A DNA stretch of 64,000 nt from Phormidium tenue FACHB-1050 (GTDB taxonomy: Bacteria > Cyanobacteriota > Cyanobacteriia > Pseudanabaenales > Pseudanabaenaceae). The notes beneath the pieces were generated by a model. It was given only the letters and a program-made list of their open reading frames with translations. It was not told where the DNA came from and searched no databases. The translations under genes were made by a program, and so were the position numbers. The stretch covers positions 1 to 64,000 of the forward strand of contig NZ_JACJQY010000009.1 in assembly GCF_014696925.1 (NCBI RefSeq), given 5' to 3'. Positions 1-64,000 of this stretch are shown here, one piece after another; the stretch's first letter is position 1; each line of letters opens with the position of its first letter.

Positions 1-122
1 TTTTTCGTCGTGGTTTTGATTTCCTGCGTCACTTCATCTTTGACCTTCATCTCAATTCCGAGGCTTTCTTCAACTCCATTAAATTTTTGTCCTGTACTTA
101 GGTCATAGTTATACCAATTCAC
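1..122 (-). CDS. Possible partial reading frame at the left edge
   Basis: The minus strand is open from a GTG at 122 to the left edge and reads with a charged, protein-like composition (STGQKFNGVEESLGIEMK and onward). Its first codons lie inside the 103-bp repeat that begins at 111, so the frame is either a gene truncated by that repeat or a chance frame. The plus strand frame 3..101 is also open and ends in TAG. I recognise neither product, and the region may be non-coding. Confidence 0.2.
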   Translation of the reverse strand, partial: MNWYNYDLSTGQKFNGVEESLGIEMKVKDEVTQEIKTTTK

Positions 123-213
123 AAAAGTGTGACTACACTTCTGTGAATTAAAAGCCAAACCCTGTAAGGGTTTTAAAAACACAAAATGGCTACGCCATTT
201 TGTGTTTTGGTAT
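111..213. repeat. 103-bp MITE-like repeat, copy A1
   Basis: The element starts ATACCAATTCAC and ends TTTTGGTAT, giving short terminal inverted repeats. Its interior holds a 5' hairpin and a second hairpin around AAAATGGCTACGCCATTTT. Copies of exactly the same length and layout lie at 23906-24008 and 58781-58883. It carries no ORF and so would be non-autonomous. Confidence 0.8.
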
Positions 214-246
214 TATAGACCCAATACTTACTCACATAATAGCTCT

Positions 247-283
247 AATGATAAGGGCGGTGCGATGCACCGCCCTTATCATT
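247..283. terminator. Hairpin at the end of secF
   Basis: A 17-bp perfect stem (AATGATAAGGGCGGTGC and its complement) with a 3-nt loop begins at the secF stop codon on the minus-strand reading side. Position and stem strength suit a transcription terminator of the secD-secF unit. The run of T expected after an intrinsic terminator is weak. Confidence 0.55.
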
Positions 284-1248
284 TAGTTTGACTCTAGTGG
301 CTGTTGACTAATTTTTGGAGTCTGGCGACTACGCCACCAAGCCAGAAAAATACTGGCATTGAAAATGCTGGAATAAACTCCAGATAAAAATCCAATAATC
401 AAAGCTAGAGAGAAAAACCTCAATGTTGTACCACCAAATAAGAAGATGGCAATCAAGGGCAATGTAGAAGTTAGGGTAGTGTTAATCGATCGCCCTAAAG
501 TTTGATTAACCGAAGCATTGATTAGATCATTGAACTTGGTAGCACCTGCATCGATCTTCACATTTTCGCGGATGCGATCGTAAATTACGACAGTGTCATT
601 AACTGAGAATCCGCAAATAGTTAACAAAGCCACAATAAATAAGCTGTCGATTTCCACGCCTAGCGTCAACCCAAAAATCGAAAATATACCTGCGGTAACC
701 AAAACATCATGGAGCAGCGCAATAAGCGCGAAACTAGCATAATCAGATTGGAACCGAAATGTTAAGTAAATTCCAATACCCACGAAGGAGAGAGCCAAAG
801 CCAACAATCCGTTATTTAGAGCTTGCTGACCGATCGCAGGACCAACTTCGTCAATTTGTGACTTTTTAGCATCAACCTCACCATATTGTTTTAGGGAATC
901 AGTCATCGCTAAGATCAACTTGTCACGTTGTTCCGTCGATAGTCTTGCTGTTCGTACCGATACACCTTGGAGATCTTTGCCTTCAACTGATTGGATTACA
1001 CTATTAGCAAAGCCTTTACTCTCGATCGCTTGCCGCACTACAGCAATATCTATTTTCTTACCGCAGGTATTGGTACTATCACAGGCTAAGCCAAGGGTAA
1101 TACTCGAACCACCAGTAAAGTCGATGCCCAATCTTAAGGGCGATCCTAGCTGCTGAAAAGAAATCACCATCGCCGCCAGCCCTGCCAAAATTACGACAGA
1201 GGAAATGGAAACATAAAGGCGAGCATTCTTAATTACGTCTAATCTCAT
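283..1248 (-). CDS. secF: Protein translocase subunit SecF
   Basis: SecF is the smaller partner of SecD in the SecDF complex, which uses the proton gradient to help pull proteins across the plasma or thylakoid membrane. The 321-residue length is normal for the family. An N-terminal membrane segment is followed by the RLGIDFTGGSS signature of the first periplasmic region. A C-terminal five-helix block contains the family motif GFSVNDTVVIYDRIREN, with its conserved Asp and Arg. The start codon overlaps the end of secD by 4 bp, so the two are translationally coupled. Nothing looks damaged. Confidence 0.97.
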   Translation of the reverse strand: MRLDVIKNARLYVSISSVVILAGLAAMVISFQQLGSPLRLGIDFTGGSSITLGLACDSTNTCGKKIDIAVVRQAIESKGFANSVIQSVEGKDLQGVSVRTARLSTEQRDKLILAMTDSLKQYGEVDAKKSQIDEVGPAIGQQALNNGLLALALSFVGIGIYLTFRFQSDYASFALIALLHDVLVTAGIFSIFGLTLGVEIDSLFIVALLTICGFSVNDTVVIYDRIRENVKIDAGATKFNDLINASVNQTLGRSINTTLTSTLPLIAIFLFGGTTLRFFSLALIIGFLSGVYSSIFNASIFLAWWRSRQTPKISQQPLESN

Positions 1249-2726
1249 AACACCGCACCTGTAGTATTGTCGTTTTTCTTATCGCGTGCTTTTTCTTCAG
1301 CAATCGCATCTAGATCAGCAGTTGTGGAGATTTTGCCAAAAGCTTTCATGCCATAGTATTCAGGCTTGCGGAGATTAGGATTACTAATCATAGCGAGCAT
1401 TAGCGATCGGCTTAAAGTAACTGCGGTAAACATACTAGTCAGTACGCCAACCCCAAGAGTTACCGCAAATCCCTTTACAAAGCCCGAACCCAGCCAGAAC
1501 AAAGTCCCACAAGCAATCAAAGTGGTCACATTACTATCAAGAATGCTTGACCAAGCGCGATAAAAACCTGCTTCAACGGACTTATAAAGTGTACGTCCCG
1601 CTTTTAGTTCTTCTCTAGTGCGCTCAAAAATTAGTACGTTTGCATCTACAGCCATACCGATACTCAGGATAAAACCTGCAATCCCTGGTAAGGTCAGCAC
1701 CACACCCAGCACGCTAAATGAGGCAAACGTAATCACCGCATAGGTAATCAGCGCAATATCCGCAACTACACCCAAAATGCGGTAATAAATCACCATAAAG
1801 ATTAATACCAGCAATAATCCAGCAACACCTGCATAAATACTGCTGAGGATACTATCTGCACCTAAAGTCGCGCCAACTGTACGATTTTCCACAATTTCCA
1901 CAGGGACTGGCAAGGCTCCAGCCCTTAATTGCAGTGCTAGTTCATTGGCACTGTCTAAGGTGAAGTTACCTGTGATAACTGCTCGACCACCAGTAATACC
2001 TTTACCTTGAAATTCGGGACCAACTGACGGAGAGCTAATTAATTTATCGTCTAGAAAAATTCCTAAAACGCGACCAGTCCCACCGATTTCGCCAGTGGTT
2101 TTAGCAAATAACTCACCGCCTTTATCATCAAAGGTCAGTGCTACTTGCCAAGAATCAGGACCATTTCCCGTTGGTGAAGCAACTGCATCTTTGAGCATAT
2201 TACCCGTCAAGCCTGTTCGCTCAAAAATCCCTTTTAAGTCTTCAATACTTTTCTTATAGGCTGCTTCATTCTCCGCGATCGCCTTTTGATCAGTAGAATT
2301 TTTCAGGACTTCACGCTGAATTGTCGCCGCCTGCTGAATTTGCAATCTTACACCCAGCTCACTTTCCGTACCTTTCTTTTGCTTACGAAAATCAAGTTGA
2401 GCTGTTGTACCAATGACGCGCTCGGCTTGAGCAGGATTATTCACCCCTGGAAGTTGCACCACCAGTTGATTATTACCTGACAGCAAAATCGTTGCTTCAG
2501 AAACTCCTAAGCCATTAATGCGCTGTTCCACCACAAACTTGGCAGTTTCCATGATGCGCGGCGTAAGTTCATTAATCCCTTGTTCAGGATTGACTTTAGC
2601 TTGGAGTGTAAGCTGTGCGCCACCTCGTAAATCCAAGCCTAGCTTCGGCGGATTGCTGATGATTAGATACACAGCCCCTATTAAAATTGCCATTACAAAG
2701 GCAAGCAGGCGACTTTGTTTACCCAT
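1245..2726 (-). CDS. secD: Protein translocase subunit SecD
   Basis: SecD is the large subunit of the SecDF membrane factor that assists the SecYEG translocon. The 493-residue protein has an N-terminal helix, the LGLDLRGGAQLTL motif that opens the P1 periplasmic domain, and a C-terminal transmembrane block. That block carries GMAVDANVLIFERTREEL, the SecD counterpart of the SecF motif and holder of the essential Asp and Arg. It is first in the secD-secF operon. The ATG lies at the edge of a T-rich stretch with a weak ribosome site. The upstream gap is dominated by repeats. Confidence 0.97.
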   Translation of the reverse strand: MGKQSRLLAFVMAILIGAVYLIISNPPKLGLDLRGGAQLTLQAKVNPEQGINELTPRIMETAKFVVEQRINGLGVSEATILLSGNNQLVVQLPGVNNPAQAERVIGTTAQLDFRKQKKGTESELGVRLQIQQAATIQREVLKNSTDQKAIAENEAAYKKSIEDLKGIFERTGLTGNMLKDAVASPTGNGPDSWQVALTFDDKGGELFAKTTGEIGGTGRVLGIFLDDKLISSPSVGPEFQGKGITGGRAVITGNFTLDSANELALQLRAGALPVPVEIVENRTVGATLGADSILSSIYAGVAGLLLVLIFMVIYYRILGVVADIALITYAVITFASFSVLGVVLTLPGIAGFILSIGMAVDANVLIFERTREELKAGRTLYKSVEAGFYRAWSSILDSNVTTLIACGTLFWLGSGFVKGFAVTLGVGVLTSMFTAVTLSRSLMLAMISNPNLRKPEYYGMKAFGKISTTADLDAIAEEKARDKKNDNTTGAVL

Positions 2727-2868
2727 ATTTTTTTATAGCTTTTGCGATCGCTTTTTTTGTAAAGCTATATAAAGCTTTACTCAGAGCCAGCATGAACAGA
2801 GAACATATTAAGACATCTGTCATCATACCCCACTGTAGTTGTGATTCTAAGCAAGGGAGCGCTCTACC

Positions 2869-2996
2869 AGCAATTCTCATTAAGAAAACAATTTTGGTAT
2901 TTCCAGCACTTTCGCCACTGGAAACACCAAAATTGTTTTTTGAAAGCCCGCCAAAGGCGGGCTTTCAAAAAACTAATTTTTATAATGAGAATTGCT
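2869..2996. repeat. ~128-bp MITE-like repeat, copy D1, with target duplication
   Basis: The ends are perfect inverted repeats, AGCAATTCTCATTA at 2869 and TAATGAGAATTGCT ending at 2996. Inside are two stem-loops, one built on CCAAAATTGTTTT and one on GAAAGCCCGCC. The 10-mer AGCGCTCTAC is present on both sides (2858-2867 and 2997-3006), as a target-site duplication would leave. Related copies lie at 4725, 7322, about 8543 and 57221. Confidence 0.85.
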
Positions 2997-3034
2997 AGCG
3001 CTCTACTCTATGTTATTTGGCGGCACATTCTCAT

Positions 3035-3150
3035 GACAGCTATAGCCCCTGTATCAAGACTAATCAAAACCCAAGTAGTGTGAGGCAGCGCTTCGCGCCG
3101 CCTCACACTACTTGGGTTTTATGTCCTAACAAGAATGGCGACAGCTATAG
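3035..3150. repeat. Long palindrome with flanking 11-bp direct repeats (family E-like)
   Basis: A hairpin at 3066-3120 has the form AAAACCCA, variable stem, GCGC/TTCGCGCC tip, complementary stem, TGGGTTTT. It is followed by ATGTCCTAACAAG. The 11-mer GACAGCTATAG sits on both sides (3035-3045 and 3140-3150). Hairpins with the same AAACCC/GGGTTT frame but a different middle stem occur near 8446, 8896 and 34673. The shared ATGTCCTAA tail recurs near 45755. The rest of 2727-3487 holds no gene that I can support. Confidence 0.7.
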
Positions 3151-3487
3151 AACAGCAAAGAAGCTATGACTAATCTAAGTAATTGCACCTATTTCTTTAG
3201 AAGGAAATTTTGATCACAGTTTTGGAAGATTAGGTTCAAGGCAATTATCAATCCCCATAAATACCGCTTCCAGCAAGAAAGTTATTCAGCCTTTTAAATA
3301 TTTTTCGATTTCTTTACCATTAGTTGTACAAAGCTTTGTAATACAGCCTACGCAAATTGTTGCGGGTAAAAGGTAAACTATATCAAAGCTGAAATTTAGG
3401 TTGGATTTGTGAGATCTCGGATCGAGCGAGTCTTTTCCGAAGACTGGCTAAATTATTGTATCGATCTCTTTTTGGAGCGAACTGACT

Positions 3488-3772
3488 GTGACTATTTACG
3501 TTGGAAATTTGTCTTATCAAGCTGCTAAGGACGACTTAACAAGCGTCTTTTCAGACTACGGCACTGTAAAGCGTGTGCAATTGCCCACCGACCAAGAAAC
3601 AGGTCGGGTTCGGGGCTTCGCCTTCGTGGACATGGAGGACGATGCTCAGGAAGAAGCGGCGATCGCGGCGCTAAACGAAGCTGAATGGATGGGACGAACC
3701 CTTCGCGTTAATAAGGCTAAGCCTCGTGCTGAGCGTAGTAACGATCGCCCTAGAGGTCGTGGTTACGCCTAA
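3488..3772 (+). CDS. RNA-binding protein with one RRM domain (Rbp family)
   Basis: This is a small cyanobacterial RNA-recognition-motif protein. Relatives bind single-stranded RNA, are often cold-induced, and some help place photosynthetic mRNAs at the thylakoid. The 94 residues hold a full RRM: RNP2 is IYVGNL (residues 3-8) and RNP1 is RGFAFVDM (42-49). A short Arg/Gly tail (RPRGRGYA) follows, much shorter than the Gly-rich tail of type I Rbps. Translation starts at GTG, after TTTTTGGAGCGAACTGACT, where GGAG is a usable ribosome site. The gene stands alone behind a long upstream region, which fits the leader-based control seen in the family. Confidence 0.93.
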   Translation: MTIYVGNLSYQAAKDDLTSVFSDYGTVKRVQLPTDQETGRVRGFAFVDMEDDAQEEAAIAALNEAEWMGRTLRVNKAKPRAERSNDRPRGRGYA

Positions 3773-3796
3773 GCCTAAATTAATTGCAAAAATAGC

Positions 3797-3893
3797 AAAT
3801 TACAAACATTGGACTTGGAGATAAAAGCAGTTTTATGAGGTCGGCTAAGCCGACCTCATAAAACTGCTAGGCTCTAATCAATGTTTGTAATTT
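3797..3893. repeat. 97-bp MITE-like element with 14-bp terminal inverted repeats
   Basis: AAATTACAAACATT at 3797-3810 is the perfect complement of AATGTTTGTAATTT at 3880-3893. The centre is a second near-perfect palindrome of 21-bp arms (3826-3868). The element fills the gap between the RRM gene and the ABC-2 permease gene and ends just before the permease start region. It may act as a terminator for the RRM gene. Confidence 0.75.
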
Positions 3894-3908
3894 GTGTTGA
3901 AGATAATT

Positions 3909-4691
3909 ATGGGTAAATATCTCCACGCATTAAAACTATTCTGGTCAACGGCGATCGCCGCCGAGCTCGAATATCGGATTAACTTTGCGATCGCGGCTCT
4001 GAGCAGTATTGGCAATTTGGCGGGAAGTTTGTTTGGGCTGTTTTTGTTTTATCGCACTGGTTATACTTTTGCAGGATGGCGATGGGAAGAAGCGATCGTG
4101 GTGCTGGGTATATTCACAATCTTAGAAGGGTTCTCGAGTACTTTTCTTGCGCCGAACTTAAGCAAAATTGTTGATCATGTTCAGAGTGGGACATTAGATT
4201 TTGTCCTTTTAAAACCGATTAGCAGTCAGTTCTGGCTATCGGCAAGAGCTATATCCCCTTGGGGATTCCCGAATTTAATCTTTGGTTGTGGCATTTTGCT
4301 CTATGCAGGTAACAAACTAGGATTAAGTCTGAGCAATTATCTCTGGGGCTTAATTCCGCTAACTTTTGGTTGCCTTAGTCTCTACAGTATTTGGTTCATC
4401 CTCGGTGCAACTAGCATCTGGTTTGTAAAAATTTATAACGTTACCGAAGTTTTACGCGGCTTAATGGAAGCGGGTCGATATCCGATGGCAGCCTATCCCG
4501 CCTCCTATCGCTTCTTTTTTACTTTTGTTGTACCGATCGCCTTTTTGACCACTGTTCCCGCCGAAACCCTTTTAGGGCGAGGAGAACCAATGTGGATTAT
4601 GGGTTCGATGTTTTTGGCGATCGGCTTACTCTTTATTTCAAATCGTTTTTGGCGCTTTGCCCTACGTTTTTACACTAGCGCATCTAGCTAA
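3909..4691 (+). CDS. ABC-2 type transporter permease (DUF990-like)
   Basis: This is a membrane subunit of an ABC exporter of unknown substrate. It has about six hydrophobic segments, and the DHVQSGTLDFVLLKPISSQFW stretch is typical of the DUF990/ABC-2 permease family. Length from the ATG is 260 residues, normal for the family. I chose ATG 3909 over the GTG at 3894 because the latter abuts the right inverted repeat of the preceding element. No ATP-binding subunit is encoded next to it. Orphan placement of ABC-2 permeases is common in cyanobacteria, so the partner may be elsewhere. Confidence 0.85.
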   Translation: MGKYLHALKLFWSTAIAAELEYRINFAIAALSSIGNLAGSLFGLFLFYRTGYTFAGWRWEEAIVVLGIFTILEGFSSTFLAPNLSKIVDHVQSGTLDFVLLKPISSQFWLSARAISPWGFPNLIFGCGILLYAGNKLGLSLSNYLWGLIPLTFGCLSLYSIWFILGATSIWFVKIYNVTEVLRGLMEAGRYPMAAYPASYRFFFTFVVPIAFLTTVPAETLLGRGEPMWIMGSMFLAIGLLFISNRFWRFALRFYTSASS

Positions 4692-4724
4692 GATTAGGAG
4701 GCTCGCTTCGCGAGCCTCCTAATC
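4691..4724. repeat. Palindrome split by the D2 repeat
   Basis: AGATTAGGAGGCTCG, a TTCG-type turn and CGAGCCTCCTAATC form a strong hairpin just after the permease stop. The last 11 bases of its right arm, GCCTCCTAATC (4714-4724), occur again at 4854-4864 on the far side of the D2 element. D2 therefore appears to have inserted into this hairpin. Confidence 0.75.
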
Positions 4725-4853
4725 AGCAATTCTCATTATGAAACCGATTTTGGTGTTTCCAGCGCCGAAGGCGCTGGAAACACCAAAATTGGTTTTTTGA
4801 AAGCTAGCCTTCGGCGGGCTTTCAAAAAACCGTTTTTTATAATGAGAATAGCT
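4725..4853. repeat. ~129-bp MITE-like repeat, copy D2, with 11-bp target duplication
   Basis: The left end AGCAATTCTCATTA and right end TAATGAGAATAGCT match with one mismatch. Two internal stem-loops resemble D1. The flanking direct repeat GCCTCCTAATC (4714-4724 and 4854-4864) is a clear insertion footprint. Confidence 0.85.
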
Positions 4854-4932
4854 GCCTCCTAATCTTTATGAGTTTTAATTTATCAAGCTTTTGATATGCT
4901 AATTAACACTGACTGCAAATTTATAAAGAACT

Positions 4933-5445
4933 ATGCCTAGATCGCAACGTAATGACAACTTCGTCGATCAAACCTTTACCGTTATTGCCGACACGATTTT
5001 AAAACTCTTTCCTGCTAGTCAGAAAGAAAAAGAAGCATTTGCTTACTACCGTGATGGTATGTCGGCTCAAGGTGATGGCGAATATGCCGAAGCATTAGCT
5101 AACTATGAAGAAGCGCTCAAGCTTGAAGAAAATTCCTACGATCGCAGCTACGTGTATTACAACATGGGCTTGATTCATGCTAGCAATGGCGATCATGACA
5201 AGGCTCTAGAGTTTTATGAACAGGCGATCGACCTCAATCCGCGAATGCCCCAAGCTCTCAACAACGTAGCCGTGATTTATCATCACAAAGGCGAAAATGC
5301 TCAAGACGAAGAACAAGCCGAAGAATATTTCAACACTGCTGCTGACCATTGGGTAAGAGCGATTCGTCTAGCCCCTAACAACTATATCGAAGCCCAAAAT
5401 TGGCTAAAAACTACTGGTAGAGCCGACATTAACCTATTCTTCTAG
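4933..5445 (+). CDS. ycf3: Photosystem I assembly protein Ycf3
   Basis: Ycf3 is a thylakoid-associated chaperone needed for assembly of photosystem I, where it contacts PsaA/PsaD-type subunits. The 170 residues begin [20 protein letters not shown], the conserved N-terminus. Three TPR units follow at roughly residues 37-150 ([41 protein letters not shown] and [16 protein letters not shown]). The ending [15 protein letters not shown] is also typical. It is monocistronic, with a strong hairpin 40 bp downstream. Confidence 0.97.
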
Positions 5446-5485
5446 AGTTATACTCTTGCCTTCCCAAGAATAGGTATTATAAAGC

Positions 5486-5530
5486 GAATAATTAGTGATG
5501 CGCGGCAAAGCCACGCATCACTAATTATTC
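5486..5530 (+). terminator. Hairpin downstream of ycf3
   Basis: A perfect 17-bp stem (GAATAATTAGTGATGCG and its complement) encloses an 11-nt loop. It lies 40 bp after ycf3. It is probably a terminator or transcript-end stabiliser, although no T-run follows directly. Confidence 0.5.
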
Positions 5531-5583
5531 ACTCAGAAGACAGTCACAGAAGATTTGCATAGTTCTTTTATCAAAATCTTAAG

Positions 5584-5605
5584 ACAAGGGGCTTAAGCCC
5601 CTTGT
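5584..5605. repeat. 22-bp perfect palindrome upstream of gatC
   Basis: ACAAGGGGCTTAAGCCCCTTGT is self-complementary over its full length and lies 34 bp before the gatC start codon. As RNA it would fold into a hairpin in the gatC leader or end the preceding transcript. As DNA it could be an operator. I cannot tell which. Confidence 0.5.
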
Positions 5606-5638
5606 TCTGATAATATTCCCCACACATATATAAAAATC

Positions 5639-5929
5639 ATGATCGATAGAGAACAAGTTCGGCACGTTGCCCATTTAGGACGGTTGCAATTAACTGAAGC
5701 TGAAGAAATTTCTTTTACTAAGCAACTGGATAGCATTCTCGACTATTTCCAACAGCTAAATGAACTCGATCCTTTACTAGAAGGAGTAGAACCCACAACT
5801 AGAGCTGTTAATACCGTCAATATTACTCGCCCCGATCTATTGCAACCCTTTACCGATCGCGAGACCTTACTCAATTGCGCCCCCGATCGCGAAGAAGACT
5901 TTTTCCGCGTACCGCAGATTATGGGTTAA
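5639..5929 (+). CDS. gatC: Asp/Glu-tRNA amidotransferase subunit C
   Basis: GatC is the small subunit of the GatCAB enzyme, which turns Glu-tRNA(Gln) into Gln-tRNA(Gln). It tethers GatA and GatB. The 96 residues start MIDREQVRHVAHLGRLQLTE, the family hallmark. They continue with the LDSILDYFQQLNELD helix and the conserved end in which LLNCAPDREEDFFRVPQIMG is recognisable. The genes for the other subunits are not in the window, as is usual in cyanobacteria. The CheY-like gene follows after 57 bp and may be co-transcribed. Confidence 0.96.
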   Translation: MIDREQVRHVAHLGRLQLTEAEEISFTKQLDSILDYFQQLNELDPLLEGVEPTTRAVNTVNITRPDLLQPFTDRETLLNCAPDREEDFFRVPQIMG

Positions 5930-5986
5930 ACAAACCTAGCGATCGCACCGACGATTTCAGACAGGAAATATTAACACCATACAACT

Positions 5987-6409
5987 ATGGATACTTCAGG
6001 AAATCTCGACTCATCTTCATCTAGTTTCAACATATTGTTAGCCGAAGATAACCCTGTCAATCAGAAAGTTGCTAAACGGGTACTAACTCACTTAGGGTAC
6101 CAAGCGGACGTAGTTAATAACGGTGAAGAAGCAATTAGGGCGATCGCTGATAAATCCTACGATCTGATCTTGATGGATATTCAAATGCCTGAAATGGACG
6201 GATTAGAGGCAACCAAATATATTCGTAAGCAGGAATCAGAACGACAATTGCCGCCAGTGGCGATCGTGGCGATGACCGCAAATGCGACCGATGATGATCA
6301 ACATCTCTGTCGTGATGCAGGGATGAGTGGCTACATTAGCAAACCAATTCAAATCGAAAAGCTCAAAAACCTTTTGCAGCAATACGAATCCTTAAAAACA
6401 CAAAAATAG
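5987..6409 (+). CDS. Single-domain response regulator (CheY-like)
   Basis: This is a stand-alone receiver domain of 140 residues with a short Ser-rich N-terminal tail. The acidic pair is E20/D21 (LLAEDNPVNQKV). The phospho-acceptor is D64 (LILMDIQMPEMDG) and the conserved Lys is K119 (YISKPI). The NPVNQKVAKRVL and MDIQMPEMDGLEATK signatures are those of receivers in hybrid histidine kinases. It may therefore be a phosphorelay intermediate or a former kinase part, and no kinase is adjacent. The output is unknown. A dense terminator pair separates it from the convergent rpmA. Confidence 0.9.
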   Translation: MDTSGNLDSSSSSFNILLAEDNPVNQKVAKRVLTHLGYQADVVNNGEEAIRAIADKSYDLILMDIQMPEMDGLEATKYIRKQESERQLPPVAIVAMTANATDDDQHLCRDAGMSGYISKPIQIEKLKNLLQQYESLKTQK

Positions 6410-6470
6410 AGCCTGTGCAAAGCACAGACTCTATTTTTCTAAAAAAGTTAGCGCGACGCGCTAATTTTTT
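6402..6470. terminator. Two adjacent hairpins between convergent genes
   Basis: The first hairpin (6402-6438) pairs AAAAATAGAGCCTGTGC with GCACAGACTCTATTTTT, with one mismatch, and ends in a T-run on both strands. The second (6441-6470) pairs AAAAAAGTTAGCGCG with CGCTAATTTTTT. The tracts suit bidirectional termination of the CheY-like gene and of rplU-rpmA. Confidence 0.75.
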
Positions 6471-6476
6471 GGGGTA

Positions 6477-6764
6477 TTAAGCAACTTCTGCTTCTGCAAC
6501 TTCTACAGCTACAGGTGCATAAACGCTAATTTTCTTGCGGGTTTTGCCAAAGCGCTCAAAAGTCACAACACCATCAACGGTTGCGTACAATGTGTCATCG
6601 CTACCACGACCAACGTTGTTGCCTGGGTGAAACTTAGTGCCGCGTTGACGGACTAGGATGCTACCAGCCTTAACGACTTGACCACCGTAACGCTTTACAC
6701 CAAGGCGCTTAGCATTAGAGTCACGACCGTTTCTTGTACTACCTGTACCCTTCTTATGTGCCAT
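6477..6764 (-). CDS. rpmA: 50S ribosomal protein L27
   Basis: L27 is a large-subunit protein whose N-terminus reaches the peptidyl-transferase centre. The 95 residues start [20 protein letters not shown] and contain [21 protein letters not shown]. There is no cleavable N-terminal extension of the Firmicutes kind. The C-terminus is an acidic/Ala tail. It lies 68 bp downstream of rplU, the usual rplU-rpmA operon. Confidence 0.98.
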
Positions 6765-6832
6765 TTGTTTTGTATCCTCTTAATATTTAAAAGATGCCCA
6801 AATAAACGAAGCAAAGCTCCGTTTATTTGTGT

Positions 6833-7162
6833 TTAAGCGGCTGTACCACTAAGATTGATTGCCTCAACCATAATTCTAGTCAATGGCTGACGGTGACCAT
6901 TCTTTCTGCGGGTTTTCTTTTTAGGACGCATTTTGTAAACGATTACTTTTTTCGCCTTGTGATGGCGCATTACGGTAACTTCTACGCTAGCGCTATCAAC
7001 GATGGGCTGACCGATGGAAATATCGCCATCCATATTGACAAACAAAACTTTATCAATGGTCAATTTACTGTCTTCTTCGGCTTCTAGTAGCTCAACGTCA
7101 TAAAATCTGCCGACTTCGACGCGATATTGCTTACCGCCTGTTTCAATGATTGCGTAACTCAT
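6833..7162 (-). CDS. rplU: 50S ribosomal protein L21
   Basis: L21 binds 23S rRNA and stabilises the large subunit. The 109 residues begin MSYAIIETGGKQYRVEVGRFYDVE, and the second half has HHKAKKVIVYKMRPKKKTRRKNGHRQ, both diagnostic. It is first gene of rplU-rpmA. The ATG lies after a minus-strand leader with no strong Shine-Dalgarno site. Confidence 0.98.
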   Translation of the reverse strand: MSYAIIETGGKQYRVEVGRFYDVELLEAEEDSKLTIDKVLFVNMDGDISIGQPIVDSASVEVTVMRHHKAKKVIVYKMRPKKKTRRKNGHRQPLTRIMVEAINLSGTAA

Positions 7163-7291
7163 GGTTTTTAAGTATTCAGTAGATGCCGTACAGGTATTGG
7201 GAAATTAGTTGGAACTAGTTTCACCAATTTTCTAAATAACCCGATCCGAGCATGAAAGATCGTGCGATCTATAACTATACATGAAAGAACC

Positions 7292-7450
7292 AAATAAATT
7301 TTCGCGGCGCGAAAATTTATTTGCAATTCTCATTATGAAACCGATTTTGGTGTTACCAGCGCCTTCGGCGCTGGTAACACCAAAATCGGTTTTTTGAAAG
7401 TCCTCCAACGGCGGACTTTCAAAAAACCGACTTTTATAAAGAGAATTATT
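7292..7450. repeat. Hairpin plus D3 copy of the ~128-bp repeat
   Basis: A palindrome (7292-7322, AAATAAATTTTCGCG and its complement) is followed immediately by D3. D3 has a left end near TGCAATTCTCATTA, a right end near TAAAGAGAATTATT at 7450, and internal stems with CCAGCGCCTTCGGCGCTGG and GAAAGTCCTCC. Its ends have drifted from D1/D2 and I see no target duplication. Its right end also runs into a further palindrome (about 7446-7485, TTGATAA and GACACTTCGTGTC). The gap between rplU and uppP (7163-7491) is essentially all repeats. Confidence 0.7.
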
Positions 7451-7491
7451 GATAAATTGACACTTCGTGTCACTTATCAATAATTTGGGTT

Positions 7492-8337
7492 TTATTTGAG
7501 CCAACCCACGCCTATAGCAGTGAGTAATAAAGCCCCAAAAACCAAGCGATAGCCTACAAACACCCAAGTCGTATGGGTTTGGAAAAACTTAAGCAACCAT
7601 GCGATCGCTAAGTACGAAAAAATAACCGACGAGAATAGCCCGATCGCCAGTTGTCCCGCCCCGATATCTCCTCCAAAACCTTTCTTGGCAATACTGATAA
7701 ATTCCACGACTCCGCCAATCGTAATCGCGGGAATACCTAGCAAAAACGAAAATCGGGTTGCCGCAACCCGATCTAAACCTAAAAACAAACCTGCGGTTAA
7801 GGTCGAGCCAGATCGCGACACCCCCGGAATAATCGCCATAGCCTGCGCTAAACCCATTACAATCCCATCAATTACCCGCACTCTTTGAAAATGACGCTTT
7901 GCTTTGGTTTCGCGTTGTCCCAATATCTCCGCGAGAGCCAGTAAGCTCGACATCACAATTGAGGCGATCGCGATCGCTGTCAAACTCCGCAAAGGTGAAT
8001 TGTCATAATCTGGGACTAAAATTTTAATCAGCAATCCGACTAGCAATATTGGCAATGTCCCTAAGGCGATCGCCACGGCTAATTTAAATTCTTGGGACTT
8101 GTAATTTTGCGATCGGACAGCCTTGATACTACCTAACGTAATATTACTGAGATCTTTCCAGAAATAGCCAACCACCGCCGCAATACTACCAAGCTGAATC
8201 ACCGCATCAAAGGATATCCCCGAATCTTGCCAGCCAAAAATTGCAGGAACTACCTTCAAATGAGCCGTACTACTAATCGGTAGAAACTCAGTCAGTCCCT
8301 GCACGATCCCCAAAATAAAAGCTTGCCAGTATTCCAT
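7492..8337 (-). CDS. uppP: Undecaprenyl-diphosphatase UppP (BacA)
   Basis: UppP removes a phosphate from undecaprenyl diphosphate at the plasma membrane, recycling the lipid carrier for peptidoglycan and surface glycans. The 281 residues are strongly hydrophobic. The two catalytic signatures are GIVQGLTEFLPISSTAHL near the N-terminus and PGVSRSGSTLTAGLFLGLDR near residue 170. The gene is alone and its upstream region holds repeats. Confidence 0.97.
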   Translation of the reverse strand: MEYWQAFILGIVQGLTEFLPISSTAHLKVVPAIFGWQDSGISFDAVIQLGSIAAVVGYFWKDLSNITLGSIKAVRSQNYKSQEFKLAVAIALGTLPILLVGLLIKILVPDYDNSPLRSLTAIAIASIVMSSLLALAEILGQRETKAKRHFQRVRVIDGIVMGLAQAMAIIPGVSRSGSTLTAGLFLGLDRVAATRFSFLLGIPAITIGGVVEFISIAKKGFGGDIGAGQLAIGLFSSVIFSYLAIAWLLKFFQTHTTWVFVGYRLVFGALLLTAIGVGWLK

Positions 8338-8365
8338 AAAAATTAAAATTTAGACCAACGACATA

Positions 8366-8556
8366 TATCACAAACTGCTAAAACCTCAAATATCACAAGC
8401 TGCTAAAACCTCAAATATAGCAATGTAAGTTTTGCTTAGGACATTAAACCCAAAAGATGAGTGGCGGCGCGAAGCGCCGCCACTCATCTTTTGGGTTTTG
8501 ATTTTTGTCCGAGCTATCTCTTACATTGCTATATCACAAACTGCTAAAACCTCAAA
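8366..8556. repeat. 25-bp direct repeats interrupted by an inverted-repeat element
   Basis: TATCACAAACTGCTAAAACC plus TCAAA occurs at 8366-8390, at 8391-8415 with one change, and again at 8532-8556. Copies two and three are separated by an element running about 8418-8531. Its ends TAGCAATGTAAG and CTTACATTGCTA are perfect inverted repeats, and its core is a long hairpin (AAACCCAAAAGATGAGTGGC and its complement). The inner sequence TTAGGACAT resembles the ATGTCCTAA tail of the element near 3120, so they appear related. The likely reading is insertion of a mobile palindrome into a tandem repeat. Confidence 0.75.
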
Positions 8557-8670
8557 AACCGATTTTGGTGTTTCCAGCATCAAAGCCCCTGAAAACACCA
8601 AAATCAGTTTTGAAGAAAGTCACCCGACGGGTGACTTTCTTCAAAACTGATTTTTATAATGAGAATTGCT
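8543..8670. repeat. D4 copy of the ~128-bp repeat, left end lost
   Basis: The right end TAATGAGAATTGCT at 8657-8670 is perfect, and both internal stem-loops are present (CCGATTTTGGTGTTTCCAG; GAAGAAAGTCACCCG). The left AGCAATTCTCATTA end is replaced by the direct-repeat unit that ends at 8556. The left boundary given is approximate. Confidence 0.6.
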
Positions 8671-8757
8671 GACACATCTACTTTTGAGGTTTCAATTTTC
8701 TGCTTTGCTGTCATAATAAAGTCTAAAAGCAATTTCTATTTAAACTGGTATAAATAT

Positions 8758-8892
8758 ATGGATTGGAGAGTATTAGTCGTATTAGGACCTATTGTTCTAG
8801 TAGCTGCTTGGGCTGCTTTTAACCTCGGCAGAGCCGTAATCAAGGGTGAAGCTTCCCTATTTGGTAAGCAAGGCAACAACCCATTTCAATAA
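8758..8892 (+). CDS. psbY: Photosystem II protein PsbY-like
   Basis: A 44-residue single-span peptide begins MDWRVLVVLGPIVLVAAWAA, matching the conserved MDWR start and hydrophobic helix of cyanobacterial PsbY. PsbY is a peripheral low-mass photosystem II subunit near cytochrome b559. The C-terminal tail is hydrophilic (KGEASLFGKQGNNPFQ). I chose the ATG at 8758 because the upstream in-frame extension is translated D4 repeat. A palindrome (about 8897-8954) follows as a likely terminator. The identification rests on the N-terminal pattern of a very short protein. Confidence 0.72.
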   Translation: MDWRVLVVLGPIVLVAAWAAFNLGRAVIKGEASLFGKQGNNPFQ

Positions 8893-8896
8893 TTTC

Positions 8897-8954
8897 GGCG
8901 TAAAACCCAAATATTAAGAGAGGACGCAATGCGTCCTCTCTTAATATTTGGGTT
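8897..8954 (+). terminator. Palindrome after the psbY-like gene
   Basis: AAAACCCAAATATTAAGAGA and its complement form a long stem with the tip GGACGCAATGCGTCC, ending GGGTTTA. It belongs to the AAACCC/GGGTTT hairpin class and sits directly after the stop codon. Confidence 0.55.
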
Positions 8955-9042
8955 TATTGTTAGGTATGCACAGTCATAAGCATACATAGCGATAAAATAA
9001 GCTAAGAAATAAACAAAACTAATCTTGTAAGGTAGCTGAAAT

Positions 9043-10179
9043 ATGGCGATCGGAGAATATAAGCCTGGTTTAGAAGGGGTTCCTGCAACCCAGTCAAATA
9101 TAAGTTATGTTGATGGGAAAGCAGGTTTGCTTGAATATCGAGGTATCCGCATTGAGGATCTTTGCAAGCATAGTCATTTTCTAGAAACCAGCTACTTACT
9201 AATCTTCGGTGAACTGCCAAAAGCTACGGAACTAGAAGAATTTGAGCATGATCTTACCCATAGAAGAAGAATTAAGTATCGCATTCGCGACATGATTAAG
9301 TCATTTCCCGATAATGCTCATCCGATGGATGCACTCCAAACAAGTGTCGCCGCATTAGGGATGTTCTATCCTCTGGGTAATTTTCATGATGCAGACTACA
9401 TTTATCAAGCGACAGTAAGACTGCTAGCAAAAGTACCAACGATGGTAGCGGCTTTTCATATGATGCGTCAGGGTAATGATCCTGTGATGCCCCGTGATGA
9501 TTTGGACTATGCTTCTAATTTTCTCTACATGTTAAATGAGCAGGTTCCTGATCCTCTCGCTGCTCGTATTTTCGATGTGTGTCTCACTCTTCACGCCGAG
9601 CATACAGTTAATGCATCTACCTTTGCAGCTTTGGTAACCGCTTCGACGCTGACCGATCCCTATGCGGTGATGACTTCGGCGATCGGGACTTTGGCGGGTC
9701 CTTTGCATGGCGGTGCAAATGAGCAAGTAATGATGATGCTCGAAGAAATTGGCTCAGTTGAAAATGTGACACCTTACCTTGAGCGCAAAATTGAGCGTAA
9801 GGAGAAGTTAATGGGCTTTGGACATCGGATTTACAAAGTCAAAGATCCGCGTGCGATCGTTTTACAGGACTTAGTACATAAAATGTTCGACGAGTTCGGT
9901 CATGATCCTTACTATGACATTGCCCTAGAATTAGAAAAACAAGCCTTTGAGAAGCTAGCTAGTAAGGGAATTCATCCGAATGTGGATTTCTATTCAGGAT
10001 TGGTTTACAAAAAGTTGGGTATTCCTAGCAATTTGTTTACGACTATTTTTGCGATCGCCCGTGTCCCTGGTTGGCTAGCGCATTGGAAGGAACAGCTTTC
10101 CGATAATCGTCTTTTCCGTCCAACGCAAGTTTATACAGGATTGCATGATGTAACTTACAAGCCAATTAGCGATCGTTAA
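9043..10179 (+). CDS. gltA: Citrate synthase
   Basis: The enzyme condenses oxaloacetate with acetyl-CoA to citrate, the entry to the cyanobacterial TCA pathway and to 2-oxoglutarate for nitrogen assimilation. The 378 residues are those of the short, dimeric-type bacterial citrate synthases. The catalytic regions are visible: LHAEHTVNASTF, GPLHGGANEQVM (active-site His), GFGHRIYKVKDPRA (second His/Arg) and the C-terminal HPNVDFYSGLVY Asp. It is monocistronic and ends at a convergent hairpin. Confidence 0.96.
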   Translation: MAIGEYKPGLEGVPATQSNISYVDGKAGLLEYRGIRIEDLCKHSHFLETSYLLIFGELPKATELEEFEHDLTHRRRIKYRIRDMIKSFPDNAHPMDALQTSVAALGMFYPLGNFHDADYIYQATVRLLAKVPTMVAAFHMMRQGNDPVMPRDDLDYASNFLYMLNEQVPDPLAARIFDVCLTLHAEHTVNASTFAALVTASTLTDPYAVMTSAIGTLAGPLHGGANEQVMMMLEEIGSVENVTPYLERKIERKEKLMGFGHRIYKVKDPRAIVLQDLVHKMFDEFGHDPYYDIALELEKQAFEKLASKGIHPNVDFYSGLVYKKLGIPSNLFTTIFAIARVPGWLAHWKEQLSDNRLFRPTQVYTGLHDVTYKPISDR

Positions 10180-10191
10180 TAGATACAGCTA

Positions 10192-10235
10192 CTAAAGATA
10201 TTTCTGAGCAGCAGTATGTACAGAAATATCTTTAG
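10192..10235. terminator. Convergent hairpin between gltA and the patatin gene
   Basis: CTAAAGATATTTCTG and its exact complement (15-bp arms) enclose 14 nt. It lies between two converging genes, so it probably ends transcripts from both sides. Confidence 0.6.
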
Positions 10236-10245
10236 AGATAATTGG

Positions 10246-11256
10246 TTAGTAAATTAGAAGATCCTCACAGAGTTCTTTCGTTTTGCATTGCAGTAGATCA
10301 AGACTCTTTTGCCGATCTCGCTCTATTACCAAGGTTTTTAAGATAGGTTCTAAACAAGTTTTTGCATCAGCATAACCACGTTGTTTTAATAGCTCAATGC
10401 GATCACTACTGAAATCAAGAAAAGTAATCGCATCGCCATAAAGGGGAATATCAGATTTATTGATTGTTTCATGTGGACGAATTTCAATCACTGCCTGATT
10501 GGGGAATTGATAACGGTTCCAGATTGCACCATTCTCTAGATGAATTACAATCGCGTGAGTGCATCCCTGAGCGGCTAAAGCTCCCAGTGGCACATTATCC
10601 GCAAAGCCGCCATCAACATAAATATTCCCGTTGATCTCGCGTTGAGGAAAAGCAAGGGGAATTGCTGCGCTGGCTAACAAAATATCGTAAATTTGGCGAT
10701 CGCTGTTAGCAGATTGAACGTGCAACCAATGAGCATCTTGTCCCATTTTGGCGCGGATCATGTCGATTAATAGCATTGCTGGATCGTAACGGAATCTAGG
10801 GATATTTAGGGAAGGGAACACCGCAACCCATAGCTCGATACCATTGCGTAATTGTTGCGGATTGACAGCCCGACGTAAAAAATTTTCAATCGGTGCAGGG
10901 TCAAATACTGATTTTGAATTGGAGAATATGCCAACTGATTCAAGTAGTTTTGTCGCCCATGCGCCAAAGGTGGGGAGAGAGGTTTGGATGATGTAACTGG
11001 CTAGTTGAGCGATCGCTCCGCGATCAGGTTGAATGACATTGGCTGTACCTAAATCTGTCCACATCAAATCAAGCTGATTTGCCGCATTCTGAAAGTTTAA
11101 GTTAGCTGCAAGCACAGCACCATTGAGCGCTCCAATACTAGTTCCTGCGATGATGTGTGGTACAAAATCAATTTCAGCAAGATATTTGATTGCTCCTGCT
11201 TGGTATGCACCTTTTGCGCCACCACCAGCAAGGACTAAGCCAATTTTGGGAGTCAT
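10246..11256 (-). CDS. Patatin-like phospholipase, last gene of a five-gene operon
   Basis: Patatin-family acyl hydrolases cleave membrane phospholipids with a Ser-Asp dyad. All parts are present: the oxyanion loop GGGAKG (11-16), the nucleophile elbow GTSIG with Ser40, and DGG with Asp215. The 336-residue length suits a cytosolic bacterial patatin, and I see no signal peptide. The start lies 3 bp after the RdcB-like gene, so the two are surely co-translated. Related lipases serve as effectors in bacterial immunity (for example CapV in CBASS), but no cyclase is present here. A role with the upstream dynamin-like GTPase is inferred from operon structure only. Confidence 0.93.
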   Translation of the reverse strand: MTPKIGLVLAGGGAKGAYQAGAIKYLAEIDFVPHIIAGTSIGALNGAVLAANLNFQNAANQLDLMWTDLGTANVIQPDRGAIAQLASYIIQTSLPTFGAWATKLLESVGIFSNSKSVFDPAPIENFLRRAVNPQQLRNGIELWVAVFPSLNIPRFRYDPAMLLIDMIRAKMGQDAHWLHVQSANSDRQIYDILLASAAIPLAFPQREINGNIYVDGGFADNVPLGALAAQGCTHAIVIHLENGAIWNRYQFPNQAVIEIRPHETINKSDIPLYGDAITFLDFSSDRIELLKQRGYADAKTCLEPILKTLVIERDRQKSLDLLQCKTKELCEDLLIY

Positions 11257-11259
11257 GAT

Positions 11260-12237
11260 TTATTTTCCTAGAGAATTTCTAAACACAAGGCGATCGCTGG
11301 CAGTTTCGTGGACAATGCGCTCAATAAATTCATTTTTATCTGTCGCAGGAAAAATGAGATCGTAATCGCGGCGACATAGCTCAAAGGCAATTTTAGCGGG
11401 ATCTTTTGGACGGGCTTCTTCGGGCAATGTAGCTAATTCTAAAGTTGTGCCAAGAGTGAATAGATAGGGAATTTTGGCAAGTCGGGCGGGTGGTAGCGAT
11501 CGCACTTCTAGTAATGCTTGTGCTAATTCTAGGCGATCGCTTGCGGTTTCTTGATGAGCGAGATTGAGTAAAGTGGTTAAAGAGAAGCAATTATCTGGTA
11601 TTTGCTTACTAGCGGTGATTAGTTGATCGATGATTTTGGGACGTAGTTGGAGATCGCTTGTCATATTTTCATAATCGGAGATTGCAAAGTCAACTATTTC
11701 CCGAATCACAAAGGCTATCTGAACTGCCCAATGAAAACCTTGATAGGTACGTCCAGATTGCCAAGCAGCAATGATTGCATCAATTTTTTGGATGGTTTCG
11801 ATTCGGTAAACTCGCTGTTCTAGATTGTGAATCCGTTGCTCATGATCATTTAACTGGATTTGTAAATGTTCAGTAATTTGTTTGAGAATATCAATTTCTT
11901 GACGATGATTGCGAAGGGCGTTACGGGTTTCTAATAGCTTTGTTTGCGTAATTTCTAGAGCAACGTTACTGATTCGCAAATTGTCGGCTAGAGCTAATAT
12001 CCATTGATGCAGGGATTTAATGCCGACATTGAGGTTACTGGCAATCAAGATTTGCCGATCTCGATCGCTGCCTGTAATTCCATCAAACAAGCGTCCAATA
12101 AAACCACGATTTTGACGAAAGCGGATGAGGTCATCATTTACTTGAATCCCATTAACTAAATCCACCAACACCTTATCGCTGATAATGGGGACTTGTTGCT
12201 GTAAGTCTTGTAATGATTGAGTTGCAAAGTTTGACAT
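11260..12237 (-). CDS. RdcB-like (YjcZ-type) coiled-coil protein
   Basis: This is a 325-residue soluble protein. An N-terminal part contains DLVNGIQVNDDLIRFRQNRGFIGRLFDGITGSDRDRQ, a central coiled coil lies at about 95-155, and a mixed C-terminal half follows. The N-terminal pattern and the pairing with a dynamin-like GTPase recall E. coli YjcZ (RdcB), which works with the GTPase YjdA (RdcA) in tuning the diguanylate cyclase DgcE. I assign the family from memory and not from a search. It starts 4 bp after xisI and ends 3 bp before the patatin gene. No enzymatic motif is visible, so an adaptor role is plausible. Confidence 0.6.
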   Translation of the reverse strand: MSNFATQSLQDLQQQVPIISDKVLVDLVNGIQVNDDLIRFRQNRGFIGRLFDGITGSDRDRQILIASNLNVGIKSLHQWILALADNLRISNVALEITQTKLLETRNALRNHRQEIDILKQITEHLQIQLNDHEQRIHNLEQRVYRIETIQKIDAIIAAWQSGRTYQGFHWAVQIAFVIREIVDFAISDYENMTSDLQLRPKIIDQLITASKQIPDNCFSLTTLLNLAHQETASDRLELAQALLEVRSLPPARLAKIPYLFTLGTTLELATLPEEARPKDPAKIAFELCRRDYDLIFPATDKNEFIERIVHETASDRLVFRNSLGK

Positions 12238-12241
12238 TGGG

Positions 12242-12574
12242 TTATTTATTCACTGCGATCGCTTGTTGCCAACTGGTGACGATATCTTCTTTTTTGATTC
12301 CCGCTTCGATGAGCGCATTAACTAATCCTTCCTCAAAGTTATCTTCTTCGATGATGACTTGGCGATCACTATTATCTTCCGTGACTAGACGAGCATGAAA
12401 CAAAATACTATCGAACCAACTTTTTTTATTCCGACTTGTAGCAAGAACTAAAAAATGTCCAGATTCAGCATCACAAACTGGGTAGAGTTTAATTGGTTGT
12501 AAGCTAGGCTCTTCACTTGCCGCATCTTGTACTATTCTCTTGAGAATTTCTGCATATCTTAGTGAGTTATCCAT
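12242..12574 (-). CDS. XisI-like protein
   Basis: XisI proteins are small partners of XisH. They were named for control of fdxN-element excision in heterocyst cyanobacteria, yet the pair is widespread in genomes without that element. This 110-residue copy has the family pattern LRYAEILKRIV near the start, a central strand-rich part, and ALIEAGIKKEDIVTSW at the end, the XisI signature. Its start overlaps the end of xisH by 16 bp. The central region around KKSWFDSILFHARLVTED departs from the commoner DGDRRIYGCVLHLDI-type text, so it is a divergent member. Confidence 0.8.
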   Translation of the reverse strand: MDNSLRYAEILKRIVQDAASEEPSLQPIKLYPVCDAESGHFLVLATSRNKKSWFDSILFHARLVTEDNSDRQVIIEEDNFEEGLVNALIEAGIKKEDIVTSWQQAIAVNK

Positions 12575-12978
12575 TTGATAATTACCTCCTGATCTGGTTC
12601 AAAAATCAATAAGTTGATTCTACTTCGCTGGATCGCAAATTTGAAAATCAGTCTTTGAAACTGGGAAACGTATACAGCTTCACTTATGGCTAAGAACAAT
12701 ATTCGAGATGGTTCTTGGGTTTCCAAAGCCCATTGGTAAAGCTGAAGTTGTCCCATTGTTTTCTCAAGCTCACTGATTGCTGAAGATGAATCGAAATCTT
12801 TAACTTCAATAGCTATTTTACGCCCTTCTTTTTCGGCTGTGAAGAGCTTTTCTGCTCCTAAATCAGCCTTTAAAATTGTTTGCTCTAGTTCCAGTATCAA
12901 AGGATCATTAGTAATTGTCCACCCATCTTTTTCGAGGGTGCGGCGTAGTGCAAAATGGAGAGTGTCGCGTCTAGACAT
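12559..12978 (-). CDS. XisH-like PD-(D/E)XK endonuclease family protein
   Basis: XisH has a restriction-endonuclease fold. The 139 residues show RRTLEKDGWTITNDPLIL near the start, then the catalytic layout D39-L-G-A-E43, E58 and K60 (IAIEVKDF), and the family helix ELEKTMGQLQLYQWAL. The catalytic residues are intact, so nuclease activity is possible, although it has not been shown for the family to my knowledge. The gene lies 24 bp after the dynamin-like gene and overlaps xisI. Placement inside a GTPase/lipase operon differs from the usual isolated xisH-xisI pair. Confidence 0.85.
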   Translation of the reverse strand: MSRRDTLHFALRRTLEKDGWTITNDPLILELEQTILKADLGAEKLFTAEKEGRKIAIEVKDFDSSSAISELEKTMGQLQLYQWALETQEPSRILFLAISEAVYVSQFQRLIFKFAIQRSRINLLIFEPDQEVIIKWITH

Positions 12979-13002
12979 AAAGAAATTAATTAAACTGTAT
13001 AG

Positions 13003-15378
13003 TTATTGTTTACTTTTTAGGATTTCTCCGACGTGCTTTTTTTGCTTTTCAACAGACTCCTTCAATTTTGCACTATCATTAGAAATTTTATCGAGTGCAG
13101 CTTTACGCTCTGCTTGCTTTTCAGCGTCTTGTTTATTGATGCTTATAGATTCTTGCAATGACTCCTCATATCCTTTGAGAAATTGATCAAGCTCAGAAAA
13201 GGATTTGTCAAGTACAGCCTGAAAATCTTCTTCTAAATATTCAAATACTTGCTGCTTAACCTTTGTAACTGCTGCTTCAATAGACTCATCAACATTTTGA
13301 TTAACTTCATCAACAGAGACAACAAAGAAACGCTCAGTTCTACTCACTGGAACTTGTTTTTTATGTTCGTAAAGCCAGAGAGTATACCAACGGCGTTCTT
13401 TTACTGTCTTATATTCTGTATATTCCCTAGAACGAGATTTTGCTTGAATATCCAAGTTAACATCTTCTAGATATAGTTCGTCAAACATATCAGGTAATTC
13501 AAGGGTTACATTAAACTGTTTGGACAACCTACGCTGTGCTTGTTCGATGATTGGTTTAGTCTTTGTTCTAAGCAATTTTTCAATTCTATTACGCAAACCT
13601 TTAACTTCACGCCAAGCATTTTCTCTAGCAATAGACATTAAATCATTGACAATCATCTTGACAGAAGCAGTTGCAGTTTCAACAAATCTATTTGCCTCAT
13701 TTGCAGACTTAAATTTAATCTCTCCTGTACCTTGATAATCTTGACCAACAAGTAGCCCTACAAGCTTTGTAAGTCCTAAGCCAGCTTTCTTAACTAGTCC
13801 TGCTTCCTTATATTCCTTTCTTCCAAAAATCCTCTTTAATTGCTCACGACTTTGAGCTTGCATATCAACTAGGTTAGAGCTTAATTTTCGCTCCAATGAT
13901 CTACGAAGATCTACAACTTCTACTTTGAGATTATCGCGACAATCATTTAGTTTACGCAGATCATTTTCCAGAGCATCAATTGCTGCTTTTAACTTGGCTA
14001 CATCTTGTCCAAAAGATCCTTTTTGGATATTAGTGTTATTTTGTAGATCCGTTAACCGACCACTTGCATCGTTAAGAGCGCTACTCAATGTCCGAGGTGC
14101 TGCCTGTGCTATCAAAACTGCGATCGCTCTTTCCAGAAAATCAGCAAACCCAGATTTGCTCCAAATCCTGTCAGCAGCCTTGAGCATACGCCCCATTGAA
14201 GCTTCTGGAAATTCATCTTCCCACATATCACCAAAAGCTTGCCGTGCTAACATCTCCGCAGTTTCCATTGATTGAGGTTCATCTATGTCTGGATTCATGC
14301 GATATTCACTGCGAAAATTAGAAGCATAGGCGGCACGACTAGCAGAAATTTCAAAAACACGATCTGAACTGCCTTGAATATCAAACTTGTTTTGTACAAA
14401 TTCTAGGACTTGTTCTTTGGTCATATCCTTTTTACCTTTACGCAGATCAATCTTATTAACTAGGATATAGATACTGTCTTTGCCCTTGATCTCAGACACT
14501 TTATCAACGTCACTTCTTACATTCTCAGCAGCTTCTGCATTCAACTGAGTGTAATCTAACACAAGCAAAATGATAGAACTGGCTTCAAGTTGAAGTTTAA
14601 CCACATTCCCCAGATTTAAATCACCAGCTTCATTCGGACCGGGAGTATCGACAATTACTAACTTACCAACACTATCCAACTTTAATCCAGAACTTTCATC
14701 TAAAAAAGGGACTTCAATACGAGGTACAGATACTAAAGACATTAATGGGTTGTCTGAAGGGACTAAAACGCCACATAGACGGACTAAATCATTGAGATCA
14801 GTTAATGATTTTTGAATTGCTTCTGTGCCTGAAACCTCTGATAAAAAAGGAATTTCTGGACTTTCACTTACATCTACTAGCAAATCTTGTAAATGTGGAT
14901 ATTCGGCAATATCTTCAGATGCTTGAGTTATGCCGATTGTGTTAATTTGCTCTTGTAGTTTTCGCCATGATTTTCTAAGAACGGAATAGATATCAACAAA
15001 ATCATCACTTTCAGGATCTAGTTGGTAACGTAATTTGAGCTTTGGCTCTGTAACGTCTTTTGAGAAAACAATCTCAGTCGGCAATGTCGTCATTGCGGCG
15101 TTACGGCTCGGCAAAATATCTTGCCCCACGATCGCATTAATAATCGTTGACTTACCTGCCTTCATCGGAGCAGCGATCGCCATGCGTAGCTCTAAATTTT
15201 TGACCTTAGTAATCTCATTTTCGATACTTTTAGCGTGTTCCGCATAGCGGCGCTCTTTGCCATCTGATGATTCTAATTTTTTGCTTGCATAGTTCATCAA
15301 ATCTCGAACTTGAGACAAAACATCAACCACAGCTTGCTGAATTGCATGGATATCAGGCTTTAGAGCGTCATTAGACAT
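13003..15378 (-). CDS. Dynamin-like GTPase (YjdA/CrfC/RdcA type)
   Basis: This large GTPase of 791 residues is first in the operon. The GTPase domain shows G1 APMKAGKST (70-78), a G2 Thr around 97-98 (AAMTTLPTE), G3 DTPG (244-247) and G4 NKID (308-311). Long helical segments, likely a stalk, follow (about 440-640), and a coiled coil ends the protein (720-791). I see no true membrane span, only a short hydrophobic patch near VKKAGLGLTKLVGLLVG, which could be the membrane paddle. AAPMKAGKST in place of the common G-x4-GKS start is typical of YjdA-like proteins. Bacterial dynamins remodel membranes, and some act under phage attack or pore damage. Confidence 0.9.
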   Translation of the reverse strand: MSNDALKPDIHAIQQAVVDVLSQVRDLMNYASKKLESSDGKERRYAEHAKSIENEITKVKNLELRMAIAAPMKAGKSTIINAIVGQDILPSRNAAMTTLPTEIVFSKDVTEPKLKLRYQLDPESDDFVDIYSVLRKSWRKLQEQINTIGITQASEDIAEYPHLQDLLVDVSESPEIPFLSEVSGTEAIQKSLTDLNDLVRLCGVLVPSDNPLMSLVSVPRIEVPFLDESSGLKLDSVGKLVIVDTPGPNEAGDLNLGNVVKLQLEASSIILLVLDYTQLNAEAAENVRSDVDKVSEIKGKDSIYILVNKIDLRKGKKDMTKEQVLEFVQNKFDIQGSSDRVFEISASRAAYASNFRSEYRMNPDIDEPQSMETAEMLARQAFGDMWEDEFPEASMGRMLKAADRIWSKSGFADFLERAIAVLIAQAAPRTLSSALNDASGRLTDLQNNTNIQKGSFGQDVAKLKAAIDALENDLRKLNDCRDNLKVEVVDLRRSLERKLSSNLVDMQAQSREQLKRIFGRKEYKEAGLVKKAGLGLTKLVGLLVGQDYQGTGEIKFKSANEANRFVETATASVKMIVNDLMSIARENAWREVKGLRNRIEKLLRTKTKPIIEQAQRRLSKQFNVTLELPDMFDELYLEDVNLDIQAKSRSREYTEYKTVKERRWYTLWLYEHKKQVPVSRTERFFVVSVDEVNQNVDESIEAAVTKVKQQVFEYLEEDFQAVLDKSFSELDQFLKGYEESLQESISINKQDAEKQAERKAALDKISNDSAKLKESVEKQKKHVGEILKSKQ

Positions 15379-15388
15379 AAATTGATCA

Positions 15389-15419
15389 CCCCTTGTATGT
15401 TGATGTTTTGAGAATTATA
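15389..15419 (-). promoter_or_regulatory. Probable -10 box and ribosome site of the dynamin operon
   Basis: On the minus strand TATAAT (15414-15419) lies 35 bp before the ATG of the dynamin-like gene, and AGGGG (15389-15393) about 10 bp before it. No good -35 hexamer is visible, which leaves room for activator dependence. Confidence 0.4.
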
Positions 15420-15499
15420 TATGACTATAACTTGAAAATACTTAGAAATAAGAGTAAATGACAAGAATATTTCTTGATTTTAATAGCGATCGCTTAATC

Positions 15500-15601
15500 T
15501 CAAAGTTTAAGCACCACATCAAACTTGTTACCCCGATAACGCGCAGTTTTCAGGATTTTGGAGTTAAGTAACTGTTGAACGTTTACAGGCTTGGGTTTGC
15601 A
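15500..15601 (-). pseudogene. C-terminal remnant of an unknown gene
   Basis: The minus strand encodes about 33 residues, ending NSKILKTARYRGNKFDVVLKL and a stop, with an in-frame stop upstream. The text is protein-like and looks like the tail of a real gene whose front has been lost. I do not recognise the family. It fills part of the 313-bp gap between the dynamin operon and the Uma2 gene. Confidence 0.3.
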
Positions 15602-15691
15602 TCAGGTATTGAGCTGTACCTATTTTACAATGCGGGAGATCGCGATTAGTTATAATCTTGCCAATGGTCAATTTTTAGGAGGCGATCGCAT

Positions 15692-16264
15692 ATGGTTTTA
15701 GCAGCTACAAAGCGATATACCACAGCAGAATATTTAGCCTTAGAAGAAAAAGCGGAATTTAAGAGTGAATATATTAATGGAGAAATTATTCCGATGGCAG
15801 GTGCTTCTGCAAATCACAATATTCTGACAGGTAAGTTTCACGCTCTTCTTTTGTTAGCTTTGGAAGATCTAGAATATTCAGTCTTCATGAGCGATATGCG
15901 GCTATGGATGCCTGAATATAATCGTTATACCTATCCTGATGTGATGGTTGTCGCAGGTGAACCAGTTTTTGTTGATCAAAAACAGATGGAAGTTACTAAT
16001 CCCTGTTTGATTGTGGAAATTCTATCAAACTCCACCCAAACCTATGATCATGATAGTAAATTTCGTCAATATCGCTCTATTCCTACTTTTCAAGAATATA
16101 TTTTAGTTTATCAACATGGCTATGAAGTTGATCACTACGTCAAGGAGTCAGAGGATAGATGGGTATTGATGACCCATAAGGGAGAAGAATCTGTGATTAA
16201 ATTAACATCCATGCATTTAGAAATCAGGTTAAAAGATTTGTATAAGCGCGTGAAATTTGATTAA
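15692..16264 (+). CDS. Uma2 family endonuclease (DUF820)
   Basis: Uma2 proteins have a PD-(D/E)XK nuclease fold and are extremely numerous in cyanobacteria, with unknown function. The 190 residues have the YTTAEYLALEEKAEFKSEYINGEI opening, MRLWMP, then the active-site-like YPDVMVV and CLIVEILS, where Asp and Glu sit where expected. The family helix SKFRQYRSIPTFQEYILV follows. The ribosome site AGGAGG lies 10 bp before the ATG. It is divergent from the dynamin operon. Confidence 0.9.
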   Translation: MVLAATKRYTTAEYLALEEKAEFKSEYINGEIIPMAGASANHNILTGKFHALLLLALEDLEYSVFMSDMRLWMPEYNRYTYPDVMVVAGEPVFVDQKQMEVTNPCLIVEILSNSTQTYDHDSKFRQYRSIPTFQEYILVYQHGYEVDHYVKESEDRWVLMTHKGEESVIKLTSMHLEIRLKDLYKRVKFD

Positions 16265-16297
16265 TTTCATCCATCCAAACTACAAAATAAATTTAAT

Positions 16298-16465
16298 AAC
16301 TGATGTTACGTGGAACTCAGATGATGAACCTCTTGCTGCTAGCATAACAGGGCAACCACGGGGGGATTGCCCCTACCTGTAAATTTTAGATCTTGTAGGG
16401 GCTGCGCCCCTGTGCCAGCCCTAGACTTACGCCATCGCAAGAATTCCTTCCACGTAACATCAGTT
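16298..16465. repeat. 168-bp element with 18-bp perfect terminal inverted repeats
   Basis: AACTGATGTTACGTGGAA (16298-16315) and its exact complement (16448-16465) bracket a segment with no long ORF. Inside is a GC-rich hairpin (TGTAGGGGCTGCGCCCCTGT). AAT stands on both outer sides. It looks like a non-autonomous transposon derivative lying between the Uma2 and permease genes. Confidence 0.75.
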
Positions 16466-16529
16466 AATAACTTACACGAACTGGAAAACGTTACTATGAG
16501 TAACAATAAAGTTCTATTAAATTCTTTCA

Positions 16530-17441
16530 ATGCCTGAAGTTCTGCAATCAGTCCTGCAATCAACCATTGATGGTATCGCTGTCGGCAGCATTATTGCGCT
16601 TGCCGCAGTCGGTTTAACGCTTACCTATGGCATTCTCCGCCTTGCCAACTTTGCCCACGGGGACATCCTCACCCTCGGCGCTTACCTTGCCTTTCTTGCC
16701 AATACCACCCTCAAACTTGACATTTGGTTATCGATCGCCTTTGGCAGCATTATCTCCATCGTTCTCGTCCTAATTTGCGAAAAAATCCTCTGGCAACCGT
16801 TACGCGCCAAACGCGCCACCTCAACCACGATGATGATCGTCTCGATTGGTTTAGCATTGGTGATTCGTAATGCGATCATCCTCGTATGGGGCGCAAAACC
16901 GCAGAAGTATAATCTGCCAACTTTCCCTGCGATCGATGTGTTTGGGTTAGCAATCACGCGCAATAAAATGGTGGTAATTGTCGCCGCGATCGCGATCATC
17001 GCAGGACTTTACTATCTATTGCAAAACACCAAGATCGGTAAGGCGATGCGAGCAGTTGCCGACAATCCCGAACTAGCAAAAGTAGCGGGGATCAATGTCA
17101 ATGCGGTGATTATCTGGACATGGGTAATCGCAGGAGGCATGACTGCCTTTGGTGGCAGCATGTACGGATTGATTACTAATTTGCGCCCGAATATGGGCTG
17201 GTTCTTGATTTTGCCCATGTTTGCGGCGGTTATTTTGGGCGGGATTGGTAATCCCTATGGCGCGATCGCAGGGGCGTTAATTGTCGGTATTTCTCAAGAA
17301 GTTGCGACCACTTGTCCTGCGGCTTTGGGCGAACTACAGAAATACTGTATTGGCACAGAATATAAACTAGGCGTAGGTTTAGTAATTATGATTTTGGTAT
17401 TGCTCTTCAAACCGCAAGGATTATTTAAAGGAACGATCTAA
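16530..17441 (+). CDS. Branched-chain/neutral amino acid ABC transporter permease (LivH/NatD type)
   Basis: This is one of two membrane subunits of a HAAT-family uptake ABC transporter. The 303 residues have about eight spans. The LivH patterns GLTLTYGILRLANFAHGDILTLGAY and the EAA-like loop KIGKAMRAVADNPELAKVAGIN are both present. In cyanobacteria such a stand-alone LivH gene is often natD of the N-I neutral amino acid system, whose other genes are scattered. A urea-transport UrtB is less likely since no urt genes are near. A 46-nt perfect palindrome starts at its stop codon. Confidence 0.9.
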   Translation: MPEVLQSVLQSTIDGIAVGSIIALAAVGLTLTYGILRLANFAHGDILTLGAYLAFLANTTLKLDIWLSIAFGSIISIVLVLICEKILWQPLRAKRATSTTMMIVSIGLALVIRNAIILVWGAKPQKYNLPTFPAIDVFGLAITRNKMVVIVAAIAIIAGLYYLLQNTKIGKAMRAVADNPELAKVAGINVNAVIIWTWVIAGGMTAFGGSMYGLITNLRPNMGWFLILPMFAAVILGGIGNPYGAIAGALIVGISQEVATTCPAALGELQKYCIGTEYKLGVGLVIMILVLLFKPQGLFKGTI

Positions 17442-17486
17442 AAAGATGCGTAGGGGTAATTCATGAATTACCCCTACGCATCTTTT
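17441..17486. terminator. 46-nt perfect palindrome between convergent genes
   Basis: AAAAGATGCGTAGGGGTAAT and three further bases are mirrored exactly, ending ATCTTTT. With A-runs and T-runs on each side it suits bidirectional termination of the permease gene and the taxis operon. Confidence 0.8.
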
Positions 17487-17489
17487 GCT

Positions 17490-20447
17490 TTATTGCACCA
17501 ATTCACCTAAGCAATCAATCAACTCGCCCACAATAATTGGTTTGCTCAGATATCCATTTGCACCGAGGCTGATGGCTTTCTGGCGATGGCGATCGCCTGT
17601 GCGCGAAGTCAACATCACCACAGGGATCGTATACCAGAGGTCATGGGTACGAATAGTTTGGAGCAGATTAAATCCATTCACTCTTGGCATTTCCACATCA
17701 GAAATCACCATCGTCACCTTACCTTCAAGGCGACTCAGTACATCGATCGCTTCTTGACCATCACGACAGGCAATCACTTCAAAATCTAATTGTTTTAATA
17801 CCCGCTCCAACATATTGCGAGTAGCGATCGAATCTTCGGCAATCACAATTGTTTTGCTTACTGTTTGATTTGCCTCTGGACGAATATTTTGATTGACCTG
17901 ATTAGATATCTGCTTAGAGGCTTCATTTTTGATTTGACGGCTATTTTTTGCGTTGTTCTTTTGGACAAATACATACAAATTATCAGGAATTAAAACGGGT
18001 ACTACTTGTCCTGTCCCTAAAACGGTGCAGCCAGCTAGATAATTAGGAGTTACCACACTACGATCAAAGGGTTTCAGAATTAGTTGCCGCTCTTCAATAA
18101 GCGCATCGATCGCCACGGCGATCGGCAGATCACTACGATTGAGGATTAAACAAACTTTAGAATTTAAAGAATCACTACTTTGATAGCTATAGGGTAGAGC
18201 TTGTTTGAGATGAATCAATGGGATGAACTTTTTCCGCCAAGCTATTTCCTGCGAATTATTTGTATGGAAAATGTGGGCTTCCGCATAGGGGAAAATATCT
18301 AATACATCATTGGCAGGAATGGCAATCAGGTTTTCACCGCTCGCACAGATTAATAGGGTAATCAGACTCAACCCAAGCGGCAATCGAATCGTGAAAGTAG
18401 TTCCTTGACCTTGCAATGTCTCAACTTGAATACTGCCCCGCAACCGATTGATCAGAGATCGCACAATATCTAATCCCATCCCCCTTCCAGAGATATCACT
18501 CACAATATTGCGGGTCGAAAAATGGGGCTGGAATATAAAATTGAGAATTTCCTGACGCGGAATTTTACCAATCGGGATTTCGGCTGGACAAATATTCTTT
18601 TCGACAGCTTTTTTATAGACGCTATGAAGATTAATCCCATCACCATCATCTTGAAGAGAAATGACCACTTGGTTTCCAGCAATCGTTGCCCTTAGAGTAA
18701 GCACCGCCACTTCTGATTTGCCCAAGGACAATCTGATTTCAGGGGGTTCCACACCATGATCAAAAGCATTGATTAATAGATGATTAAGCGGTGTCTGTAA
18801 CTGCTCTAGAAGAACTTGGTCAATGAGAACATCTTCTCCGCGAATGACTAATTCAACTTGTTTGTTATAGCGTTGACAGAGCCGCTTTAGTTGTGGCAAA
18901 AACCGACTAGCAAGGGCTTTAAAAGGGACTAGACGTGATTGGGTAAGTTGAGCATAAAGGCGATCTAAATCTTGGCGTAAGTATTCAATTTCTTCACCCA
19001 AATCTCGATAGCTAAGATCTATATCAGCACGACTTTCTCGCACTCTGAGCAAAACCTCTTGCAGATTTTGGAGAGTACTATGGGAAGAAGAATATTTGTC
19101 AAGTTCTAATTGATCAAAATCTTCATCTATTACTTTTGTTTCTGATGCATGAGTTGCCAAATCCTCTGATTTAGCATCACTTTGAGAATTGTTAGTTGGG
19201 GTAGCGATCGCCAGTTGATCATAAACAGTTTGCACTTGCTCCTGTAAAGGAATCATCTGCAATACCAGAGCCTGTAAGTTTTTATTGGTTTGACCTAATT
19301 GTTGCTGTTGTCGCAACAGCCGCTCATGACGCAAAATCATCTCTGCAACTGTGTTGGTCATACTTTCAATTTGAGCCGAGGGAATCCGCAAGTAGGAAAT
19401 GGCTTCAGTTGCCGAGGCGGCGATCGCGGAGGATTCAGTTACCGTTTGAGGCGTAGCGATCGCTTTTTCTGTTGGTGATAAAGGAATTGACTGCGGGGCT
19501 AATTCCAAGACTGCTTCTGGGACTTGTACCGATGGATATAGATATTGCAAGCGTTGCGATCGCAAGCTGCTGATCACGACTTGCACTTCGGACAAGAGAC
19601 TAGCGATCGATGGTTCTTGCTGAAGATTCGCTTCAAAAGGTTCTACTATCTTAACAAGCCAATCAAGTCTTAAGGTATCGCCAAGGAGAAGACATTCATC
19701 ACAAAAATATTGTAGCTCCTCTCTAATTGTCGTTTCGGATAAGGTAGAGCTAGATAATAATTGAGTTTCTACTTTCTGAATACAGGATTCCAAATCTTTT
19801 TCTAAAGAAGATATAACAATAGAACTAATCGTTGGTTGGGGATTATTTATATCTTCATTTAGAGTATTGAGATTATTCGCAACTGATTTATTGTGAGATG
19901 CGGCAATTTGAGATGTGACTTGTAATAAACTTTGAGGTTTATTTATTAGGTTTTTAGAAGGTAAGTTTTCAGATTCTCCATAGTTTCTTTCTGGAATCCT
20001 TAATGGTTCTTTTTGCTGATCCGCGACGATCGCCAATAACGTATCTAACCTGAGCAAAAGTTCTTGATCAATCTTAATGTCAGCCAAAGTATTAGTGGGT
20101 AAACTACTCGCTTGAGCAAGTACCGCCGCTACTTCATCAATACCATTACTCAAAACTTCAGCAATCGTAGTGCGATCGCAAAATTCATGATGTTGCAATA
20201 TCTCCAATATATCTTCTAATTTATGGGCGAGTTCGCTAAGACTGCTCAATTCAGCGATCGCTGAGCCACCTTTGAGAGAGTGCGCCGCGTGCATCAGGAA
20301 AATATAATCAGGTTGTCCCGCTTGGATTTGGGCTAGCCCTTTCTGGAGATTAGCTAAATAGACAGGTGCATCTTCGCTAAGAAAGCATTGACGAGTTTCA
20401 ATCGCAATCTCATGTAAAACCTCTGGATTTAAAGTTCTCATTGGCAT
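17490..20447 (-). CDS. Hybrid CheA-type histidine kinase with C-terminal receiver
   Basis: This is the core kinase of a pilus/phototaxis-type signalling array. Domains in order: Hpt with phospho-acceptor His56 (AAHSLKGGSAIAE), a long linker with dimerisation helices (about 340-500), an HATPase (N box NAFDHGVEPP, G1 DDGDGI, G2 SGRGMGLDIVRS), a CheW-like domain, and a receiver with Asp917 (VISDVEMP) and Lys in YLSKPI. The 985 residues match PixL/PilL-like proteins. It is the last gene of the patA-cheY-cheW-mcp-cheA operon, 18 bp after the MCP. All catalytic motifs are intact, in contrast with the paralogue at 26081. Confidence 0.94.
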   Translation of the reverse strand: MPMRTLNPEVLHEIAIETRQCFLSEDAPVYLANLQKGLAQIQAGQPDYIFLMHAAHSLKGGSAIAELSSLSELAHKLEDILEILQHHEFCDRTTIAEVLSNGIDEVAAVLAQASSLPTNTLADIKIDQELLLRLDTLLAIVADQQKEPLRIPERNYGESENLPSKNLINKPQSLLQVTSQIAASHNKSVANNLNTLNEDINNPQPTISSIVISSLEKDLESCIQKVETQLLSSSTLSETTIREELQYFCDECLLLGDTLRLDWLVKIVEPFEANLQQEPSIASLLSEVQVVISSLRSQRLQYLYPSVQVPEAVLELAPQSIPLSPTEKAIATPQTVTESSAIAASATEAISYLRIPSAQIESMTNTVAEMILRHERLLRQQQQLGQTNKNLQALVLQMIPLQEQVQTVYDQLAIATPTNNSQSDAKSEDLATHASETKVIDEDFDQLELDKYSSSHSTLQNLQEVLLRVRESRADIDLSYRDLGEEIEYLRQDLDRLYAQLTQSRLVPFKALASRFLPQLKRLCQRYNKQVELVIRGEDVLIDQVLLEQLQTPLNHLLINAFDHGVEPPEIRLSLGKSEVAVLTLRATIAGNQVVISLQDDGDGINLHSVYKKAVEKNICPAEIPIGKIPRQEILNFIFQPHFSTRNIVSDISGRGMGLDIVRSLINRLRGSIQVETLQGQGTTFTIRLPLGLSLITLLICASGENLIAIPANDVLDIFPYAEAHIFHTNNSQEIAWRKKFIPLIHLKQALPYSYQSSDSLNSKVCLILNRSDLPIAVAIDALIEERQLILKPFDRSVVTPNYLAGCTVLGTGQVVPVLIPDNLYVFVQKNNAKNSRQIKNEASKQISNQVNQNIRPEANQTVSKTIVIAEDSIATRNMLERVLKQLDFEVIACRDGQEAIDVLSRLEGKVTMVISDVEMPRVNGFNLLQTIRTHDLWYTIPVVMLTSRTGDRHRQKAISLGANGYLSKPIIVGELIDCLGELVQ

Positions 20448-20464
20448 AATATGGCAAATTGCAA

Positions 20465-23266
20465 TTACTCAGATTTTTCTAGGCGGAACTGACGCACAGA
20501 TGTCTGTAGCTCATCAACCACACCCACCAATACTTGAAGTGAAGAAACTACCGTCTGCGTATCTGTTGCGGTGGATTGCGCGATCGCATTAGCATTTTCC
20601 ATAATACCATTCACCTTCTGAGAGACTTGTGTTTGCGAAATCGTACTACTAGAAATCGTCTGTAAATAGTTATCAATAGTCTGGCTCAACTCAGCTAAGT
20701 CCTTGAGGGTATCCTTAGTTTCTTCAACCGACTGTGTACCTACAACTACTTCCGCTGTACCCACTTCCATCGCTTTCAAAACTTCTGTGGTCTCATGCTG
20801 AATGTTGGTAACCAGCAATTGAATTTCTCTGGTTGCATCAGTAACTCGGTCAGCTAGTCGCCGCACCTCATCGGCAACTACGCGAAACCCCTGTCCATTT
20901 TCGCCAGCCCTTGCCGCTTCAATCGAGGCATTGAAAGCAAGTAAATTGGTCTTTTCGGAAATGCTAGAAATAATCGATACGATTTGCGAAACCTCTTGCG
21001 ATGACTCCGCTAGTTGCTTCATCTTCTTCGCTGTAGCGGCAACTGTAGACCGAATGGCTTTAATACTAACGACAGTGCGATCCATTTTTGCATCACCTTC
21101 ACGGGCGGCAATTGCAGCTCGTCTTGCCACATTCGCCGCATCTTGAGCCGATTGAGCCACCTGAGCGATCGATTGGGTATTTTGTTCTACCGCTTCTAGG
21201 GCTTGAGCAATCCCATCAGACTGGGCTAAGGATGCACTGGAAAATTTCTGCACCGAGTTTTCACTTTCCTTCGCCAGAGATTCAGCATGGATTGCTGTAG
21301 ATTTGACTTCTTCTACCAATTTCCGTAATTTACGAATCGTGGCGTTAAAAGCATCAGCGATCGATCCCACCACGCCATCAGTTACCTTGGCTTCAGCCGT
21401 TAAGTCACCTTTTTGTGCACCTTCAATTTCTAAGAGCAGATTGATAACTTCCCTTTGAAGTAATTCTTTCTCTTTGCGTTGAAGTTCTGCTTCTTGTTCT
21501 TTCAGCAGAGACTGTTGGGCTAGGGTCTGCTCAGACAGTTCGATACTATCAGCCATACTGTTAAATGATTGGGTCAATTCCCCGATTTCATCATTGGCAA
21601 ATATCTCCGCCCGCGCCTTGCGATCGCCTAACGTAAATCGTTTAGCGATCGGGGTAAGTGCCTGCACAGGCTTAGCAACAACCCGATCTAAAAATCTTGC
21701 CAACAAAATATCCAATAGAATAACAATCGCCGCCGAAATACTTAGGGAAATCCAAGTGTTTTTCAGCAAATCATTCATTTCGGTTTCAGGTGTACCACGG
21801 ACTAGAATACCGATAGGCTCATTGCCGTACATTGGTGAGCTTCCTGTATCTGTTTCGACAATTCGATTGGGAACGGCTCTAGCAGCCATTGTGTAGTAGG
21901 TATTGCCCACTAAAACTCGACCTGTCACTGTTTGTCCATTGCCCACAGCAGTTGCTCGTTTGAGTAAATCATCCGCCGCATCACCTGACATCGGCAAGTT
22001 GACATTACTTGTCTCAGAGCTAAGTTTTTCGACGGAAGTAGCGATCGCAAATTCTCCTGAAGGTTTGCGATAATAGACAGCGCTATAGCCACCTAATCCC
22101 TTTTTGCCTGTTGGCTGGATGGTTGAGGCTAGAGCTTTGACGGTATTCTCCACAATTGGTGCTTTTTGATTGACAATATCTCCTGAGATCAGGACACCAA
22201 TAATTTTCTGGGTAGCAGGATCTTTAACCGCAGTGGCTGTATAGCGAATCAGCGAATCCGTCGGCGTAAATCCATTAGGTAGTGGAGGTGCTTCCTTTTG
22301 CAGATCATCAGCACTGACAATGGCGGTCGCTTTGATTTGATTGGGATCTTTGAGAATATCGCTGACTAGGTTATTGGGATCGAAGTCTTGCCCCGCGCGA
22401 TCGCTATTGGCACTAATAATTACCTTGGCATCCGCCCCCACTAGAGTTGCATATTCAATCTTTCTTGCCTTAATCTCATTCTCAAGAATCTTTTTCACCT
22501 GTTCTTTTAATGGTGCGGGAATCGGCTGCTTACTAGCATAGGTACTTGCAGCACTAATTACCGCAGCATTATCTGATTGACCTCGAAAACCAAATCCCAT
22601 CTGGTTAATTTTGATGTTGTAGTTGATCTCCATAACCGACACTTCTGACTGCGCCTGTTTGAACAATTGATCCTGCAAAGACCTCCCAATCAAGAATGCA
22701 CCAAAACCAACTAAGGACAAAGAGAGAAATTCAGAAACTAGTAAAGCCGTAAATTGCTTCCGTCCAACGGGTAAATCATAGAACCAACTTAGAGAAGATG
22801 ATTTCGGTTTCGATTCAGCTTTAACTTTTGAAGATTTGGTAGCCTTTTTAGCCTTTGGGCCATCTTTGCGGAGAGGTGATGATTGAGCTACTGGTAATGA
22901 GGCTGGTGATGAGGAGGAAACTTGTGAATTAGCCTGTGAATTGCTTGGAGAAGATAGCGCTAGCGATCGCTTCTCGTAATCTTCATTAATTGATATTAAA
23001 TCTGCACCACTTCTTCCTTCACCCATCGCTTCGATCGCCTTACTCGCGATCGCGGCATATGTACCATCCTGATCCTGCTCAATAATTCGTTGATAAATCT
23101 CTCTAGCTGCTGTTAGATCTCCCTGACTCTCTAAGTCATAGGCTGAGAGAATCTGAGTCATTGGATCACTTGCCTGCGGTGAATTGCCATTAGCATGTCC
23201 TGTACCATTGCCATTGCCATTAGCAGACATAACCGTTGAAGCTAACGTATCGTTATTTGGTGTCAT
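20465..23266 (-). CDS. Methyl-accepting chemotaxis protein (PilJ/PixJ-like)
   Basis: The receptor has 933 residues. A cytosolic N-terminal part is rich in Asn/Gly/Ser and contains a TPR-like helix pair ([21 protein letters not shown]). A transmembrane span lies near 172-195, followed by an extracytoplasmic sensor of about 300 residues. A second span lies near 500, then HAMP ([20 protein letters not shown]) and a coiled coil. The signalling hairpin tip [39 protein letters not shown] is canonical and should bind CheW/CheA. No GAF chromophore domain is visible, so it is not a PixJ-type photoreceptor by sequence. Confidence 0.93.
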
Positions 23267-23318
23267 AGAGGTTATTAAAAATTATTAGAAATTATTAGAA
23301 GTGATTAAACAAATTAAA

Positions 23319-23353
23319 TTTAGGAGAATGATGCGTTGCATCATTCTCCTAAA
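23319..23353. terminator. Hairpin between the cheW-like and MCP genes
   Basis: TTTAGGAGAATGATGC pairs with its complement over 16 bp, with a GTT loop. It lies inside the operon, just after the cheW-like stop codon. It may attenuate transcription or protect the upstream mRNA, so that the front genes are expressed more than the MCP/CheA pair. Confidence 0.5.
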
Positions 23354-23359
23354 AAATCC

Positions 23360-23863
23360 CTATGCAGTCGAAATACCAACTAATTTAGAGCCCTCTTCAC
23401 TAATCCCCACATCAGGATTTAAAATCCGAAACACCTCATTAATATTGACGATTCCATAGGTATTGCCCTCGATCTTCGCTAACCCTAACAATAAAGATTT
23501 AGAACGTAGTGGTAACTTATCTGGCACAGGAAAAAGCTTTTGCGTATCAAGGGTAATAATTTCTTCCAACCCCATCACTACACAAGCAAGACGACGGATC
23601 TCGCCATCGGACAGAACCAAACGTAGGGCGATCGCTTTCATTGTTTTTGCCAAAGGCATTGGCTGAATCCCAAAGAACTTCTCCAAGTGCAAAACCCATA
23701 ACAAACTACCTCGTTGATTCGTAATACCCAACAAACAGGGATGAACGCCTGGAATAGGACTAATATCTTGAGATTGCAACTGGACAACCTCATCCACATG
23801 CTCCACTGGGATAGCAATCCGCAACAATGAGGAAACCCTAAGTCGGCAATATTCTTGAATCAT
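23360..23863 (-). CDS. CheW-like scaffold protein
   Basis: CheW proteins link receptors to CheA. From the ATG at 23863 this gives 167 residues, MIQEYCRLRVSSLLRIAIPVEHVDEVVQL onward, with the CheW strand pattern PIPGVHPCLLGITNQRGSLLWVLHLEKFFG. The reading frame is open to 23977, but the extension translates the copy of the 103-bp repeat inserted upstream, so I reject it. It sits third in the operon, between cheY and MCP, in the PixI position. Confidence 0.88.
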   Translation of the reverse strand: MIQEYCRLRVSSLLRIAIPVEHVDEVVQLQSQDISPIPGVHPCLLGITNQRGSLLWVLHLEKFFGIQPMPLAKTMKAIALRLVLSDGEIRRLACVVMGLEEIITLDTQKLFPVPDKLPLRSKSLLLGLAKIEGNTYGIVNINEVFRILNPDVGISEEGSKLVGISTA

Positions 23864-23905
23864 AGAATTATTCTTAAATAACTGACCAAAACGATTTAAC
23901 AAGTA

Positions 23906-24008
23906 ATCCCAATTCCCGAAAGTATGACTACACTTTTGAAAATTAAAAACCAAACCTAACAAGGGTTTTAAAAACATAAAATGGCTACACCATTTTATGT
24001 TTTGGTAT
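23906..24008. repeat. 103-bp MITE-like repeat, copy A2, inside the taxis operon
   Basis: It starts ATCCCAATTC, ends TTTTGGTAT, and has the same two hairpins and the same 103-bp length as A1 and A3. It separates the cheY-like stop from the cheW-like start. Confidence 0.8.
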
Positions 24009-24021
24009 GCATCGGCAATTT

Positions 24022-24387
24022 CTAATTAACATGCTGATAAACGGTGTCTAACAATTGTTTTGGCGCAAAGGGCTTGGTCAAATAAGCATTCCCTCCCTGT
24101 CTCAAAGCCCAAAACTTATCAAATTCTTGATCCTTAGAAGTACAAAAAATAATAGGAATCTGTTTGAATTCATCCTGATTACGAATGGTGCGACATAAAT
24201 CTAAACCACTTTGCCCTGGCATAATCACATCTAAAACAATCAAATTTGGTGGTGTATGATTTGATAACCATTGCCAAGCATCTTCAGCATTTCCTTGCAA
24301 AATCACATCAAAGCCAGAACGTAATAGCAAACTGGAAATAAGTTGTTGTTCTGCATGTCCATCTTCGACAACAAGTACGGTTTTCAT
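24022..24387 (-). CDS. CheY-like response regulator (PixH/PilH position)
   Basis: A single receiver of 121 residues: acidic residues E8/D9, phospho-acceptor D53 (IVLDVIMPGQSG) and K105 (YLTKPF). It is second in the operon. In related cyanobacterial loci, this protein is the short receiver that competes for phosphoryl groups with the PatA-type regulator. Confidence 0.93.
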   Translation of the reverse strand: MKTVLVVEDGHAEQQLISSLLLRSGFDVILQGNAEDAWQWLSNHTPPNLIVLDVIMPGQSGLDLCRTIRNQDEFKQIPIIFCTSKDQEFDKFWALRQGGNAYLTKPFAPKQLLDTVYQHVN

Positions 24388-24448
24388 AAAGTCTTCAATG
24401 ATTTTGGGGCTTGATTTGTGAAATTAACTGGGTGAATTCACCCAACTA

Positions 24449-25672
24449 TCAACGGCTCGAAGAGCCACCAATCGTGACATCTACATCACTACTAAGTTGA
24501 TTGCTTAGATATTTATTGTTTTGGAGGAGTCGCTGAACTTTAGTAACTAGTTTGTCGGCATTTACTGGTTTAGTCACATAATCACTTGCCCCTGCAAGCT
24601 GCGCCCTCATCCGATCAATGATGCCTTCCCTTCCTGTAAACATAACAATTGGGACATTTCGCATATGTCGTGATTGGCGCAACATTGTACAGAGTTCGTA
24701 TCCATCAATTTCTGGCATAGTAATGTCCATTAAAATCAGTGCTGGTTTTTGGCGGACTAATGAAGTCAGACAACTAGTTGGATCAGTTATCCCCAAAACC
24801 TGAAATCCAAACATTTCCAACACCATTTTGACTTGACGCTGGACTGTATGGCTATCATCAATACAGGCTATCAATGGGCCAGTGGGAGCCTGAAAAGCGA
24901 TCGCTGCACCTGTTGAGGCGGGGAAAACCTCCAAAGTTTTATTAACAATCAATGGACTCAAACAAGCTGATAACACATGAGGTTCTTTGCCAATCTGGTG
25001 ACAAATTTCGTAGATACTTAGTTTCTGCTCTAAGATATCCAACCAAACTTTCAAGCTTACATTTTGTAAGCTGATATTTGAAGATGAACTATTTTCTCCT
25101 TGAGCATTTGAGGGAACCTTGTTAGCATTTTCCCAAAAATTACTAAAGTCCTTAACTTTACTGCGATCGAGATAGATGCGCGAAAATGGAGAGGAAATGT
25201 GGGGATGGAGTTTTTGCCAAAAGCGCACATGACCAACAATCGGTTTAATTAAATCTGATAATGGTGCAGCAATTAGTACAGGCTTGATACAAACATTGGA
25301 TTCAAATTTCACATAGGCTTTAGTATGTGAAATGGCATGGATTAGTGCTTCTCTAGATAAACTGAGAAGCAATCGACGAAAATCAGTAAGGGAAAGGTTA
25401 TGCTCCAGTTGCCATTCATAGAGACTCTCATATTCTGATTTGTCTGCACTGAGTCTGGGTAATGGCAGATCTGGTTGTATTTGTTGCCAGAGTAACCCAA
25501 AGCGCTCAGGGCTAGAACCAATGGTGGTGGCAAAATATAGTCGAGAGCCACCAATATACAACTGCCAACCAATTGAGTCATCTTGCGGGATAGATATCGA
25601 TAGACATCCTGTTAGCTCTCTTTGAGCAATAACCTGCAATAACTTATAGGGATTGTTGAGACTACCTTGCAT
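24449..25672 (-). CDS. PatA/PixG-type response regulator (PATAN-REC)
   Basis: Of 407 residues, the first 250 form a PATAN/DUF4388-like region (LLQVIAQRELTGCLSISIPQ). The C-terminal receiver carries acidic residues in ACIDDSHTVQ, phospho-acceptor D316 (LILMDITMPEIDG) and Lys in YVTKPV. PatA-type regulators are the output arm of cyanobacterial motility operons, thought to act on the type IV pilus. It is the first gene of the canonical operon; about 270 bp separate it from a strong hairpin upstream. Confidence 0.92.
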   Translation of the reverse strand: MQGSLNNPYKLLQVIAQRELTGCLSISIPQDDSIGWQLYIGGSRLYFATTIGSSPERFGLLWQQIQPDLPLPRLSADKSEYESLYEWQLEHNLSLTDFRRLLLSLSREALIHAISHTKAYVKFESNVCIKPVLIAAPLSDLIKPIVGHVRFWQKLHPHISSPFSRIYLDRSKVKDFSNFWENANKVPSNAQGENSSSSNISLQNVSLKVWLDILEQKLSIYEICHQIGKEPHVLSACLSPLIVNKTLEVFPASTGAAIAFQAPTGPLIACIDDSHTVQRQVKMVLEMFGFQVLGITDPTSCLTSLVRQKPALILMDITMPEIDGYELCTMLRQSRHMRNVPIVMFTGREGIIDRMRAQLAGASDYVTKPVNADKLVTKVQRLLQNNKYLSNQLSSDVDVTIGGSSSR

Positions 25673-25876
25673 GGAATTGGAGTACTAAATTTAACTGAAT
25701 TACCAGTCAGAACTAACAGTTCCATGTAAATGGAACCTAAATCCCCGAGTATAAATACTTAGAGTATGTGTCTCGAATTCTATATTTTAGTCATTATTAT
25801 GATTACCATAAGTAAAATAAGCGGAACTATGTTGTAGTTTACACTACATATACTAGCCCCTACTATCAACACTTCA

Positions 25877-25989
25877 TACCAAAATCCAAAATCGCTACAT
25901 CATTTTAGATTTTATGTTCTAAGGGTTCCACAATTCAATCAAGAACCAGATTTTTGATTAGACAACTTCGTTGTCTAATCAAAAATCTG
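25877..25989. repeat. Decayed family-A piece and a strong hairpin
   Basis: ATACCAAAATCCAAAATCGC at 25877 and the following ATTTTAGATTTTATGTTCTAAGG look like a degenerate half of the 103-bp repeat in reverse. At 25947-25989 CAGATTTTTGATTAGACAAC pairs perfectly with its complement over a TTC loop. The rest of 25673-26080 holds no gene, only the presumed promoter of the PatA operon. Confidence 0.5.
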
Positions 25990-26026
25990 ACTCTCTATTT
26001 TACTGAAAAAACATGAAGCCATACTT

Positions 26027-26073
26027 ACTAAAATAAAAGTGACGGAGCTTCGCTCCGTCACTTTTATTTTAGT
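26027..26073 (-). terminator. Strong hairpin after the second CheA gene
   Basis: ACTAAAATAAAAGTGACGGAGC and its complement form a 22-bp perfect stem with a 3-nt loop, 8 bp beyond the stop codon of the CheA-like gene. This makes the MCP/CheA pair a transcription unit separate from the PatA operon. Confidence 0.7.
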
Positions 26074-26080
26074 AGAAAAA

Positions 26081-29000
26081 CTATCCTGAAATAAGTTGAT
26101 GTAATTTTTTAACTAGTTCTTGCTCTCGATATGGCTTACTGAAATAGGCATTTGCCCCCAGATCTAAAGCCAACTTTTGATCATTTTCATTGTTTTTGGT
26201 AGTAAGTACAATGATTGGTAAATGTTGGAAATCAGCATCAGCACGAATATTCGATAAAAGCTTAAATCCATCCATGTGAGGCATTTCCAAATCAGTGATC
26301 ACCACGTCAACATTTAATCTCATCCCTAAGCAATCTTTGAGAAAAGCGATCGCCTCTTTGCCATCTTGAACCTGCTCAGTCAAAAATCCTGACTTAGTGA
26401 GTGTCATCGCCAGATAACGCCGCACATTGGCTGAGGAGTCAACAATTAATATTCTTGGTTGATGCGATCGCCTAACTTGATGGCTCACTAGCTCACTAGT
26501 AAATAGCCCCGAACTTTCTAAGTTTTCCGTCTTAGGCGATCGGTCTAAACTACTTTCAGAGACTGTTCCTAACTGATTGCCAAGAGGTAGCTCTGCCAAA
26601 GAATCTCCTACATTAAAAAAGTCAGAGAGGCTGCTCAAATTATCCACGCCTGAATGCGTTGATTGAGCTTCTAAAATATTCTCTTCAGGAGAGAGGAGAA
26701 ATTGATTGACTAATTCCGCAGGGTTTAACAAAGCAACAGCCTGATTACTACCCAAAATTACCGTACCTAGAAAAATTTGCGGCAGGATGATATCTCCTTC
26801 AATTTGATGGAATGTTGCTTCTTGATCATGCCAACAACCATCAGTTTGTAACGCAAATAAGTGATTCTCGAAATTAACTACTAAAAATGAAGGCACTGCC
26901 TGAGCAGGTTTCTGGCTTTCGGCTGGATTGATTAATTGGGGAGAGGGGGTTGATTGGAGAGATACTTGACTCAAGCTATGCCGACAATTGAGTTTTAATG
27001 AAGAATGCAGCCGTACAATCGGGAGTACGCGATCGCGCCATTGGAGAGTCTCTAGTTGATCATAATCAAGTTCATTGAGATCGCTCGGAATCACTTCCAA
27101 TATAATTTTGCTGGGAATTGCTAAGCACATTTGATTGATATCAATGAGTAGCACCCGAATTAAAGATAGGATATTCGGCAAAACCAAGGTAAATTGAGTA
27201 CCTTTTCCGCTCTGAGACTGCACCGTAATAGTACCGCCCAACTCTCGCAACTTCTTTTTCACACCGCACAATTTAGTTCCTGCTTCTGCATAGGATTTAC
27301 TATGCATGAGATTAAAACTTGGCTCAAAAATCAACCCAACTAACTGTTCATCACTCATATCCATAGTTGAGAAACCCGACATGCCTGCGATCGCCGCTGA
27401 TTGTTCAACTTGATGGCGAATTTTTTCTATGTCAAGCCCACAACCATCATCATTCACCTTGATGATCGTGCTTTCATCGGTTTGAGTGACGATAAATTCA
27501 ATCTTGCCTTGAGATGTTTTCCCTTGCTGTTGGCGCACCAGAGGAGGTTCAATGCCATGTTTAAAGGCATTCCGCAGTAATATCTCCAGAGGCTCAGCGA
27601 CAGTTTCAGAGATTAATCTCTCAACTTCAACCTCAGCCCCTTGCACAACCAACTCTACTTGCTTCCCATACTGAAGCGATAGATCTCGCAAAATGCGCGG
27701 AAACTTTCTGACAAGACTAGAGATCGGATGTTTGAGGACTTGGCGCAGGTTTTTTCTTAATTGATAGACATCCTGACCCATCGCATAGGTTTGCTGTTCA
27801 GTGAGCATCAGTACATTGGTGATCTGCTCAACTGCATTTTGTAAACCCGCGATCGCTTTTTGAGGCTGACTATCTGAGCTAGATACCAACAACTGCAAGT
27901 GTTTTTGAGCATCCTCAGACAAGATTTTAATTTCACTTAAATAAATATCTAAACTACCCTTACGTACTAATAATTCTTCCGACAAATCCCCCAACATTTC
28001 TAAATGATTTAAAGGAAGTCGAATCGTGGCATCATTGACCTTTGTAACAGGTTGAACATCCAATTGACTATTATCAATAGCACTCACATCAGCATCCATT
28101 TCAGGCTTTACATCTGACTTTAAATCTGAGGACAAAGCCGAAAAATCTGCATAGGAAATTTCTTTGTCACCAAAATCCAATAGAGATAGGTCATGCCAAG
28201 CAGAATTTTGATCATCAGGAATATTTTGATAGATCGGTGATTCTTCTATAGCTGTATCAATATCTGAAGCAGGAAAATCTTCTTTGAGCATTTCCGCTAA
28301 CATTAAGCTACTATCTAGTTCTGGTGGAGGAGAAATAGCAGGTTCCTTAAATTGGAGATTAGGCTCAGCATTTAGGCTGGATATAGCAAGATCTTTTGGC
28401 TCAAAAAAACTGTCGGGAGTCATCTCCTCCCCCGTATCATCATTAGATAGTTCAGACAAGTCAAGCTCAGACAAAGCGAAGTCAGACAAGTCAAAAGCAG
28501 GCACTAGATCTTCTTCATCATTCGAGTTCAGAGAAGATTCCACTGCTGTAAATTTAGCCCAAATATTATCCAGATTATTTTCAGGCTCAAGGCTATCTTC
28601 AAACCCACCTACATTCTCTACATTTATGTCATCCCCCTGCCACCTAACCCCTTGAATTTCAGTTTCATCATCATTACTTACGCCATTACCTAATAGTTGC
28701 TGGGTAGACATTTCGGAAAACATATCCGCCAACAATTCGGGGATCGGTAATCTTTCTTCATTGCTAGTTTCAAAAGAATTCTGCAAATCCTGCAAATCCC
28801 CCGTCAATTCGTCTAAATCACCCGTAAAAGAGTTTCCTAACAAATTTGGAAATAAAATCGTCAATTCAGCAGCCGAATTTCCTGAAGTATCTTGAAGCAA
28901 TTTATCTGGATCTAAATCTGGATCTAAATAATAATCTTCTTGGTCTTCTTGGTCTTCTTGATCTATTTGAATCATTAGAAAACTATCGGAATTGTCTATA

Positions 29001-29599
29001 TTATAGATTGGAGTGATATCAGCTTCTTCCTGATTAGAATCCACGCCAAAATCTAGATCAAATAGATGTAAAGCTTCTGGAGTATCTTCTAAGTTAAAAG
29101 GTTCACTTTCCCGATTATGGAATTCTAAAATACTTTGTGGTCTACTCTCATTGGCTTCCGATTCCAGATGTTCATTGATTTGAGCAAATAAGTTACGCTG
29201 TAGATCAAGCCAATCCATAGCTAAATCTATGCCTAAACAATATTCATTGATTACTTGATTGGACATATTGATGACTTCAATTATCATCTCTTTGGTAATC
29301 CAATCAAGATCAGCATGGCGATCGCGGAATTGGTTGATTAACAGCTCCAGATTATGAATTATTTCCGCAAAAGATGAGCTGGGCACATAAAAATCAGCTT
29401 TAATAGCCTCGTCTTGAAGCAACTTAATTGTAGAAATTAAGCCATCAATTTGTAGCTGGTAATTTGGCAGACTTACATCTAATTCTAAGATTTTATTTTT
29501 TAATTCATGGGTAAAAGCTTGAGCTTTCTTAGAAAAGACAGTCTTGGTTTGTGGCACTATTTCAATCATGGGAAATTCCATTACATCTATCTCTAACAA
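26081..29599 (-). CDS. Degenerate CheA-like protein with C-terminal receiver
   Basis: This CheA paralogue has 1172 residues. The N-terminal 150 residues are helical but show no H-x-x-K-G Hpt motif. A very acidic linker (about 190-530) includes a DQEDQEDQED-type repeat. An HATPase-like domain has a good N box (NAFKHGIEPPLVRQQQGK) and G1 (DDGCGL), but the G2/ATP-lid position reads AGTKLCGVKKKLRELGG in place of SGRGVGLD-VV. A CheW-like domain follows. The receiver has Asp1103 (VITDLEMPHMDG), but the acidic pair is reduced (ILIVDSSANV). It is probably catalytically impaired, a scaffold or phosphoryl sink. It follows the MCP by 64 bp. Confidence 0.88.
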   Translation of the reverse strand: MLEIDVMEFPMIEIVPQTKTVFSKKAQAFTHELKNKILELDVSLPNYQLQIDGLISTIKLLQDEAIKADFYVPSSSFAEIIHNLELLINQFRDRHADLDWITKEMIIEVINMSNQVINEYCLGIDLAMDWLDLQRNLFAQINEHLESEANESRPQSILEFHNRESEPFNLEDTPEALHLFDLDFGVDSNQEEADITPIYNIDNSDSFLMIQIDQEDQEDQEDYYLDPDLDPDKLLQDTSGNSAAELTILFPNLLGNSFTGDLDELTGDLQDLQNSFETSNEERLPIPELLADMFSEMSTQQLLGNGVSNDDETEIQGVRWQGDDINVENVGGFEDSLEPENNLDNIWAKFTAVESSLNSNDEEDLVPAFDLSDFALSELDLSELSNDDTGEEMTPDSFFEPKDLAISSLNAEPNLQFKEPAISPPPELDSSLMLAEMLKEDFPASDIDTAIEESPIYQNIPDDQNSAWHDLSLLDFGDKEISYADFSALSSDLKSDVKPEMDADVSAIDNSQLDVQPVTKVNDATIRLPLNHLEMLGDLSEELLVRKGSLDIYLSEIKILSEDAQKHLQLLVSSSDSQPQKAIAGLQNAVEQITNVLMLTEQQTYAMGQDVYQLRKNLRQVLKHPISSLVRKFPRILRDLSLQYGKQVELVVQGAEVEVERLISETVAEPLEILLRNAFKHGIEPPLVRQQQGKTSQGKIEFIVTQTDESTIIKVNDDGCGLDIEKIRHQVEQSAAIAGMSGFSTMDMSDEQLVGLIFEPSFNLMHSKSYAEAGTKLCGVKKKLRELGGTITVQSQSGKGTQFTLVLPNILSLIRVLLIDINQMCLAIPSKIILEVIPSDLNELDYDQLETLQWRDRVLPIVRLHSSLKLNCRHSLSQVSLQSTPSPQLINPAESQKPAQAVPSFLVVNFENHLFALQTDGCWHDQEATFHQIEGDIILPQIFLGTVILGSNQAVALLNPAELVNQFLLSPEENILEAQSTHSGVDNLSSLSDFFNVGDSLAELPLGNQLGTVSESSLDRSPKTENLESSGLFTSELVSHQVRRSHQPRILIVDSSANVRRYLAMTLTKSGFLTEQVQDGKEAIAFLKDCLGMRLNVDVVITDLEMPHMDGFKLLSNIRADADFQHLPIIVLTTKNNENDQKLALDLGANAYFSKPYREQELVKKLHQLISG

Positions 29600-29663
29600 A
29601 CTTCTATCTTTAAATCAGTAATAATTTACATCGTCAAAAGCATTGCTACTGTCCGCTTAAACT

Positions 29664-32600
29664 CTAGCGAGTTTTGAAATTAGACAAGGACTGCTGAAGT
29701 TCTCCAGAATAACCTCGTGTAGCTTTGATAAACTTAGATACTTCTGAAGAAGAAGCAAGCGTTCTCTTAGCCATATGCGAAATGTCATTCATCAAGTTAG
29801 CAACCCCTTCCGATGTCTGGGCTTGGGAAGTCGTAGCCTCAGCGATCACCACCATTAATCCATCAATTTGCTGGGAGATTCGGGCAATTTGTTGCAGGCT
29901 ATCCTTAGCAGTAATCGCTAAGGCATTACTCTCTGATATTTGAGTACTACCAGAATCAACCACCGCCATCACAGCATTAGTCTCACTTTGAATATTACTG
30001 AGCAGGCTTTCCACTTCTTTAGTCGCCGCAACTGAACGCGCAGCCAGTTCCCCCACTTCTTCAGCAACTAATACAAATCCCTGATTAGTATCAGTTGATC
30101 GGGATGCTTCCAGTGTGGCATTGATAGCTAGAAAGTTGGTTTTAATAGCAATTTCATTAATTGAAGAAATTGCTTTAGCAATTTTTTGAGACACAACCCC
30201 CAAATGCTTGACGCGCTTAGCCGTTGTGGAGATTGTGTTTTGCAATTCTCCCACCTTGGACATCACCGCATCAATCGAGCGATCGCTCTCAGATAATTTT
30301 TCTGATACGAGTTGTGATGATTTCACTACTTGCTGACTATTATTGACAATTTTCGTTGCAGATAGCTTAGACATCTGCATTGTGGTTAGCGATCGCGTCA
30401 CGGTATCGACCTGTCTCTGAGAGACACTCGCAAGATTCATGATCGCCTGTTCATTTTGACCAAGGGAGAAATTAACTTGGTTAGCAGAGGATTTAACTTG
30501 GCTAACAATATTTTGCAAGCCCCGAATGACATCATCAAAAAATATGGCAACATTCGCCAAACTACCATCAACCGACTGAGTGGAAACCGTAAGATCTCCA
30601 TCAGTTAAAGCTTGGATATCTTTGAGCATTTGCGTCAACTGCCTCTGGATGTCTTCTTTCTGCTGGCGATAGCTCTCAACCTCAGCATGGCGCTGTACCA
30701 TCTCCGCCCGTACTTTCTTACCTAAATACAAGATATTCTCATCGGATAAATCGGTATCTTGAACTTCACGTTTTTCTTCTCTCGCAAGTTTTGCCAAGAC
30801 TTTAAACAACTTCACTACCTGTAACTGTAAGTCTTGCTTTTCTTGTTCTTGCTTTTGCATCATCGTCTGGAATTGTTCAGACATTTTATTAATGCTTAAG
30901 GAAATGTCTGACAACTCGTCATTTCCTTCCACACTCAATGCCCCGAAGCTGACAGCAGCCTTTCCTCGTCTAAGATCTCGTAAAGCAGCCTGAATATCTT
31001 TAAGTCTAGTACTAAGATTTCTCGACAAAGCATAGGCGATCGCGGCGACGAGCAAAGGCGTAGCCGCAATACCAATACCAATCACCAACAGTAAATTTTG
31101 ATTACCTGCGATCGCCTTAGTTTTGTCTACTGTCGTTAATACATCCCAAGTCAACAGGTCAGAGGTCTGCATAGCAGGCACAGGGGCATAGGCAAGCAGT
31201 TGCCCATTGCGATCGCTCTTGACAGTATCTTGGACACCAGAGGACTGGGCCGTTCGCAGATCAGGGAGCATTGCAAAATTTGTTAACGCATCTTCACCAA
31301 CTGTGACAGGTTGAGAACTAGCAATATATTTGTTAGCGCTATCAACTATATAAAAATTTCTATTCTCATTACCATTGTTACGTTCATTGGTTAAATCATT
31401 TACCAATTTTTTTACAGGAATCTCCACCTGCAAAATCAGGGTAACTTTTTGGGAAACAGAACTCTTGATTGACCTAGATGCATAAAAATGAACCCCATCT
31501 TTCCCTGCCACGGGATTGCTAAACAATACATTATCCACAGAACTTACTTTACTGAGGATACTAGGGTTAAGAGTTTGGAGGGTTTTCGATTGGCTTGACT
31601 GAGCGATTAACTCTCCATTAGTGCTAAACAACGCAATGCTGGTGTAGTCAGGATAAGCTTGACCATAGAGATTTAACCGATTAGTCAACTGCTGCTTATA
31701 TTGACGTTGCTGAGCAATTGGCATTGCGGCAAGAGGATTAGTTACCTTGGGATCGGCGGACTTTAGCAAAGTATTCTGTCCGACTTCAGTCGAAACCAGC
31801 AATTTTTGCAACACTTCCACACCATTAGTCTGCTGATTTAAAAAATTTCTGGTCGCATTTGCTAAAGCGATCGCATCCGATTGCTGGGCTTGTTTGACCT
31901 TACTTAATAACAAACCATCACCCACTTGGTAAGCCGTTACACCCAAAATAATCGCAGGAACCGTCGCGACTAAAGCACCCCACAAAGTAATTTTTTGGCT
32001 GACACTAGAAAATTTAAAAATGTCCTCCAATGCGATCGCCGAAGCTCCATTTTTTCCATTAACCCTACTATACTGAGCAGCATTTTGAGAATCCATCCCC
32101 CAACCCAAAAACACTGACTCTACAGGTGGAAATTCAATTTTTTGTTTATTATGCTGGCTTACCTGCTGAATATTGGAGATCGTCTCATTCAAGATCGAAG
32201 AATCCGCCTTGCCCGTTACATCTTCCTCTAGATCCTCATCTCTAACCATTATATTCTCGACATCTCCAACTATCAGAATCGGCTCCTCTAGCAGAAGATC
32301 TTGAGGAGTAGTTGTTTCTTCGAGTTCTTGCTGAGGCTCCTTAAATAAAGCAGCGATCGCAGGTGGAGGTGGAATTACCCCATTGCCGTTAACCTGAAGC
32401 TTTCCAGAAACTTTTGGCTTGTCAGGCACATTAGCAGAAGCCCCTATTACAGTCAGTTCACTTGCTGTTGAGTCATCATGGTCGAGAATATAGGAAATAC
32501 TACCATCGCCAAATGTGCTTTTTAATTTTGCACCAAGATTGCTAGACTCTAACTGCAAAGCTCGGTAGTTAGCTTCTTGAGCCTTATCAGCATAACTAGT

Positions 32601-32951
32601 TTCTTTGTGATTAGGGCTATTAATAGAACCTATATCTTTTGGGTGATTATTATTTGGGCTATTATTTTGACTACTATTTTGAGAAATACTAGCCAACTTA
32701 TTTTGGATTTGAGCAAGCGAAGTACTTGCAAGATCAAGCAAATCTGGATCATCCGTAAGAGTTAATACCTGTTGATATTGCACCTTGGCATACTCAATCT
32801 TACCTGCCTTTCGGAAGGTTGCACCTAACCAAATATGCAGTTTGGGATTGCGAGGGTCCTCATACAACAATTCTGAGAACTGTTGCATCGCCTCTTCATA
32901 CCGACCCTCTGCATAAGAGTGTAGAGCCGCCTGATACTGCGCTGTCATCAT
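29664..32951 (-). CDS. Methyl-accepting chemotaxis protein with N-terminal TPR
   Basis: This receptor has 1095 residues. It begins with two TPR-like units (YQAALHSYAEGRYEEAMQQF; KLHIWLGATFRKAGKIEYAK), then a long Ser/Asn-rich linker. A first span lies near residue 325-345, followed by a double-Cache-like sensor and a second span near 610-635. HAMP and a coiled coil precede a signalling tip reading IKTNFLAINATLEASRS and TDTNQGFVLVAEEVGELAAR. The canonical EAARAGE part is changed to EASRSTD, and VVADEVR to LVAEEVG. The tip is therefore divergent and may pair with the divergent CheA encoded just downstream. Confidence 0.9.
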   Translation of the reverse strand: MMTAQYQAALHSYAEGRYEEAMQQFSELLYEDPRNPKLHIWLGATFRKAGKIEYAKVQYQQVLTLTDDPDLLDLASTSLAQIQNKLASISQNSSQNNSPNNNHPKDIGSINSPNHKETSYADKAQEANYRALQLESSNLGAKLKSTFGDGSISYILDHDDSTASELTVIGASANVPDKPKVSGKLQVNGNGVIPPPPAIAALFKEPQQELEETTTPQDLLLEEPILIVGDVENIMVRDEDLEEDVTGKADSSILNETISNIQQVSQHNKQKIEFPPVESVFLGWGMDSQNAAQYSRVNGKNGASAIALEDIFKFSSVSQKITLWGALVATVPAIILGVTAYQVGDGLLLSKVKQAQQSDAIALANATRNFLNQQTNGVEVLQKLLVSTEVGQNTLLKSADPKVTNPLAAMPIAQQRQYKQQLTNRLNLYGQAYPDYTSIALFSTNGELIAQSSQSKTLQTLNPSILSKVSSVDNVLFSNPVAGKDGVHFYASRSIKSSVSQKVTLILQVEIPVKKLVNDLTNERNNGNENRNFYIVDSANKYIASSQPVTVGEDALTNFAMLPDLRTAQSSGVQDTVKSDRNGQLLAYAPVPAMQTSDLLTWDVLTTVDKTKAIAGNQNLLLVIGIGIAATPLLVAAIAYALSRNLSTRLKDIQAALRDLRRGKAAVSFGALSVEGNDELSDISLSINKMSEQFQTMMQKQEQEKQDLQLQVVKLFKVLAKLAREEKREVQDTDLSDENILYLGKKVRAEMVQRHAEVESYRQQKEDIQRQLTQMLKDIQALTDGDLTVSTQSVDGSLANVAIFFDDVIRGLQNIVSQVKSSANQVNFSLGQNEQAIMNLASVSQRQVDTVTRSLTTMQMSKLSATKIVNNSQQVVKSSQLVSEKLSESDRSIDAVMSKVGELQNTISTTAKRVKHLGVVSQKIAKAISSINEIAIKTNFLAINATLEASRSTDTNQGFVLVAEEVGELAARSVAATKEVESLLSNIQSETNAVMAVVDSGSTQISESNALAITAKDSLQQIARISQQIDGLMVVIAEATTSQAQTSEGVANLMNDISHMAKRTLASSSEVSKFIKATRGYSGELQQSLSNFKTR

Positions 32952-33062
32952 GATCGTCCCTGTATGAAAATACGTCCTTGTTTCAAGAAGGAGGCTTTAA
33001 GTCTCGACAAGTCTCCTGATAAATAATTAAACGCATTTATATGTAGATCCTCTAGCGCCATT

Positions 33063-33094
33063 TTGCTTGTGTTTACCAAAAAGAGTGCTATAAT
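33063..33094 (+). promoter_or_regulatory. Predicted promoter for the deoxyhypusine-synthase-like gene
   Basis: A perfect TATAAT at 33089-33094 is preceded by TTGCTT/TTGTGT about 16-20 bp upstream. A transcript starting near 33101 would have a leader of about 470 nt before the coding start at 33571. Confidence 0.5.
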
Positions 33095-33159
33095 ATTCAA
33101 GGATTTGTCGCACTTAGCTAAATAGAAATTGAAAAAACTGGTTTTATTGCTTGGATGTG

Positions 33160-33322
33160 ATTGGCTCCTCAACCTAAAGTTGGGTGAAAGACGCGAGTCT
33201 GATCCTACTCTTTCTTGGGATGATGCCTGTGAAGGACCTAGTATGTTCCGATCGACCTTCTAACTATCAGGGTTGTAACCACCGTTAACAACCTGGGTCG
33301 ATCGCTTCTCACCATAGAGAAG
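33160..33322 (+). ncRNA. Structured leader RNA or small RNA of unknown class
   Basis: Several stems stack in a short span. CAAC/GTTG lies near 33170-33183. AGAC-GCGA-GTCT (about 33189-33200) has a GNRA tetraloop. A nested pair follows: CGATCGACC (33249-33257) with GGTCGATCG (33296-33304), enclosing GGTTGT/ACAACC. A CTTCTC/GAGAAG hairpin ends at 33322. The arrangement is far more ordered than the neighbouring leader. I do not recognise a known riboswitch core in it. It could be a cis-regulatory leader of the downstream gene or a free small RNA. Confidence 0.45.
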
Positions 33323-33570
33323 ATTAAATATTTTCAAAACTGAATAAGCGGTTAAAAACCTCTGGCTAATAGAGATTTTTGGCGTGTGATGTTTCAAATC
33401 AGCAATATCTATCTTTTGAATGATAGTTACTGTCAATCCTGAAACATTCGTCATCGCGGAAAAAACTTTCTAGGTCATAGGCGTGCGATTCTGCTTGTTC
33501 TGTTATGGAACTCTGCTCAAATTTTTCTTGCATACATCTACAACACATAACATCTAGGACAAACAGAATC

Positions 33571-34632
33571 ATGAAACGCGAACTACTTAAACAGACCGTT
33601 GAGCACATCGACATCAAAGCTTTTGATGTAGTCGGATTGGTTGATGCAATGGCTAACACCGCTTTTCAAGGTAGAAACCTTGGACGTGCGGCTCATATCT
33701 ATGACGATATGATCAAGGATAAAGATTGCGCGATCATCCTGTGTTTGGCAGGTTCTTTATTTAGTGCGGGACTTAAGGGAGTTGTCTACGATCTCATCGC
33801 CAACAACATGGTAGACATGATTGTCTCTACAGGCGCAAACATCGTTGACCAAGACTTCTTTGAAGCCCTCGGATTTCGTCACTATGTCGGTGATACCTTT
33901 GCTGATGACACAGTACTCCGCGAAAATGCGATTGATCGCATCTATGACACCTACATCGACGAAGACGAGTTGCGCGTTTGCGACATGACGATCGCTGAAA
34001 TTGCCAACTCTCTTCCTCCTCGCCCTTACTCTTCTCGCGAGTTCATCCATGAAATGGGTGCATACCTCGATAAGAATGCTAAGAACCGCCACTCAGTCGT
34101 TTTGGCAGCTTACGAGCATCAAGTTCCCATCTTCGTTCCTGCCTTCAGCGATTGTTCCGCAGGTTTCGGCTTAGTCCATCATCAGTGGTTCTCTCCTGAA
34201 GAGCATGTCAGCATCGACTCTGTACGCGACTTCCGCGAATTGACTCAGTGCAAGTTGGCAAGTCCTCACACTGGGCTATTCATGATCGGTGGTGGTGTTC
34301 CTAAGAACTTCGCTCAAGATACCGTGGTTGCGGCTGAGTTGCTTGGTTTCGAGGCAGCAATGCACAAGTATGCAGTTCAAATCACTGTTGCTGACGAGCG
34401 TGATGGTGCTCTATCTGGTTCGACTTTGAAGGAAGCACATTCTTGGGGCAAGGTGGATATTGTCCAAGAGCAAATGGTTTACTCCGAAGCCACTGTAGCG
34501 CTGCCCTTGATTGCAGGCTATGTCTACGGCAAGAAGAACTGGTGTGATCGCGCTCCTCGTCAATTGGCTCAAGTATTCAACAAGCCATCTGTTGCTACTT
34601 TTAGTAGTATTCCTGCACCCGTAGGCGTGTAA
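33571..34632 (+). CDS. Deoxyhypusine synthase-like protein
   Basis: From the ATG at 33571 the product has 353 residues. It is of the deoxyhypusine-synthase family: FDVVGLVDAMANTAFQGRNLGRA, then CAIILCLAGSLFSAGLKGVV and the NAD-binding-like DMIVSTGANIVDQDFFEALGF. Bacteria lack eIF5A, and their homologues make polyamines such as homospermidine or act on agmatine-type substrates; which one applies here cannot be read from sequence. The frame is open upstream to 33505, but MKRELLKQTVEHID is the conserved start. Two strong hairpins follow the stop codon. Confidence 0.88.
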   Translation: MKRELLKQTVEHIDIKAFDVVGLVDAMANTAFQGRNLGRAAHIYDDMIKDKDCAIILCLAGSLFSAGLKGVVYDLIANNMVDMIVSTGANIVDQDFFEALGFRHYVGDTFADDTVLRENAIDRIYDTYIDEDELRVCDMTIAEIANSLPPRPYSSREFIHEMGAYLDKNAKNRHSVVLAAYEHQVPIFVPAFSDCSAGFGLVHHQWFSPEEHVSIDSVRDFRELTQCKLASPHTGLFMIGGGVPKNFAQDTVVAAELLGFEAAMHKYAVQITVADERDGALSGSTLKEAHSWGKVDIVQEQMVYSEATVALPLIAGYVYGKKNWCDRAPRQLAQVFNKPSVATFSSIPAPVGV

Positions 34633-34636
34633 AAAA

Positions 34637-34725
34637 AGTAAATGGGGGGCGCTTTGCGCTCCCCCATTTACTAAAACCCCAGAGAGAGTTGCGGCGCTTT
34701 GCGCCGCAACTCTCTCTGGGGTTTT
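34637..34725. terminator. Two tandem hairpins after the deoxyhypusine-synthase-like gene
   Basis: The first (34637-34672) pairs AGTAAATGGGGG with CCCCCATTTACT around GCGC-TTT-GCGC. The second (34673-34725) pairs AAAACCCCAGAGAGAGTTGC with its complement and again has a GGCGCTTTGCGCC tip. The second belongs to the AAACCC/GGGTTT hairpin class. Confidence 0.7.
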
Positions 34726-34773
34726 AGTTTTGTCATAACATTGATGGTTATAACTATAAGCACGATAAATATA

Positions 34774-36066
34774 GTGACTATTAAAGTTCTCCATCTCTCC
34801 GATATTCACCTTGGTAGTACTACCCATGGCAAAGTCAATCCACAAACAGGATTGAATACTCGCCTAGAAGACTTTGTAGCAGCATTGACAATCTGTATAG
34901 ATCGCGCCATTAACGAGCCAGCCGATATCGTTCTATTTGGTGGTGATGCTTTTCCAGATGCTACGCCGCCTCCACTTGTGCAGCAAGCCTTTGCCAAGCA
35001 ATTTCGTCGTCTTGCTGATGCTGGTATTCCCACGGTGTTATTAGTGGGAAATCACGATCAACATTCACAGGGAGTTGGTGGTGCAAGTTTGGCGATTTAT
35101 CGCAGTTTAGCCGTGCCAAACTTCACAGTAGGCGACACGATCGCCACCCATCGGATTTCCACAGATGCAGGGGATATTCAGATTATTACCTTGCCTTGGA
35201 TTACGCGATCGACTTTACTTACAAAGTCGGAAACAGAAGGCTTCTCGATGACTGAAGTAAGTCAATTCCTGATCGATCGCTTGCAAGTTGTCATCGAAGG
35301 TGAAATCCGTCAGCTTGATCCCAAGTTACCCACAATTCTACTGGCGCATGTGATGGTGGATACAGCTACCTATGGCGCGGAGAGATTTCTAGCGGCTGGC
35401 AAAGGTTTCACAATTCCATTATCAATGTTAACCCGTGAGGCGTTTGACTATGTAGCGCTCGGACATGTGCATCGTCATCAAATTCTGGCGACGCAACCGC
35501 TTGTCGTCTATCCAGGAAGTATTGAGCGAGTAGATTTTGGCGAAGAGAATGAATCGAAAGGCTATTGTTGGCTAGAAGTAGAGAAAGGGAATGTAAAGTT
35601 TGAGTTTTGTGCAATTCCGACTCGTGCTTTTCGGACAATGGAAGTAGATGTGACGCAATCGGAAGATCCACAAGCAAAGTTATTAAAAGCGATCTCCAAA
35701 GGGAAAATCGATCAGGCGATCGCCAGACTTATTTACAAGGTCAAAGCTGAGCAACTAGCCCAAATCGATGATCGCCTCTTACATGAAGCAATGGCGATCG
35801 CCCATAATTATTCGCTTATTCCTGAAGTCGTCAGCCAAAATCCGCGCACACGATTACCTGAGCTAAGTACAGCCGAGGCGCTCGATCCGATGACTGCACT
35901 TAAGACCTATCTCAGCACACGCGAAGATCTCAAAAATCTAGAACCTGAAATGCTAACTGCGGCGCAAGAATTACTCAGTGAGATTGGTTTAGGAATGGAT
36001 GAACTTGATTCTATTGAAGATTCAGCCCAAGCCCAGCCTAGTCAATTGACGATAAGTTTCAATTAG
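34774..36066 (+). CDS. sbcD: SbcD-like exonuclease subunit (metallophosphoesterase)
   Basis: SbcD (bacterial Mre11) is the nuclease of the SbcCD complex, which cuts hairpins and DNA ends. Motifs: D-x-H (LSDIHLG), GGDAFPDA, GNHDQHS, and LALGHVHRHQ-like near residue 230 (YVALGHVHRHQIL). The capping region follows. The length is about 430 residues. Starts at ATG 34744 or GTG 34774 are possible; I prefer the GTG, which gives MTIKVLHLSDIHLG. A TTG at 34699 inside the hairpin is unlikely. No sbcC gene is adjacent. Given that the window is full of palindromes, a hairpin nuclease is relevant to their stability. Confidence 0.88.
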   Translation: MTIKVLHLSDIHLGSTTHGKVNPQTGLNTRLEDFVAALTICIDRAINEPADIVLFGGDAFPDATPPPLVQQAFAKQFRRLADAGIPTVLLVGNHDQHSQGVGGASLAIYRSLAVPNFTVGDTIATHRISTDAGDIQIITLPWITRSTLLTKSETEGFSMTEVSQFLIDRLQVVIEGEIRQLDPKLPTILLAHVMVDTATYGAERFLAAGKGFTIPLSMLTREAFDYVALGHVHRHQILATQPLVVYPGSIERVDFGEENESKGYCWLEVEKGNVKFEFCAIPTRAFRTMEVDVTQSEDPQAKLLKAISKGKIDQAIARLIYKVKAEQLAQIDDRLLHEAMAIAHNYSLIPEVVSQNPRTRLPELSTAEALDPMTALKTYLSTREDLKNLEPEMLTAAQELLSEIGLGMDELDSIEDSAQAQPSQLTISFN

Positions 36067-36702
36067 TTGTGTTTGCAGTGTTTCCAGTGAAATATGGCGC
36101 AGGCTAGCGGCGCGATCGTAAATTTGCTCAATGCTAATATCATTACAATCATCGGTTTCTAAAAGGAATCTACCTTGCGGTATAGTAGCGATCGCCTGAG
36201 TCACAGGAGAGAGATCGCTTAAAATAGCGGCTCCAAAAGAAAAATAGAAATCATGCTTCAGGAGTTGTTGAAATACTTCCTCTTTCTTATTAAATCCATG
36301 AATAATCCAAGGAATTGAATGCTTAGTATTTTTTTTAAGTGCAATCAACTCCGCAAATGCTTTGACACAATGAATTACAAGTGGTTTCTGTAACTCTTCA
36401 GCAAGTTCGATATGTCTTTTAAAAATAGAAATTTGTGTTTCTAAAGGCAAATCAATATTTCGATCTAATCCACATTCTCCGATCGCTATCACCTGTGACG
36501 ATTGTGCTAAATCTACAAGATTCACCCATGCCATTTCCCATGTCTCCAACTGGATAAACCAAGGATGTAAGCCAAGACTGCAAGTATTAGGTAAGGATTC
36601 AGCTTGCAATTCTGGAGCAACATGCAAAGTTTGCAGATTGATGAGATCTGAGGATTGGCGATCGCTATGTGTATGGAAGTCAATAAATAAGTACTTATAC
36701 AA
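36022..36702 (-). CDS. TatD family metal-dependent hydrolase
   Basis: TatD-type enzymes are TIM-barrel nucleases. The metal ligands are visible: HTH (FIDFHTHSD), Glu in GECGLDR, His in LVIHCVKAF, His in WIIHGFNKK and Asp in LLETDDCN. The 226-residue length is a little short for TatD (about 260). Its last 45 bp overlap the end of sbcD on the opposite strand (36022-36066). Two DNA-processing genes thus end inside each other. Confidence 0.88.
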   Translation of the reverse strand: MYKYLFIDFHTHSDRQSSDLINLQTLHVAPELQAESLPNTCSLGLHPWFIQLETWEMAWVNLVDLAQSSQVIAIGECGLDRNIDLPLETQISIFKRHIELAEELQKPLVIHCVKAFAELIALKKNTKHSIPWIIHGFNKKEEVFQQLLKHDFYFSFGAAILSDLSPVTQAIATIPQGRFLLETDDCNDISIEQIYDRAASLRHISLETLQTQLIETYRQLTRLGLG

Positions 36703-36716
36703 AATAAATTACCCAA

Positions 36717-36758
36717 ACCTGTAAAGTTGCGCCCCTCAGGGGTGCAACTTTACAGGGT
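36717..36758. terminator. Hairpin between tatD-like and Uma2 genes
   Basis: CCTGTAAAGTTGCGCCCCT is mirrored around CA. It lies just beyond the stop of the minus-strand Uma2 gene and may end that transcript before the tatD-like gene. Confidence 0.55.
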
Positions 36759-36763
36759 TATAA

Positions 36764-37480
36764 TTAAAACTCATCATCTGGATCGATACCCAAAGCACGT
36801 AAACGCTCTGCAAGGCGATCAGCACGTTGACGTTCCTGTTCAGCACGTTGCTGTTCCTGCCATACTTGAATCTTTGATTGCTGTAATTGTTGATCTAACT
36901 CTACGGTCGATAAAAATGGTTGTCCATCGGGACGAAATAACTTTAATTCTTGCCCTACTACCCAATCAAAGCGGATTCCCAACAGTGGGCTCACCCAGTT
37001 GCTCATTGAGAGAATTTGGGTCAAGCGATCGCCTTGTCTATGCCAGCCTGCTAAGGTTAAATCATCAGGATCGTAAATATAATATTCCTGAATGCCATAG
37101 GTTTCATAAAATGTAAACTTCTCATCTAGAGCATCAATACCGCGACTATCTTTATTGCTTGGTGACAAAATCTCAAAAGCAACCTGTGGAGGGATATTAT
37201 CCTCTAGCCATTGCTTGTAAGAGCCTCGCCTACCTTTAGGTCTGCCAAATGCAACCATCACATCTGGAGCCATACGTCTTAGGGTATAACGCACAGGATA
37301 CCAAGCCAAGTCTCCTCCCACAAATACAAGGGGATCGTTAGCATACATAATCTCTAAATTTTCTTTGATAATAACAATCCAGCGAAACTGCTCGGTATTG
37401 TCAGACATAGGATTACCGTCACTATCTGGATAGTCGATCTCTGGGGCGATCGCTTCATGAGTTAATGGTTGCAGAGTCAT
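36764..37480 (-). CDS. Uma2 family endonuclease with basic coiled-coil tail
   Basis: A 238-residue Uma2/DUF820 member. The core has VRYTLRRMAPDVMVAFG and VAFEILSPSNKDSRG, which hold the nuclease-like Asp and Glu, and KFTFYETYGIQEYYIYDPDDLTLAGW. The tail from about residue 195 is a coiled coil rich in Gln/Glu/Arg (QQRAEQERQRADRLAERLRALG). Function is unknown. It is not closely similar to the copy at 15692. Confidence 0.9.
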   Translation of the reverse strand: MTLQPLTHEAIAPEIDYPDSDGNPMSDNTEQFRWIVIIKENLEIMYANDPLVFVGGDLAWYPVRYTLRRMAPDVMVAFGRPKGRRGSYKQWLEDNIPPQVAFEILSPSNKDSRGIDALDEKFTFYETYGIQEYYIYDPDDLTLAGWHRQGDRLTQILSMSNWVSPLLGIRFDWVVGQELKLFRPDGQPFLSTVELDQQLQQSKIQVWQEQQRAEQERQRADRLAERLRALGIDPDDEF

Positions 37481-37527
37481 GGATTTGCCCTCGCATAGAC
37501 CTGTGCGTGATTAATATATTCTATAGG

Positions 37528-37570
37528 CAAACCTAAAAGAGAGTTGCGCCGCAACTCTCTTTTAGGTTTG
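37528..37570. terminator. Palindrome between Uma2 and lpxD
   Basis: CAAACCTAAAAGAGAGTTGC and its exact complement (21-bp arms) lie 7 bp after the lpxD stop, on the minus-strand reading side. Confidence 0.65.
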
Positions 37571-37577
37571 GTTACTG

Positions 37578-38639
37578 CTATTCAGCAGTCTTTGCTTCTA
37601 GTTCCGCAATTCTCTTTTCTAGTTTGCGAACTGTGTGTAATAAATCTGGAAGTTGACGCTCCGAAATAACGATACGCTTCCAATCCTTTTCAGGAACGAC
37701 GGGATAGCCCATCATCGTCACACCTGCGGGAACATCACTGGGAATGCCCGACTTTGCACCAATAATTGCACCATCACCGATGTGAATGTGATTAGCTGCG
37801 CCCACTTGACCAGCCATGACCACATGATGACCAAGGGTGACACCACCTGCTAAGCCCACTTGTGAAGCGAGAACAGAATGCGCCCCCACTTCGACTCCAT
37901 GACCGATCTGCACAAAGTTATCCAGTTTTGCGCCTTTATGAATTACAGTAACCCCAACGGCAGGTCGGTCAACGGCGCAAGAACAGCCTAGTTCCACATT
38001 GTCTTCAATGATCACATGTCCGATTTGGGGGACTTTGTACCATGTACCATTGGGGGAAATCTCGAAACCAAAGCCATCGCCGCCTAAAACTGTGCTGGGA
38101 TGGAACAAACAATTTGCGCCGATTTGAGTGCGATCGCTAATTACACAATTGGCGTGAATAGTTGTATTTGCACCAATCTCGACATCGTTGTAAATGGTGA
38201 CATGGGGATAAATCGTGACGTTATCGCCAATTTTGACGCGATCGCTAATGACTACATAGGGTGCGATCGCAACGTTATTCCCCAACTGCACACCTTCACC
38301 CAAAATTGCGGTGGGATGAATACCCTGTGGCGGTGTGGGTGGTTGATAAAACTTTTCGAGAACCTTGGCGAAGAGAATGCGGGGATGGGCGGTGCGGATA
38401 CAGGGCAAGGGTGACGGAGTTTTTAGATCGAGAATGACAGCACTAGCTTGGGTATCTTTGAGACGGGCGACAAATTTTGCTGATGACACAAAGGTAATTT
38501 CTCCAGATAGCGCCTTATCGATCGCAGCGACTCCCGTGATGATGGGATCGTCACCATCAGATTCAAATCGACAATCGGGGAGAGCGGCGACAAACTCGGC
38601 GGCGAGTTCAGAAAGTTTGAAAGAAATTGTTTGTGTCAT
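37578..38639 (-). CDS. lpxD: UDP-3-O-acylglucosamine N-acyltransferase LpxD
   Basis: LpxD adds the N-linked acyl chain in lipid A synthesis. The 353 residues have an N-terminal substrate domain (ALSGEITFVSSAKFVARLKDTQASAVI) and then a long left-handed helix of hexapeptide repeats from about residue 105 to 320 (IHPTAILGEGVQLGNNVAIAPYV onward). The catalytic His is in DNFVQIGHGVEVGAHS. A C-terminal helix (LLHTVRKLEKRIAELEAK) packs the trimer. No other lipid A gene is nearby. Confidence 0.95.
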   Translation of the reverse strand: MTQTISFKLSELAAEFVAALPDCRFESDGDDPIITGVAAIDKALSGEITFVSSAKFVARLKDTQASAVILDLKTPSPLPCIRTAHPRILFAKVLEKFYQPPTPPQGIHPTAILGEGVQLGNNVAIAPYVVISDRVKIGDNVTIYPHVTIYNDVEIGANTTIHANCVISDRTQIGANCLFHPSTVLGGDGFGFEISPNGTWYKVPQIGHVIIEDNVELGCSCAVDRPAVGVTVIHKGAKLDNFVQIGHGVEVGAHSVLASQVGLAGGVTLGHHVVMAGQVGAANHIHIGDGAIIGAKSGIPSDVPAGVTMMGYPVVPEKDWKRIVISERQLPDLLHTVRKLEKRIAELEAKTAE

Positions 38640-38817
38640 GGATCTGATGTCATATCAAGAATGCGCGATTACCATAATACTTAATTGTGCCAAAACACGT
38701 AGTGTTAATGATGTAACTAAACTTGATAGATTATCCCTAACCCTAATCACATAGCGATCGTCTCAATCATCCCTACTTTCACCACACAAGCGATCGCTCT
38801 CAGCATAACCAACAAAA

Positions 38818-39243
38818 TCATTGTTGCATCAGTATTTTTGCTTGAGCCAGCATCTGCCGATATGGTAAGCAAGCTGATCGATTTATCTTCAGTAGCTGTA
38901 TTGTCACTTGCCCAATTGCTGTCAATGGATAAATTACACCACTAGATTCTTCGATTTGAAAATTCTCTTGCCATTGGTCTTGTCTAGGATGGTAAAGTCT
39001 AATAACTTCGCCTGTTTCTGCATCAATAGACGCAATATCACTGCCCTTAGCTTGATTACACAGTGAACAAGATAAAGCTAAATTTTCTTCTATAGTTTTA
39101 CGGCCATGCTTTTCAGCAATTACATGATCTACTTGATGGGAAACTAAGGTTAAGCTTTCAGAAATCAGACAATATTCACAACAATTTTGGGCGCGATCGC
39201 TGACTAGTTTTCTAATTTTAGCGGAGATATAACTCTTACTCAT
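38818..39243 (-). CDS. HNH endonuclease
   Basis: A 141-residue stand-alone HNH protein. Zinc Cys pairs CEYC and CSLC flank the catalytic VDHVIAEKHGRKTIEENLALSC (DH...N...H-type) core. The C-terminal part (YHPRQDQWQENFQIE and LTAIGQVTIQLLKINR) is a pattern common to cyanobacterial stand-alone HNH proteins. It overlaps the upstream 115-residue gene by 4 bp. Such two-gene modules are frequent in cyanobacteria. Whether they act as selfish elements, a toxin pair or defence is unknown. Confidence 0.88.
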   Translation of the reverse strand: MSKSYISAKIRKLVSDRAQNCCEYCLISESLTLVSHQVDHVIAEKHGRKTIEENLALSCSLCNQAKGSDIASIDAETGEVIRLYHPRQDQWQENFQIEESSGVIYPLTAIGQVTIQLLKINRSACLPYRQMLAQAKILMQQ

Positions 39244-39587
39244 TGACTCGGCTGGAGCTTAATCAGGGCTTGAGTTTTGGCAAGGCGCACTAGATGTTCG
39301 ATAAATTCATAATGTTGCCATAGTAGGCGATCGCTTTCGTTAAAACCTTGAGTACGATTTTTTTCTAATAGATTATCAATTTCTTGCTGTGCCTCTGGTG
39401 CAAGGCGTAAATTTAAGACTTCTTGAGGGGATGGAAGTTTGGCTAAGAAATGCAATATTTCCGTCAATCCAGAAAAGCCGTTATTGGGATTAGCGTTTAT
39501 TTCTCGCAATCCTAGAGCTAATATTTGCGGCAGGTTATCTTGTACAGTAGCGGCGATATCGTCTGGTATGTCTAGGGTGATTTGCAT
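39240..39587 (-). CDS. Small partner protein of the HNH gene, function unknown
   Basis: 115 residues beginning MQITLDIPDDIAATVQDNLPQ, a form also seen at the start of cyanobacterial antitoxin-like proteins. A middle helix is PEAQQEIDNLLEKNRTQGF and the end is EFIEHLVRLAKTQALIKLQP. It overlaps the HNH gene (ATGA type). An antitoxin or targeting role is inference. Confidence 0.75.
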   Translation of the reverse strand: MQITLDIPDDIAATVQDNLPQILALGLREINANPNNGFSGLTEILHFLAKLPSPQEVLNLRLAPEAQQEIDNLLEKNRTQGFNESDRLLWQHYEFIEHLVRLAKTQALIKLQPSQ

Positions 39588-39690
39588 AGTTAAGTAAGTG
39601 ATTGCTAATGTTAGCTTCTGGTGTTCATTTTATCAGATCGACCCTAAGCTCAATCAAACAGCGATCGCCCCTCAACAAACCAACAACACC

Positions 39691-39758
39691 ACGCCCCTAA
39701 TCTCAATCAAAAAGAGATCGCCTCAATCATCAATGCCTCTAACACACAAGCGATCGCC
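39691..39758. repeat. 68-bp direct repeat, left copy
   Basis: ACGCCCCTAATCTCAATCAA at its start and CACAAGCGATCGCC at its end are repeated at 40495-40562, with 64 of 68 positions equal. The pair frames the toxin-antitoxin remnant. Shorter, more diverged relatives lie at about 38739-38798 and 39641-39670. Confidence 0.8.
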
Positions 39759-39791
39759 TCCTGTTTGCTACTTAAATATTACTATGCTAGT

Positions 39792-39815
39792 ATGCCAAAT
39801 AAGGTATATTGGCAT
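39792..39815. promoter_or_regulatory. Inverted repeat, likely operator of the HTH gene
   Basis: ATGCCAA (39792-39798) and TTGGCAT (39809-39815) form a 7-bp inverted repeat 22 bp before the ATG of the HTH protein. Autoregulated antitoxins usually bind such sites at their own promoter. Confidence 0.5.
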
Positions 39816-39836
39816 GGTAACAAATCAAAAAAACAA

Positions 39837-40130
39837 ATGACCCAGAATCAAATTTCTGAAGTTATTCAAGGTAGAACGAATGTATTTGAAGATTTGGGCT
39901 TTGCTCCTGAAGAGGCTCTTAATCTCAAAATTCGGGCTGACTTGATGTTGAATATTAAGCGTTTCATTCAGTCTCAAGGATGGACGCAAAAGCAAGCTGC
40001 TTTGTTTTTTGGTGAAACTCAACCTCGGATTAGTGATTTAATCAATGGTGATATTGAGAGGTTTAGCATTGATAAGTTGGTGATGATGTTGGCTCATGCG
40101 GGTATGAATGTGAGAGTTGAAGTGTTATGA
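39837..40130 (+). CDS. XRE/HTH antitoxin-like regulator
   Basis: From the ATG at 39837 the product has 97 residues. It has a helix-turn-helix of the HigA2 type (NIKRFIQSQGWTQKQAALFFGETQPRISDLINGDIERFSIDKLVMML). Such proteins are DNA-binding antitoxins that normally follow a HigB-type toxin gene. No toxin ORF lies upstream here, so it is an orphan. Its stop overlaps the start of a short PIN-domain remnant (ATGA at 40127-40130). An in-frame ATG at 39792 is possible but falls in the presumed operator. Confidence 0.85.
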   Translation: MTQNQISEVIQGRTNVFEDLGFAPEEALNLKIRADLMLNIKRFIQSQGWTQKQAALFFGETQPRISDLINGDIERFSIDKLVMMLAHAGMNVRVEVL

Positions 40131-40279
40131 ATAAATCTCCATCTGTTTATCTGGATGTTTACTGTTTCTGTCGGCTTTTGGATGACTCCTCACAGTATCG
40201 AGTTCGTTTAGAAACTGAGGCAAAGGTTAAAGTTTTTAATTCAGTAACTTGGTTAATGGAAAATCAAGAGTTAATTTAG
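40127..40279 (+). pseudogene. Truncated PIN-domain (VapC-like) toxin
   Basis: A 50-residue frame starting in ATGA overlap with the HTH gene reads SPSVYLDVYCFCRLLDDSSQ and then YRVRLETEAKVKVFN. This resembles the N-terminal YLDVCCLNRPFDD and RIRLEAEA motifs of cyanobacterial PIN toxins, including the first catalytic Asp. It stops after residue 50, where a complete toxin has about 130-160. The remaining acidic residues are lost, so the product cannot be an active nuclease. Confidence 0.65.
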
Positions 40280-40290
40280 GAGACTGAACG

Positions 40291-40491
40291 ATGAAAGCTA
40301 GTGAGATTTCGAGACGTGGATACCAAGCTCTAATTCAAGAATTGGGCTATGCAGGGGCTGCAAGATTTTTGTTAAGGTTTGAGTCTGGTTCTGGAGACTA
40401 TACTAAAGAACGTCATCAGAGGTTAGCACAAGTGACAATGGATGACTTTCGGTCTTTTGTTCGGCAAAAAAGAGAAAAGATAAGTGATTAA
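40291..40491 (+). CDS. Small antitoxin-like protein
   Basis: 66 residues, MKASEISRRGYQALIQELGY and then GSGDYTKERHQRL. This pattern is known to me from small genes placed just before PIN-type toxin genes in cyanobacteria. A ribosome site AGGAGA precedes the ATG. No toxin follows: the next sequence is the right copy of the 68-bp direct repeat. It is probably an orphan antitoxin. Confidence 0.6.
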   Translation: MKASEISRRGYQALIQELGYAGAARFLLRFESGSGDYTKERHQRLAQVTMDDFRSFVRQKREKISD

Positions 40492-40494
40492 AAA

Positions 40495-40562
40495 ACGCCC
40501 CTAATCTCAATCAAAAAGCGATCGCCTCAATCATCAATGCTTCTAAAGCACAAGCGATCGCC
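40495..40562. repeat. 68-bp direct repeat, right copy
   Basis: This is the partner of 39691-39758 and overlaps nothing coding. The distance between the two copies (about 736 bp) is exactly filled by the HTH gene, the PIN remnant and the small antitoxin-like gene. Confidence 0.8.
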
Positions 40563-40569
40563 CCTAATC

Positions 40570-41649
40570 TCAGGACGCTACTAATTTCATTGATCCTTGT
40601 TGAGATTTATTTGGCTTACGAACAGCTTTATTTTGTTGTGAGACATTTTGAGAAAATGATGTTTCTAGCTTCTTAGGTGTTCTGGTGTAGTTATCCCAAT
40701 CTTCTACAGTTTGTCTAAACAGCCAATAGTCTAGAGCATCATCTTCCACAAAACCTCGAAGTTCTGGATCGACCCAAATATGTAATAGATCCTTACAGCC
40801 AATATTGCTGGCAGCTTGCTCAATATCTTGCCATTGTTGGATAAAGTTTTCTGCCCAAGAGTCTCTATTAGTTACTGATTGAACGAAATCTAATCCTGCT
40901 TCTAACATCCTCTTGCCATTAGTTCCACGAGCATTAATTGGTTCCCAAAAAATCACTTCAGGCTCAAATTTTACGATCTGCTCTAATAAGTTTTGAAAAT
41001 CTTGTAGCAGCATTGTGGGGGGAGTAGGTGCGATCGCCACATATAGCTTAATTCCCGCTTCGTATCCCTTCATCATGGCTTTGTAGCGATCAGAGGGTAG
41101 AGGTGCTGCGGGTTCAATTTTGCGGCTAAGTTCGTCATCAAGCATTGGTAAGCTCATGCCAACGGTTACATTAGGCGATCGCAGAATGTCTATATCATTT
41201 GTCCATAGAGGGCTACGAGTCAAAATCCGTACTCGTTTGTCGTATTTAAGCAACACTTTGACAACTTGGCGCGTGATTGTTGCGGTTTGATGGTTTTGAT
41301 AAGGATCGGTTCCAGAACAGAGCATAACGACCCCCTGTCCTGATTCTGTGGTTTTCCAAGTTCTTTTACGGCTAAGAGTTTCTTCTAGTTGTTCGGCAAT
41401 ACCTTCACGTACAAATAGATACTTTCCCCAATCCATTTGAGGGTTATCAACGCCTTTTTGTGCTAGTTGTGCTTGTCTGGTTCTGATCACTGGAGTTGAG
41501 GGGACATAGCAAAATGTGCAGCCATGCAGACAACCAGAGGCGACGTTAATAACGTAGTCACATAGTCCTTTTTTTCTTAGTGCGCTTTCCTGTAGAGGAC
41601 TAGCGACAGTTTCAGTACCTCTCACAGTCTCCATAACAACAAACCTCAA
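40570..41649 (-). CDS. Radical SAM protein, divergent from a TcmP-like gene
   Basis: 359 residues with the Fe-S cluster motif CLHGCTFC (C40, C44, C47) and text typical of spore-photolyase-like radical SAM proteins (SGTDPYQNHQ, RILTRSP, VGMSLPMLDD, APTPP and FWEPINARGTNG). The substrate is unknown. The C-terminal 40 residues are basic and disordered-looking. The start is 82 bp from the divergent TcmP-like gene, and both probably share the promoter region. The family partner name TcmP (three-Cys-motif partner) refers to CxxxCxxC proteins such as this one. Confidence 0.85.
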   Translation of the reverse strand: MRFVVMETVRGTETVASPLQESALRKKGLCDYVINVASGCLHGCTFCYVPSTPVIRTRQAQLAQKGVDNPQMDWGKYLFVREGIAEQLEETLSRKRTWKTTESGQGVVMLCSGTDPYQNHQTATITRQVVKVLLKYDKRVRILTRSPLWTNDIDILRSPNVTVGMSLPMLDDELSRKIEPAAPLPSDRYKAMMKGYEAGIKLYVAIAPTPPTMLLQDFQNLLEQIVKFEPEVIFWEPINARGTNGKRMLEAGLDFVQSVTNRDSWAENFIQQWQDIEQAASNIGCKDLLHIWVDPELRGFVEDDALDYWLFRQTVEDWDNYTRTPKKLETSFSQNVSQQNKAVRKPNKSQQGSMKLVAS

Positions 41650-41731
41650 TGTTTTTGAAAAACGTACAATATACTATAATTAACTATATGCTATATTTTT
41701 AGAAATATACACCTATTAAGAGAAAAATAGG

Positions 41732-42574
41732 ATGCCAATTACACCATCTGGACAAGGTTTCAGTAAAAATACCTCTGCAAAACAGAAACAATTTGATTAT
41801 TTCATAGATATTCACCTTGGCATTTGCAAAGGGATTTTTAAAGGAAATCAAGATAAAGCTTGGTTATCCCATACCTACCACTATATTGACTTAAATGCTG
41901 GTACTGGCATCAGTGAAGCTTACGGAGAAGGAAGCCCTATAATTTTTTTGAAACAAGCAGAATCCAAAAAGGTTAATTCTTCATGCTATTTTGTCGATAT
42001 CAAAGATTCAGTTCTAGAAGAATTAAAGCGAAATGTTTCTGGTTTCTCATGTCAAGCTCATTATTTTTCTTGCGATAACAAGCTAGCACTTGAAAATATT
42101 TCAGAGTCTTTGTATTCTCATTCTCAAAATAACAAGAAAGCATTATATGGGTTGCTGTACTCTGATGAAAATGGCACAGTTCCTCCCTTTGATCAATTAT
42201 CAAAAGTATTCAAAGGCAGAAAATATCTAGAAACCATAGATATTCTTATCTACTTTTCGGCAACGAATGTAAAACGCTGTTTAAAGTCAGACTCTTCTGA
42301 TGTTTATAAGAGATTAACTGATTACATAAGAAATGTGCCGAAGAAACATTGGCAAATCAGAGAATCGGAAGATAAACATCAATGGAGCTTTTTATTCGGA
42401 ACAAACTGGGATAAAAATGGACAGATGGGATATCCAAGAATCACAAAGTATAATTTTCACGATATCAGTAGCAACAGAGGGAGAGAAATTTTAGAACGTC
42501 TTGCATATACCAATGATGAAATACAGGACATGATACAGCCTAAAATCCCAGGTTTATTTGATTCAATAGAGTAA
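41732..42574 (+). CDS. TcmP-like three-Cys-motif partner protein
   Basis: 280 residues with a methyltransferase-like front. It has a helix with KQKQFDYFIDIHLGI, then strand and glycine loop HYIDLNAGTG, an acidic second strand (CYFVDIKD) and a later SCDNK, in the order of SAM-binding motifs I-III. GEGSP after motif I is characteristic of TcmP. The middle (YGLLYSDENGTVPPFDQL) matches the region of the family that holds a DPNG-type motif, here SDENG. The gene is AT-rich compared with its neighbours. TcmP pairs occur in accessory regions; the biochemical role is not established as far as I know. Confidence 0.75.
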   Translation: MPITPSGQGFSKNTSAKQKQFDYFIDIHLGICKGIFKGNQDKAWLSHTYHYIDLNAGTGISEAYGEGSPIIFLKQAESKKVNSSCYFVDIKDSVLEELKRNVSGFSCQAHYFSCDNKLALENISESLYSHSQNNKKALYGLLYSDENGTVPPFDQLSKVFKGRKYLETIDILIYFSATNVKRCLKSDSSDVYKRLTDYIRNVPKKHWQIRESEDKHQWSFLFGTNWDKNGQMGYPRITKYNFHDISSNRGREILERLAYTNDEIQDMIQPKIPGLFDSIE

Positions 42575-42615
42575 AGATAGAAGCAATAGAAATCGTAAAT
42601 CTAGGGTTAATACCG

Positions 42616-42730
42616 ATGTCATACAGCAAATTTAAAACGATCTCACAAATACAAGAAAAATTTGGCGTGACAGTGAAAGAATCGGAAAACTTATTTGTGG
42701 ATACACAATCACCAGCCCCAAGTACCTACC
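42616..42730 (+). pseudogene. N-terminal remnant of a gene running into the DUF427 gene
   Basis: SYSKFKTISQIQEKFGVTVK and ESENLFVDTQSPAPSTYL read like the front of a common cyanobacterial protein family starting S-x-F-K-T-x-x-Q. After about residue 38 the frame turns into antisense of the DUF427 gene. The rest of the gene is missing, so it was cut by recombination. A ribosome site is weak. Confidence 0.5.
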
Positions 42731-43203
42731 TCGCCTTTAAATGGCCCCACAATATCAGATGTAATCCAGCCGCCGTAAAAATCACCAGCTTGCGGCGTGA
42801 TTAGCTCATCATTCACATAGCAAGCGTCCATAAGGCTGCCATAGAAACTTATAGAATCTTGAATATCCACGAAATTAGGAGTAGGTATAGAATATCGCCA
42901 GCCCGCATTTTGGATGTATTTATCAGCGATCGCAATATCATAATATTGGCTGATTCCCTTCCATTCACACCTTGTCCGCCGCGAAGTCTCGATCAGATAC
43001 TCCATTTTAATATCTTCAATGGGAATGTAATAACAAGGCGGATGACTGGTTTCTAAAACTCGCTTAGCGCGATCGGTTTCGGCAAGAACGATGCCATTAC
43101 AGATAACGCGAATATATTTCGTCGTATCTTCTAAAATTGCAGGACGGGGATAGTCCCATACGGATTCTTGACCTGCTTGTGGTTCAATTCTTTGTGGATG
43201 CAT
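42709..43203 (-). CDS. DUF427 domain protein
   Basis: 164 residues with the DUF427 pattern: ESVWDYPRPAILEDTTKYIRVICNGIVLAETDRAKRVLETSHPPCYYIP, the family's first half, and CEWKGISQYYDIAIADKYIQNAGWRY, the second. The function is unknown. It lies 77 bp downstream of the sulfoxide synthase gene, on the same strand, with a strong palindrome between them, so co-transcription is uncertain. The C-terminal GW end meets the remnant at 42616-42730. Confidence 0.85.
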   Translation of the reverse strand: MHPQRIEPQAGQESVWDYPRPAILEDTTKYIRVICNGIVLAETDRAKRVLETSHPPCYYIPIEDIKMEYLIETSRRTRCEWKGISQYYDIAIADKYIQNAGWRYSIPTPNFVDIQDSISFYGSLMDACYVNDELITPQAGDFYGGWITSDIVGPFKGEVGTWGW

Positions 43204-43243
43204 TATTTTCTCCAGCGCTTTGCGCTCTCATTAAAAACAAATA

Positions 43244-43290
43244 AGCCATATAAAATCTGACACGCAAAGCGTGTCAGATTTTATATGGCT
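43244..43290. repeat. Palindrome overlapping the end of the sulfoxide synthase gene
   Basis: AGCCATATAAAATCTGACAC and its complement form 22-bp arms around AAA. The right arm (43269-43290) covers the last codons and the stop codon of the synthase gene, so the repeat supplies the end of the protein. Confidence 0.75.
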
Positions 43291-44606
43291 ACTCTGAAAC
43301 CTGCGTGTTGATAGAAGTTGGGACGGAACCAGTTGCGGTAGTACTTCTCAGCTTCCGTACCACTGGTAATCCATGAGCCGCCTGCCATCATATTGTGCTT
43401 CGTATCAAAATATGGCGCAGAATAATTCTCATAGAGATAATGCGGCTTATATCCTGTAAGTGGCGTTAAATGATCGCTGAGCCATTCCCACACATTACCG
43501 CGCAAGTCGTATAGCCCTACATCGCTTTTGGCTTGAGGTAGATAACCAACGGGATGGGGGGATGCAAATTTTAAATTGAGATTGTAATTCTCAACTTGGC
43601 TATCTGATGCTTGAGTAAGTTCAAAAGAACCATAGGTTGCCAGATACCACTCAGCTTCACTCATCAGGCGCGTATGATTTCCTTTCCAGCGACAATAGGC
43701 GATCGCTTCATAATGATTGACTTCCACAGGAAATTCAAAGGGCATCGCGATTTCATCAAACATGGCGCGATATTTATAGCTATCAGCGTCAGGAATCCAA
43801 AACTTAGGATGCTTAATCTGATTCTCAACTTTCCAAGCCCATGATTGCTCATGCCAATAGGCTTGATTGTCGTAGCCGCCATCTTTGACAAAATCGAGAA
43901 ATTCAGCATTGGTAATTAGATATTTACTTGCCTGAAAAGTCGCCACAGTCACTGTGCGATCGCCATATTCAATATCCCAACCATAGATATTTGAATCTTG
44001 AGGTTTACCTAGTCGTACTTCACCACCTGTGACTTCAATCATTTCATTTGCCGTGGTGTAGCCATTGGCGGGAGCATATTGCCAACTTTCGGGACGTTGC
44101 AGTTGATCAACAGGCAACTGGCGAATTAACATCGAAGAGGTTTCGATGTGAATATACTGATGCTCGATCGCCATCATCAACGCCCAAAGGGGATGCTCTG
44201 AATTAATCGGCAGATCAATGTTTTTTAAGTTATTAATTAGCTCAGAAATTACGTTGTAAACTTGGTCGCGATATTGCCAAACTGCTGTAACTTCTGCTTG
44301 GCGAAGATTATCAAAAATATTGGCTATTTCTTCGGGTTTCTCTGGATCAACTCCAATTTCAAAAAGCCTTTCAAAATCAGGATTTAGGCGTTGATCTAAT
44401 AAGCTAACTTTGACTAATTTATTAATATAAAAGACTGCCGAATGTCCTAAATAAAAAATCAATAAATTGCGTAAGGGATCGGGATTTGTATAAAAAGTTT
44501 CTGGATTAACCAAACTTTTCATTAAGCTATCTTCAATTTGCCAAGCTCTTTGAAAATAGGCAAGAATTTCTGAGCGATCGCAACGGTGTAGATTTGGTGG
44601 TTGCAT
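43281..44606 (-). CDS. OvoA/EgtB-type sulfoxide synthase
   Basis: A non-heme iron enzyme that joins a thiol to histidine or trimethylhistidine. The 441 residues have a DinB-like front with the iron ligands His55 (LGHSAVFYINKL), His149 and His153 (EHQYIHIE), and an FGE/SUMF1-like C-terminal domain (GGEVRLGKPQ, MSEAEWYLATYG, GNVWEWLSDH and MAGGSWITSG). The NPDPLRNLLIFYLGHSAVF text is OvoA-like, but the OvoA C-terminal methyltransferase is absent. With egtD directly upstream the likely product is the ergothioneine sulfoxide intermediate. Cyanobacteria are known to use such OvoA-like enzymes for ergothioneine. Confidence 0.9.
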   Translation of the reverse strand: MQPPNLHRCDRSEILAYFQRAWQIEDSLMKSLVNPETFYTNPDPLRNLLIFYLGHSAVFYINKLVKVSLLDQRLNPDFERLFEIGVDPEKPEEIANIFDNLRQAEVTAVWQYRDQVYNVISELINNLKNIDLPINSEHPLWALMMAIEHQYIHIETSSMLIRQLPVDQLQRPESWQYAPANGYTTANEMIEVTGGEVRLGKPQDSNIYGWDIEYGDRTVTVATFQASKYLITNAEFLDFVKDGGYDNQAYWHEQSWAWKVENQIKHPKFWIPDADSYKYRAMFDEIAMPFEFPVEVNHYEAIAYCRWKGNHTRLMSEAEWYLATYGSFELTQASDSQVENYNLNLKFASPHPVGYLPQAKSDVGLYDLRGNVWEWLSDHLTPLTGYKPHYLYENYSAPYFDTKHNMMAGGSWITSGTEAEKYYRNWFRPNFYQHAGFRVAI

Positions 44607-44621
44607 AGAATTAAAGCAATA

Positions 44622-45641
44622 TTAATTATGGGGAACTTGACAAAGAACTAAGCCAAACCATTTTTGGGGATCTGTCCAGATTTTGACTGTTTCTAAACCT
44701 TGCGATCGCAGTTGTGCTTGAACTTTTTCTAAGTCAAATTTACGCGAAATCTCAGTCAGGATGCTTTCACCTGCTTCAAATTGAACCTTGAGATCAAGTA
44801 TTTCGAGAGATGCTTGATGGGGCGATCGCGCATGTAAATACATTTCAATTTGATGATCGACTTCGTTATAAATGGCTTGATGCTTAAATAAATCGAGATC
44901 AAAATCACCTTGAAATCGCCAATTTAAATGGGCAAGCATATTCAAGTTAAAGGCAGCCGTTACTTCTTGACTATCGTTATAAGCAGCTTCTAAGATTTCT
45001 TTCGGTTTCTGCAAGTCAATCCCTAATAAGAAATAATCACCTTGAGTCAAAGCATGGGAAACCTTACCTAAAAAATCATTAGATTCGGATTCTGTGAAGT
45101 TACCAATCGAGCTACCTAAAAAGAAAATCATCCGCGATCGCAAATGGTTTTTTCCCAAGTGAAATAACGCTTCGTCATATGTGCCAATCAGTCCTTCAAT
45201 GGATAAATCAGGATATTTTTGTTGTAAATGTAAAACCGTAGTTTTAAGAATGCCACCACTCACATCGATAGGAATATAGCTAAAGGCATCGGGGATTACT
45301 TCAGTTAATGAGCTAGCTACTTTTTGATAAGCATTTAATAAATAATGGGTTTTTGTAGAGCTACCACTGCCTAGTTCTACTAACTCACAGGAACCTGTGA
45401 TTGTCGCAATTTCATTAGCATATTGATTAAGAATCCATGCTTCGGTGCGGGTGGGATAATATTCAGGTAAATCGCAAATCTGCTCAAATAATTCCGAACC
45501 GCGATCATCGTAGAAGTATTTAGGAGGAAGGTTTTTGCGAGTTTTGGTTAATCCCTGAACAACATCATGACCATCTTTCTCAAAGGTTTGATTTGTGTTT
45601 GCGTTATGTTGATGCAGAATCTTTAAATGTTTAACTGTCAT
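44622..45641 (-). CDS. egtD: L-histidine N-alpha-methyltransferase EgtD
   Basis: EgtD trimethylates histidine to hercynine, the first step of ergothioneine synthesis. 339 residues: GLTKTRKNLPPKYFYDDRGSELFEQICDLPEYYPTRTE, the SAM loop ELGSGSSTKTHYLL, and FLGSSIGNFTESE. The C-terminal part ends KIWTDPQKWFGLVLC. It lies 15 bp before the sulfoxide synthase gene, an operon. No egtC/egtE gene for the later C-S lyase step is visible in the window. Confidence 0.94.
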   Translation of the reverse strand: MTVKHLKILHQHNANTNQTFEKDGHDVVQGLTKTRKNLPPKYFYDDRGSELFEQICDLPEYYPTRTEAWILNQYANEIATITGSCELVELGSGSSTKTHYLLNAYQKVASSLTEVIPDAFSYIPIDVSGGILKTTVLHLQQKYPDLSIEGLIGTYDEALFHLGKNHLRSRMIFFLGSSIGNFTESESNDFLGKVSHALTQGDYFLLGIDLQKPKEILEAAYNDSQEVTAAFNLNMLAHLNWRFQGDFDLDLFKHQAIYNEVDHQIEMYLHARSPHQASLEILDLKVQFEAGESILTEISRKFDLEKVQAQLRSQGLETVKIWTDPQKWFGLVLCQVPHN

Positions 45642-45705
45642 GTTTGGCTTAGTTACTATTGTTGATGTATATACGATGGATGAGCTTGTTTAGATGAATA
45701 CGGTT

Positions 45706-45754
45706 AAACCAAAATGGATTTATGGTGCAAAACCTTGTAAATCCATTTTGGTTT
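45706..45754. repeat. Palindrome upstream of egtD
   Basis: AAACCAAAATGGATTTA pairs with its complement over 17 bp, around a 15-nt loop, and is followed by ATGTCCTAACA, the tail shared with the element near 3120. The rest of 45642-46449 is AT-rich and holds no gene that I can support. Confidence 0.65.
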
Positions 45755-46239
45755 ATGTCCTAACATAAATGGCTATAGCTATCTAAAATTTCGGGTGATT
45801 AAGCCTTACCATGACTCATGTTACATAATTACCCACAAGAACCCATAGCGAATATATCAATAAGACACATATTGCCGATCTTTAATTATTGAAATTAATA
45901 TCAATATTAAGATTGATCGCCCCCACGATCTCATTAACCCTTATATTTCGTAAACGCAATAATTACTGAAGTGTAATCTAAAATCTCAATTTTGACAAGA
46001 TCTAGATACGGGACATTGAAAGCGTAATAAATGTAATTTATGCATTTATCATAAAATGGGCATTTCAGAACCTTCCCTGACAAGTATCATGATTTTCAAA
46101 TAATTGCCAATTATTAATTTTTTTAAATTTAAATCAATTGATACAAATTTAGAATACAGAATAAAATATAGTTATTAACCATTAGTATTGCCTCTGTTGG
46201 TTTCATACTAGTAACTTGATTTTAGATAACAATTCAGAC

Positions 46240-46293
46240 ATTGGTTAGCTAACGGGGGGATATGTCTTAAAGTACATATTTCACGCCAACCAA
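46240..46293 (+). promoter_or_regulatory. Possible structured leader of the radical SAM gene
   Basis: TTGGTT (46241-46246) can pair with AACCAA (46288-46293), enclosing a second stem ATATGT/ACATAT (46260-46265 and 46274-46279) and a GGGGGG run. It lies 157 bp before the start codon. It may be a leader structure or a protein site, and I do not recognise it. Confidence 0.3.
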
Positions 46294-46449
46294 CTAAAAG
46301 AATAGATGCTGATGAGTCTATATGGCGTAATTGCCATTAGGCTAATTTTGCAGCAAAATTTTATTGATTTAATTGTGTTATTAGCATCTCACACAATTAA
46401 ATTTCTTTGTCATAGTTTTTAGCAATTAATCAACAAAAAATTATTTTTT

Positions 46450-48006
46450 ATGATAGAAAAGAAACAGCCAACAATTGGATTAATAGAAGTTCCAGCGACA
46501 GGTCTATATGATGCAGATGGGAAAAATTGGACTTCTCTATATAGAAATAGATCTTTAATTAGTAAACAAGTTTTAATAGCTGACTTGCAAGCAGGAGGAT
46601 TCGATGCCCGATTAGTTAATCTCAGAGATGGAGATTATAGTGAAGAATTCGGACAGATTTTTTGGAAAGGGATGACCCTACGGAAAACATTTGTAGGGGG
46701 AAATATTTTTGCTATTGATCCACAGGCTTTCGATGCTTGGGGCATTACAGTCAACTTTTCTCAAGATCGTCAAGTTAGTTGTTTGCTAATTAAACATTTA
46801 GCTAAGGGCGATCGCCCAATTGTTGTTGGTGGTTCGGATGCCGTAGCAGAACCACACCACTACTTGCAGGCTGGTGCAGCAGCAGTGGTTCTAGATAAGT
46901 CAGGAGCAGCTAATTGGGCGATTTTTGATTATGTACTGGGCAAGCCCCTACGAGAAGAGCTAACGGGTGTCGTTTTTGCTGATGGTAAACAGTATGCTCG
47001 GAAAACTAAAGCGAAAAGTCCTGATGAATGGGCGCTACCCTCGGTGCAAGTGGCACGCGATTGTTTAGGTGTACTTCCCAATGTCCAAGGTTTAGTGCCA
47101 ATTGGTTCGTTGGTGGCTGACATTGGTTGTGATCGCACCTGCGATTTTTGTATGACCCCTACCTACGGTACTGGTTATCGACGCATGACACCCCAAACCG
47201 CCCTCAAATGGTTAGAGATACAAAAAGAAGCAGGGGCGGTTTCCATCAATATTGGCTCTGATCAGTTCCTTGCGCGGACACTATTTCCCGGAGGAAGAGA
47301 TGAAATCCTCGAAATCACCAATGGGGCGAGGGAAATGGGCATCTCTCTCATGTGGCCTAATGGCTTGGAACTGAGGAAAACGACCTTAGGCGCTGGACGT
47401 AATTACGAAAGCACCGACCTTAGACCTGATGAGGAAATAATTGAAGCCCTATTTGGCTGGGATGGAAAAGTTGGTTGTCCTTTAGCCTATATCCCTGCTG
47501 AGCGTCCTGTGTTCGGAAGAGAAGCCTACAAGAAACTCCTCCCTTGGCAAGAGCATTGTACATTGATGAAATCTGTCGTCAGAACTGGCGTGCCTGTCAT
47601 TGCCTATGGCATCATTATTGGTCTACCCGATGATGATATTGATGATTTGCTACGTCTTGAGGAAGCAATCTCAGAACTTGTGGATGAATTGGTACAGATC
47701 AACCCTAAAGTCGAGTTTCAGATAGCTTGTTACAGTATTGCTCCATTACCGGGAACTCCGCAATCCCATAACTTACGAAAGTTAGGGTTGCTTCAGTTTG
47801 AAGATTCTTGTGTTTGGGGAGGTCTATGGACACCAACTTGCAATACTCATCACCTTAGTTACGAGCAGATTTCCGATTGGCAAATTCGCCTATCGAAGAT
47901 TCGTCGCTCCTCATCTTCATTTACTAACTATAGCGGTGAATATTCAGGACTAGTTAGCACCGCTTCCTCCAACGACTCAAAAATTGCATTAGCAAATTTT
48001 GGCTAA
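46450..48006 (+). CDS. B12-binding-type radical SAM enzyme
   Basis: 518 residues. The N-terminal 200 form a Rossmann-like domain in the position of a cobalamin-binding domain (LIADLQAGGFDARLVNLRDG; IVVGGSDAVAEPHHYL), but I see no DxHxxG cobalamin motif, so binding may be base-off without His or absent. The radical SAM core has C227, C231 and C234 (DIGCDRTCDFCMTP). Further conserved blocks are INIGSDQFLARTLFPGGRDEI and YGIIIGLPDDD. The substrate is unknown. It is followed after about 200 bp by a membrane hydroxylase gene on the same strand, with a palindrome between. Confidence 0.85.
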   Translation: MIEKKQPTIGLIEVPATGLYDADGKNWTSLYRNRSLISKQVLIADLQAGGFDARLVNLRDGDYSEEFGQIFWKGMTLRKTFVGGNIFAIDPQAFDAWGITVNFSQDRQVSCLLIKHLAKGDRPIVVGGSDAVAEPHHYLQAGAAAVVLDKSGAANWAIFDYVLGKPLREELTGVVFADGKQYARKTKAKSPDEWALPSVQVARDCLGVLPNVQGLVPIGSLVADIGCDRTCDFCMTPTYGTGYRRMTPQTALKWLEIQKEAGAVSINIGSDQFLARTLFPGGRDEILEITNGAREMGISLMWPNGLELRKTTLGAGRNYESTDLRPDEEIIEALFGWDGKVGCPLAYIPAERPVFGREAYKKLLPWQEHCTLMKSVVRTGVPVIAYGIIIGLPDDDIDDLLRLEEAISELVDELVQINPKVEFQIACYSIAPLPGTPQSHNLRKLGLLQFEDSCVWGGLWTPTCNTHHLSYEQISDWQIRLSKIRRSSSSFTNYSGEYSGLVSTASSNDSKIALANFG

Positions 48007-48027
48007 ACGCTAAAACAGATATACAAA

Positions 48028-48113
48028 TCCTAAATGGTTTGTGGAAGCGCACCCCCTTCGGGGATACGCTTCCACAAACCCAAAAATCTATAAATGATTT
48101 AGGACTTCCATAT
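48028..48113. repeat. Palindromic element between radical SAM and hydroxylase genes
   Basis: TCCTAAAT and ATTTAGGA form the outer ends. Inside, GGTTTGTGGAAGCG pairs with CGCTTCCACAAACC around a CCCCCTTCGGGG tip. It lies just after the radical SAM stop and may end that transcript. Confidence 0.6.
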
Positions 48114-48206
48114 ATCATCTTTTGACAAAAAATTGATTTTGAAAAAGATACTTATCAAACTCACTTCCATAGCACAAATGATACGCAGTGTAAGACTTAC
48201 TTAAAT

Positions 48207-49010
48207 ATGAGAAAAACTCTTGGCTTTCTACCTGAAATTGAGTTCTTTATCAAGATTGCAGTTATATGTACTTTACTCCAACAGCTTTTTTATTTATTCC
48301 TGAAAGATATTAAAATACCTTTTGAGTTTCAGGTATTGATGTACTATATGGTAGGCTCTATTTCTTTTTATGGGATAGGATTCCTAATTGAAAAATGTCT
48401 CAAAAAGAATGAGATTTGGAGAGATAAACTCAATATTCGGGTTGTTAAAGTTAAGGGACAAGATTTTCCCAATTTCACTCTGAAAGGAATTGCTTTGGGA
48501 GAATTAAAATCTTTAATTGCCGCATTTATAATACTTTCCCTAGCACCAGAAGTACATCGAGGAAATAGTTTATCCCTCAATTTTGTATGGTTTTTAATGA
48601 GAATAGTTGTTGCCGATTTCTGTTTCTATATTAGTCATTATATTTTGCATAAATATTTCTTGAAAATACATCTTAAACATCATGAGTTTCGAGACTCATC
48701 CAGTTTTGTAGCTTCTCATAAAAGTTTATCTGAGTACATAATTACAACAATTACCGATCTTTTACCCGTTTTTATATTTGGATGCGATCTCTCTCAGATC
48801 TGTGCTTGGACTATCGTAGGTAATTTTTATAACCTAGAAGGGCATAGCTCTCTATCGATTTTCTTCGTTTCGTCGGATTTTCATGACCGTCATCATACCT
48901 GTTTTAAAGGTAACTATGGCATTCAAGGCTTCTGGGATCGGATATTTGGAACACTGGCTAATAATACAAGAAAACAAGGGATTTTATTTCCTACCAACTA
49001 CTTACACTAA
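48207..49010 (+). CDS. Fatty acid hydroxylase/sterol desaturase family protein
   Basis: 267 residues, several membrane spans, and the three His clusters of di-iron membrane hydroxylases: HYILH (HxxxH), HLKHH (HxxHH) and HDRHH (HxxHH). GNYGIQGFWDRIFGT is the usual family ending. The substrate could be a fatty acid, sterol or carotenoid and cannot be decided. The gene is AT-rich compared with the neighbouring tspO unit, and with the upstream radical SAM gene it may be horizontally acquired. Ending is convergent with tspO. Confidence 0.87.
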   Translation: MRKTLGFLPEIEFFIKIAVICTLLQQLFYLFLKDIKIPFEFQVLMYYMVGSISFYGIGFLIEKCLKKNEIWRDKLNIRVVKVKGQDFPNFTLKGIALGELKSLIAAFIILSLAPEVHRGNSLSLNFVWFLMRIVVADFCFYISHYILHKYFLKIHLKHHEFRDSSSFVASHKSLSEYIITTITDLLPVFIFGCDLSQICAWTIVGNFYNLEGHSSLSIFFVSSDFHDRHHTCFKGNYGIQGFWDRIFGTLANNTRKQGILFPTNYLH

Positions 49011-49034
49011 GCAGTTGAGCAAAGTTTGATATTG

Positions 49035-49508
49035 TTAAATCTCAGGTGGATTCAGTCTTGCCATTACCCATGTTACATATGTGCCGATGGGACTCCAAAG
49101 CAAATAGGGGACTAATAGCCATCCTGCCAAGCTGGAAATTTGCCAAACTTTAGTTGTTAAAACTAACCCTAATATAAAACCGATCGCGCCTACAATTGCC
49201 CCTAACCTGACATTGCGAAATCGGGTCATCACTGGGGTATAGGCTAAAATTGCAATTTCTAAGATCGCATAGCCAAGCATCAGCAACCATGTGTTAGCTG
49301 TGGCGGGTTGGGTTTCCCATAGCACGGCTGCTGATGTAATCCCAAAAATAAAAATCGATATCCAAATAAAGGGAATTGCGCCTTCAAAGGTGAGCCAGCG
49401 TGGACGACGCAATCGCATAAACCATTTGTAGTCAGCAGGATAAAGTTTGTTAAGGGCAAAGCCACCAACAAAGGAAGCAACCGCGATCGCTAGCCAAGTA
49501 ATAATCAT
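49035..49508 (-). CDS. TspO/MBR family protein
   Basis: A five-helix membrane protein of 157 residues. TspO binds tetrapyrroles and in cyanobacteria is stress-related. The family text is present: PADYKWFMRLRRPRWLTFEGAIPFIWISIF, and a WLLVPYLLWSPIGTYVTWVMARLN end. It overlaps the DUF393 gene upstream by 4 bp, so they form a two-gene unit. Confidence 0.9.
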   Translation of the reverse strand: MIITWLAIAVASFVGGFALNKLYPADYKWFMRLRRPRWLTFEGAIPFIWISIFIFGITSAAVLWETQPATANTWLLMLGYAILEIAILAYTPVMTRFRNVRLGAIVGAIGFILGLVLTTKVWQISSLAGWLLVPYLLWSPIGTYVTWVMARLNPPEI

Positions 49509-49990
49509 GATGTTTCCTGATCGGCGATCGCACAGCCATCAGTACAACCTTGCTGACGTTGCCGACGTTCAGCAACGATAGTCTGGAGATCGGCGCGACC
49601 AGTTAGTAAAAGGCGATAGTCTGCCCAAACGCCATAAAGTGCATCGGCTAAGCTCCCGACTAGTGGCAATTTGGTAATTGCATAGATCCAACCGATGCCT
49701 AGAATGTCATAGGTTTGGCGAAATACTTCAACATTTTGAACGATCTCACCATTAGGCAACACTGCATGAATCCGTCCCATGGCAGTCTCAAAATCAATCC
49801 CCGCATTGTCAGCAGGATCGTAGTCATCGGCGGCGATATCCACAAATTTAATCAAACCGCGATCGCCATCTTTGCCTTTTAAAAAGTTAACTTCACGCAC
49901 ACAGAGAGGACATGCGCCATCGTATAGCAACTTAATTTTCCATGTGGACGCTTGAGGGGCGAGTTTGTCTGTTACCTGTGGAGATAGCAT
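49505..49990 (-). CDS. DCC family thiol-disulfide oxidoreductase-like protein (DUF393)
   Basis: 161 residues with the thioredoxin-like motif LLYDGACPLCVREV (Cys27 and Cys30) and the family text VDIAADDYDPADNAGIDFETAMGRIHAVLPNGEIVQNVEVFRQTYDILG. The substrate is unknown. It is first of the pair with tspO, with which it overlaps. Confidence 0.88.
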   Translation of the reverse strand: MLSPQVTDKLAPQASTWKIKLLYDGACPLCVREVNFLKGKDGDRGLIKFVDIAADDYDPADNAGIDFETAMGRIHAVLPNGEIVQNVEVFRQTYDILGIGWIYAITKLPLVGSLADALYGVWADYRLLLTGRADLQTIVAERRQRQQGCTDGCAIADQETS

Positions 49991-50055
49991 TTGGTTCGGA
50001 TGATGTAGTTTCTAGCCCTATTTTATCGAGATCGCTTTGGATTTATCTTTGCACA

Positions 50056-50130
50056 AAGGAATAGATACGAGGCTTTGCGTCGTATCTATTCCTTTAGAAT
50101 TAATGGCGCGGCTTCGCCGCGCCATCAAAA
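50056..50130. repeat. Two palindromes between DUF393 and MBL genes
   Basis: AAAGGAATAGATACGA and its complement form one hairpin, and ATGGCGCGGC-TTC-GCCGCGCCAT a second. They lie downstream of the MBL-fold gene on its reading strand and probably end that transcript. Confidence 0.6.
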
Positions 50131-50160
50131 ATATAATTCTTTGTTTTATGGAAGCCTTTA

Positions 50161-51045
50161 TCAAACTTTAACTAAAGGCTTGGAACCTGTGCGAACAGGA
50201 ATAGAAATATACATGCCTTCCCTAGCCATCACCGCTCCCGCAAACTTCTCTTGAGCTAGCCGCCCAAACTCATCTAACTGATCGTCACTATGCAAAGGAT
50301 CATGATGGAAAATTACGAGAGTCTTCACATTGGCAGCTTCAGCAACTTTGATCGCCTCTTGCCATGTCGAATGCCCCCAGCCGATTTTGGGACTGGAGCT
50401 TGACCAATATTCCTCATCGGAATAAGTAGCATCCATAATTAACACATCAGCATTTCGCGCCAGATATACCAAATTTTCATCAACGCGATCGCTAAAATGT
50501 TCAGTATCCGTCGCATAAACCGCCACGCGATCGCCACAACTCACTCGATAACCCGTCGCCTCCCCTGGATGATTCAACATCCCTGTCTCAACAGTGACCC
50601 CATTCCCAACCTCGATCACACTGGGAACTTCAACATCAAAAAACTCTAAACATGAAGCCATCACCCTTAATGGCACAGGAAAATTAGGATGATGCATCTG
50701 TTCCTCTAGACGTTCCTGCATCGTTTGCCCTGTCGGCGCAATCTTTCCATAAATTTTAAACAGATTCCCTTTCACAAAAGCAGGCGAAAAAAATGGAAAC
50801 CCCTGAACATGATCCCAATGGCTATGGGTGAAAAAAATACTCGCCTCAATCGGCATATGCTTTAACAGATGCTGTCCTAAAACCCTAATCCCCGTTCCCC
50901 CATCAAAAATAATACGTTCACCTTGGCAACGCATTTCTACACAAGGGGTATTGCCACCATAGCGCACTGTGGTTGGGCCAGGGGTAGCTATACTGCCACG
51001 CACACCCCAAAAATGAATAGAGAACTCGCTGTCAGAAATGGACAT
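50161..51045 (-). CDS. MBL-fold metallo-hydrolase
   Basis: 294 residues, metallo-beta-lactamase fold with the zinc motif HSHWDH (74-79) and later His/Asp ligands (GMLNHPGE, YATDTEHF and LVIFHHDP). FSIHFWGVRGSIATPGPTTVRYGGNTPCVEM at the front is typical of a group of cyanobacterial and proteobacterial phosphodiesterase-like enzymes. The substrate is not readable. It stands alone. The 453-bp gap upstream holds the presumed promoter and no gene. Confidence 0.88.
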   Translation of the reverse strand: MSISDSEFSIHFWGVRGSIATPGPTTVRYGGNTPCVEMRCQGERIIFDGGTGIRVLGQHLLKHMPIEASIFFTHSHWDHVQGFPFFSPAFVKGNLFKIYGKIAPTGQTMQERLEEQMHHPNFPVPLRVMASCLEFFDVEVPSVIEVGNGVTVETGMLNHPGEATGYRVSCGDRVAVYATDTEHFSDRVDENLVYLARNADVLIMDATYSDEEYWSSSSPKIGWGHSTWQEAIKVAEAANVKTLVIFHHDPLHSDDQLDEFGRLAQEKFAGAVMAREGMYISIPVRTGSKPLVKV

Positions 51046-51498
51046 TAGCTAACTCATTGTCAGAGAATTTTGAACCATTGGGGCAAGTCTGAAAACCTAG
51101 AAAATTACAGATCTTGTGACTCTTAACTACGTTGTTCATCAGTTGCGGCAATTTATTGTCTAGGATGAATAGCAGTGATGTACTGCACTTCTAAACTTTA
51201 AATCTAGACACCTTTAATTTTAGCAGTCCCATAGAATCGGCAAGATTAGTAGGAAACGATTAAAATGTCAGAACGCTGTATCAAAATAATTACCCAACCA
51301 ATCAAATTAGATTTGGGTATATGCTAACCCTATGTATTGCTTTGTGGCTATCAGCTTTTAGTACTAGCTAGCGACAGATAGACATCGTGAGGAACTAGCA
51401 AAATTACAAAAATGTTTTTTTACAAGTGAGGCTTTGCAGCGCCTGTAAAAAATAGGTTCTTCAAATATAGATTTTTTATAAATTTTGGATACAAGTTT

Positions 51499-53886
51499 GT
51501 GGTACTGACTCAATCAATAGCAACAGCATCTCCTACCCTCCAGTCTAGCTCCTTAACCCTAGCGATCGCAGGCATGAAGTGTGCGGGTTGTGTGGCAACA
51601 GTCGAAAAGCGTTTGCTAGCCTGTGACGAGGTAAAGGCGGCAAGTGTGAATTTACTAACCGAGAAAGCAACCGTGGTTTATGGCGGAGAAAGCTTGCCAC
51701 AGGATTTAGCACCACAATTGATTGAGGCGATCGCCAAAGCAGGTTTTGCGGCGGAGTTGATTAATAAAGGCGATCGCCAATCTTCTCGCAATGCTGTATC
51801 TAAAAATCCCCCTCAAAATTCTTGGTTCGGGCTGACCAAAGAAATCGCAATCCCCGCATCGTTGGTGATTTTGGCGATCGTCGGACATTTAGGCTTGATT
51901 GGTGTTGCTGATTTGCCCTTGATTGGCAATATGTACGCCCATTGGTTAGTCTCCACCATAGCCCTCGGCTGGATTGGTCGTCCGATTTGGTGGGATGGAC
52001 TGAAATCGCTGTGGTATCGTGCCCCCAACATGAACTCCTTGGTGGGGTTGGGGACAATTTCGGCATATTTAGCTAGCACGATCGCCTTATTTGTACCGCA
52101 GTTAAATTGGCAATGCTTTTTTGAAGAGCCTGTAATGCTTTTGGGTTTTGTGCTGCTGGGACAAGCTCTGTTAGAACGCGCTAAGGGCAAAGCCTCAAAT
52201 GCAATTCGCACTTTGATGGAGTTGCAACCTGCTAGCGCCAGATTATTAATCAATAGCACTGATGGCGATCTGCAAGTACCAATGGCGGTAGAAGATTTGC
52301 AAGTAGGCGATCGCATCGTGGTTTGGGCTGGAGAAAAAATCCCAGTTGATGGCGAAATTATTGGTGGTGGTTCTAGCGTTGATGAGTCAATGCTCACGGG
52401 TGAATCAAACCCTGTAGCTAAGCAATTAGGGGCGCGAGTCACTGGGGGAACCTTGAATTTGACAGGTGCGATTACAGTCCAAGTTTTGCAAACTGGCTCG
52501 GAAACGACTTTGGCGCGGATTGTCTCGCTCGTAGAATCAGCGCAGGCAAGCAAAGCCCCGATTCAATATCTAGCCGATCGCGTAGCAGGATATTTTGCTT
52601 ACTCAGTGATGGCGATCGCCGCTTTGACATTTTTGACATGGTACGGATTGCTCCATGCCGAAATTGTGTTTAGTTTGAAATTAGCGATCGCAGTTTTAGT
52701 AGTGGCTTGTCCCTGTGCGCTCGGTTTGGCAACGCCAACAGCGATCATGGTCGGCACGGGAATTGGCGCAGAAAAGGGCATCTTAATCAAAGGTGGGGCA
52801 AGTCTGGAAAAGATCGATCAATTATCGGCGGTGATCTTTGATAAAACAGGCACTTTGACAACTGGTAAGCCTGAAGTTACCGATGTGATCACCAATGACT
52901 TAATTGTTTTTGGGCGCAAACTGATTGAGCAAACTACTTTTAAGAGTATGGTCGCAGAGCGCGAAGTCCCAGCTTCTGCTTTACGGTTGTTGCAACTAGC
53001 TGCCAGTGCCGAAACTGGTGCAAATCATATTCTCGGTGCAGCGACGATCACTAAGGCTCAAGAGTTAAATATCGAGTTACTGCCAACACAATCTTCGCAA
53101 ATTGTGACGGGCTGCGGTGTGGAAGCGATACTGACCACAGGAGAAGAAATTCTGGTGGGTAATAGTGCATGGTTGCGCGATCGCCAAGTGGAAATTTCTG
53201 ACGAGATGTTAGAGCGATCACAGAATTTAGCAGAATTTGGCAAAACTCCAGTTTTTGTCGCAACCCAATTTACTGACCCCCTTGGGGTCAGTAAATTGGG
53301 CTTAGTCGGAATCATCGCCATGCGAGATCGCCTCAAGCCTGAAGCTCCTGAAGTCATTCGCCAACTCGAATCGATGGGCTTACAAGTTTGGATGCTCACG
53401 GGTGATCACCAAGAAACTGCCAAGGCGATCGCTAACCAGTTAGGTATTCCCCCCGAAAGGGCGATCGCTGAAGTCAAGCCCGACGGCAAGGCTGCCACGG
53501 TGATGAAATTAATCGGAGAAGGTCAGCGGGTGGCGATGATTGGTGATGGAGTTAATGATGCGCCAGCCTTAGCCAGTGCCACCATCGGCATTGCCCTCAG
53601 TTCTGGAACTGATGTGGCTATGGAAACTGCTGATATTGTGTTAATGCGTCATGACATTAGCGATGTTGTCCCAGCGATCGAACTCAGTCGCGCCACCTTC
53701 AGCAAAATTCGCCAAAATCTATTTTGGGCTTTTGCTTACAACACATTAGCGATTCCCGTCGCCGCAGGAATTCTTTATCCCAGTTTTGGTATTTCTCTCA
53801 ACCCGACGATCGCAGGTTTAGCAATGGCATTTAGTTCTGTAAGCGTGGTTTTAAGTTCGCTATCATTACGAGCCAGAAAAAAATAG
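51499..53886 (+). CDS. Copper-translocating P1B-type ATPase
   Basis: 795 residues. An N-terminal heavy-metal domain has AGMKCAGC (C28, C31). The CPC in the sixth helix (C404-P-C406), phosphorylation site DKTGT (D448), TGDHQETA and [11 protein letters not shown] follow. CPC plus CxxC indicates a Cu(I) pump of the CtaA/PacS group; which of these cannot be told. The start is GTG (GTG GTA CTG). Around residue 590 the text carries a stretch ([12 protein letters not shown]) coded by a perfect palindrome, which looks like a small in-frame insertion. Confidence 0.94.
53266..53298. repeat. Perfect palindrome inside the ATPase coding region
   Basis: CAATTTACTGACCCC (53266-53280) and its complement (53284-53298) form 15-bp arms with a 3-nt loop in frame in the gene. 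Coding sequence by itself rarely produces this. Related P-type ATPases have a shorter loop at this site, as I recall. Confidence 0.7.
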
Positions 53887-53922
53887 ATTGTGCAGCGAAA
53901 GCTCTGTACAACCTATTTTTTT
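53878..53922 (+). terminator. Hairpin after the copper ATPase gene
   Basis: AAAAAATAGATTGTGCAG pairs, with a few mismatches, with CTGTACAACCTATTTTTT. The downstream arm ends in a T-run, as an intrinsic terminator should. It overlaps the last codons (AARKK-stop). Confidence 0.65.
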
Positions 53923-53937
53923 GCAAAAAGCCCTAAT

Positions 53938-54152
53938 GTAGGGGCATAGCATTCCCACAGAAATCCATTCTTTTAGACTGTTTTAATTTGGGAATGCTAT
54001 GCCCTAACCTCGCAACGTAGGGACAATTTATCAATGCTATGCCCTAACCCCACAACGCAGGGACAATTTATCGTTGAACGCGAAGAGGGTTGAGCATTTG
54101 CGATTCAGGATTGTTGTGGGGAGTATAAAAATATTGGCGCAAATGCTCAACC
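53938..54152. repeat. Compound repeat: inverted repeats and a 40-bp tandem duplication
   Basis: GGGGCATAGCATTCCCA at about 53941 is mirrored by TGGGAATGCTATGCCC at 53989-54004. From 53993 a 40-bp unit (AATGCTATGCCCTAACCTCG onward) is present twice in tandem (53993-54032, 54033-54072; 37 of 40 positions equal). Then GGTTGAGCATTTGCG (54088-54102) is mirrored exactly at 54138-54152. It fills the gap 53887-54199 and contains no gene. Confidence 0.75.
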
Positions 54153-54199
54153 CCTACAGATTTTTGTTTTTTATTTACAAATCAATTAAGGAATACACC

Positions 54200-54520
54200 G
54201 TGGATTGGATTAATTTAATAATTGCGGGACTATTGGAAGTTGTCTGGGCAAGTAGCTTGAAATACACCGAAGGGCTTACAAAGCCATTACCTACCCTCCT
54301 CACCATTTCAACGATCACAGCTAGCTTTATCCTATTAGCTCAAGCCTTAAAAACCCTACCAGTAGGCACTGGTTACGCAGTTTGGACAGGGATCGGCGTA
54401 GTGGGAACAGCGATCGTGGGTTCTATGTTTCTCGGTGAATCCCGTGATTTATCAAGATTTATCTGCATCAGTCTCATTGTGCTGGGTATTGTCGGTTTGC
54501 GATTTACAGGGTCAAAATGA
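54200..54520 (+). CDS. SMR family multidrug/guanidinium-type exporter
   Basis: 106 residues from the GTG at 54200 (MDWINLIIAGLLEVVWASSLKY), four spans, with the membrane Glu of the family in LEVVWASSLKYTEG. The sequence is closer to the SugE/Gdx branch than to EmrE (WASSLKYTEGLTK; GTGYAVWTGIGVVGTAIVG). Members of that branch export guanidinium ions, so that is the likeliest role. The longer in-frame start at 54074 lies in repeat sequence and is rejected. Confidence 0.9.
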   Translation: MDWINLIIAGLLEVVWASSLKYTEGLTKPLPTLLTISTITASFILLAQALKTLPVGTGYAVWTGIGVVGTAIVGSMFLGESRDLSRFICISLIVLGIVGLRFTGSK

Positions 54521-54566
54521 TAGGATGATCGCTGCTTTGCAATGCCCTATCGCCTGAAGTACAAGA

Positions 54567-56168
54567 ATGGATTCTAAGCCTCTGCATGAAAAATCTTTGA
54601 ATGCTAAGTCATTACTATTAAGTATTCTCAGCTTATTGTCTGTTTTATTTATTGTTTTCACTTTACAGGCAAGCTGGAATAATCCGCAGGAGCAGACAAA
54701 ATTAGATTTGCTCCAAACTGATTTGATTTTGCAAGCCACACAAATTCAAGATCAAAAAACAGAGAATGCTCAAGATCATTCCCAAAAAGATGATATCTTC
54801 CAAGTCTTGATCGGTGAGAGTAAACCTCAAGACCTTTATAAACAGTCGCTCAGCAGTTATCAAGAAGTTCTCAAAGCCAATAAATCCACACTCACTCGCC
54901 TCGATCGCCTAGCGCTAGCTCCAGATTCAGGCGGCTATGATCCACAGGCTATCTCGAAACAACAGCAAAAGAAACTAACTAGCGTCAGTGAAATAAGTAT
55001 TCGTGCAGGGCTTCTGCAAATGCAGACTGGGGATATTCAAGGGGCGATCGCCACATGGGAAGATGTGGCAGCATTAGAGGGAGAATCCATGAGTAGCTAT
55101 GGATTAACTGCCCAGATTCTCAAAGGGCTATGGTCAGAGCCAACGATGTTATTTCCTAATGCTGAAACTCAGATTCAGCGCACCCTTGATGGCTGGTATC
55201 GCAAAGTTGCACTGACTAAACTCTATCAATCTCAACAAAGAGATGAGAAATTACCTGAACTCGAACAACAAGCCCAAAGAGAAGTCAACTTAGCAATTAA
55301 TCGTTTAGTAATCGTTAACTCTATTCCCCTCATCGGCGGCAGCGTGGGGATCTTAGTGTGGTTAGGCTTATTGGTGCAATGGATTTTCTTCCGTAAGTCT
55401 TCGCCATTCCATCGCAAAAGTGACCTTGACCAAAATCCTAATCAAATCAGTTGGCAAGTGCCTTGGGGAATTGAGATAACTTGGGAAGTGATGGTGCTAT
55501 GGTTTACCGCATTTTGCTTGATGACTCAATTAGTATTGCCATTGATTTTTGAGTTCCTAGGGCTTCAATCAAGAGCCAGTGAAGATTTCACCATTCAAGC
55601 ATTACTAGTTTTAATTCCCTATACGCTCTCCGTTATTCCCATGCTGCCAATTTTACAGGCTAGCCTTGCCGCCTACCGTCCTTTACCCGAAGGCTGGTTT
55701 CGCATCAAAATCACGTCGCCACAATGGTTAGCATGGGGAATTGGCGGATATTTTGCCGCAGTTCCCTTAGTGTTGATCATTTCTGTAATTAGCCAAAAAT
55801 TCCTACAAGGACAAGGCGGCGGCAATCCTTTATTACCAATCTTGACCGAGAGCCAAAATGATCTGCCCAAGTTTCTACTCTGGACAACCCTTGCGATCGC
55901 TGCACCTTTCTTTGAGGAATACCTATTTCGCGGATTTCTATTACCATCATTAACCAAGTTTTTACCAGTTTGGGGAGCGATCGCCTTAAGTGGATTTTTC
56001 TTTGCCTTAGCCCATTTAAATGTCGCGGATATTATTCCCCTCAGTGTTTTAGGAATGGTGATGGGTTTTGTTTATTGGCGATCAAAGAATTTACTCTCTT
56101 CGATGCTACTACACTGCCTCTGGAATAGCGGTAGTTTCTTTGCATTGATTGCCCTCGGCGGTAAATAG
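54567..56168 (+). CDS. CPBP family intramembrane protease with large N-terminal domain
   Basis: 533 residues. A first span at about 15-35 is followed by a soluble TPR-like domain (about 40-240) with LLQMQTGDIQGAIATWEDVAAL. A membrane block from 250 follows. The CAAX-protease motifs are EEYLFR (E450, E451, R455), FALAHLN (H483) and HCLWN (H516, N520). These are glutamic intramembrane proteases; in cyanobacteria their substrates are unknown. The start follows the SMR gene by 46 bp, so the two may share a transcript. Confidence 0.88.
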   Translation: MDSKPLHEKSLNAKSLLLSILSLLSVLFIVFTLQASWNNPQEQTKLDLLQTDLILQATQIQDQKTENAQDHSQKDDIFQVLIGESKPQDLYKQSLSSYQEVLKANKSTLTRLDRLALAPDSGGYDPQAISKQQQKKLTSVSEISIRAGLLQMQTGDIQGAIATWEDVAALEGESMSSYGLTAQILKGLWSEPTMLFPNAETQIQRTLDGWYRKVALTKLYQSQQRDEKLPELEQQAQREVNLAINRLVIVNSIPLIGGSVGILVWLGLLVQWIFFRKSSPFHRKSDLDQNPNQISWQVPWGIEITWEVMVLWFTAFCLMTQLVLPLIFEFLGLQSRASEDFTIQALLVLIPYTLSVIPMLPILQASLAAYRPLPEGWFRIKITSPQWLAWGIGGYFAAVPLVLIISVISQKFLQGQGGGNPLLPILTESQNDLPKFLLWTTLAIAAPFFEEYLFRGFLLPSLTKFLPVWGAIALSGFFFALAHLNVADIIPLSVLGMVMGFVYWRSKNLLSSMLLHCLWNSGSFFALIALGGK

Positions 56169-56198
56169 CTAGAAGGTTTGCTAAGCAAACCTTCTAGC
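56168..56198. terminator. 31-nt palindrome between convergent genes
   Basis: GCTAGAAGGTTTGCT, one base, and its complement. It overlaps the stop region of both the CPBP protease gene and tilS, which end head to head. Confidence 0.65.
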
Positions 56199-57195
56199 AA
56201 ATATGCAGAACAATCCAAGGATGTTCCACAAAAGCGGAAATATTGCCTTTAAATGGTGCGCTCTGCGATCGATTTTGAGCCATCAACAAATCTAAAAAAC
56301 GCTCAATATCCTCAAAATTCACCTGATGCACCAAATACCTTGACAAAAACTGTCTCACAATCCTCCTTTGCAAAGCTAAAGGTTGTTCTTGTAAGCGTTG
56401 ACGATTTAAACGAGGCGCATGATCATCCCAAAGCACCGTCATATTATCTACAAAAAAACTCCTCGCTTGCGACTCCAAATAGATGACATCGCTATGCAAA
56501 AGTTCTGAAGTCTGTGCGATCGCCATTTCTAACTGCGGATTAAAATGCTCTTGCAGATAGGGAATCGTTTCTAAACGTAAACGGTTGCGGCGATAGTCTA
56601 GATTTTGATTAGTGCTATCTTCCCAAATTGGAATTTGCTGCTCATGGCAAAATCCTAAGGTTTCATGACGGCTGACATTGAGCAAAGGACGCACCAACTT
56701 AATTTCATCAGTAAGCGATCGCATCCAAGTCAAGGACGCTAAGCCGTCGGCTCCACTCCCACGCATCAAGTTATACAGCAATGTCTCAACGCGATCGCTG
56801 CGCGTATGTCCTGTAACCACATAAGCACAGTTGTGATTATTCGCCATCTCCACCAGCATGGCATAGCGCCATTGTCGAGCCTCAGCTTCACTGGTGAGCA
56901 AGCTTTCGGCTGTTCTCAAACAAAAGGCAATTCCCCATTCCTTCGCAATACGCTCAACATGCTCAGCATTAGCCCTTGAGTCACTACGCCACTGATGATC
57001 ACAATGGGCGATCGTTAATTTCCAGTTAAGCTTCGTCCCTTGCATCTGCAAAAGCTTCGCTAAACATAGCGAATCCTGTCCACCAGAAACCCCAACCAAA
57101 AGACTTGCATTTTTGGGTAATATCTCTGGCTGCGATCGCAAAACAGCGTTTAAGTTAGCCCGTAATAGTTTTGTAAACCGATGATTAGATTTCAA
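56194..57195 (-). CDS. tilS: tRNA(Ile)-lysidine synthase
   Basis: TilS modifies C34 of a tRNA(Ile) with lysine so that it reads AUA. The 333 residues show the PP-loop SGGQDS (37-42), the conserved HCDHQWR and the VTGHTRSDRVETLLYNLMRGSG block, and IWEDSTNQNLDYRRNRLR. It is the short cyanobacterial type lacking the longer C-terminal domains. The gene is single. Confidence 0.94.
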   Translation of the reverse strand: MKSNHRFTKLLRANLNAVLRSQPEILPKNASLLVGVSGGQDSLCLAKLLQMQGTKLNWKLTIAHCDHQWRSDSRANAEHVERIAKEWGIAFCLRTAESLLTSEAEARQWRYAMLVEMANNHNCAYVVTGHTRSDRVETLLYNLMRGSGADGLASLTWMRSLTDEIKLVRPLLNVSRHETLGFCHEQQIPIWEDSTNQNLDYRRNRLRLETIPYLQEHFNPQLEMAIAQTSELLHSDVIYLESQARSFFVDNMTVLWDDHAPRLNRQRLQEQPLALQRRIVRQFLSRYLVHQVNFEDIERFLDLLMAQNRSQSAPFKGNISAFVEHPWIVLHIC

Positions 57196-57220
57196 GATTT
57201 ATTGCTTAGTGAACTTCAGC

Positions 57221-57320
57221 AGCAATTCTCATTATGTAGTGTTTTCAGCGCCGCAGGCACTGAAAACACTACAACCTACAGCAGGCTTTCAAAAAACTAT
57301 TTTTTATAATGCTCATTGCT
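57221..57320. repeat. D5 copy of the ~128-bp repeat, internally shortened
   Basis: AGCAATTCTCATTA opens it and TAATGCTCATTGCT closes it (two mismatches). Only 100 bp long, since the second internal stem has lost its left arm. It is upstream of tilS. No target duplication is visible. Confidence 0.7.
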
Positions 57321-57556
57321 GACAATTCTGACAAAACCTGATTATTAATGGCATAATAATATACAATCTAAAGCCTTCAGCATCAGAGAAATCGTGCGAA
57401 GATCTTAAAAGAGTATTGCATTTTTGTGTTGTGTGAAAGAGAAGCGATCGCTTCTCTACTGTTCCGATTATATAAGCCTAGAATTGCACGATTTCTGCTA
57501 ATACAGCGAAGTTAGCTTGTGGGTGAGGAATATACAAAATGCAAAAGGGAAGCTCT

Positions 57557-58741
57557 ATGATCAATAAATTAATGCTGGTGTCCGCAGGTGCAGTCTGGGG
57601 ATTTATGGCGCTTATACCAATCAATGCACTCTCTGCACAGGCGAAAGTTGCGAAGAATGTTAAAGTAACCAATTCGCAAGTTGTTAAAGGCAAAGTAAAC
57701 AACTCCACAACGCCTAAGAATACTTCTAAGAATACTTCTAAGAATGGGACAAGAAGCTCTACAACTGCTAAGAAAACTCCTAAAACGGGCGTAGCCAAAG
57801 TACCAGTTCTCCAAAACAAGTTACCTGATACTGCAAAGGATCTAAAACCTCGGATAGATGTTGTGGCTATCCCCCCATCATTCAATCGGAGTTCTTCTAT
57901 CTCCATCTCCACAAAACCTGATGTTAATCTTGTAGAAATTGCCCAAGCTAGTACAGATATCGCCCAAACGGGAAATGCGACATCCAACTCTCCAGACATC
58001 ATTCGGCAACAACTACTGATTCGACCAATTCAACCACCATCTCCGAACGTATTCAGACAAATTTATACTCCTTCGTTGAATGCTGGTACTCCTGTTGCTT
58101 TCGGTCTGCAAACAGGTGATGCCTTCATCAGTGTTTTAGGCTCAACTGCTGGTCGAGCAAGAGACACTGTCGATGGCAGTATCTCTGTCGGGACTGGACT
58201 AGGAGATGCTAATCAGTATTTTGCAGTAGAAGGTGTTTTCAATATCAATAGTATTCGGAACTTTGGTTCTAACGGCTCCTTTGATCTCAAAGTGCATCGT
58301 TCTATCTATCAAGATTCCGCCACTCAAGCGGCTGTTGCTGTTGGTTGGACCAACTTCGCCAACTATGGATCAAATGCAGGTGGTACTCCTTCCTCAGTGT
58401 ACGGAGCAGCAACTATTTCTCAATTGACTGATCCAACTAATGCTGAAAGTCCTAAGCCTTTAGTCGCAACTATTGGTGTTGGTGGTGGCACTTATCGCAA
58501 GTCTACTAGCAATGATGGAGTCGGCATTTTTGCTAATGTTGGCTATCAATTTGATCCTCAGTGGGGTGTGAGTACAGCATGGTCTGGACAAGGGCTAAAC
58601 TTCGGGTTGGGCTTTTTACCAGATGTCACTTTCCCTTTAAACCTGACCCTGACATATTCTGATGTTACTAACAATAGTAATGCAGGCACTCAAGTCATCT
58701 TTGGTATCAGCTATGGCTTTAACTACTCTGGACGTAGGTAA
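57557..58741 (+). CDS. Secreted protein with disordered front and beta-rich C-terminus, unknown function
   Basis: From ATG 57557 (site AGGGAAG 7 nt upstream) the product has 394 residues. A signal peptide (KLMLVSAGAVWGFMALIPINALSAQA) is followed by a basic Ser/Thr/Lys stretch with the repeated unit KNTS. From about residue 140 Gly/Phe/Thr-rich alternating strands follow (GLQTGDAFISVLGSTAGRAR; FGISYGFNYSGRR at the end), resembling an outer-membrane or surface beta-structure. I do not recognise the family. Confidence 0.72.
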   Translation: MINKLMLVSAGAVWGFMALIPINALSAQAKVAKNVKVTNSQVVKGKVNNSTTPKNTSKNTSKNGTRSSTTAKKTPKTGVAKVPVLQNKLPDTAKDLKPRIDVVAIPPSFNRSSSISISTKPDVNLVEIAQASTDIAQTGNATSNSPDIIRQQLLIRPIQPPSPNVFRQIYTPSLNAGTPVAFGLQTGDAFISVLGSTAGRARDTVDGSISVGTGLGDANQYFAVEGVFNINSIRNFGSNGSFDLKVHRSIYQDSATQAAVAVGWTNFANYGSNAGGTPSSVYGAATISQLTDPTNAESPKPLVATIGVGGGTYRKSTSNDGVGIFANVGYQFDPQWGVSTAWSGQGLNFGLGFLPDVTFPLNLTLTYSDVTNNSNAGTQVIFGISYGFNYSGRR

Positions 58742-58780
58742 GTTTGAGTTAACCTTTGGGAAATGTTAACTCATCGGATA

Positions 58781-58883
58781 ATACCAATTCACAAAAGTAG
58801 AACAACATTTGTGTGAATTAAAAAACAAACCCAGTAAGGTTTTTTAAAACTAAAAATGGCGTAGCCATTTTTAGTTTTGGTAT
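58781..58883. repeat. 103-bp MITE-like repeat, copy A3
   Basis: Starts ATACCAATTCAC, ends TTTTGGTAT, same length as A1 and A2, with the second hairpin AAAATGGCGTAGCCATTTTT. It lies between two genes for secreted proteins. Confidence 0.8.
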
Positions 58884-58925
58884 TAAGTTGCGATCGCTCT
58901 AAAACCACCTAGCTGCCAAATTTCT

Positions 58926-59531
58926 ATGAAAAAAATATTTTTGTCAATTCTCGCTTCTGTGATCTCATTTGCGGCGATATCACCTGTTTTTGCTGGTACT
59001 GTACCAGTCCAAGCAGGGAGTCAAACCTCCAGCAGTCCTATTTTGTTGAATATCCCTTCTAGCTCTCAAGGCAATTCGTTAAGCATTAATATCAACAATA
59101 CGATCACATCGTTGTTAAATGCATCTGAAAACAACCCTAATATTCGCAATATAGTTGTACTTTTGAGCAATGGTAATGGAGATAGTACTAGTGTTGCTGC
59201 GGCTCAAAGCGCTTTGAGCAATCAATTTGCGAGTTTAGGACTTAATGTTGATAGTGGCTCACCTGCTTCAAATTTGATTAACGCCTTAACTGGGCTGGTT
59301 TCTGGTAATTTTAATGGTGAATCAGGACAATCTCAGAGCATTGACCTCAGTAAACTATTTCTAGCGATTGAGTCATTTAATCAGATCGTCAATGGACTTA
59401 CGAACACAGCTAATGGTTCTGATGCTGTTGCAGCAGCACAAGCCCTAGAAGCTCTAAAGGCAATGTCCACCGATGCAACTGTCACCACACTTTCTACAAC
59501 TTTAGCCGCCATCTCCAAAGACTTGAAATAA
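58926..59531 (+). CDS. Small secreted protein, unknown function
   Basis: 201 residues. A clear signal peptide (KKIFLSILASVISFAAISPVFA) is followed by a Ser/Asn-rich, low-Cys mature part. It has helices such as AAAQSALSNQFASLGLNVDS and AVAAAQALEALKAMSTDATV. No known domain is seen. It follows the other secreted gene by 184 bp (with A3 between). A palindrome after it ends the unit. Confidence 0.7.
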   Translation: MKKIFLSILASVISFAAISPVFAGTVPVQAGSQTSSSPILLNIPSSSQGNSLSININNTITSLLNASENNPNIRNIVVLLSNGNGDSTSVAAAQSALSNQFASLGLNVDSGSPASNLINALTGLVSGNFNGESGQSQSIDLSKLFLAIESFNQIVNGLTNTANGSDAVAAAQALEALKAMSTDATVTTLSTTLAAISKDLK

Positions 59532-59544
59532 TTCCTCAAGATAA

Positions 59545-59578
59545 AGAATGGCGGCGCAATGCGCCGTCATTCTTTTAA
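59545..59578. terminator. Palindrome between convergent genes
   Basis: AAAGAATGGCGGCGC, AAT, and GCGCCGTCATTCTTTT pair with one bulge. It spans the ends of the secreted-protein gene and tyrS. Confidence 0.65.
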
Positions 59579-60783
59579 GTTAAGCGTAGAAACTTTTTCT
59601 TTCCGACTTGTAAGACCTTGCCTGATAATTCTTCAACATTTGCAAATGTGCGATCGCCTAGTTTTTCACCATCAAGTTTCACCGCCCCATTTTTGATTTG
59701 GCTTTGAGCTTCGCTATTGCTTTTGCAAAGTCCTGATGCTTTAACCAGATAATGCAAGGGTGCAGGAAAATTGATTTGGGATAGGTCAAATTCAGGGATA
59801 TCACCGAGATCGGTGGTATTACCTGCAAGGACAATTTGTTCAGCATCCTGTTGGGCTTGTCGCGCTACTTCAGGGCTGTGATACTGACCAACGATCGCTA
59901 AAGCTAGTTGTTTTTGCTTTTCGCGAGGATTTTCGGGGAGAGTTGCGAGATCAATATCGGTGAGTAACTCAAAGTACTTATCCACAAGAGCATCGGGGAC
60001 TTTCTCAAGTTTGGAATACATCGAAAGTGGTTCGTCGGTAATACCCACATAATTACCGAGAGATTTAGACATTTTTTGTACGCCATCTAAGCCCACTAGC
60101 AAAGGCAGCAACAATCCAAACTGAGCAGGTTTGCCTTGGCGATTTGGATCTTTTAGTTGCAGATCGCGCCCAACGAGAACATTAAACTTTTGATCAGTAC
60201 CGCCTAGCTCCACATCCGAGTCGATCGCTACGGAGTCATAACCTTGTAAAAGTGGATATAGAAATTCATGCAGGTAAATAGGATTGCCTTTTTCGTAGCG
60301 ATCGCTAAATCCTTCTTTAGCCAGCATTTGCCCCACGGTCATACTTGCCTGCAAGTTAATAATTTGCTGCAAATCAAGTTTATTTAGCCATTCACCATTA
60401 CGACGCAACTCGAAGCGATCGCTGGAAAAGTCGAGAATTTTTTTTGCTTGCTCAAGATAGGTTTCGGCATTGTAAGCAACTTCTTCAGGTGTCAGACGAG
60501 GACGCGCCTCTGAGCGACCTGTGGGATCACCGATTTGGGCAGTGAAGTCACCAATGATTAAGACTGCTTTATGTCCAGCATCTTGGAATTGACGCAGTTT
60601 CCGCAGGGCAACGGTATGTCCGAGATGCAAGTCGGGACGGGTGGGATCGATCCCTAGTTTAATGCGAAGGGGGCGATCGCTCTTTTGGATGCGATCGCGC
60701 AAGTTGTCAGATTCGCTATTAGGAAATATTTCGACAACGCCTCTTTCTAAAAGGGTCGCTAAATTGGGTTGGCTTTGAGACAT
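59575..60783 (-). CDS. tyrS: Tyrosyl-tRNA synthetase
   Basis: The 402 residues have the class I signatures HLGH (53-56) and KMSKS (237-241), the Tyr-specific text [15 protein letters not shown], and a C-terminal S4-like RNA-binding domain ([19 protein letters not shown]). The HLGH and GGTDQKFN text places it in the TyrZ-like bacterial branch. The gene stands alone. Confidence 0.95.
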
Positions 60784-60852
60784 TCTAAAATGTTACTTAA
60801 AATTTTTGTTAACTATAAATTTGTGAAATCACAAGGTTTTAATCATACTACG

Positions 60853-61002
60853 CTAAAGGTTTGAGGCTTTTAAAGCTTCTAACTCCGCGATCGATAAACC
60901 AGTAATTTGAGAAATTGTGAGATCTTCCAAGAGATTCAACATTTTTCTAGCTATTTCAATAGTGCTTTGCTGGACACCCTGTTGTTTAGCTTTAGCTGAA
61001 GA
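60853..61002 (-). pseudogene. C-terminal remnant of a Rpn/transposase-like gene
   Basis: The minus strand reads AKAKQQGVQQSTIEIARKML and then ITGLSIAELEALKASNL and a stop, about 49 codons, with an in-frame stop upstream. The tail is typical of Rpn-family nuclease/putative-transposase proteins common in cyanobacteria. The front is missing, so it is a relic. Confidence 0.6.
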
Positions 61003-61038
61003 TCATGGCAAATTACCGTTACACAACATTATGAGCCT

Positions 61039-62796
61039 TTAGCCTATGGTATCAAATTGGCGAGAATGTAGCTGAGCGTAACGTCCTGCTTTTTGCAGAA
61101 GTTCATCGTGGGTTCCTGATTCCACGATTTGACCTTGTTCTAAAACGATAATGCGATCACTGTTTCTAATCGTCGCCAAACGGTGAGCGATGATAAATAC
61201 AGTGCGACCTTGCATTAGACGTTGTAATGCTTCTTGGACAAGGCTTTCGGATTCAGCATCTAGTGCAGAAGTTGCTTCATCGAGAATCAGGATCTTGGGA
61301 TTATGGAGAACTGCCCTAGCGATGGAAATGCGTTGACGCTGACCACCAGAAAGATTAACTCCGCGCTCTCCTACCCAAGTATCATAACCTTGGGGAAGTT
61401 CCATAATAAAGTCATGGGCATTGGCAATTCTTGCCGCTTGTTCTACAGATTCAGTATCGTAAGCCTTCTGTCCAAAGGCAATATTAGAAGCAACGGTTCC
61501 TGAAAAGAGAATATTCTCTTGAGGAACGAGGGCTAGTTGCTGACGGAGACTTTTGATTTGGACATCACGAATATCGTAGCCATCGATTAAGATTTTGCCA
61601 GTATTGACATCATGGAAACGCATCAATAGATTCATCAGCGTCGATTTCCCTGCGCCTGACGCACCGACTAGGGCGATCGCTTCGCCTTGATTAGCCACAA
61701 GATTAATATCCGTGAGAACGGGACGATCGCTTTGATAATGGAATCCCACATTAACGTATTCGACTTTGCCTGTGACTTCAGGTAGAGCGATCGCGTTAGG
61801 CTTTTCCGTAACAACGGGCTGAATCTCAAAAATCTCGAAAATGCGATCAACAGAAGCTTCAGCTTGTTTGATTTCGTTATAGCTTCCAGTGGTATTTGCG
61901 ATCGGGTCAATCAACAGTGCGACCCCTGCGCCAAAAGCAACAAACTGCTCAGGAAGCAACCATTTATTAGAAATCAACCAACCACCAAGTAGAAACAGAA
62001 AACAAATGCCTGCGGCTTCCAAAAAGCCAATTACAGGATATTGGATGGCTCTGACGCGATCGGCGGCATATTTACGACGGCTATTTTGTTCTGATTCTTG
62101 CTTAAAACGCTCGACTTCATAGGATTCTGTGGCAAAGGCACGAACGAGACGAATGCCGCTAAAAATTTCAGATAGTAAGGCAGCGAGATTGGAAACTTGA
62201 TCTTGACTGCGACGGCTGAGGCTCAACATGCGATCGCCAAACCATGCAATTAACAAAGCAATTAGGGGTGCAACGGCAAGCGTAGTCAGGGTTAAAATCC
62301 AGTTCAAATAAATCATGTACGCCAGTACAAAAATCAATTGCAAGACTGACGGAATGAATTGATGGAAAAACTTGCCGATGACTTCTCCAATGCGATCAAT
62401 ATCTTCAGTCAATCGATAGGACAAATCTCCAGTACGCGACTCCGCAAAATAATCCAAATCAAGGGTTTGCAAATGGGAGTACACATCCACACGCAAATCT
62501 CTTGCTGCATTCAAAGCTGCCTGAGCCATCATCGAGTCCTGTCCGTACTGCCCCAAGCCCCGAAACACAAACATGACTACGGTGAAAATGGCGATCTGAA
62601 TAATCGCATTGACATCCCCCTTGCCTAAAGCTTGAGCAACTCGCCCTAAAAGTTCAGCAAGTAGAGGCATTGTACCGATAAAGACTAACGTGCATAAAAA
62701 TGCTTTAGCAATGAGAAAACGTTGGGGATAAACGTAATCTCGCATCTGCCAGTAGGAAGAGCGCTTTGAAGATTTCCCTAAAGATCGTTGTTTCAA
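61039..62796 (-). CDS. ABC exporter half-transporter (MsbA-like)
   Basis: 585 residues: six spans (about 25-315), then one ATPase with Walker A (378-386, GASGAGKST), signature LSGGQ (482-486) and Walker B ILILDE (502-507). The family includes lipid and peptide exporters that work as homodimers. The substrate is not readable. The MsbA-like layout would fit a lipid flippase, though that is inference. It is monocistronic. Confidence 0.92.
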   Translation of the reverse strand: MKQRSLGKSSKRSSYWQMRDYVYPQRFLIAKAFLCTLVFIGTMPLLAELLGRVAQALGKGDVNAIIQIAIFTVVMFVFRGLGQYGQDSMMAQAALNAARDLRVDVYSHLQTLDLDYFAESRTGDLSYRLTEDIDRIGEVIGKFFHQFIPSVLQLIFVLAYMIYLNWILTLTTLAVAPLIALLIAWFGDRMLSLSRRSQDQVSNLAALLSEIFSGIRLVRAFATESYEVERFKQESEQNSRRKYAADRVRAIQYPVIGFLEAAGICFLFLLGGWLISNKWLLPEQFVAFGAGVALLIDPIANTTGSYNEIKQAEASVDRIFEIFEIQPVVTEKPNAIALPEVTGKVEYVNVGFHYQSDRPVLTDINLVANQGEAIALVGASGAGKSTLMNLLMRFHDVNTGKILIDGYDIRDVQIKSLRQQLALVPQENILFSGTVASNIAFGQKAYDTESVEQAARIANAHDFIMELPQGYDTWVGERGVNLSGGQRQRISIARAVLHNPKILILDEATSALDAESESLVQEALQRLMQGRTVFIIAHRLATIRNSDRIIVLEQGQIVESGTHDELLQKAGRYAQLHSRQFDTIG

Positions 62797-62942
62797 ACTC
62801 GTAGCTCAAATGTTTGCAATTCACCAAAGATAAGTTTCTCACTTTATCGCACCAACTCGCCGCGATCGCATTGCCTATCATCAGCATAAACTATGCGATA
62901 TCGCTGTCCAACAGCACGGACGCTGTAATAACCATCTAAATC

Positions 62943-63803
62943 CTAATTTGTGGGAATGAGAGCGAAGCTATTGGCAAATTGGTCAAATGCTGTGGAATTT
63001 GGGCTATTAGAAGCATTTTGAGCATCAGGTTGGAAATAGCTGACTGTATAGATAAATTTATTGGCTTCCAGAGTTAATACTTTGACTTTCCAGCCTGTGG
63101 AGTTACTGGACGAATCACCAGTCTCGCCTGCAAATTTTTGGGTGAATTCCTTTTTCGAGCCAGACTTTGCCCCTTTGACTTTGGGATCAAAAGGAACTTC
63201 TTTTAGATCTGTGATATTTTCAGCACTATTAGAGGCGATCGCTTTGCTATCAATCGGTTGTCTTGATATCACCGTATAGATTTGCTGTTTTTGTTGTAGT
63301 TGTTTCACTAAATCATTTTTATTTAGTCCCTTAGCAATATCTCGACTAGGTGTAAAAATTACTGTACTTGCCCCTGAAGTTTCTAAACCGAGATCGATCG
63401 CTTGCCAGTCGGCAGGATAGCGGAGGGTATAACCTGTACCTGTGTATTTTCCTGTTGTTTCGGGTTTAGCATCCTCAGAACCGCAAATCTCAATTTTGCT
63501 AGCATCTTGATTGGTCTGCAAGGTGTAGCGCATATCTTCAGCAATCAGTTTGATTTCCAATCCCTCTTGAGTCGGAGCCGAGGTTTGACATAAATCGCTA
63601 ATATTTGCTAGCTGCGGTTTTTGAGACTCTGCCACGATCGCTACATTAGGCGACAGATTAAGCTGCGATCGCAAATAACTAATTGCTTTTTCAGTCGCAA
63701 GATTATTAGTTGGTGCAGTCGGGCTAGTCACTGGAGTCTGCTGACAGCTAAAAAGCAATCCCGCGATCGCGAAAATTCCGATATAGGTTTGAAACTTTGG
63801 CAT
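62943..63803 (-). CDS. Lipoprotein, unknown function
   Basis: From the ATG at 63803 (MPKFQTYIGIFAIAGLLFSC) the product has 286 residues, and the lipobox LLFSC marks a lipid-anchored protein. The mature part has alternating strands and a stretch GYTLRYPADWQAIDLG typical of PsbP-like or DUF1795-like folds. I do not assign a family with certainty. It stands alone, divergent from the MAPEG gene. Confidence 0.75.
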   Translation of the reverse strand: MPKFQTYIGIFAIAGLLFSCQQTPVTSPTAPTNNLATEKAISYLRSQLNLSPNVAIVAESQKPQLANISDLCQTSAPTQEGLEIKLIAEDMRYTLQTNQDASKIEICGSEDAKPETTGKYTGTGYTLRYPADWQAIDLGLETSGASTVIFTPSRDIAKGLNKNDLVKQLQQKQQIYTVISRQPIDSKAIASNSAENITDLKEVPFDPKVKGAKSGSKKEFTQKFAGETGDSSSNSTGWKVKVLTLEANKFIYTVSYFQPDAQNASNSPNSTAFDQFANSFALIPTN

Positions 63804-63838
63804 AACATAAAACGACATATCGCCACTATCTTAACTAA

Positions 63839-64000
63839 ATGGACATCAAAACTCTCGTATTTCCTGCGATCGCTACGATCGGTGCATTGCTCCTTTACTT
63901 TGGCTTAGGTATCGGTGTGGGCGTAGCGCGGGTTAAATACAAAATTATGCCTCCCCAAACTACAGGCAACGAAGACTTCGAGCGAGTCTATCGCGCTCAC
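63839..64000 (+). CDS. MAPEG family membrane protein, partial at right edge
   Basis: 54 codons are visible to the window edge. MDIKTLVFPAIATIGALLLYFGLGIGVGVARVKYKIMPPQ is a first span and loop, followed by GNEDFERVYRAH, the substrate-binding-loop pattern (FxRVxRAH) of MAPEG proteins (glutathione-transferase-like membrane enzymes). The rest lies outside. The ATG is 36 bp from the lipoprotein start on the other strand. Confidence 0.85.
   Translation, partial: MDIKTLVFPAIATIGALLLYFGLGIGVGVARVKYKIMPPQTTGNEDFERVYRAH

Follow-up and report, generated by a model that had tools for sequence, protein, structure and literature searches.

The locus examined here raises a simple question: what does a leader of about 470 nt do in front of a deoxyhypusine-synthase-like gene in Phormidium tenue FACHB-1050? 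The window, meaning the whole stretch of DNA that was analysed, comprises 64,000 nucleotides (contig NZ_JACJQY010000009.1, positions 1 to 64,000, forward strand), and all coordinates refer to it. The original prediction read positions 33101-33570 as a long structured leader behind a TATAAT promoter, with nested stems, a GNRA tetraloop hairpin and a third hairpin, and considered a ligand switch of the polyamine or guanidine type conceivable. To our knowledge, little is known about the control of homospermidine synthesis enzymes in Cyanobacteria. A 2018 study reportedly found that homospermidine is made in Anabaena via a DHS homologue. The polyamine-type enzyme expected downstream of the leader is indeed encoded there, as its domain and subfamily matches attest:

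33571-34632, + strand: enzyme gene of the DHS family, PRK02492 type (PF01916, 330.2 bits; NF002699, 593.4 bits against a cut-off of 500)

33554-33559, + strand: CTAGGA, likely Shine-Dalgarno region of the enzyme gene (CATCTAGG in 19/19 Pseudanabaena alignment rows)

The PRK02492 subfamily is agmatine-coupling; a passage of PMC10981699 describes caldomycin synthase as a Thermus enzyme that joins two agmatines. No tRNA or tmRNA was found in the 64-kb window. The divergent neighbour (29664-32951, - strand) encodes 1095 residues with weak TPR and HAMP matches and a clear MCP signalling domain. The 11-mer GCGCTTTGCGC, found at 34649-34659, 34694-34704 and 43215-43225 (3 copies in the window vs 0.02 expected), is the central part of strong inverted repeats, and such repeats sit just 3' of the enzyme gene. 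With 235 copies genome-wide (119 + 116) against 0 for the reversed pattern, it is a dispersed palindromic repeat.

The first element of the leader is an open reading frame, which contains a conserved core:

33129-33263, + strand: leader-peptide ORF with UUG start, 44 codons and stop TAA at 33261-33263 (translation, codon-position differences, profile matches)

33162-33242, + strand: conserved 27-codon core, residues 12-38, W...DPTLSWDDACEGPS (invariant sites in 102 distinct cores)

From TTG at 33129 to TAA at 33263 the ORF reads LKKLVLLLGCDWLLNLKLGERRESDPTLSWDDACEGPSMFRSTF, and the consensus of its core is W-x-L-x-x-K-L-x-x-R/K-R-x-x-D-P-x-L-S-W-x-D-x-C-E-[G/A]-P-S. Among 23 distinct Pseudanabaena cores, the differences at the three codon positions numbered 231, 232 and 1718, and mean dN over these cores was 0.032 vs a dS of 0.613 (pairs 2-25% apart). 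A wider, pattern-based core set was obtained by dropping 14 rows that did not fit and merging the rest to 96 rows with 91 distinct cores; pN/pS over these 91 was 0.27 in the ORF frame, and the two alternative frames gave 1.46 and 1.57. In 81/96 rows the ORF opens with TTG and then a Lys or Asn codon; 4 rows have GTG and 11 a start of another form.

Of the ten sites that showed no change in the 96-row set, eight are prescribed by the core pattern used to build it. In a recount of 102 distinct cores with no pattern filter, W1, L3, L7, R11, P15, C23, E24 and P26 were invariant (102/102), with the reservation that part of the loci came from a pattern search fixing S18, W19, D21, C23, E24, G/A25, P26 and S27, the remainder from profile or DNA searches, and that here, as in all our counts, related sequences are treated as separate. 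W19 was the same in 98/102 cores and changed in 4, Ser27 was the same in 101/102, and Ser18 was changed in 1, Asp14 in 6 and Asp21 in 3. All four codons are in use for Pro15 and six each for Arg11 and Leu3. Ser27 is encoded by AGT in 101/102 cores, a sign of an added nucleotide constraint at the end of the ORF. By these comparisons the ORF is under strong selection at the protein level; it is almost certainly protein-coding, and we infer that it is translated in vivo. Searches of Pfam and NCBIfam (E up to 10) gave no match for the peptide; with no model in either collection, the region is therefore easily read as a non-coding leader, as it was in the original prediction. A GNRA hairpin is present at 33190-33199 (GAC-GCGA-GTC), but it sits within ORF codons, and as an RNA element it was rejected, being found only inside coding triplets.

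The make-up of the core also bears on attenuation by tRNA charging, in which a shortage of arginine, from which agmatine is made, would delay ribosomes at the Arg codons of the ORF. Arg and Lys are frequent at core positions 9-11, and Arg11 is invariant while using six codons, yet there are few Arg codons and no long run of them, and the invariant residues are mostly W, L, P, C and E and reach to the end of the ORF. We regard this explanation as very improbable.

How closely the ORF is tied to the enzyme gene was assessed at three scales. Leader DNA was detected in 33/58 genomes, with 26/26 in Pseudanabaena (the genus of the window), 6/9 in other members of the family and 1/23 outside it. A peptide profile built from 23 peptides and searched against 388 genomes of the class (E <= 0.01) gave 143 matches in 139/388 genomes. 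Strong matches (E <= 1.5e-12) numbered 139, in 137/388 genomes, and the four at E 0.004-0.01 look like chance. DHS-family genes occur in 186/388 genomes of the class, including 134/137 with a strong peptide match, and 52/186 enzyme-bearing genomes have no strong match. A same-strand DHS-family gene is preceded by 135/139 strong matches: among the DHS domains listed, at least 121/139 have one downstream on the same strand, 141-841 nt off; one more was paired with a DHS-family gene from a separate search; and 13/15 further regions hold such a gene, two of them in part only. The four strong matches without the enzyme lie at contig ends (G006, G321, G043) or on a contig whose continuing sequence looks non-cyanobacterial by eye (G248). 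A pattern scan of 84,980 genomes yielded 96 confirmed relatives, of which 80/96 are listed, all from cyanobacteria. In 78 of those 80 a DHS-family gene follows at 58-808 nt, a distance taken up to where the query begins, which in PRK00770-type genes falls about 50 nt inside the gene; the other two are cut by contig ends. No relatives of the peptide were found in 23 upstream regions of enzyme genes without the ORF (20 regions, one of them 307 nt long, and a further three), and eight pattern stretches in viral contigs yielded 0 confirmed relatives.

The peptide also precedes a second target subfamily, PRK00770, a homospermidine biosynthesis protein (579 bits) with about 34% identity to the PRK02492 enzyme. 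Of the 78 listed pairs, 28 involve an enzyme of the PRK02492 type and 50 one of the PRK00770 type. In two genomes with both enzymes, G076 and G175, each gene has a peptide ORF of its own and the two ORFs are clearly different, an arrangement that favours action in cis. Among distinct peptides preceding PRK00770, 29/30 have Arg at core position 9, where those preceding PRK02492 mostly have Glu, Asp or Lys; at position 20 the PRK00770 peptides carry Ala, Val, Thr or Ile and the PRK02492 peptides Asp, Tyr or His. By genome comparison, the position before a DHS-family gene is thus near-exclusive, and the leader very likely controls the enzyme gene in cis.

These data also weigh on a small protein that would act in trans from the same operon, for example as a subunit of the DHS-family enzyme or as its antizyme-like inhibitor, the hairpins then being an mRNA stability or processing element. 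Conservation over 27 residues beside the same enzyme family, with selection at the protein level in 4095 core pairs, would suit such a protein. However, in G076 and G175 both enzymes have retained an ORF of their own, and no strong match lies away from the enzyme gene save at contig ends or on the doubtful contig. The conserved start is the weak TTG, and both the AGT at Ser27 (101/102) and the placement of the stop codon in a covarying stem, described below, point to RNA at the end of the ORF. We consider a trans-acting protein unlikely.

Upstream of the ORF lies a promoter element shared by most leaders:

33086-33094, + strand: extended -10 promoter element TGCTATAAT (TGnTAnnnT in leaders; transcript start expected near 33101)

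TGnTAnnnT occurs 36-60 nt 5' of the peptide start in 73/95 leaders, most commonly at 43 nt, whereas mononucleotide shuffles gave 4.2 on average and 11 at most; the next two upstream 25-nt stretches gave 3 and 0. Comparison of leaders thus marks the element as conserved. The predicted TATAAT survives as part of this extended -10, but its -35 match is missing, because a two-hexamer promoter scan of 32900-33700 returned no match. With the extended -10 at 33086-33094, the predicted start near 33101 is therefore plausible, and transcription would begin upstream of the hairpins and not beyond 33322. Further upstream, TAGCGCCATTTTGCTTGTGTTTA (33053-33079) is almost invariant in Pseudanabaena and is possibly a regulator site.

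The end of the ORF runs into a set of RNA stems:

33249-33257, + strand: P1 5' arm CGATCGACC, first three bases CGA in the window (alignment, covariation)

33258-33269, + strand: bulge with conserved UAACU, UGUAACU in most relatives; the window stop codon lies inside it

33270-33276, + strand: P2 5' arm (alignment, covariation, fold)

33288-33294, + strand: P2 3' arm (alignment, covariation, fold)

33296-33304, + strand: P1 3' arm GGTCGATCG (alignment, covariation, fold)

33305-33322, + strand: P3 hairpin CTTCTC-ACCATA-GAGAAG (fold; conserved in the genus alignment)

33336-33348, + strand: conserved tail AAAACTGAATAAG / AACTGAATA after P3 (Pseudanabaena alignment)

By inspection, long leaders share the 3' order P1, bulge UGUAACU-nn-A, P2, variable apical loop, P3 and a tail like AACUGAAUA, and other leaders carry a tail-like AACTgAATA. 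The minimum-energy fold of 33249-33348 (-31.9 kcal/mol, z -5.77, 0/200 shuffles as good) contains both the nested stems at 33249-33304 and the third hairpin ending at 33322, in agreement with the original prediction. The whole 470-nt leader folds at z -5.23. The description as a structured leader holds for the stems at 33249-33322 but not for 33129-33263, which is coding; the coding stretch 33129-33248 folds at z -1.34, with 20/200 shuffles as good.

In order to assess covariation, P1 and P2 were extracted from 72/96 rows, giving 49 distinct leaders; the 24 missed rows are compact leaders, diverged ones and some with a hairpin but with the anchor missing. Paired cells made up 98.1% vs 89.8% with shuffled partners (0/500 shuffles reach this), a share inflated by the purine/pyrimidine pattern through which the 3' strand was found, which does not force the choice of partner. 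Cells with changes on both sides numbered 84 vs 28.4 when shuffled, and the covariation score was 0.382 vs 0.212 (0/500 reach in both cases), in shuffles that ignore the relatedness of the leaders. Sliding the partner by 1-3 columns left at most 46.5% paired. Two weaker measures were 9 pairs with both-side changes vs 7.4 shuffled (61/500 reach) and 20 further pair types vs 17.7 (9/500 reach). Both stems thus covary among the leaders.

The 5' arm of P1 overlaps the last codons of the ORF. In 42/49 distinct leaders P1 opens with the in-frame stop UGA, which pairs with A in 32 and with G in 10. Seven leaders, six of them from Pseudanabaena, have a P1 that begins with CGA, so that the ORF reads through, and there the partner is always G (C-G, 7/7); in the window the ORF continues to a TAA 12 nt past the CGA, inside the bulge. 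The bulge motif was found at 86/204 peptide loci in its strict form and 111/204 in its loose form, compared with 0/23 and 1/23 upstream regions of enzyme genes without the peptide. CCYAGU and the bulge ACU..AGG are a possible pair, both sides of which are nearly fixed. P3 is terminator-like in 11/49 leaders, where 30 approximate shuffles gave 1.9 on average and never more than 6, and no terminator was found at P3 in the window. The enzyme gene of the window starts 307 nt past the stop of the peptide ORF, and the spacer from the hairpins to the gene is unconserved, with the stretch of about 33350-33520 little conserved in the genus.

Not all relatives have this arrangement. Compact leaders occur before a PRK02492-type gene in Nostoc, Argonema, Gloeomargaritaceae, G076, G175 and G228, with the gene 58-84 nt past the ORF. 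P1-P3 were not seen in the compact leaders inspected, and the peptide is still present there. In Calothrix brevissima (L190), 233 nt stand right after the ORF vs 58 nt in three leaders of Nostoc and Desmonostoc (L207, L209, L223); the extra length is possibly an inserted repeat.

Whether the leader is a riboswitch made of P1, the UGUAACU bulge and P2, with the ORF as a side feature, can be judged from these results. Covarying stems around a conserved bulge, the fold at z -5.77 and the polyamine gene downstream would fit such a switch. Against it, the peptide is kept in compact leaders in which no stems are visible, and the strict bulge motif is lacking from all 23 peptide-less upstream regions. 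No match to any of 4227 Rfam families was found at gathering score in the window, which agrees with the earlier statement that no known riboswitch core is recognised, and the leader searched at E <= 10 gave one chance-level match (E 8.1). Moreover, P1 would be open whenever a ribosome terminates, because the stem overlaps the stop codon. We hold the riboswitch to be quite improbable. The original prediction was sound in part: a control element is well supported, being conserved, covarying, promoter-proximal and near-exclusive to the DHS family. Its most widely kept part, however, is a peptide that is probably translated, so that an RNA switch binding a ligand does not describe its kind best.

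The ORF and P1-P3 could also be a separate small transcription unit that ends after P3, with the enzyme promoter in the spacer and only a neighbourhood link between the two. The unconserved spacer and the U-run that follows P3 in some lineages (11/49) would agree with this, but the 58-84 nt between ORF and gene in compact leaders leave little room for a promoter, and the link holds across two enzyme subfamilies. A separate unit is, in our judgement, highly unlikely.

Our preferred reading, which we consider reasonably probable, is that the leader is a cis-acting leader-peptide attenuator of the polyamine synthase gene. A promoter near 33090 would give an mRNA whose first ORF, from UUG at 33129, encodes the 44-residue peptide. 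A ribosome on the last codons would cover the 5' arm of P1 and block it, and P1 and P2 would fold after its departure; thus RNA structure would report how long the ribosome dwells on the final codons and relay this to the downstream gene. The conserved stretch covers 27 positions, with 6 residues between it and the stop in the window and 2 in most relatives. A span of 27 residues is close to the capacity of the ribosomal exit tunnel. During a ribosome's stay at the ORF end, conserved residues 12-38 of 44 would therefore occupy the tunnel, where a metabolite-responsive pause of the nascent chain would be a natural sensor. The nascent peptide would pause or arrest the ribosome on a metabolite of the arginine-agmatine-homospermidine pathway; that it senses a metabolite at all we put at about an even chance. 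Both enzymes are named for homospermidine-type products, so that the ligand should be common to both routes, and arginine, agmatine, putrescine and homospermidine are candidates; a polyamine, agmatine or guanidine ligand is possible. We infer the arrest, its ligand, its sign and its output. Several observations count against the attenuator: the unconserved spacer, the terminator-like P3 in only 11/49 leaders, the failure of Shine-Dalgarno pairing in Pseudanabaena, and the 52/186 enzyme genomes without a strong peptide match. In addition, the peptide types differ at several sites by enzyme, so that one ligand may or may not serve both.

The sign of the response is suggested by compact leaders of one Gloeomargaritaceae genus, in which the last codons CCU AGU CC pair with GGACUAGG, overlapping the AGGAGG of the enzyme gene. 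Watson-Crick runs of 8-10 were found in 6/6 leaders tested from this genus, and 0-6 of 2000 shuffles each reach them; a seventh leader (L234), nearly identical to one of the six, was left out of the test. In that genus, a ribosome stalled on these codons would leave the start of the enzyme gene free. Because of this pairing we lean tentatively, with somewhat less than even confidence, towards arrest as the ON state of the gene. The pairing is absent in G105, from another genus of Gloeomargaritaceae, and a run of at least 6 with the Shine-Dalgarno region was seen in only one of 38 scanned window-type leaders, itself from the pairing genus. A pairing of CCUAG in the ORF with CUAGG before the gene, possible in 12/19 Pseudanabaena rows (CCT), was dropped: 6 rows have CCC and 1 has CCG with CATCTAGG unchanged, so there is no compensation.

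More broadly, one family of nascent peptides with a stop-codon hairpin may serve as a polyamine-pathway sensor across Cyanobacteria, governing PRK02492 and PRK00770 genes, staying with each and having residues tuned to the enzyme type (e.g. core positions 9 and 20); we rate this possibility a little short of even. Leader peptides that sense metabolites have mostly been described in enterobacteria and a small number of other groups. The putative leader peptide described here occurs in Cyanobacteria, is conserved over many families and stands before homospermidine synthesis enzymes. Its core, the stop-codon stem and the two-enzyme genomes offer clean handles on ligand, arrest site and output. 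No earlier report of it was found in the literature searched, which mostly excluded subscription papers, so one may exist. In the main text of PMC5126843, which deals with small proteins of cyanobacteria, neither 'polyamine' nor 'homospermidine' occurs.

Among known systems, the polyamine and guanidine riboswitches of Rfam have a similar gene context, but none gave a meaningful match in the window or the leader. The arrest peptides of the RAPP/RGPP type (ApdA, ApdP, ApcA) and SecM likewise come from a small uORF and have a short C-terminal motif with [A/G]-P; the motif here, C-E-[A/G]-P-S, has no Arg before it and no second Pro. A RAPP-like arrest peptide was accordingly rejected, the C-terminal R-[A/G]-P-P being replaced by E-[G/A]-P-S, with Pro for G/A in 2/102 cores. 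A passage of PMC12992588 reports RGPP/RAPP uORFs as absent in Cyanobacteriota. As outlined in part of PMC8429421, SpeFL responds to ornithine and TnaC to tryptophan, each through arrest at termination. They share with our case a short uORF with a conserved peptide before an amine- or amino-acid-related operon, and to their arrest at termination corresponds an ORF end that overlaps a putative control structure. Here, phylum and target enzyme are different, there are two target subfamilies, the start is UUG, and both arrest and ligand are putative. The odc1 motif (uORF-25-1) of alpha-proteobacteria, according to a section of PMC8632094, combines a UUG-started uORF of 11 residues with an RNA structure before ornithine decarboxylase, and is alike in placing a UUG-started conserved uORF with conserved RNA structure before a polyamine gene. 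In that account its structure lies mostly upstream of the uORF and the start codons are 2 nt apart; the window locus, with 44 codons, a gene 307 nt past the stop and a downstream structure, falls outside this definition. Where odc1 encodes 11 residues, the cyanobacterial leader encodes 44, places its structure after the ORF and stands 58 to several hundred nt from a gene of the DHS family.
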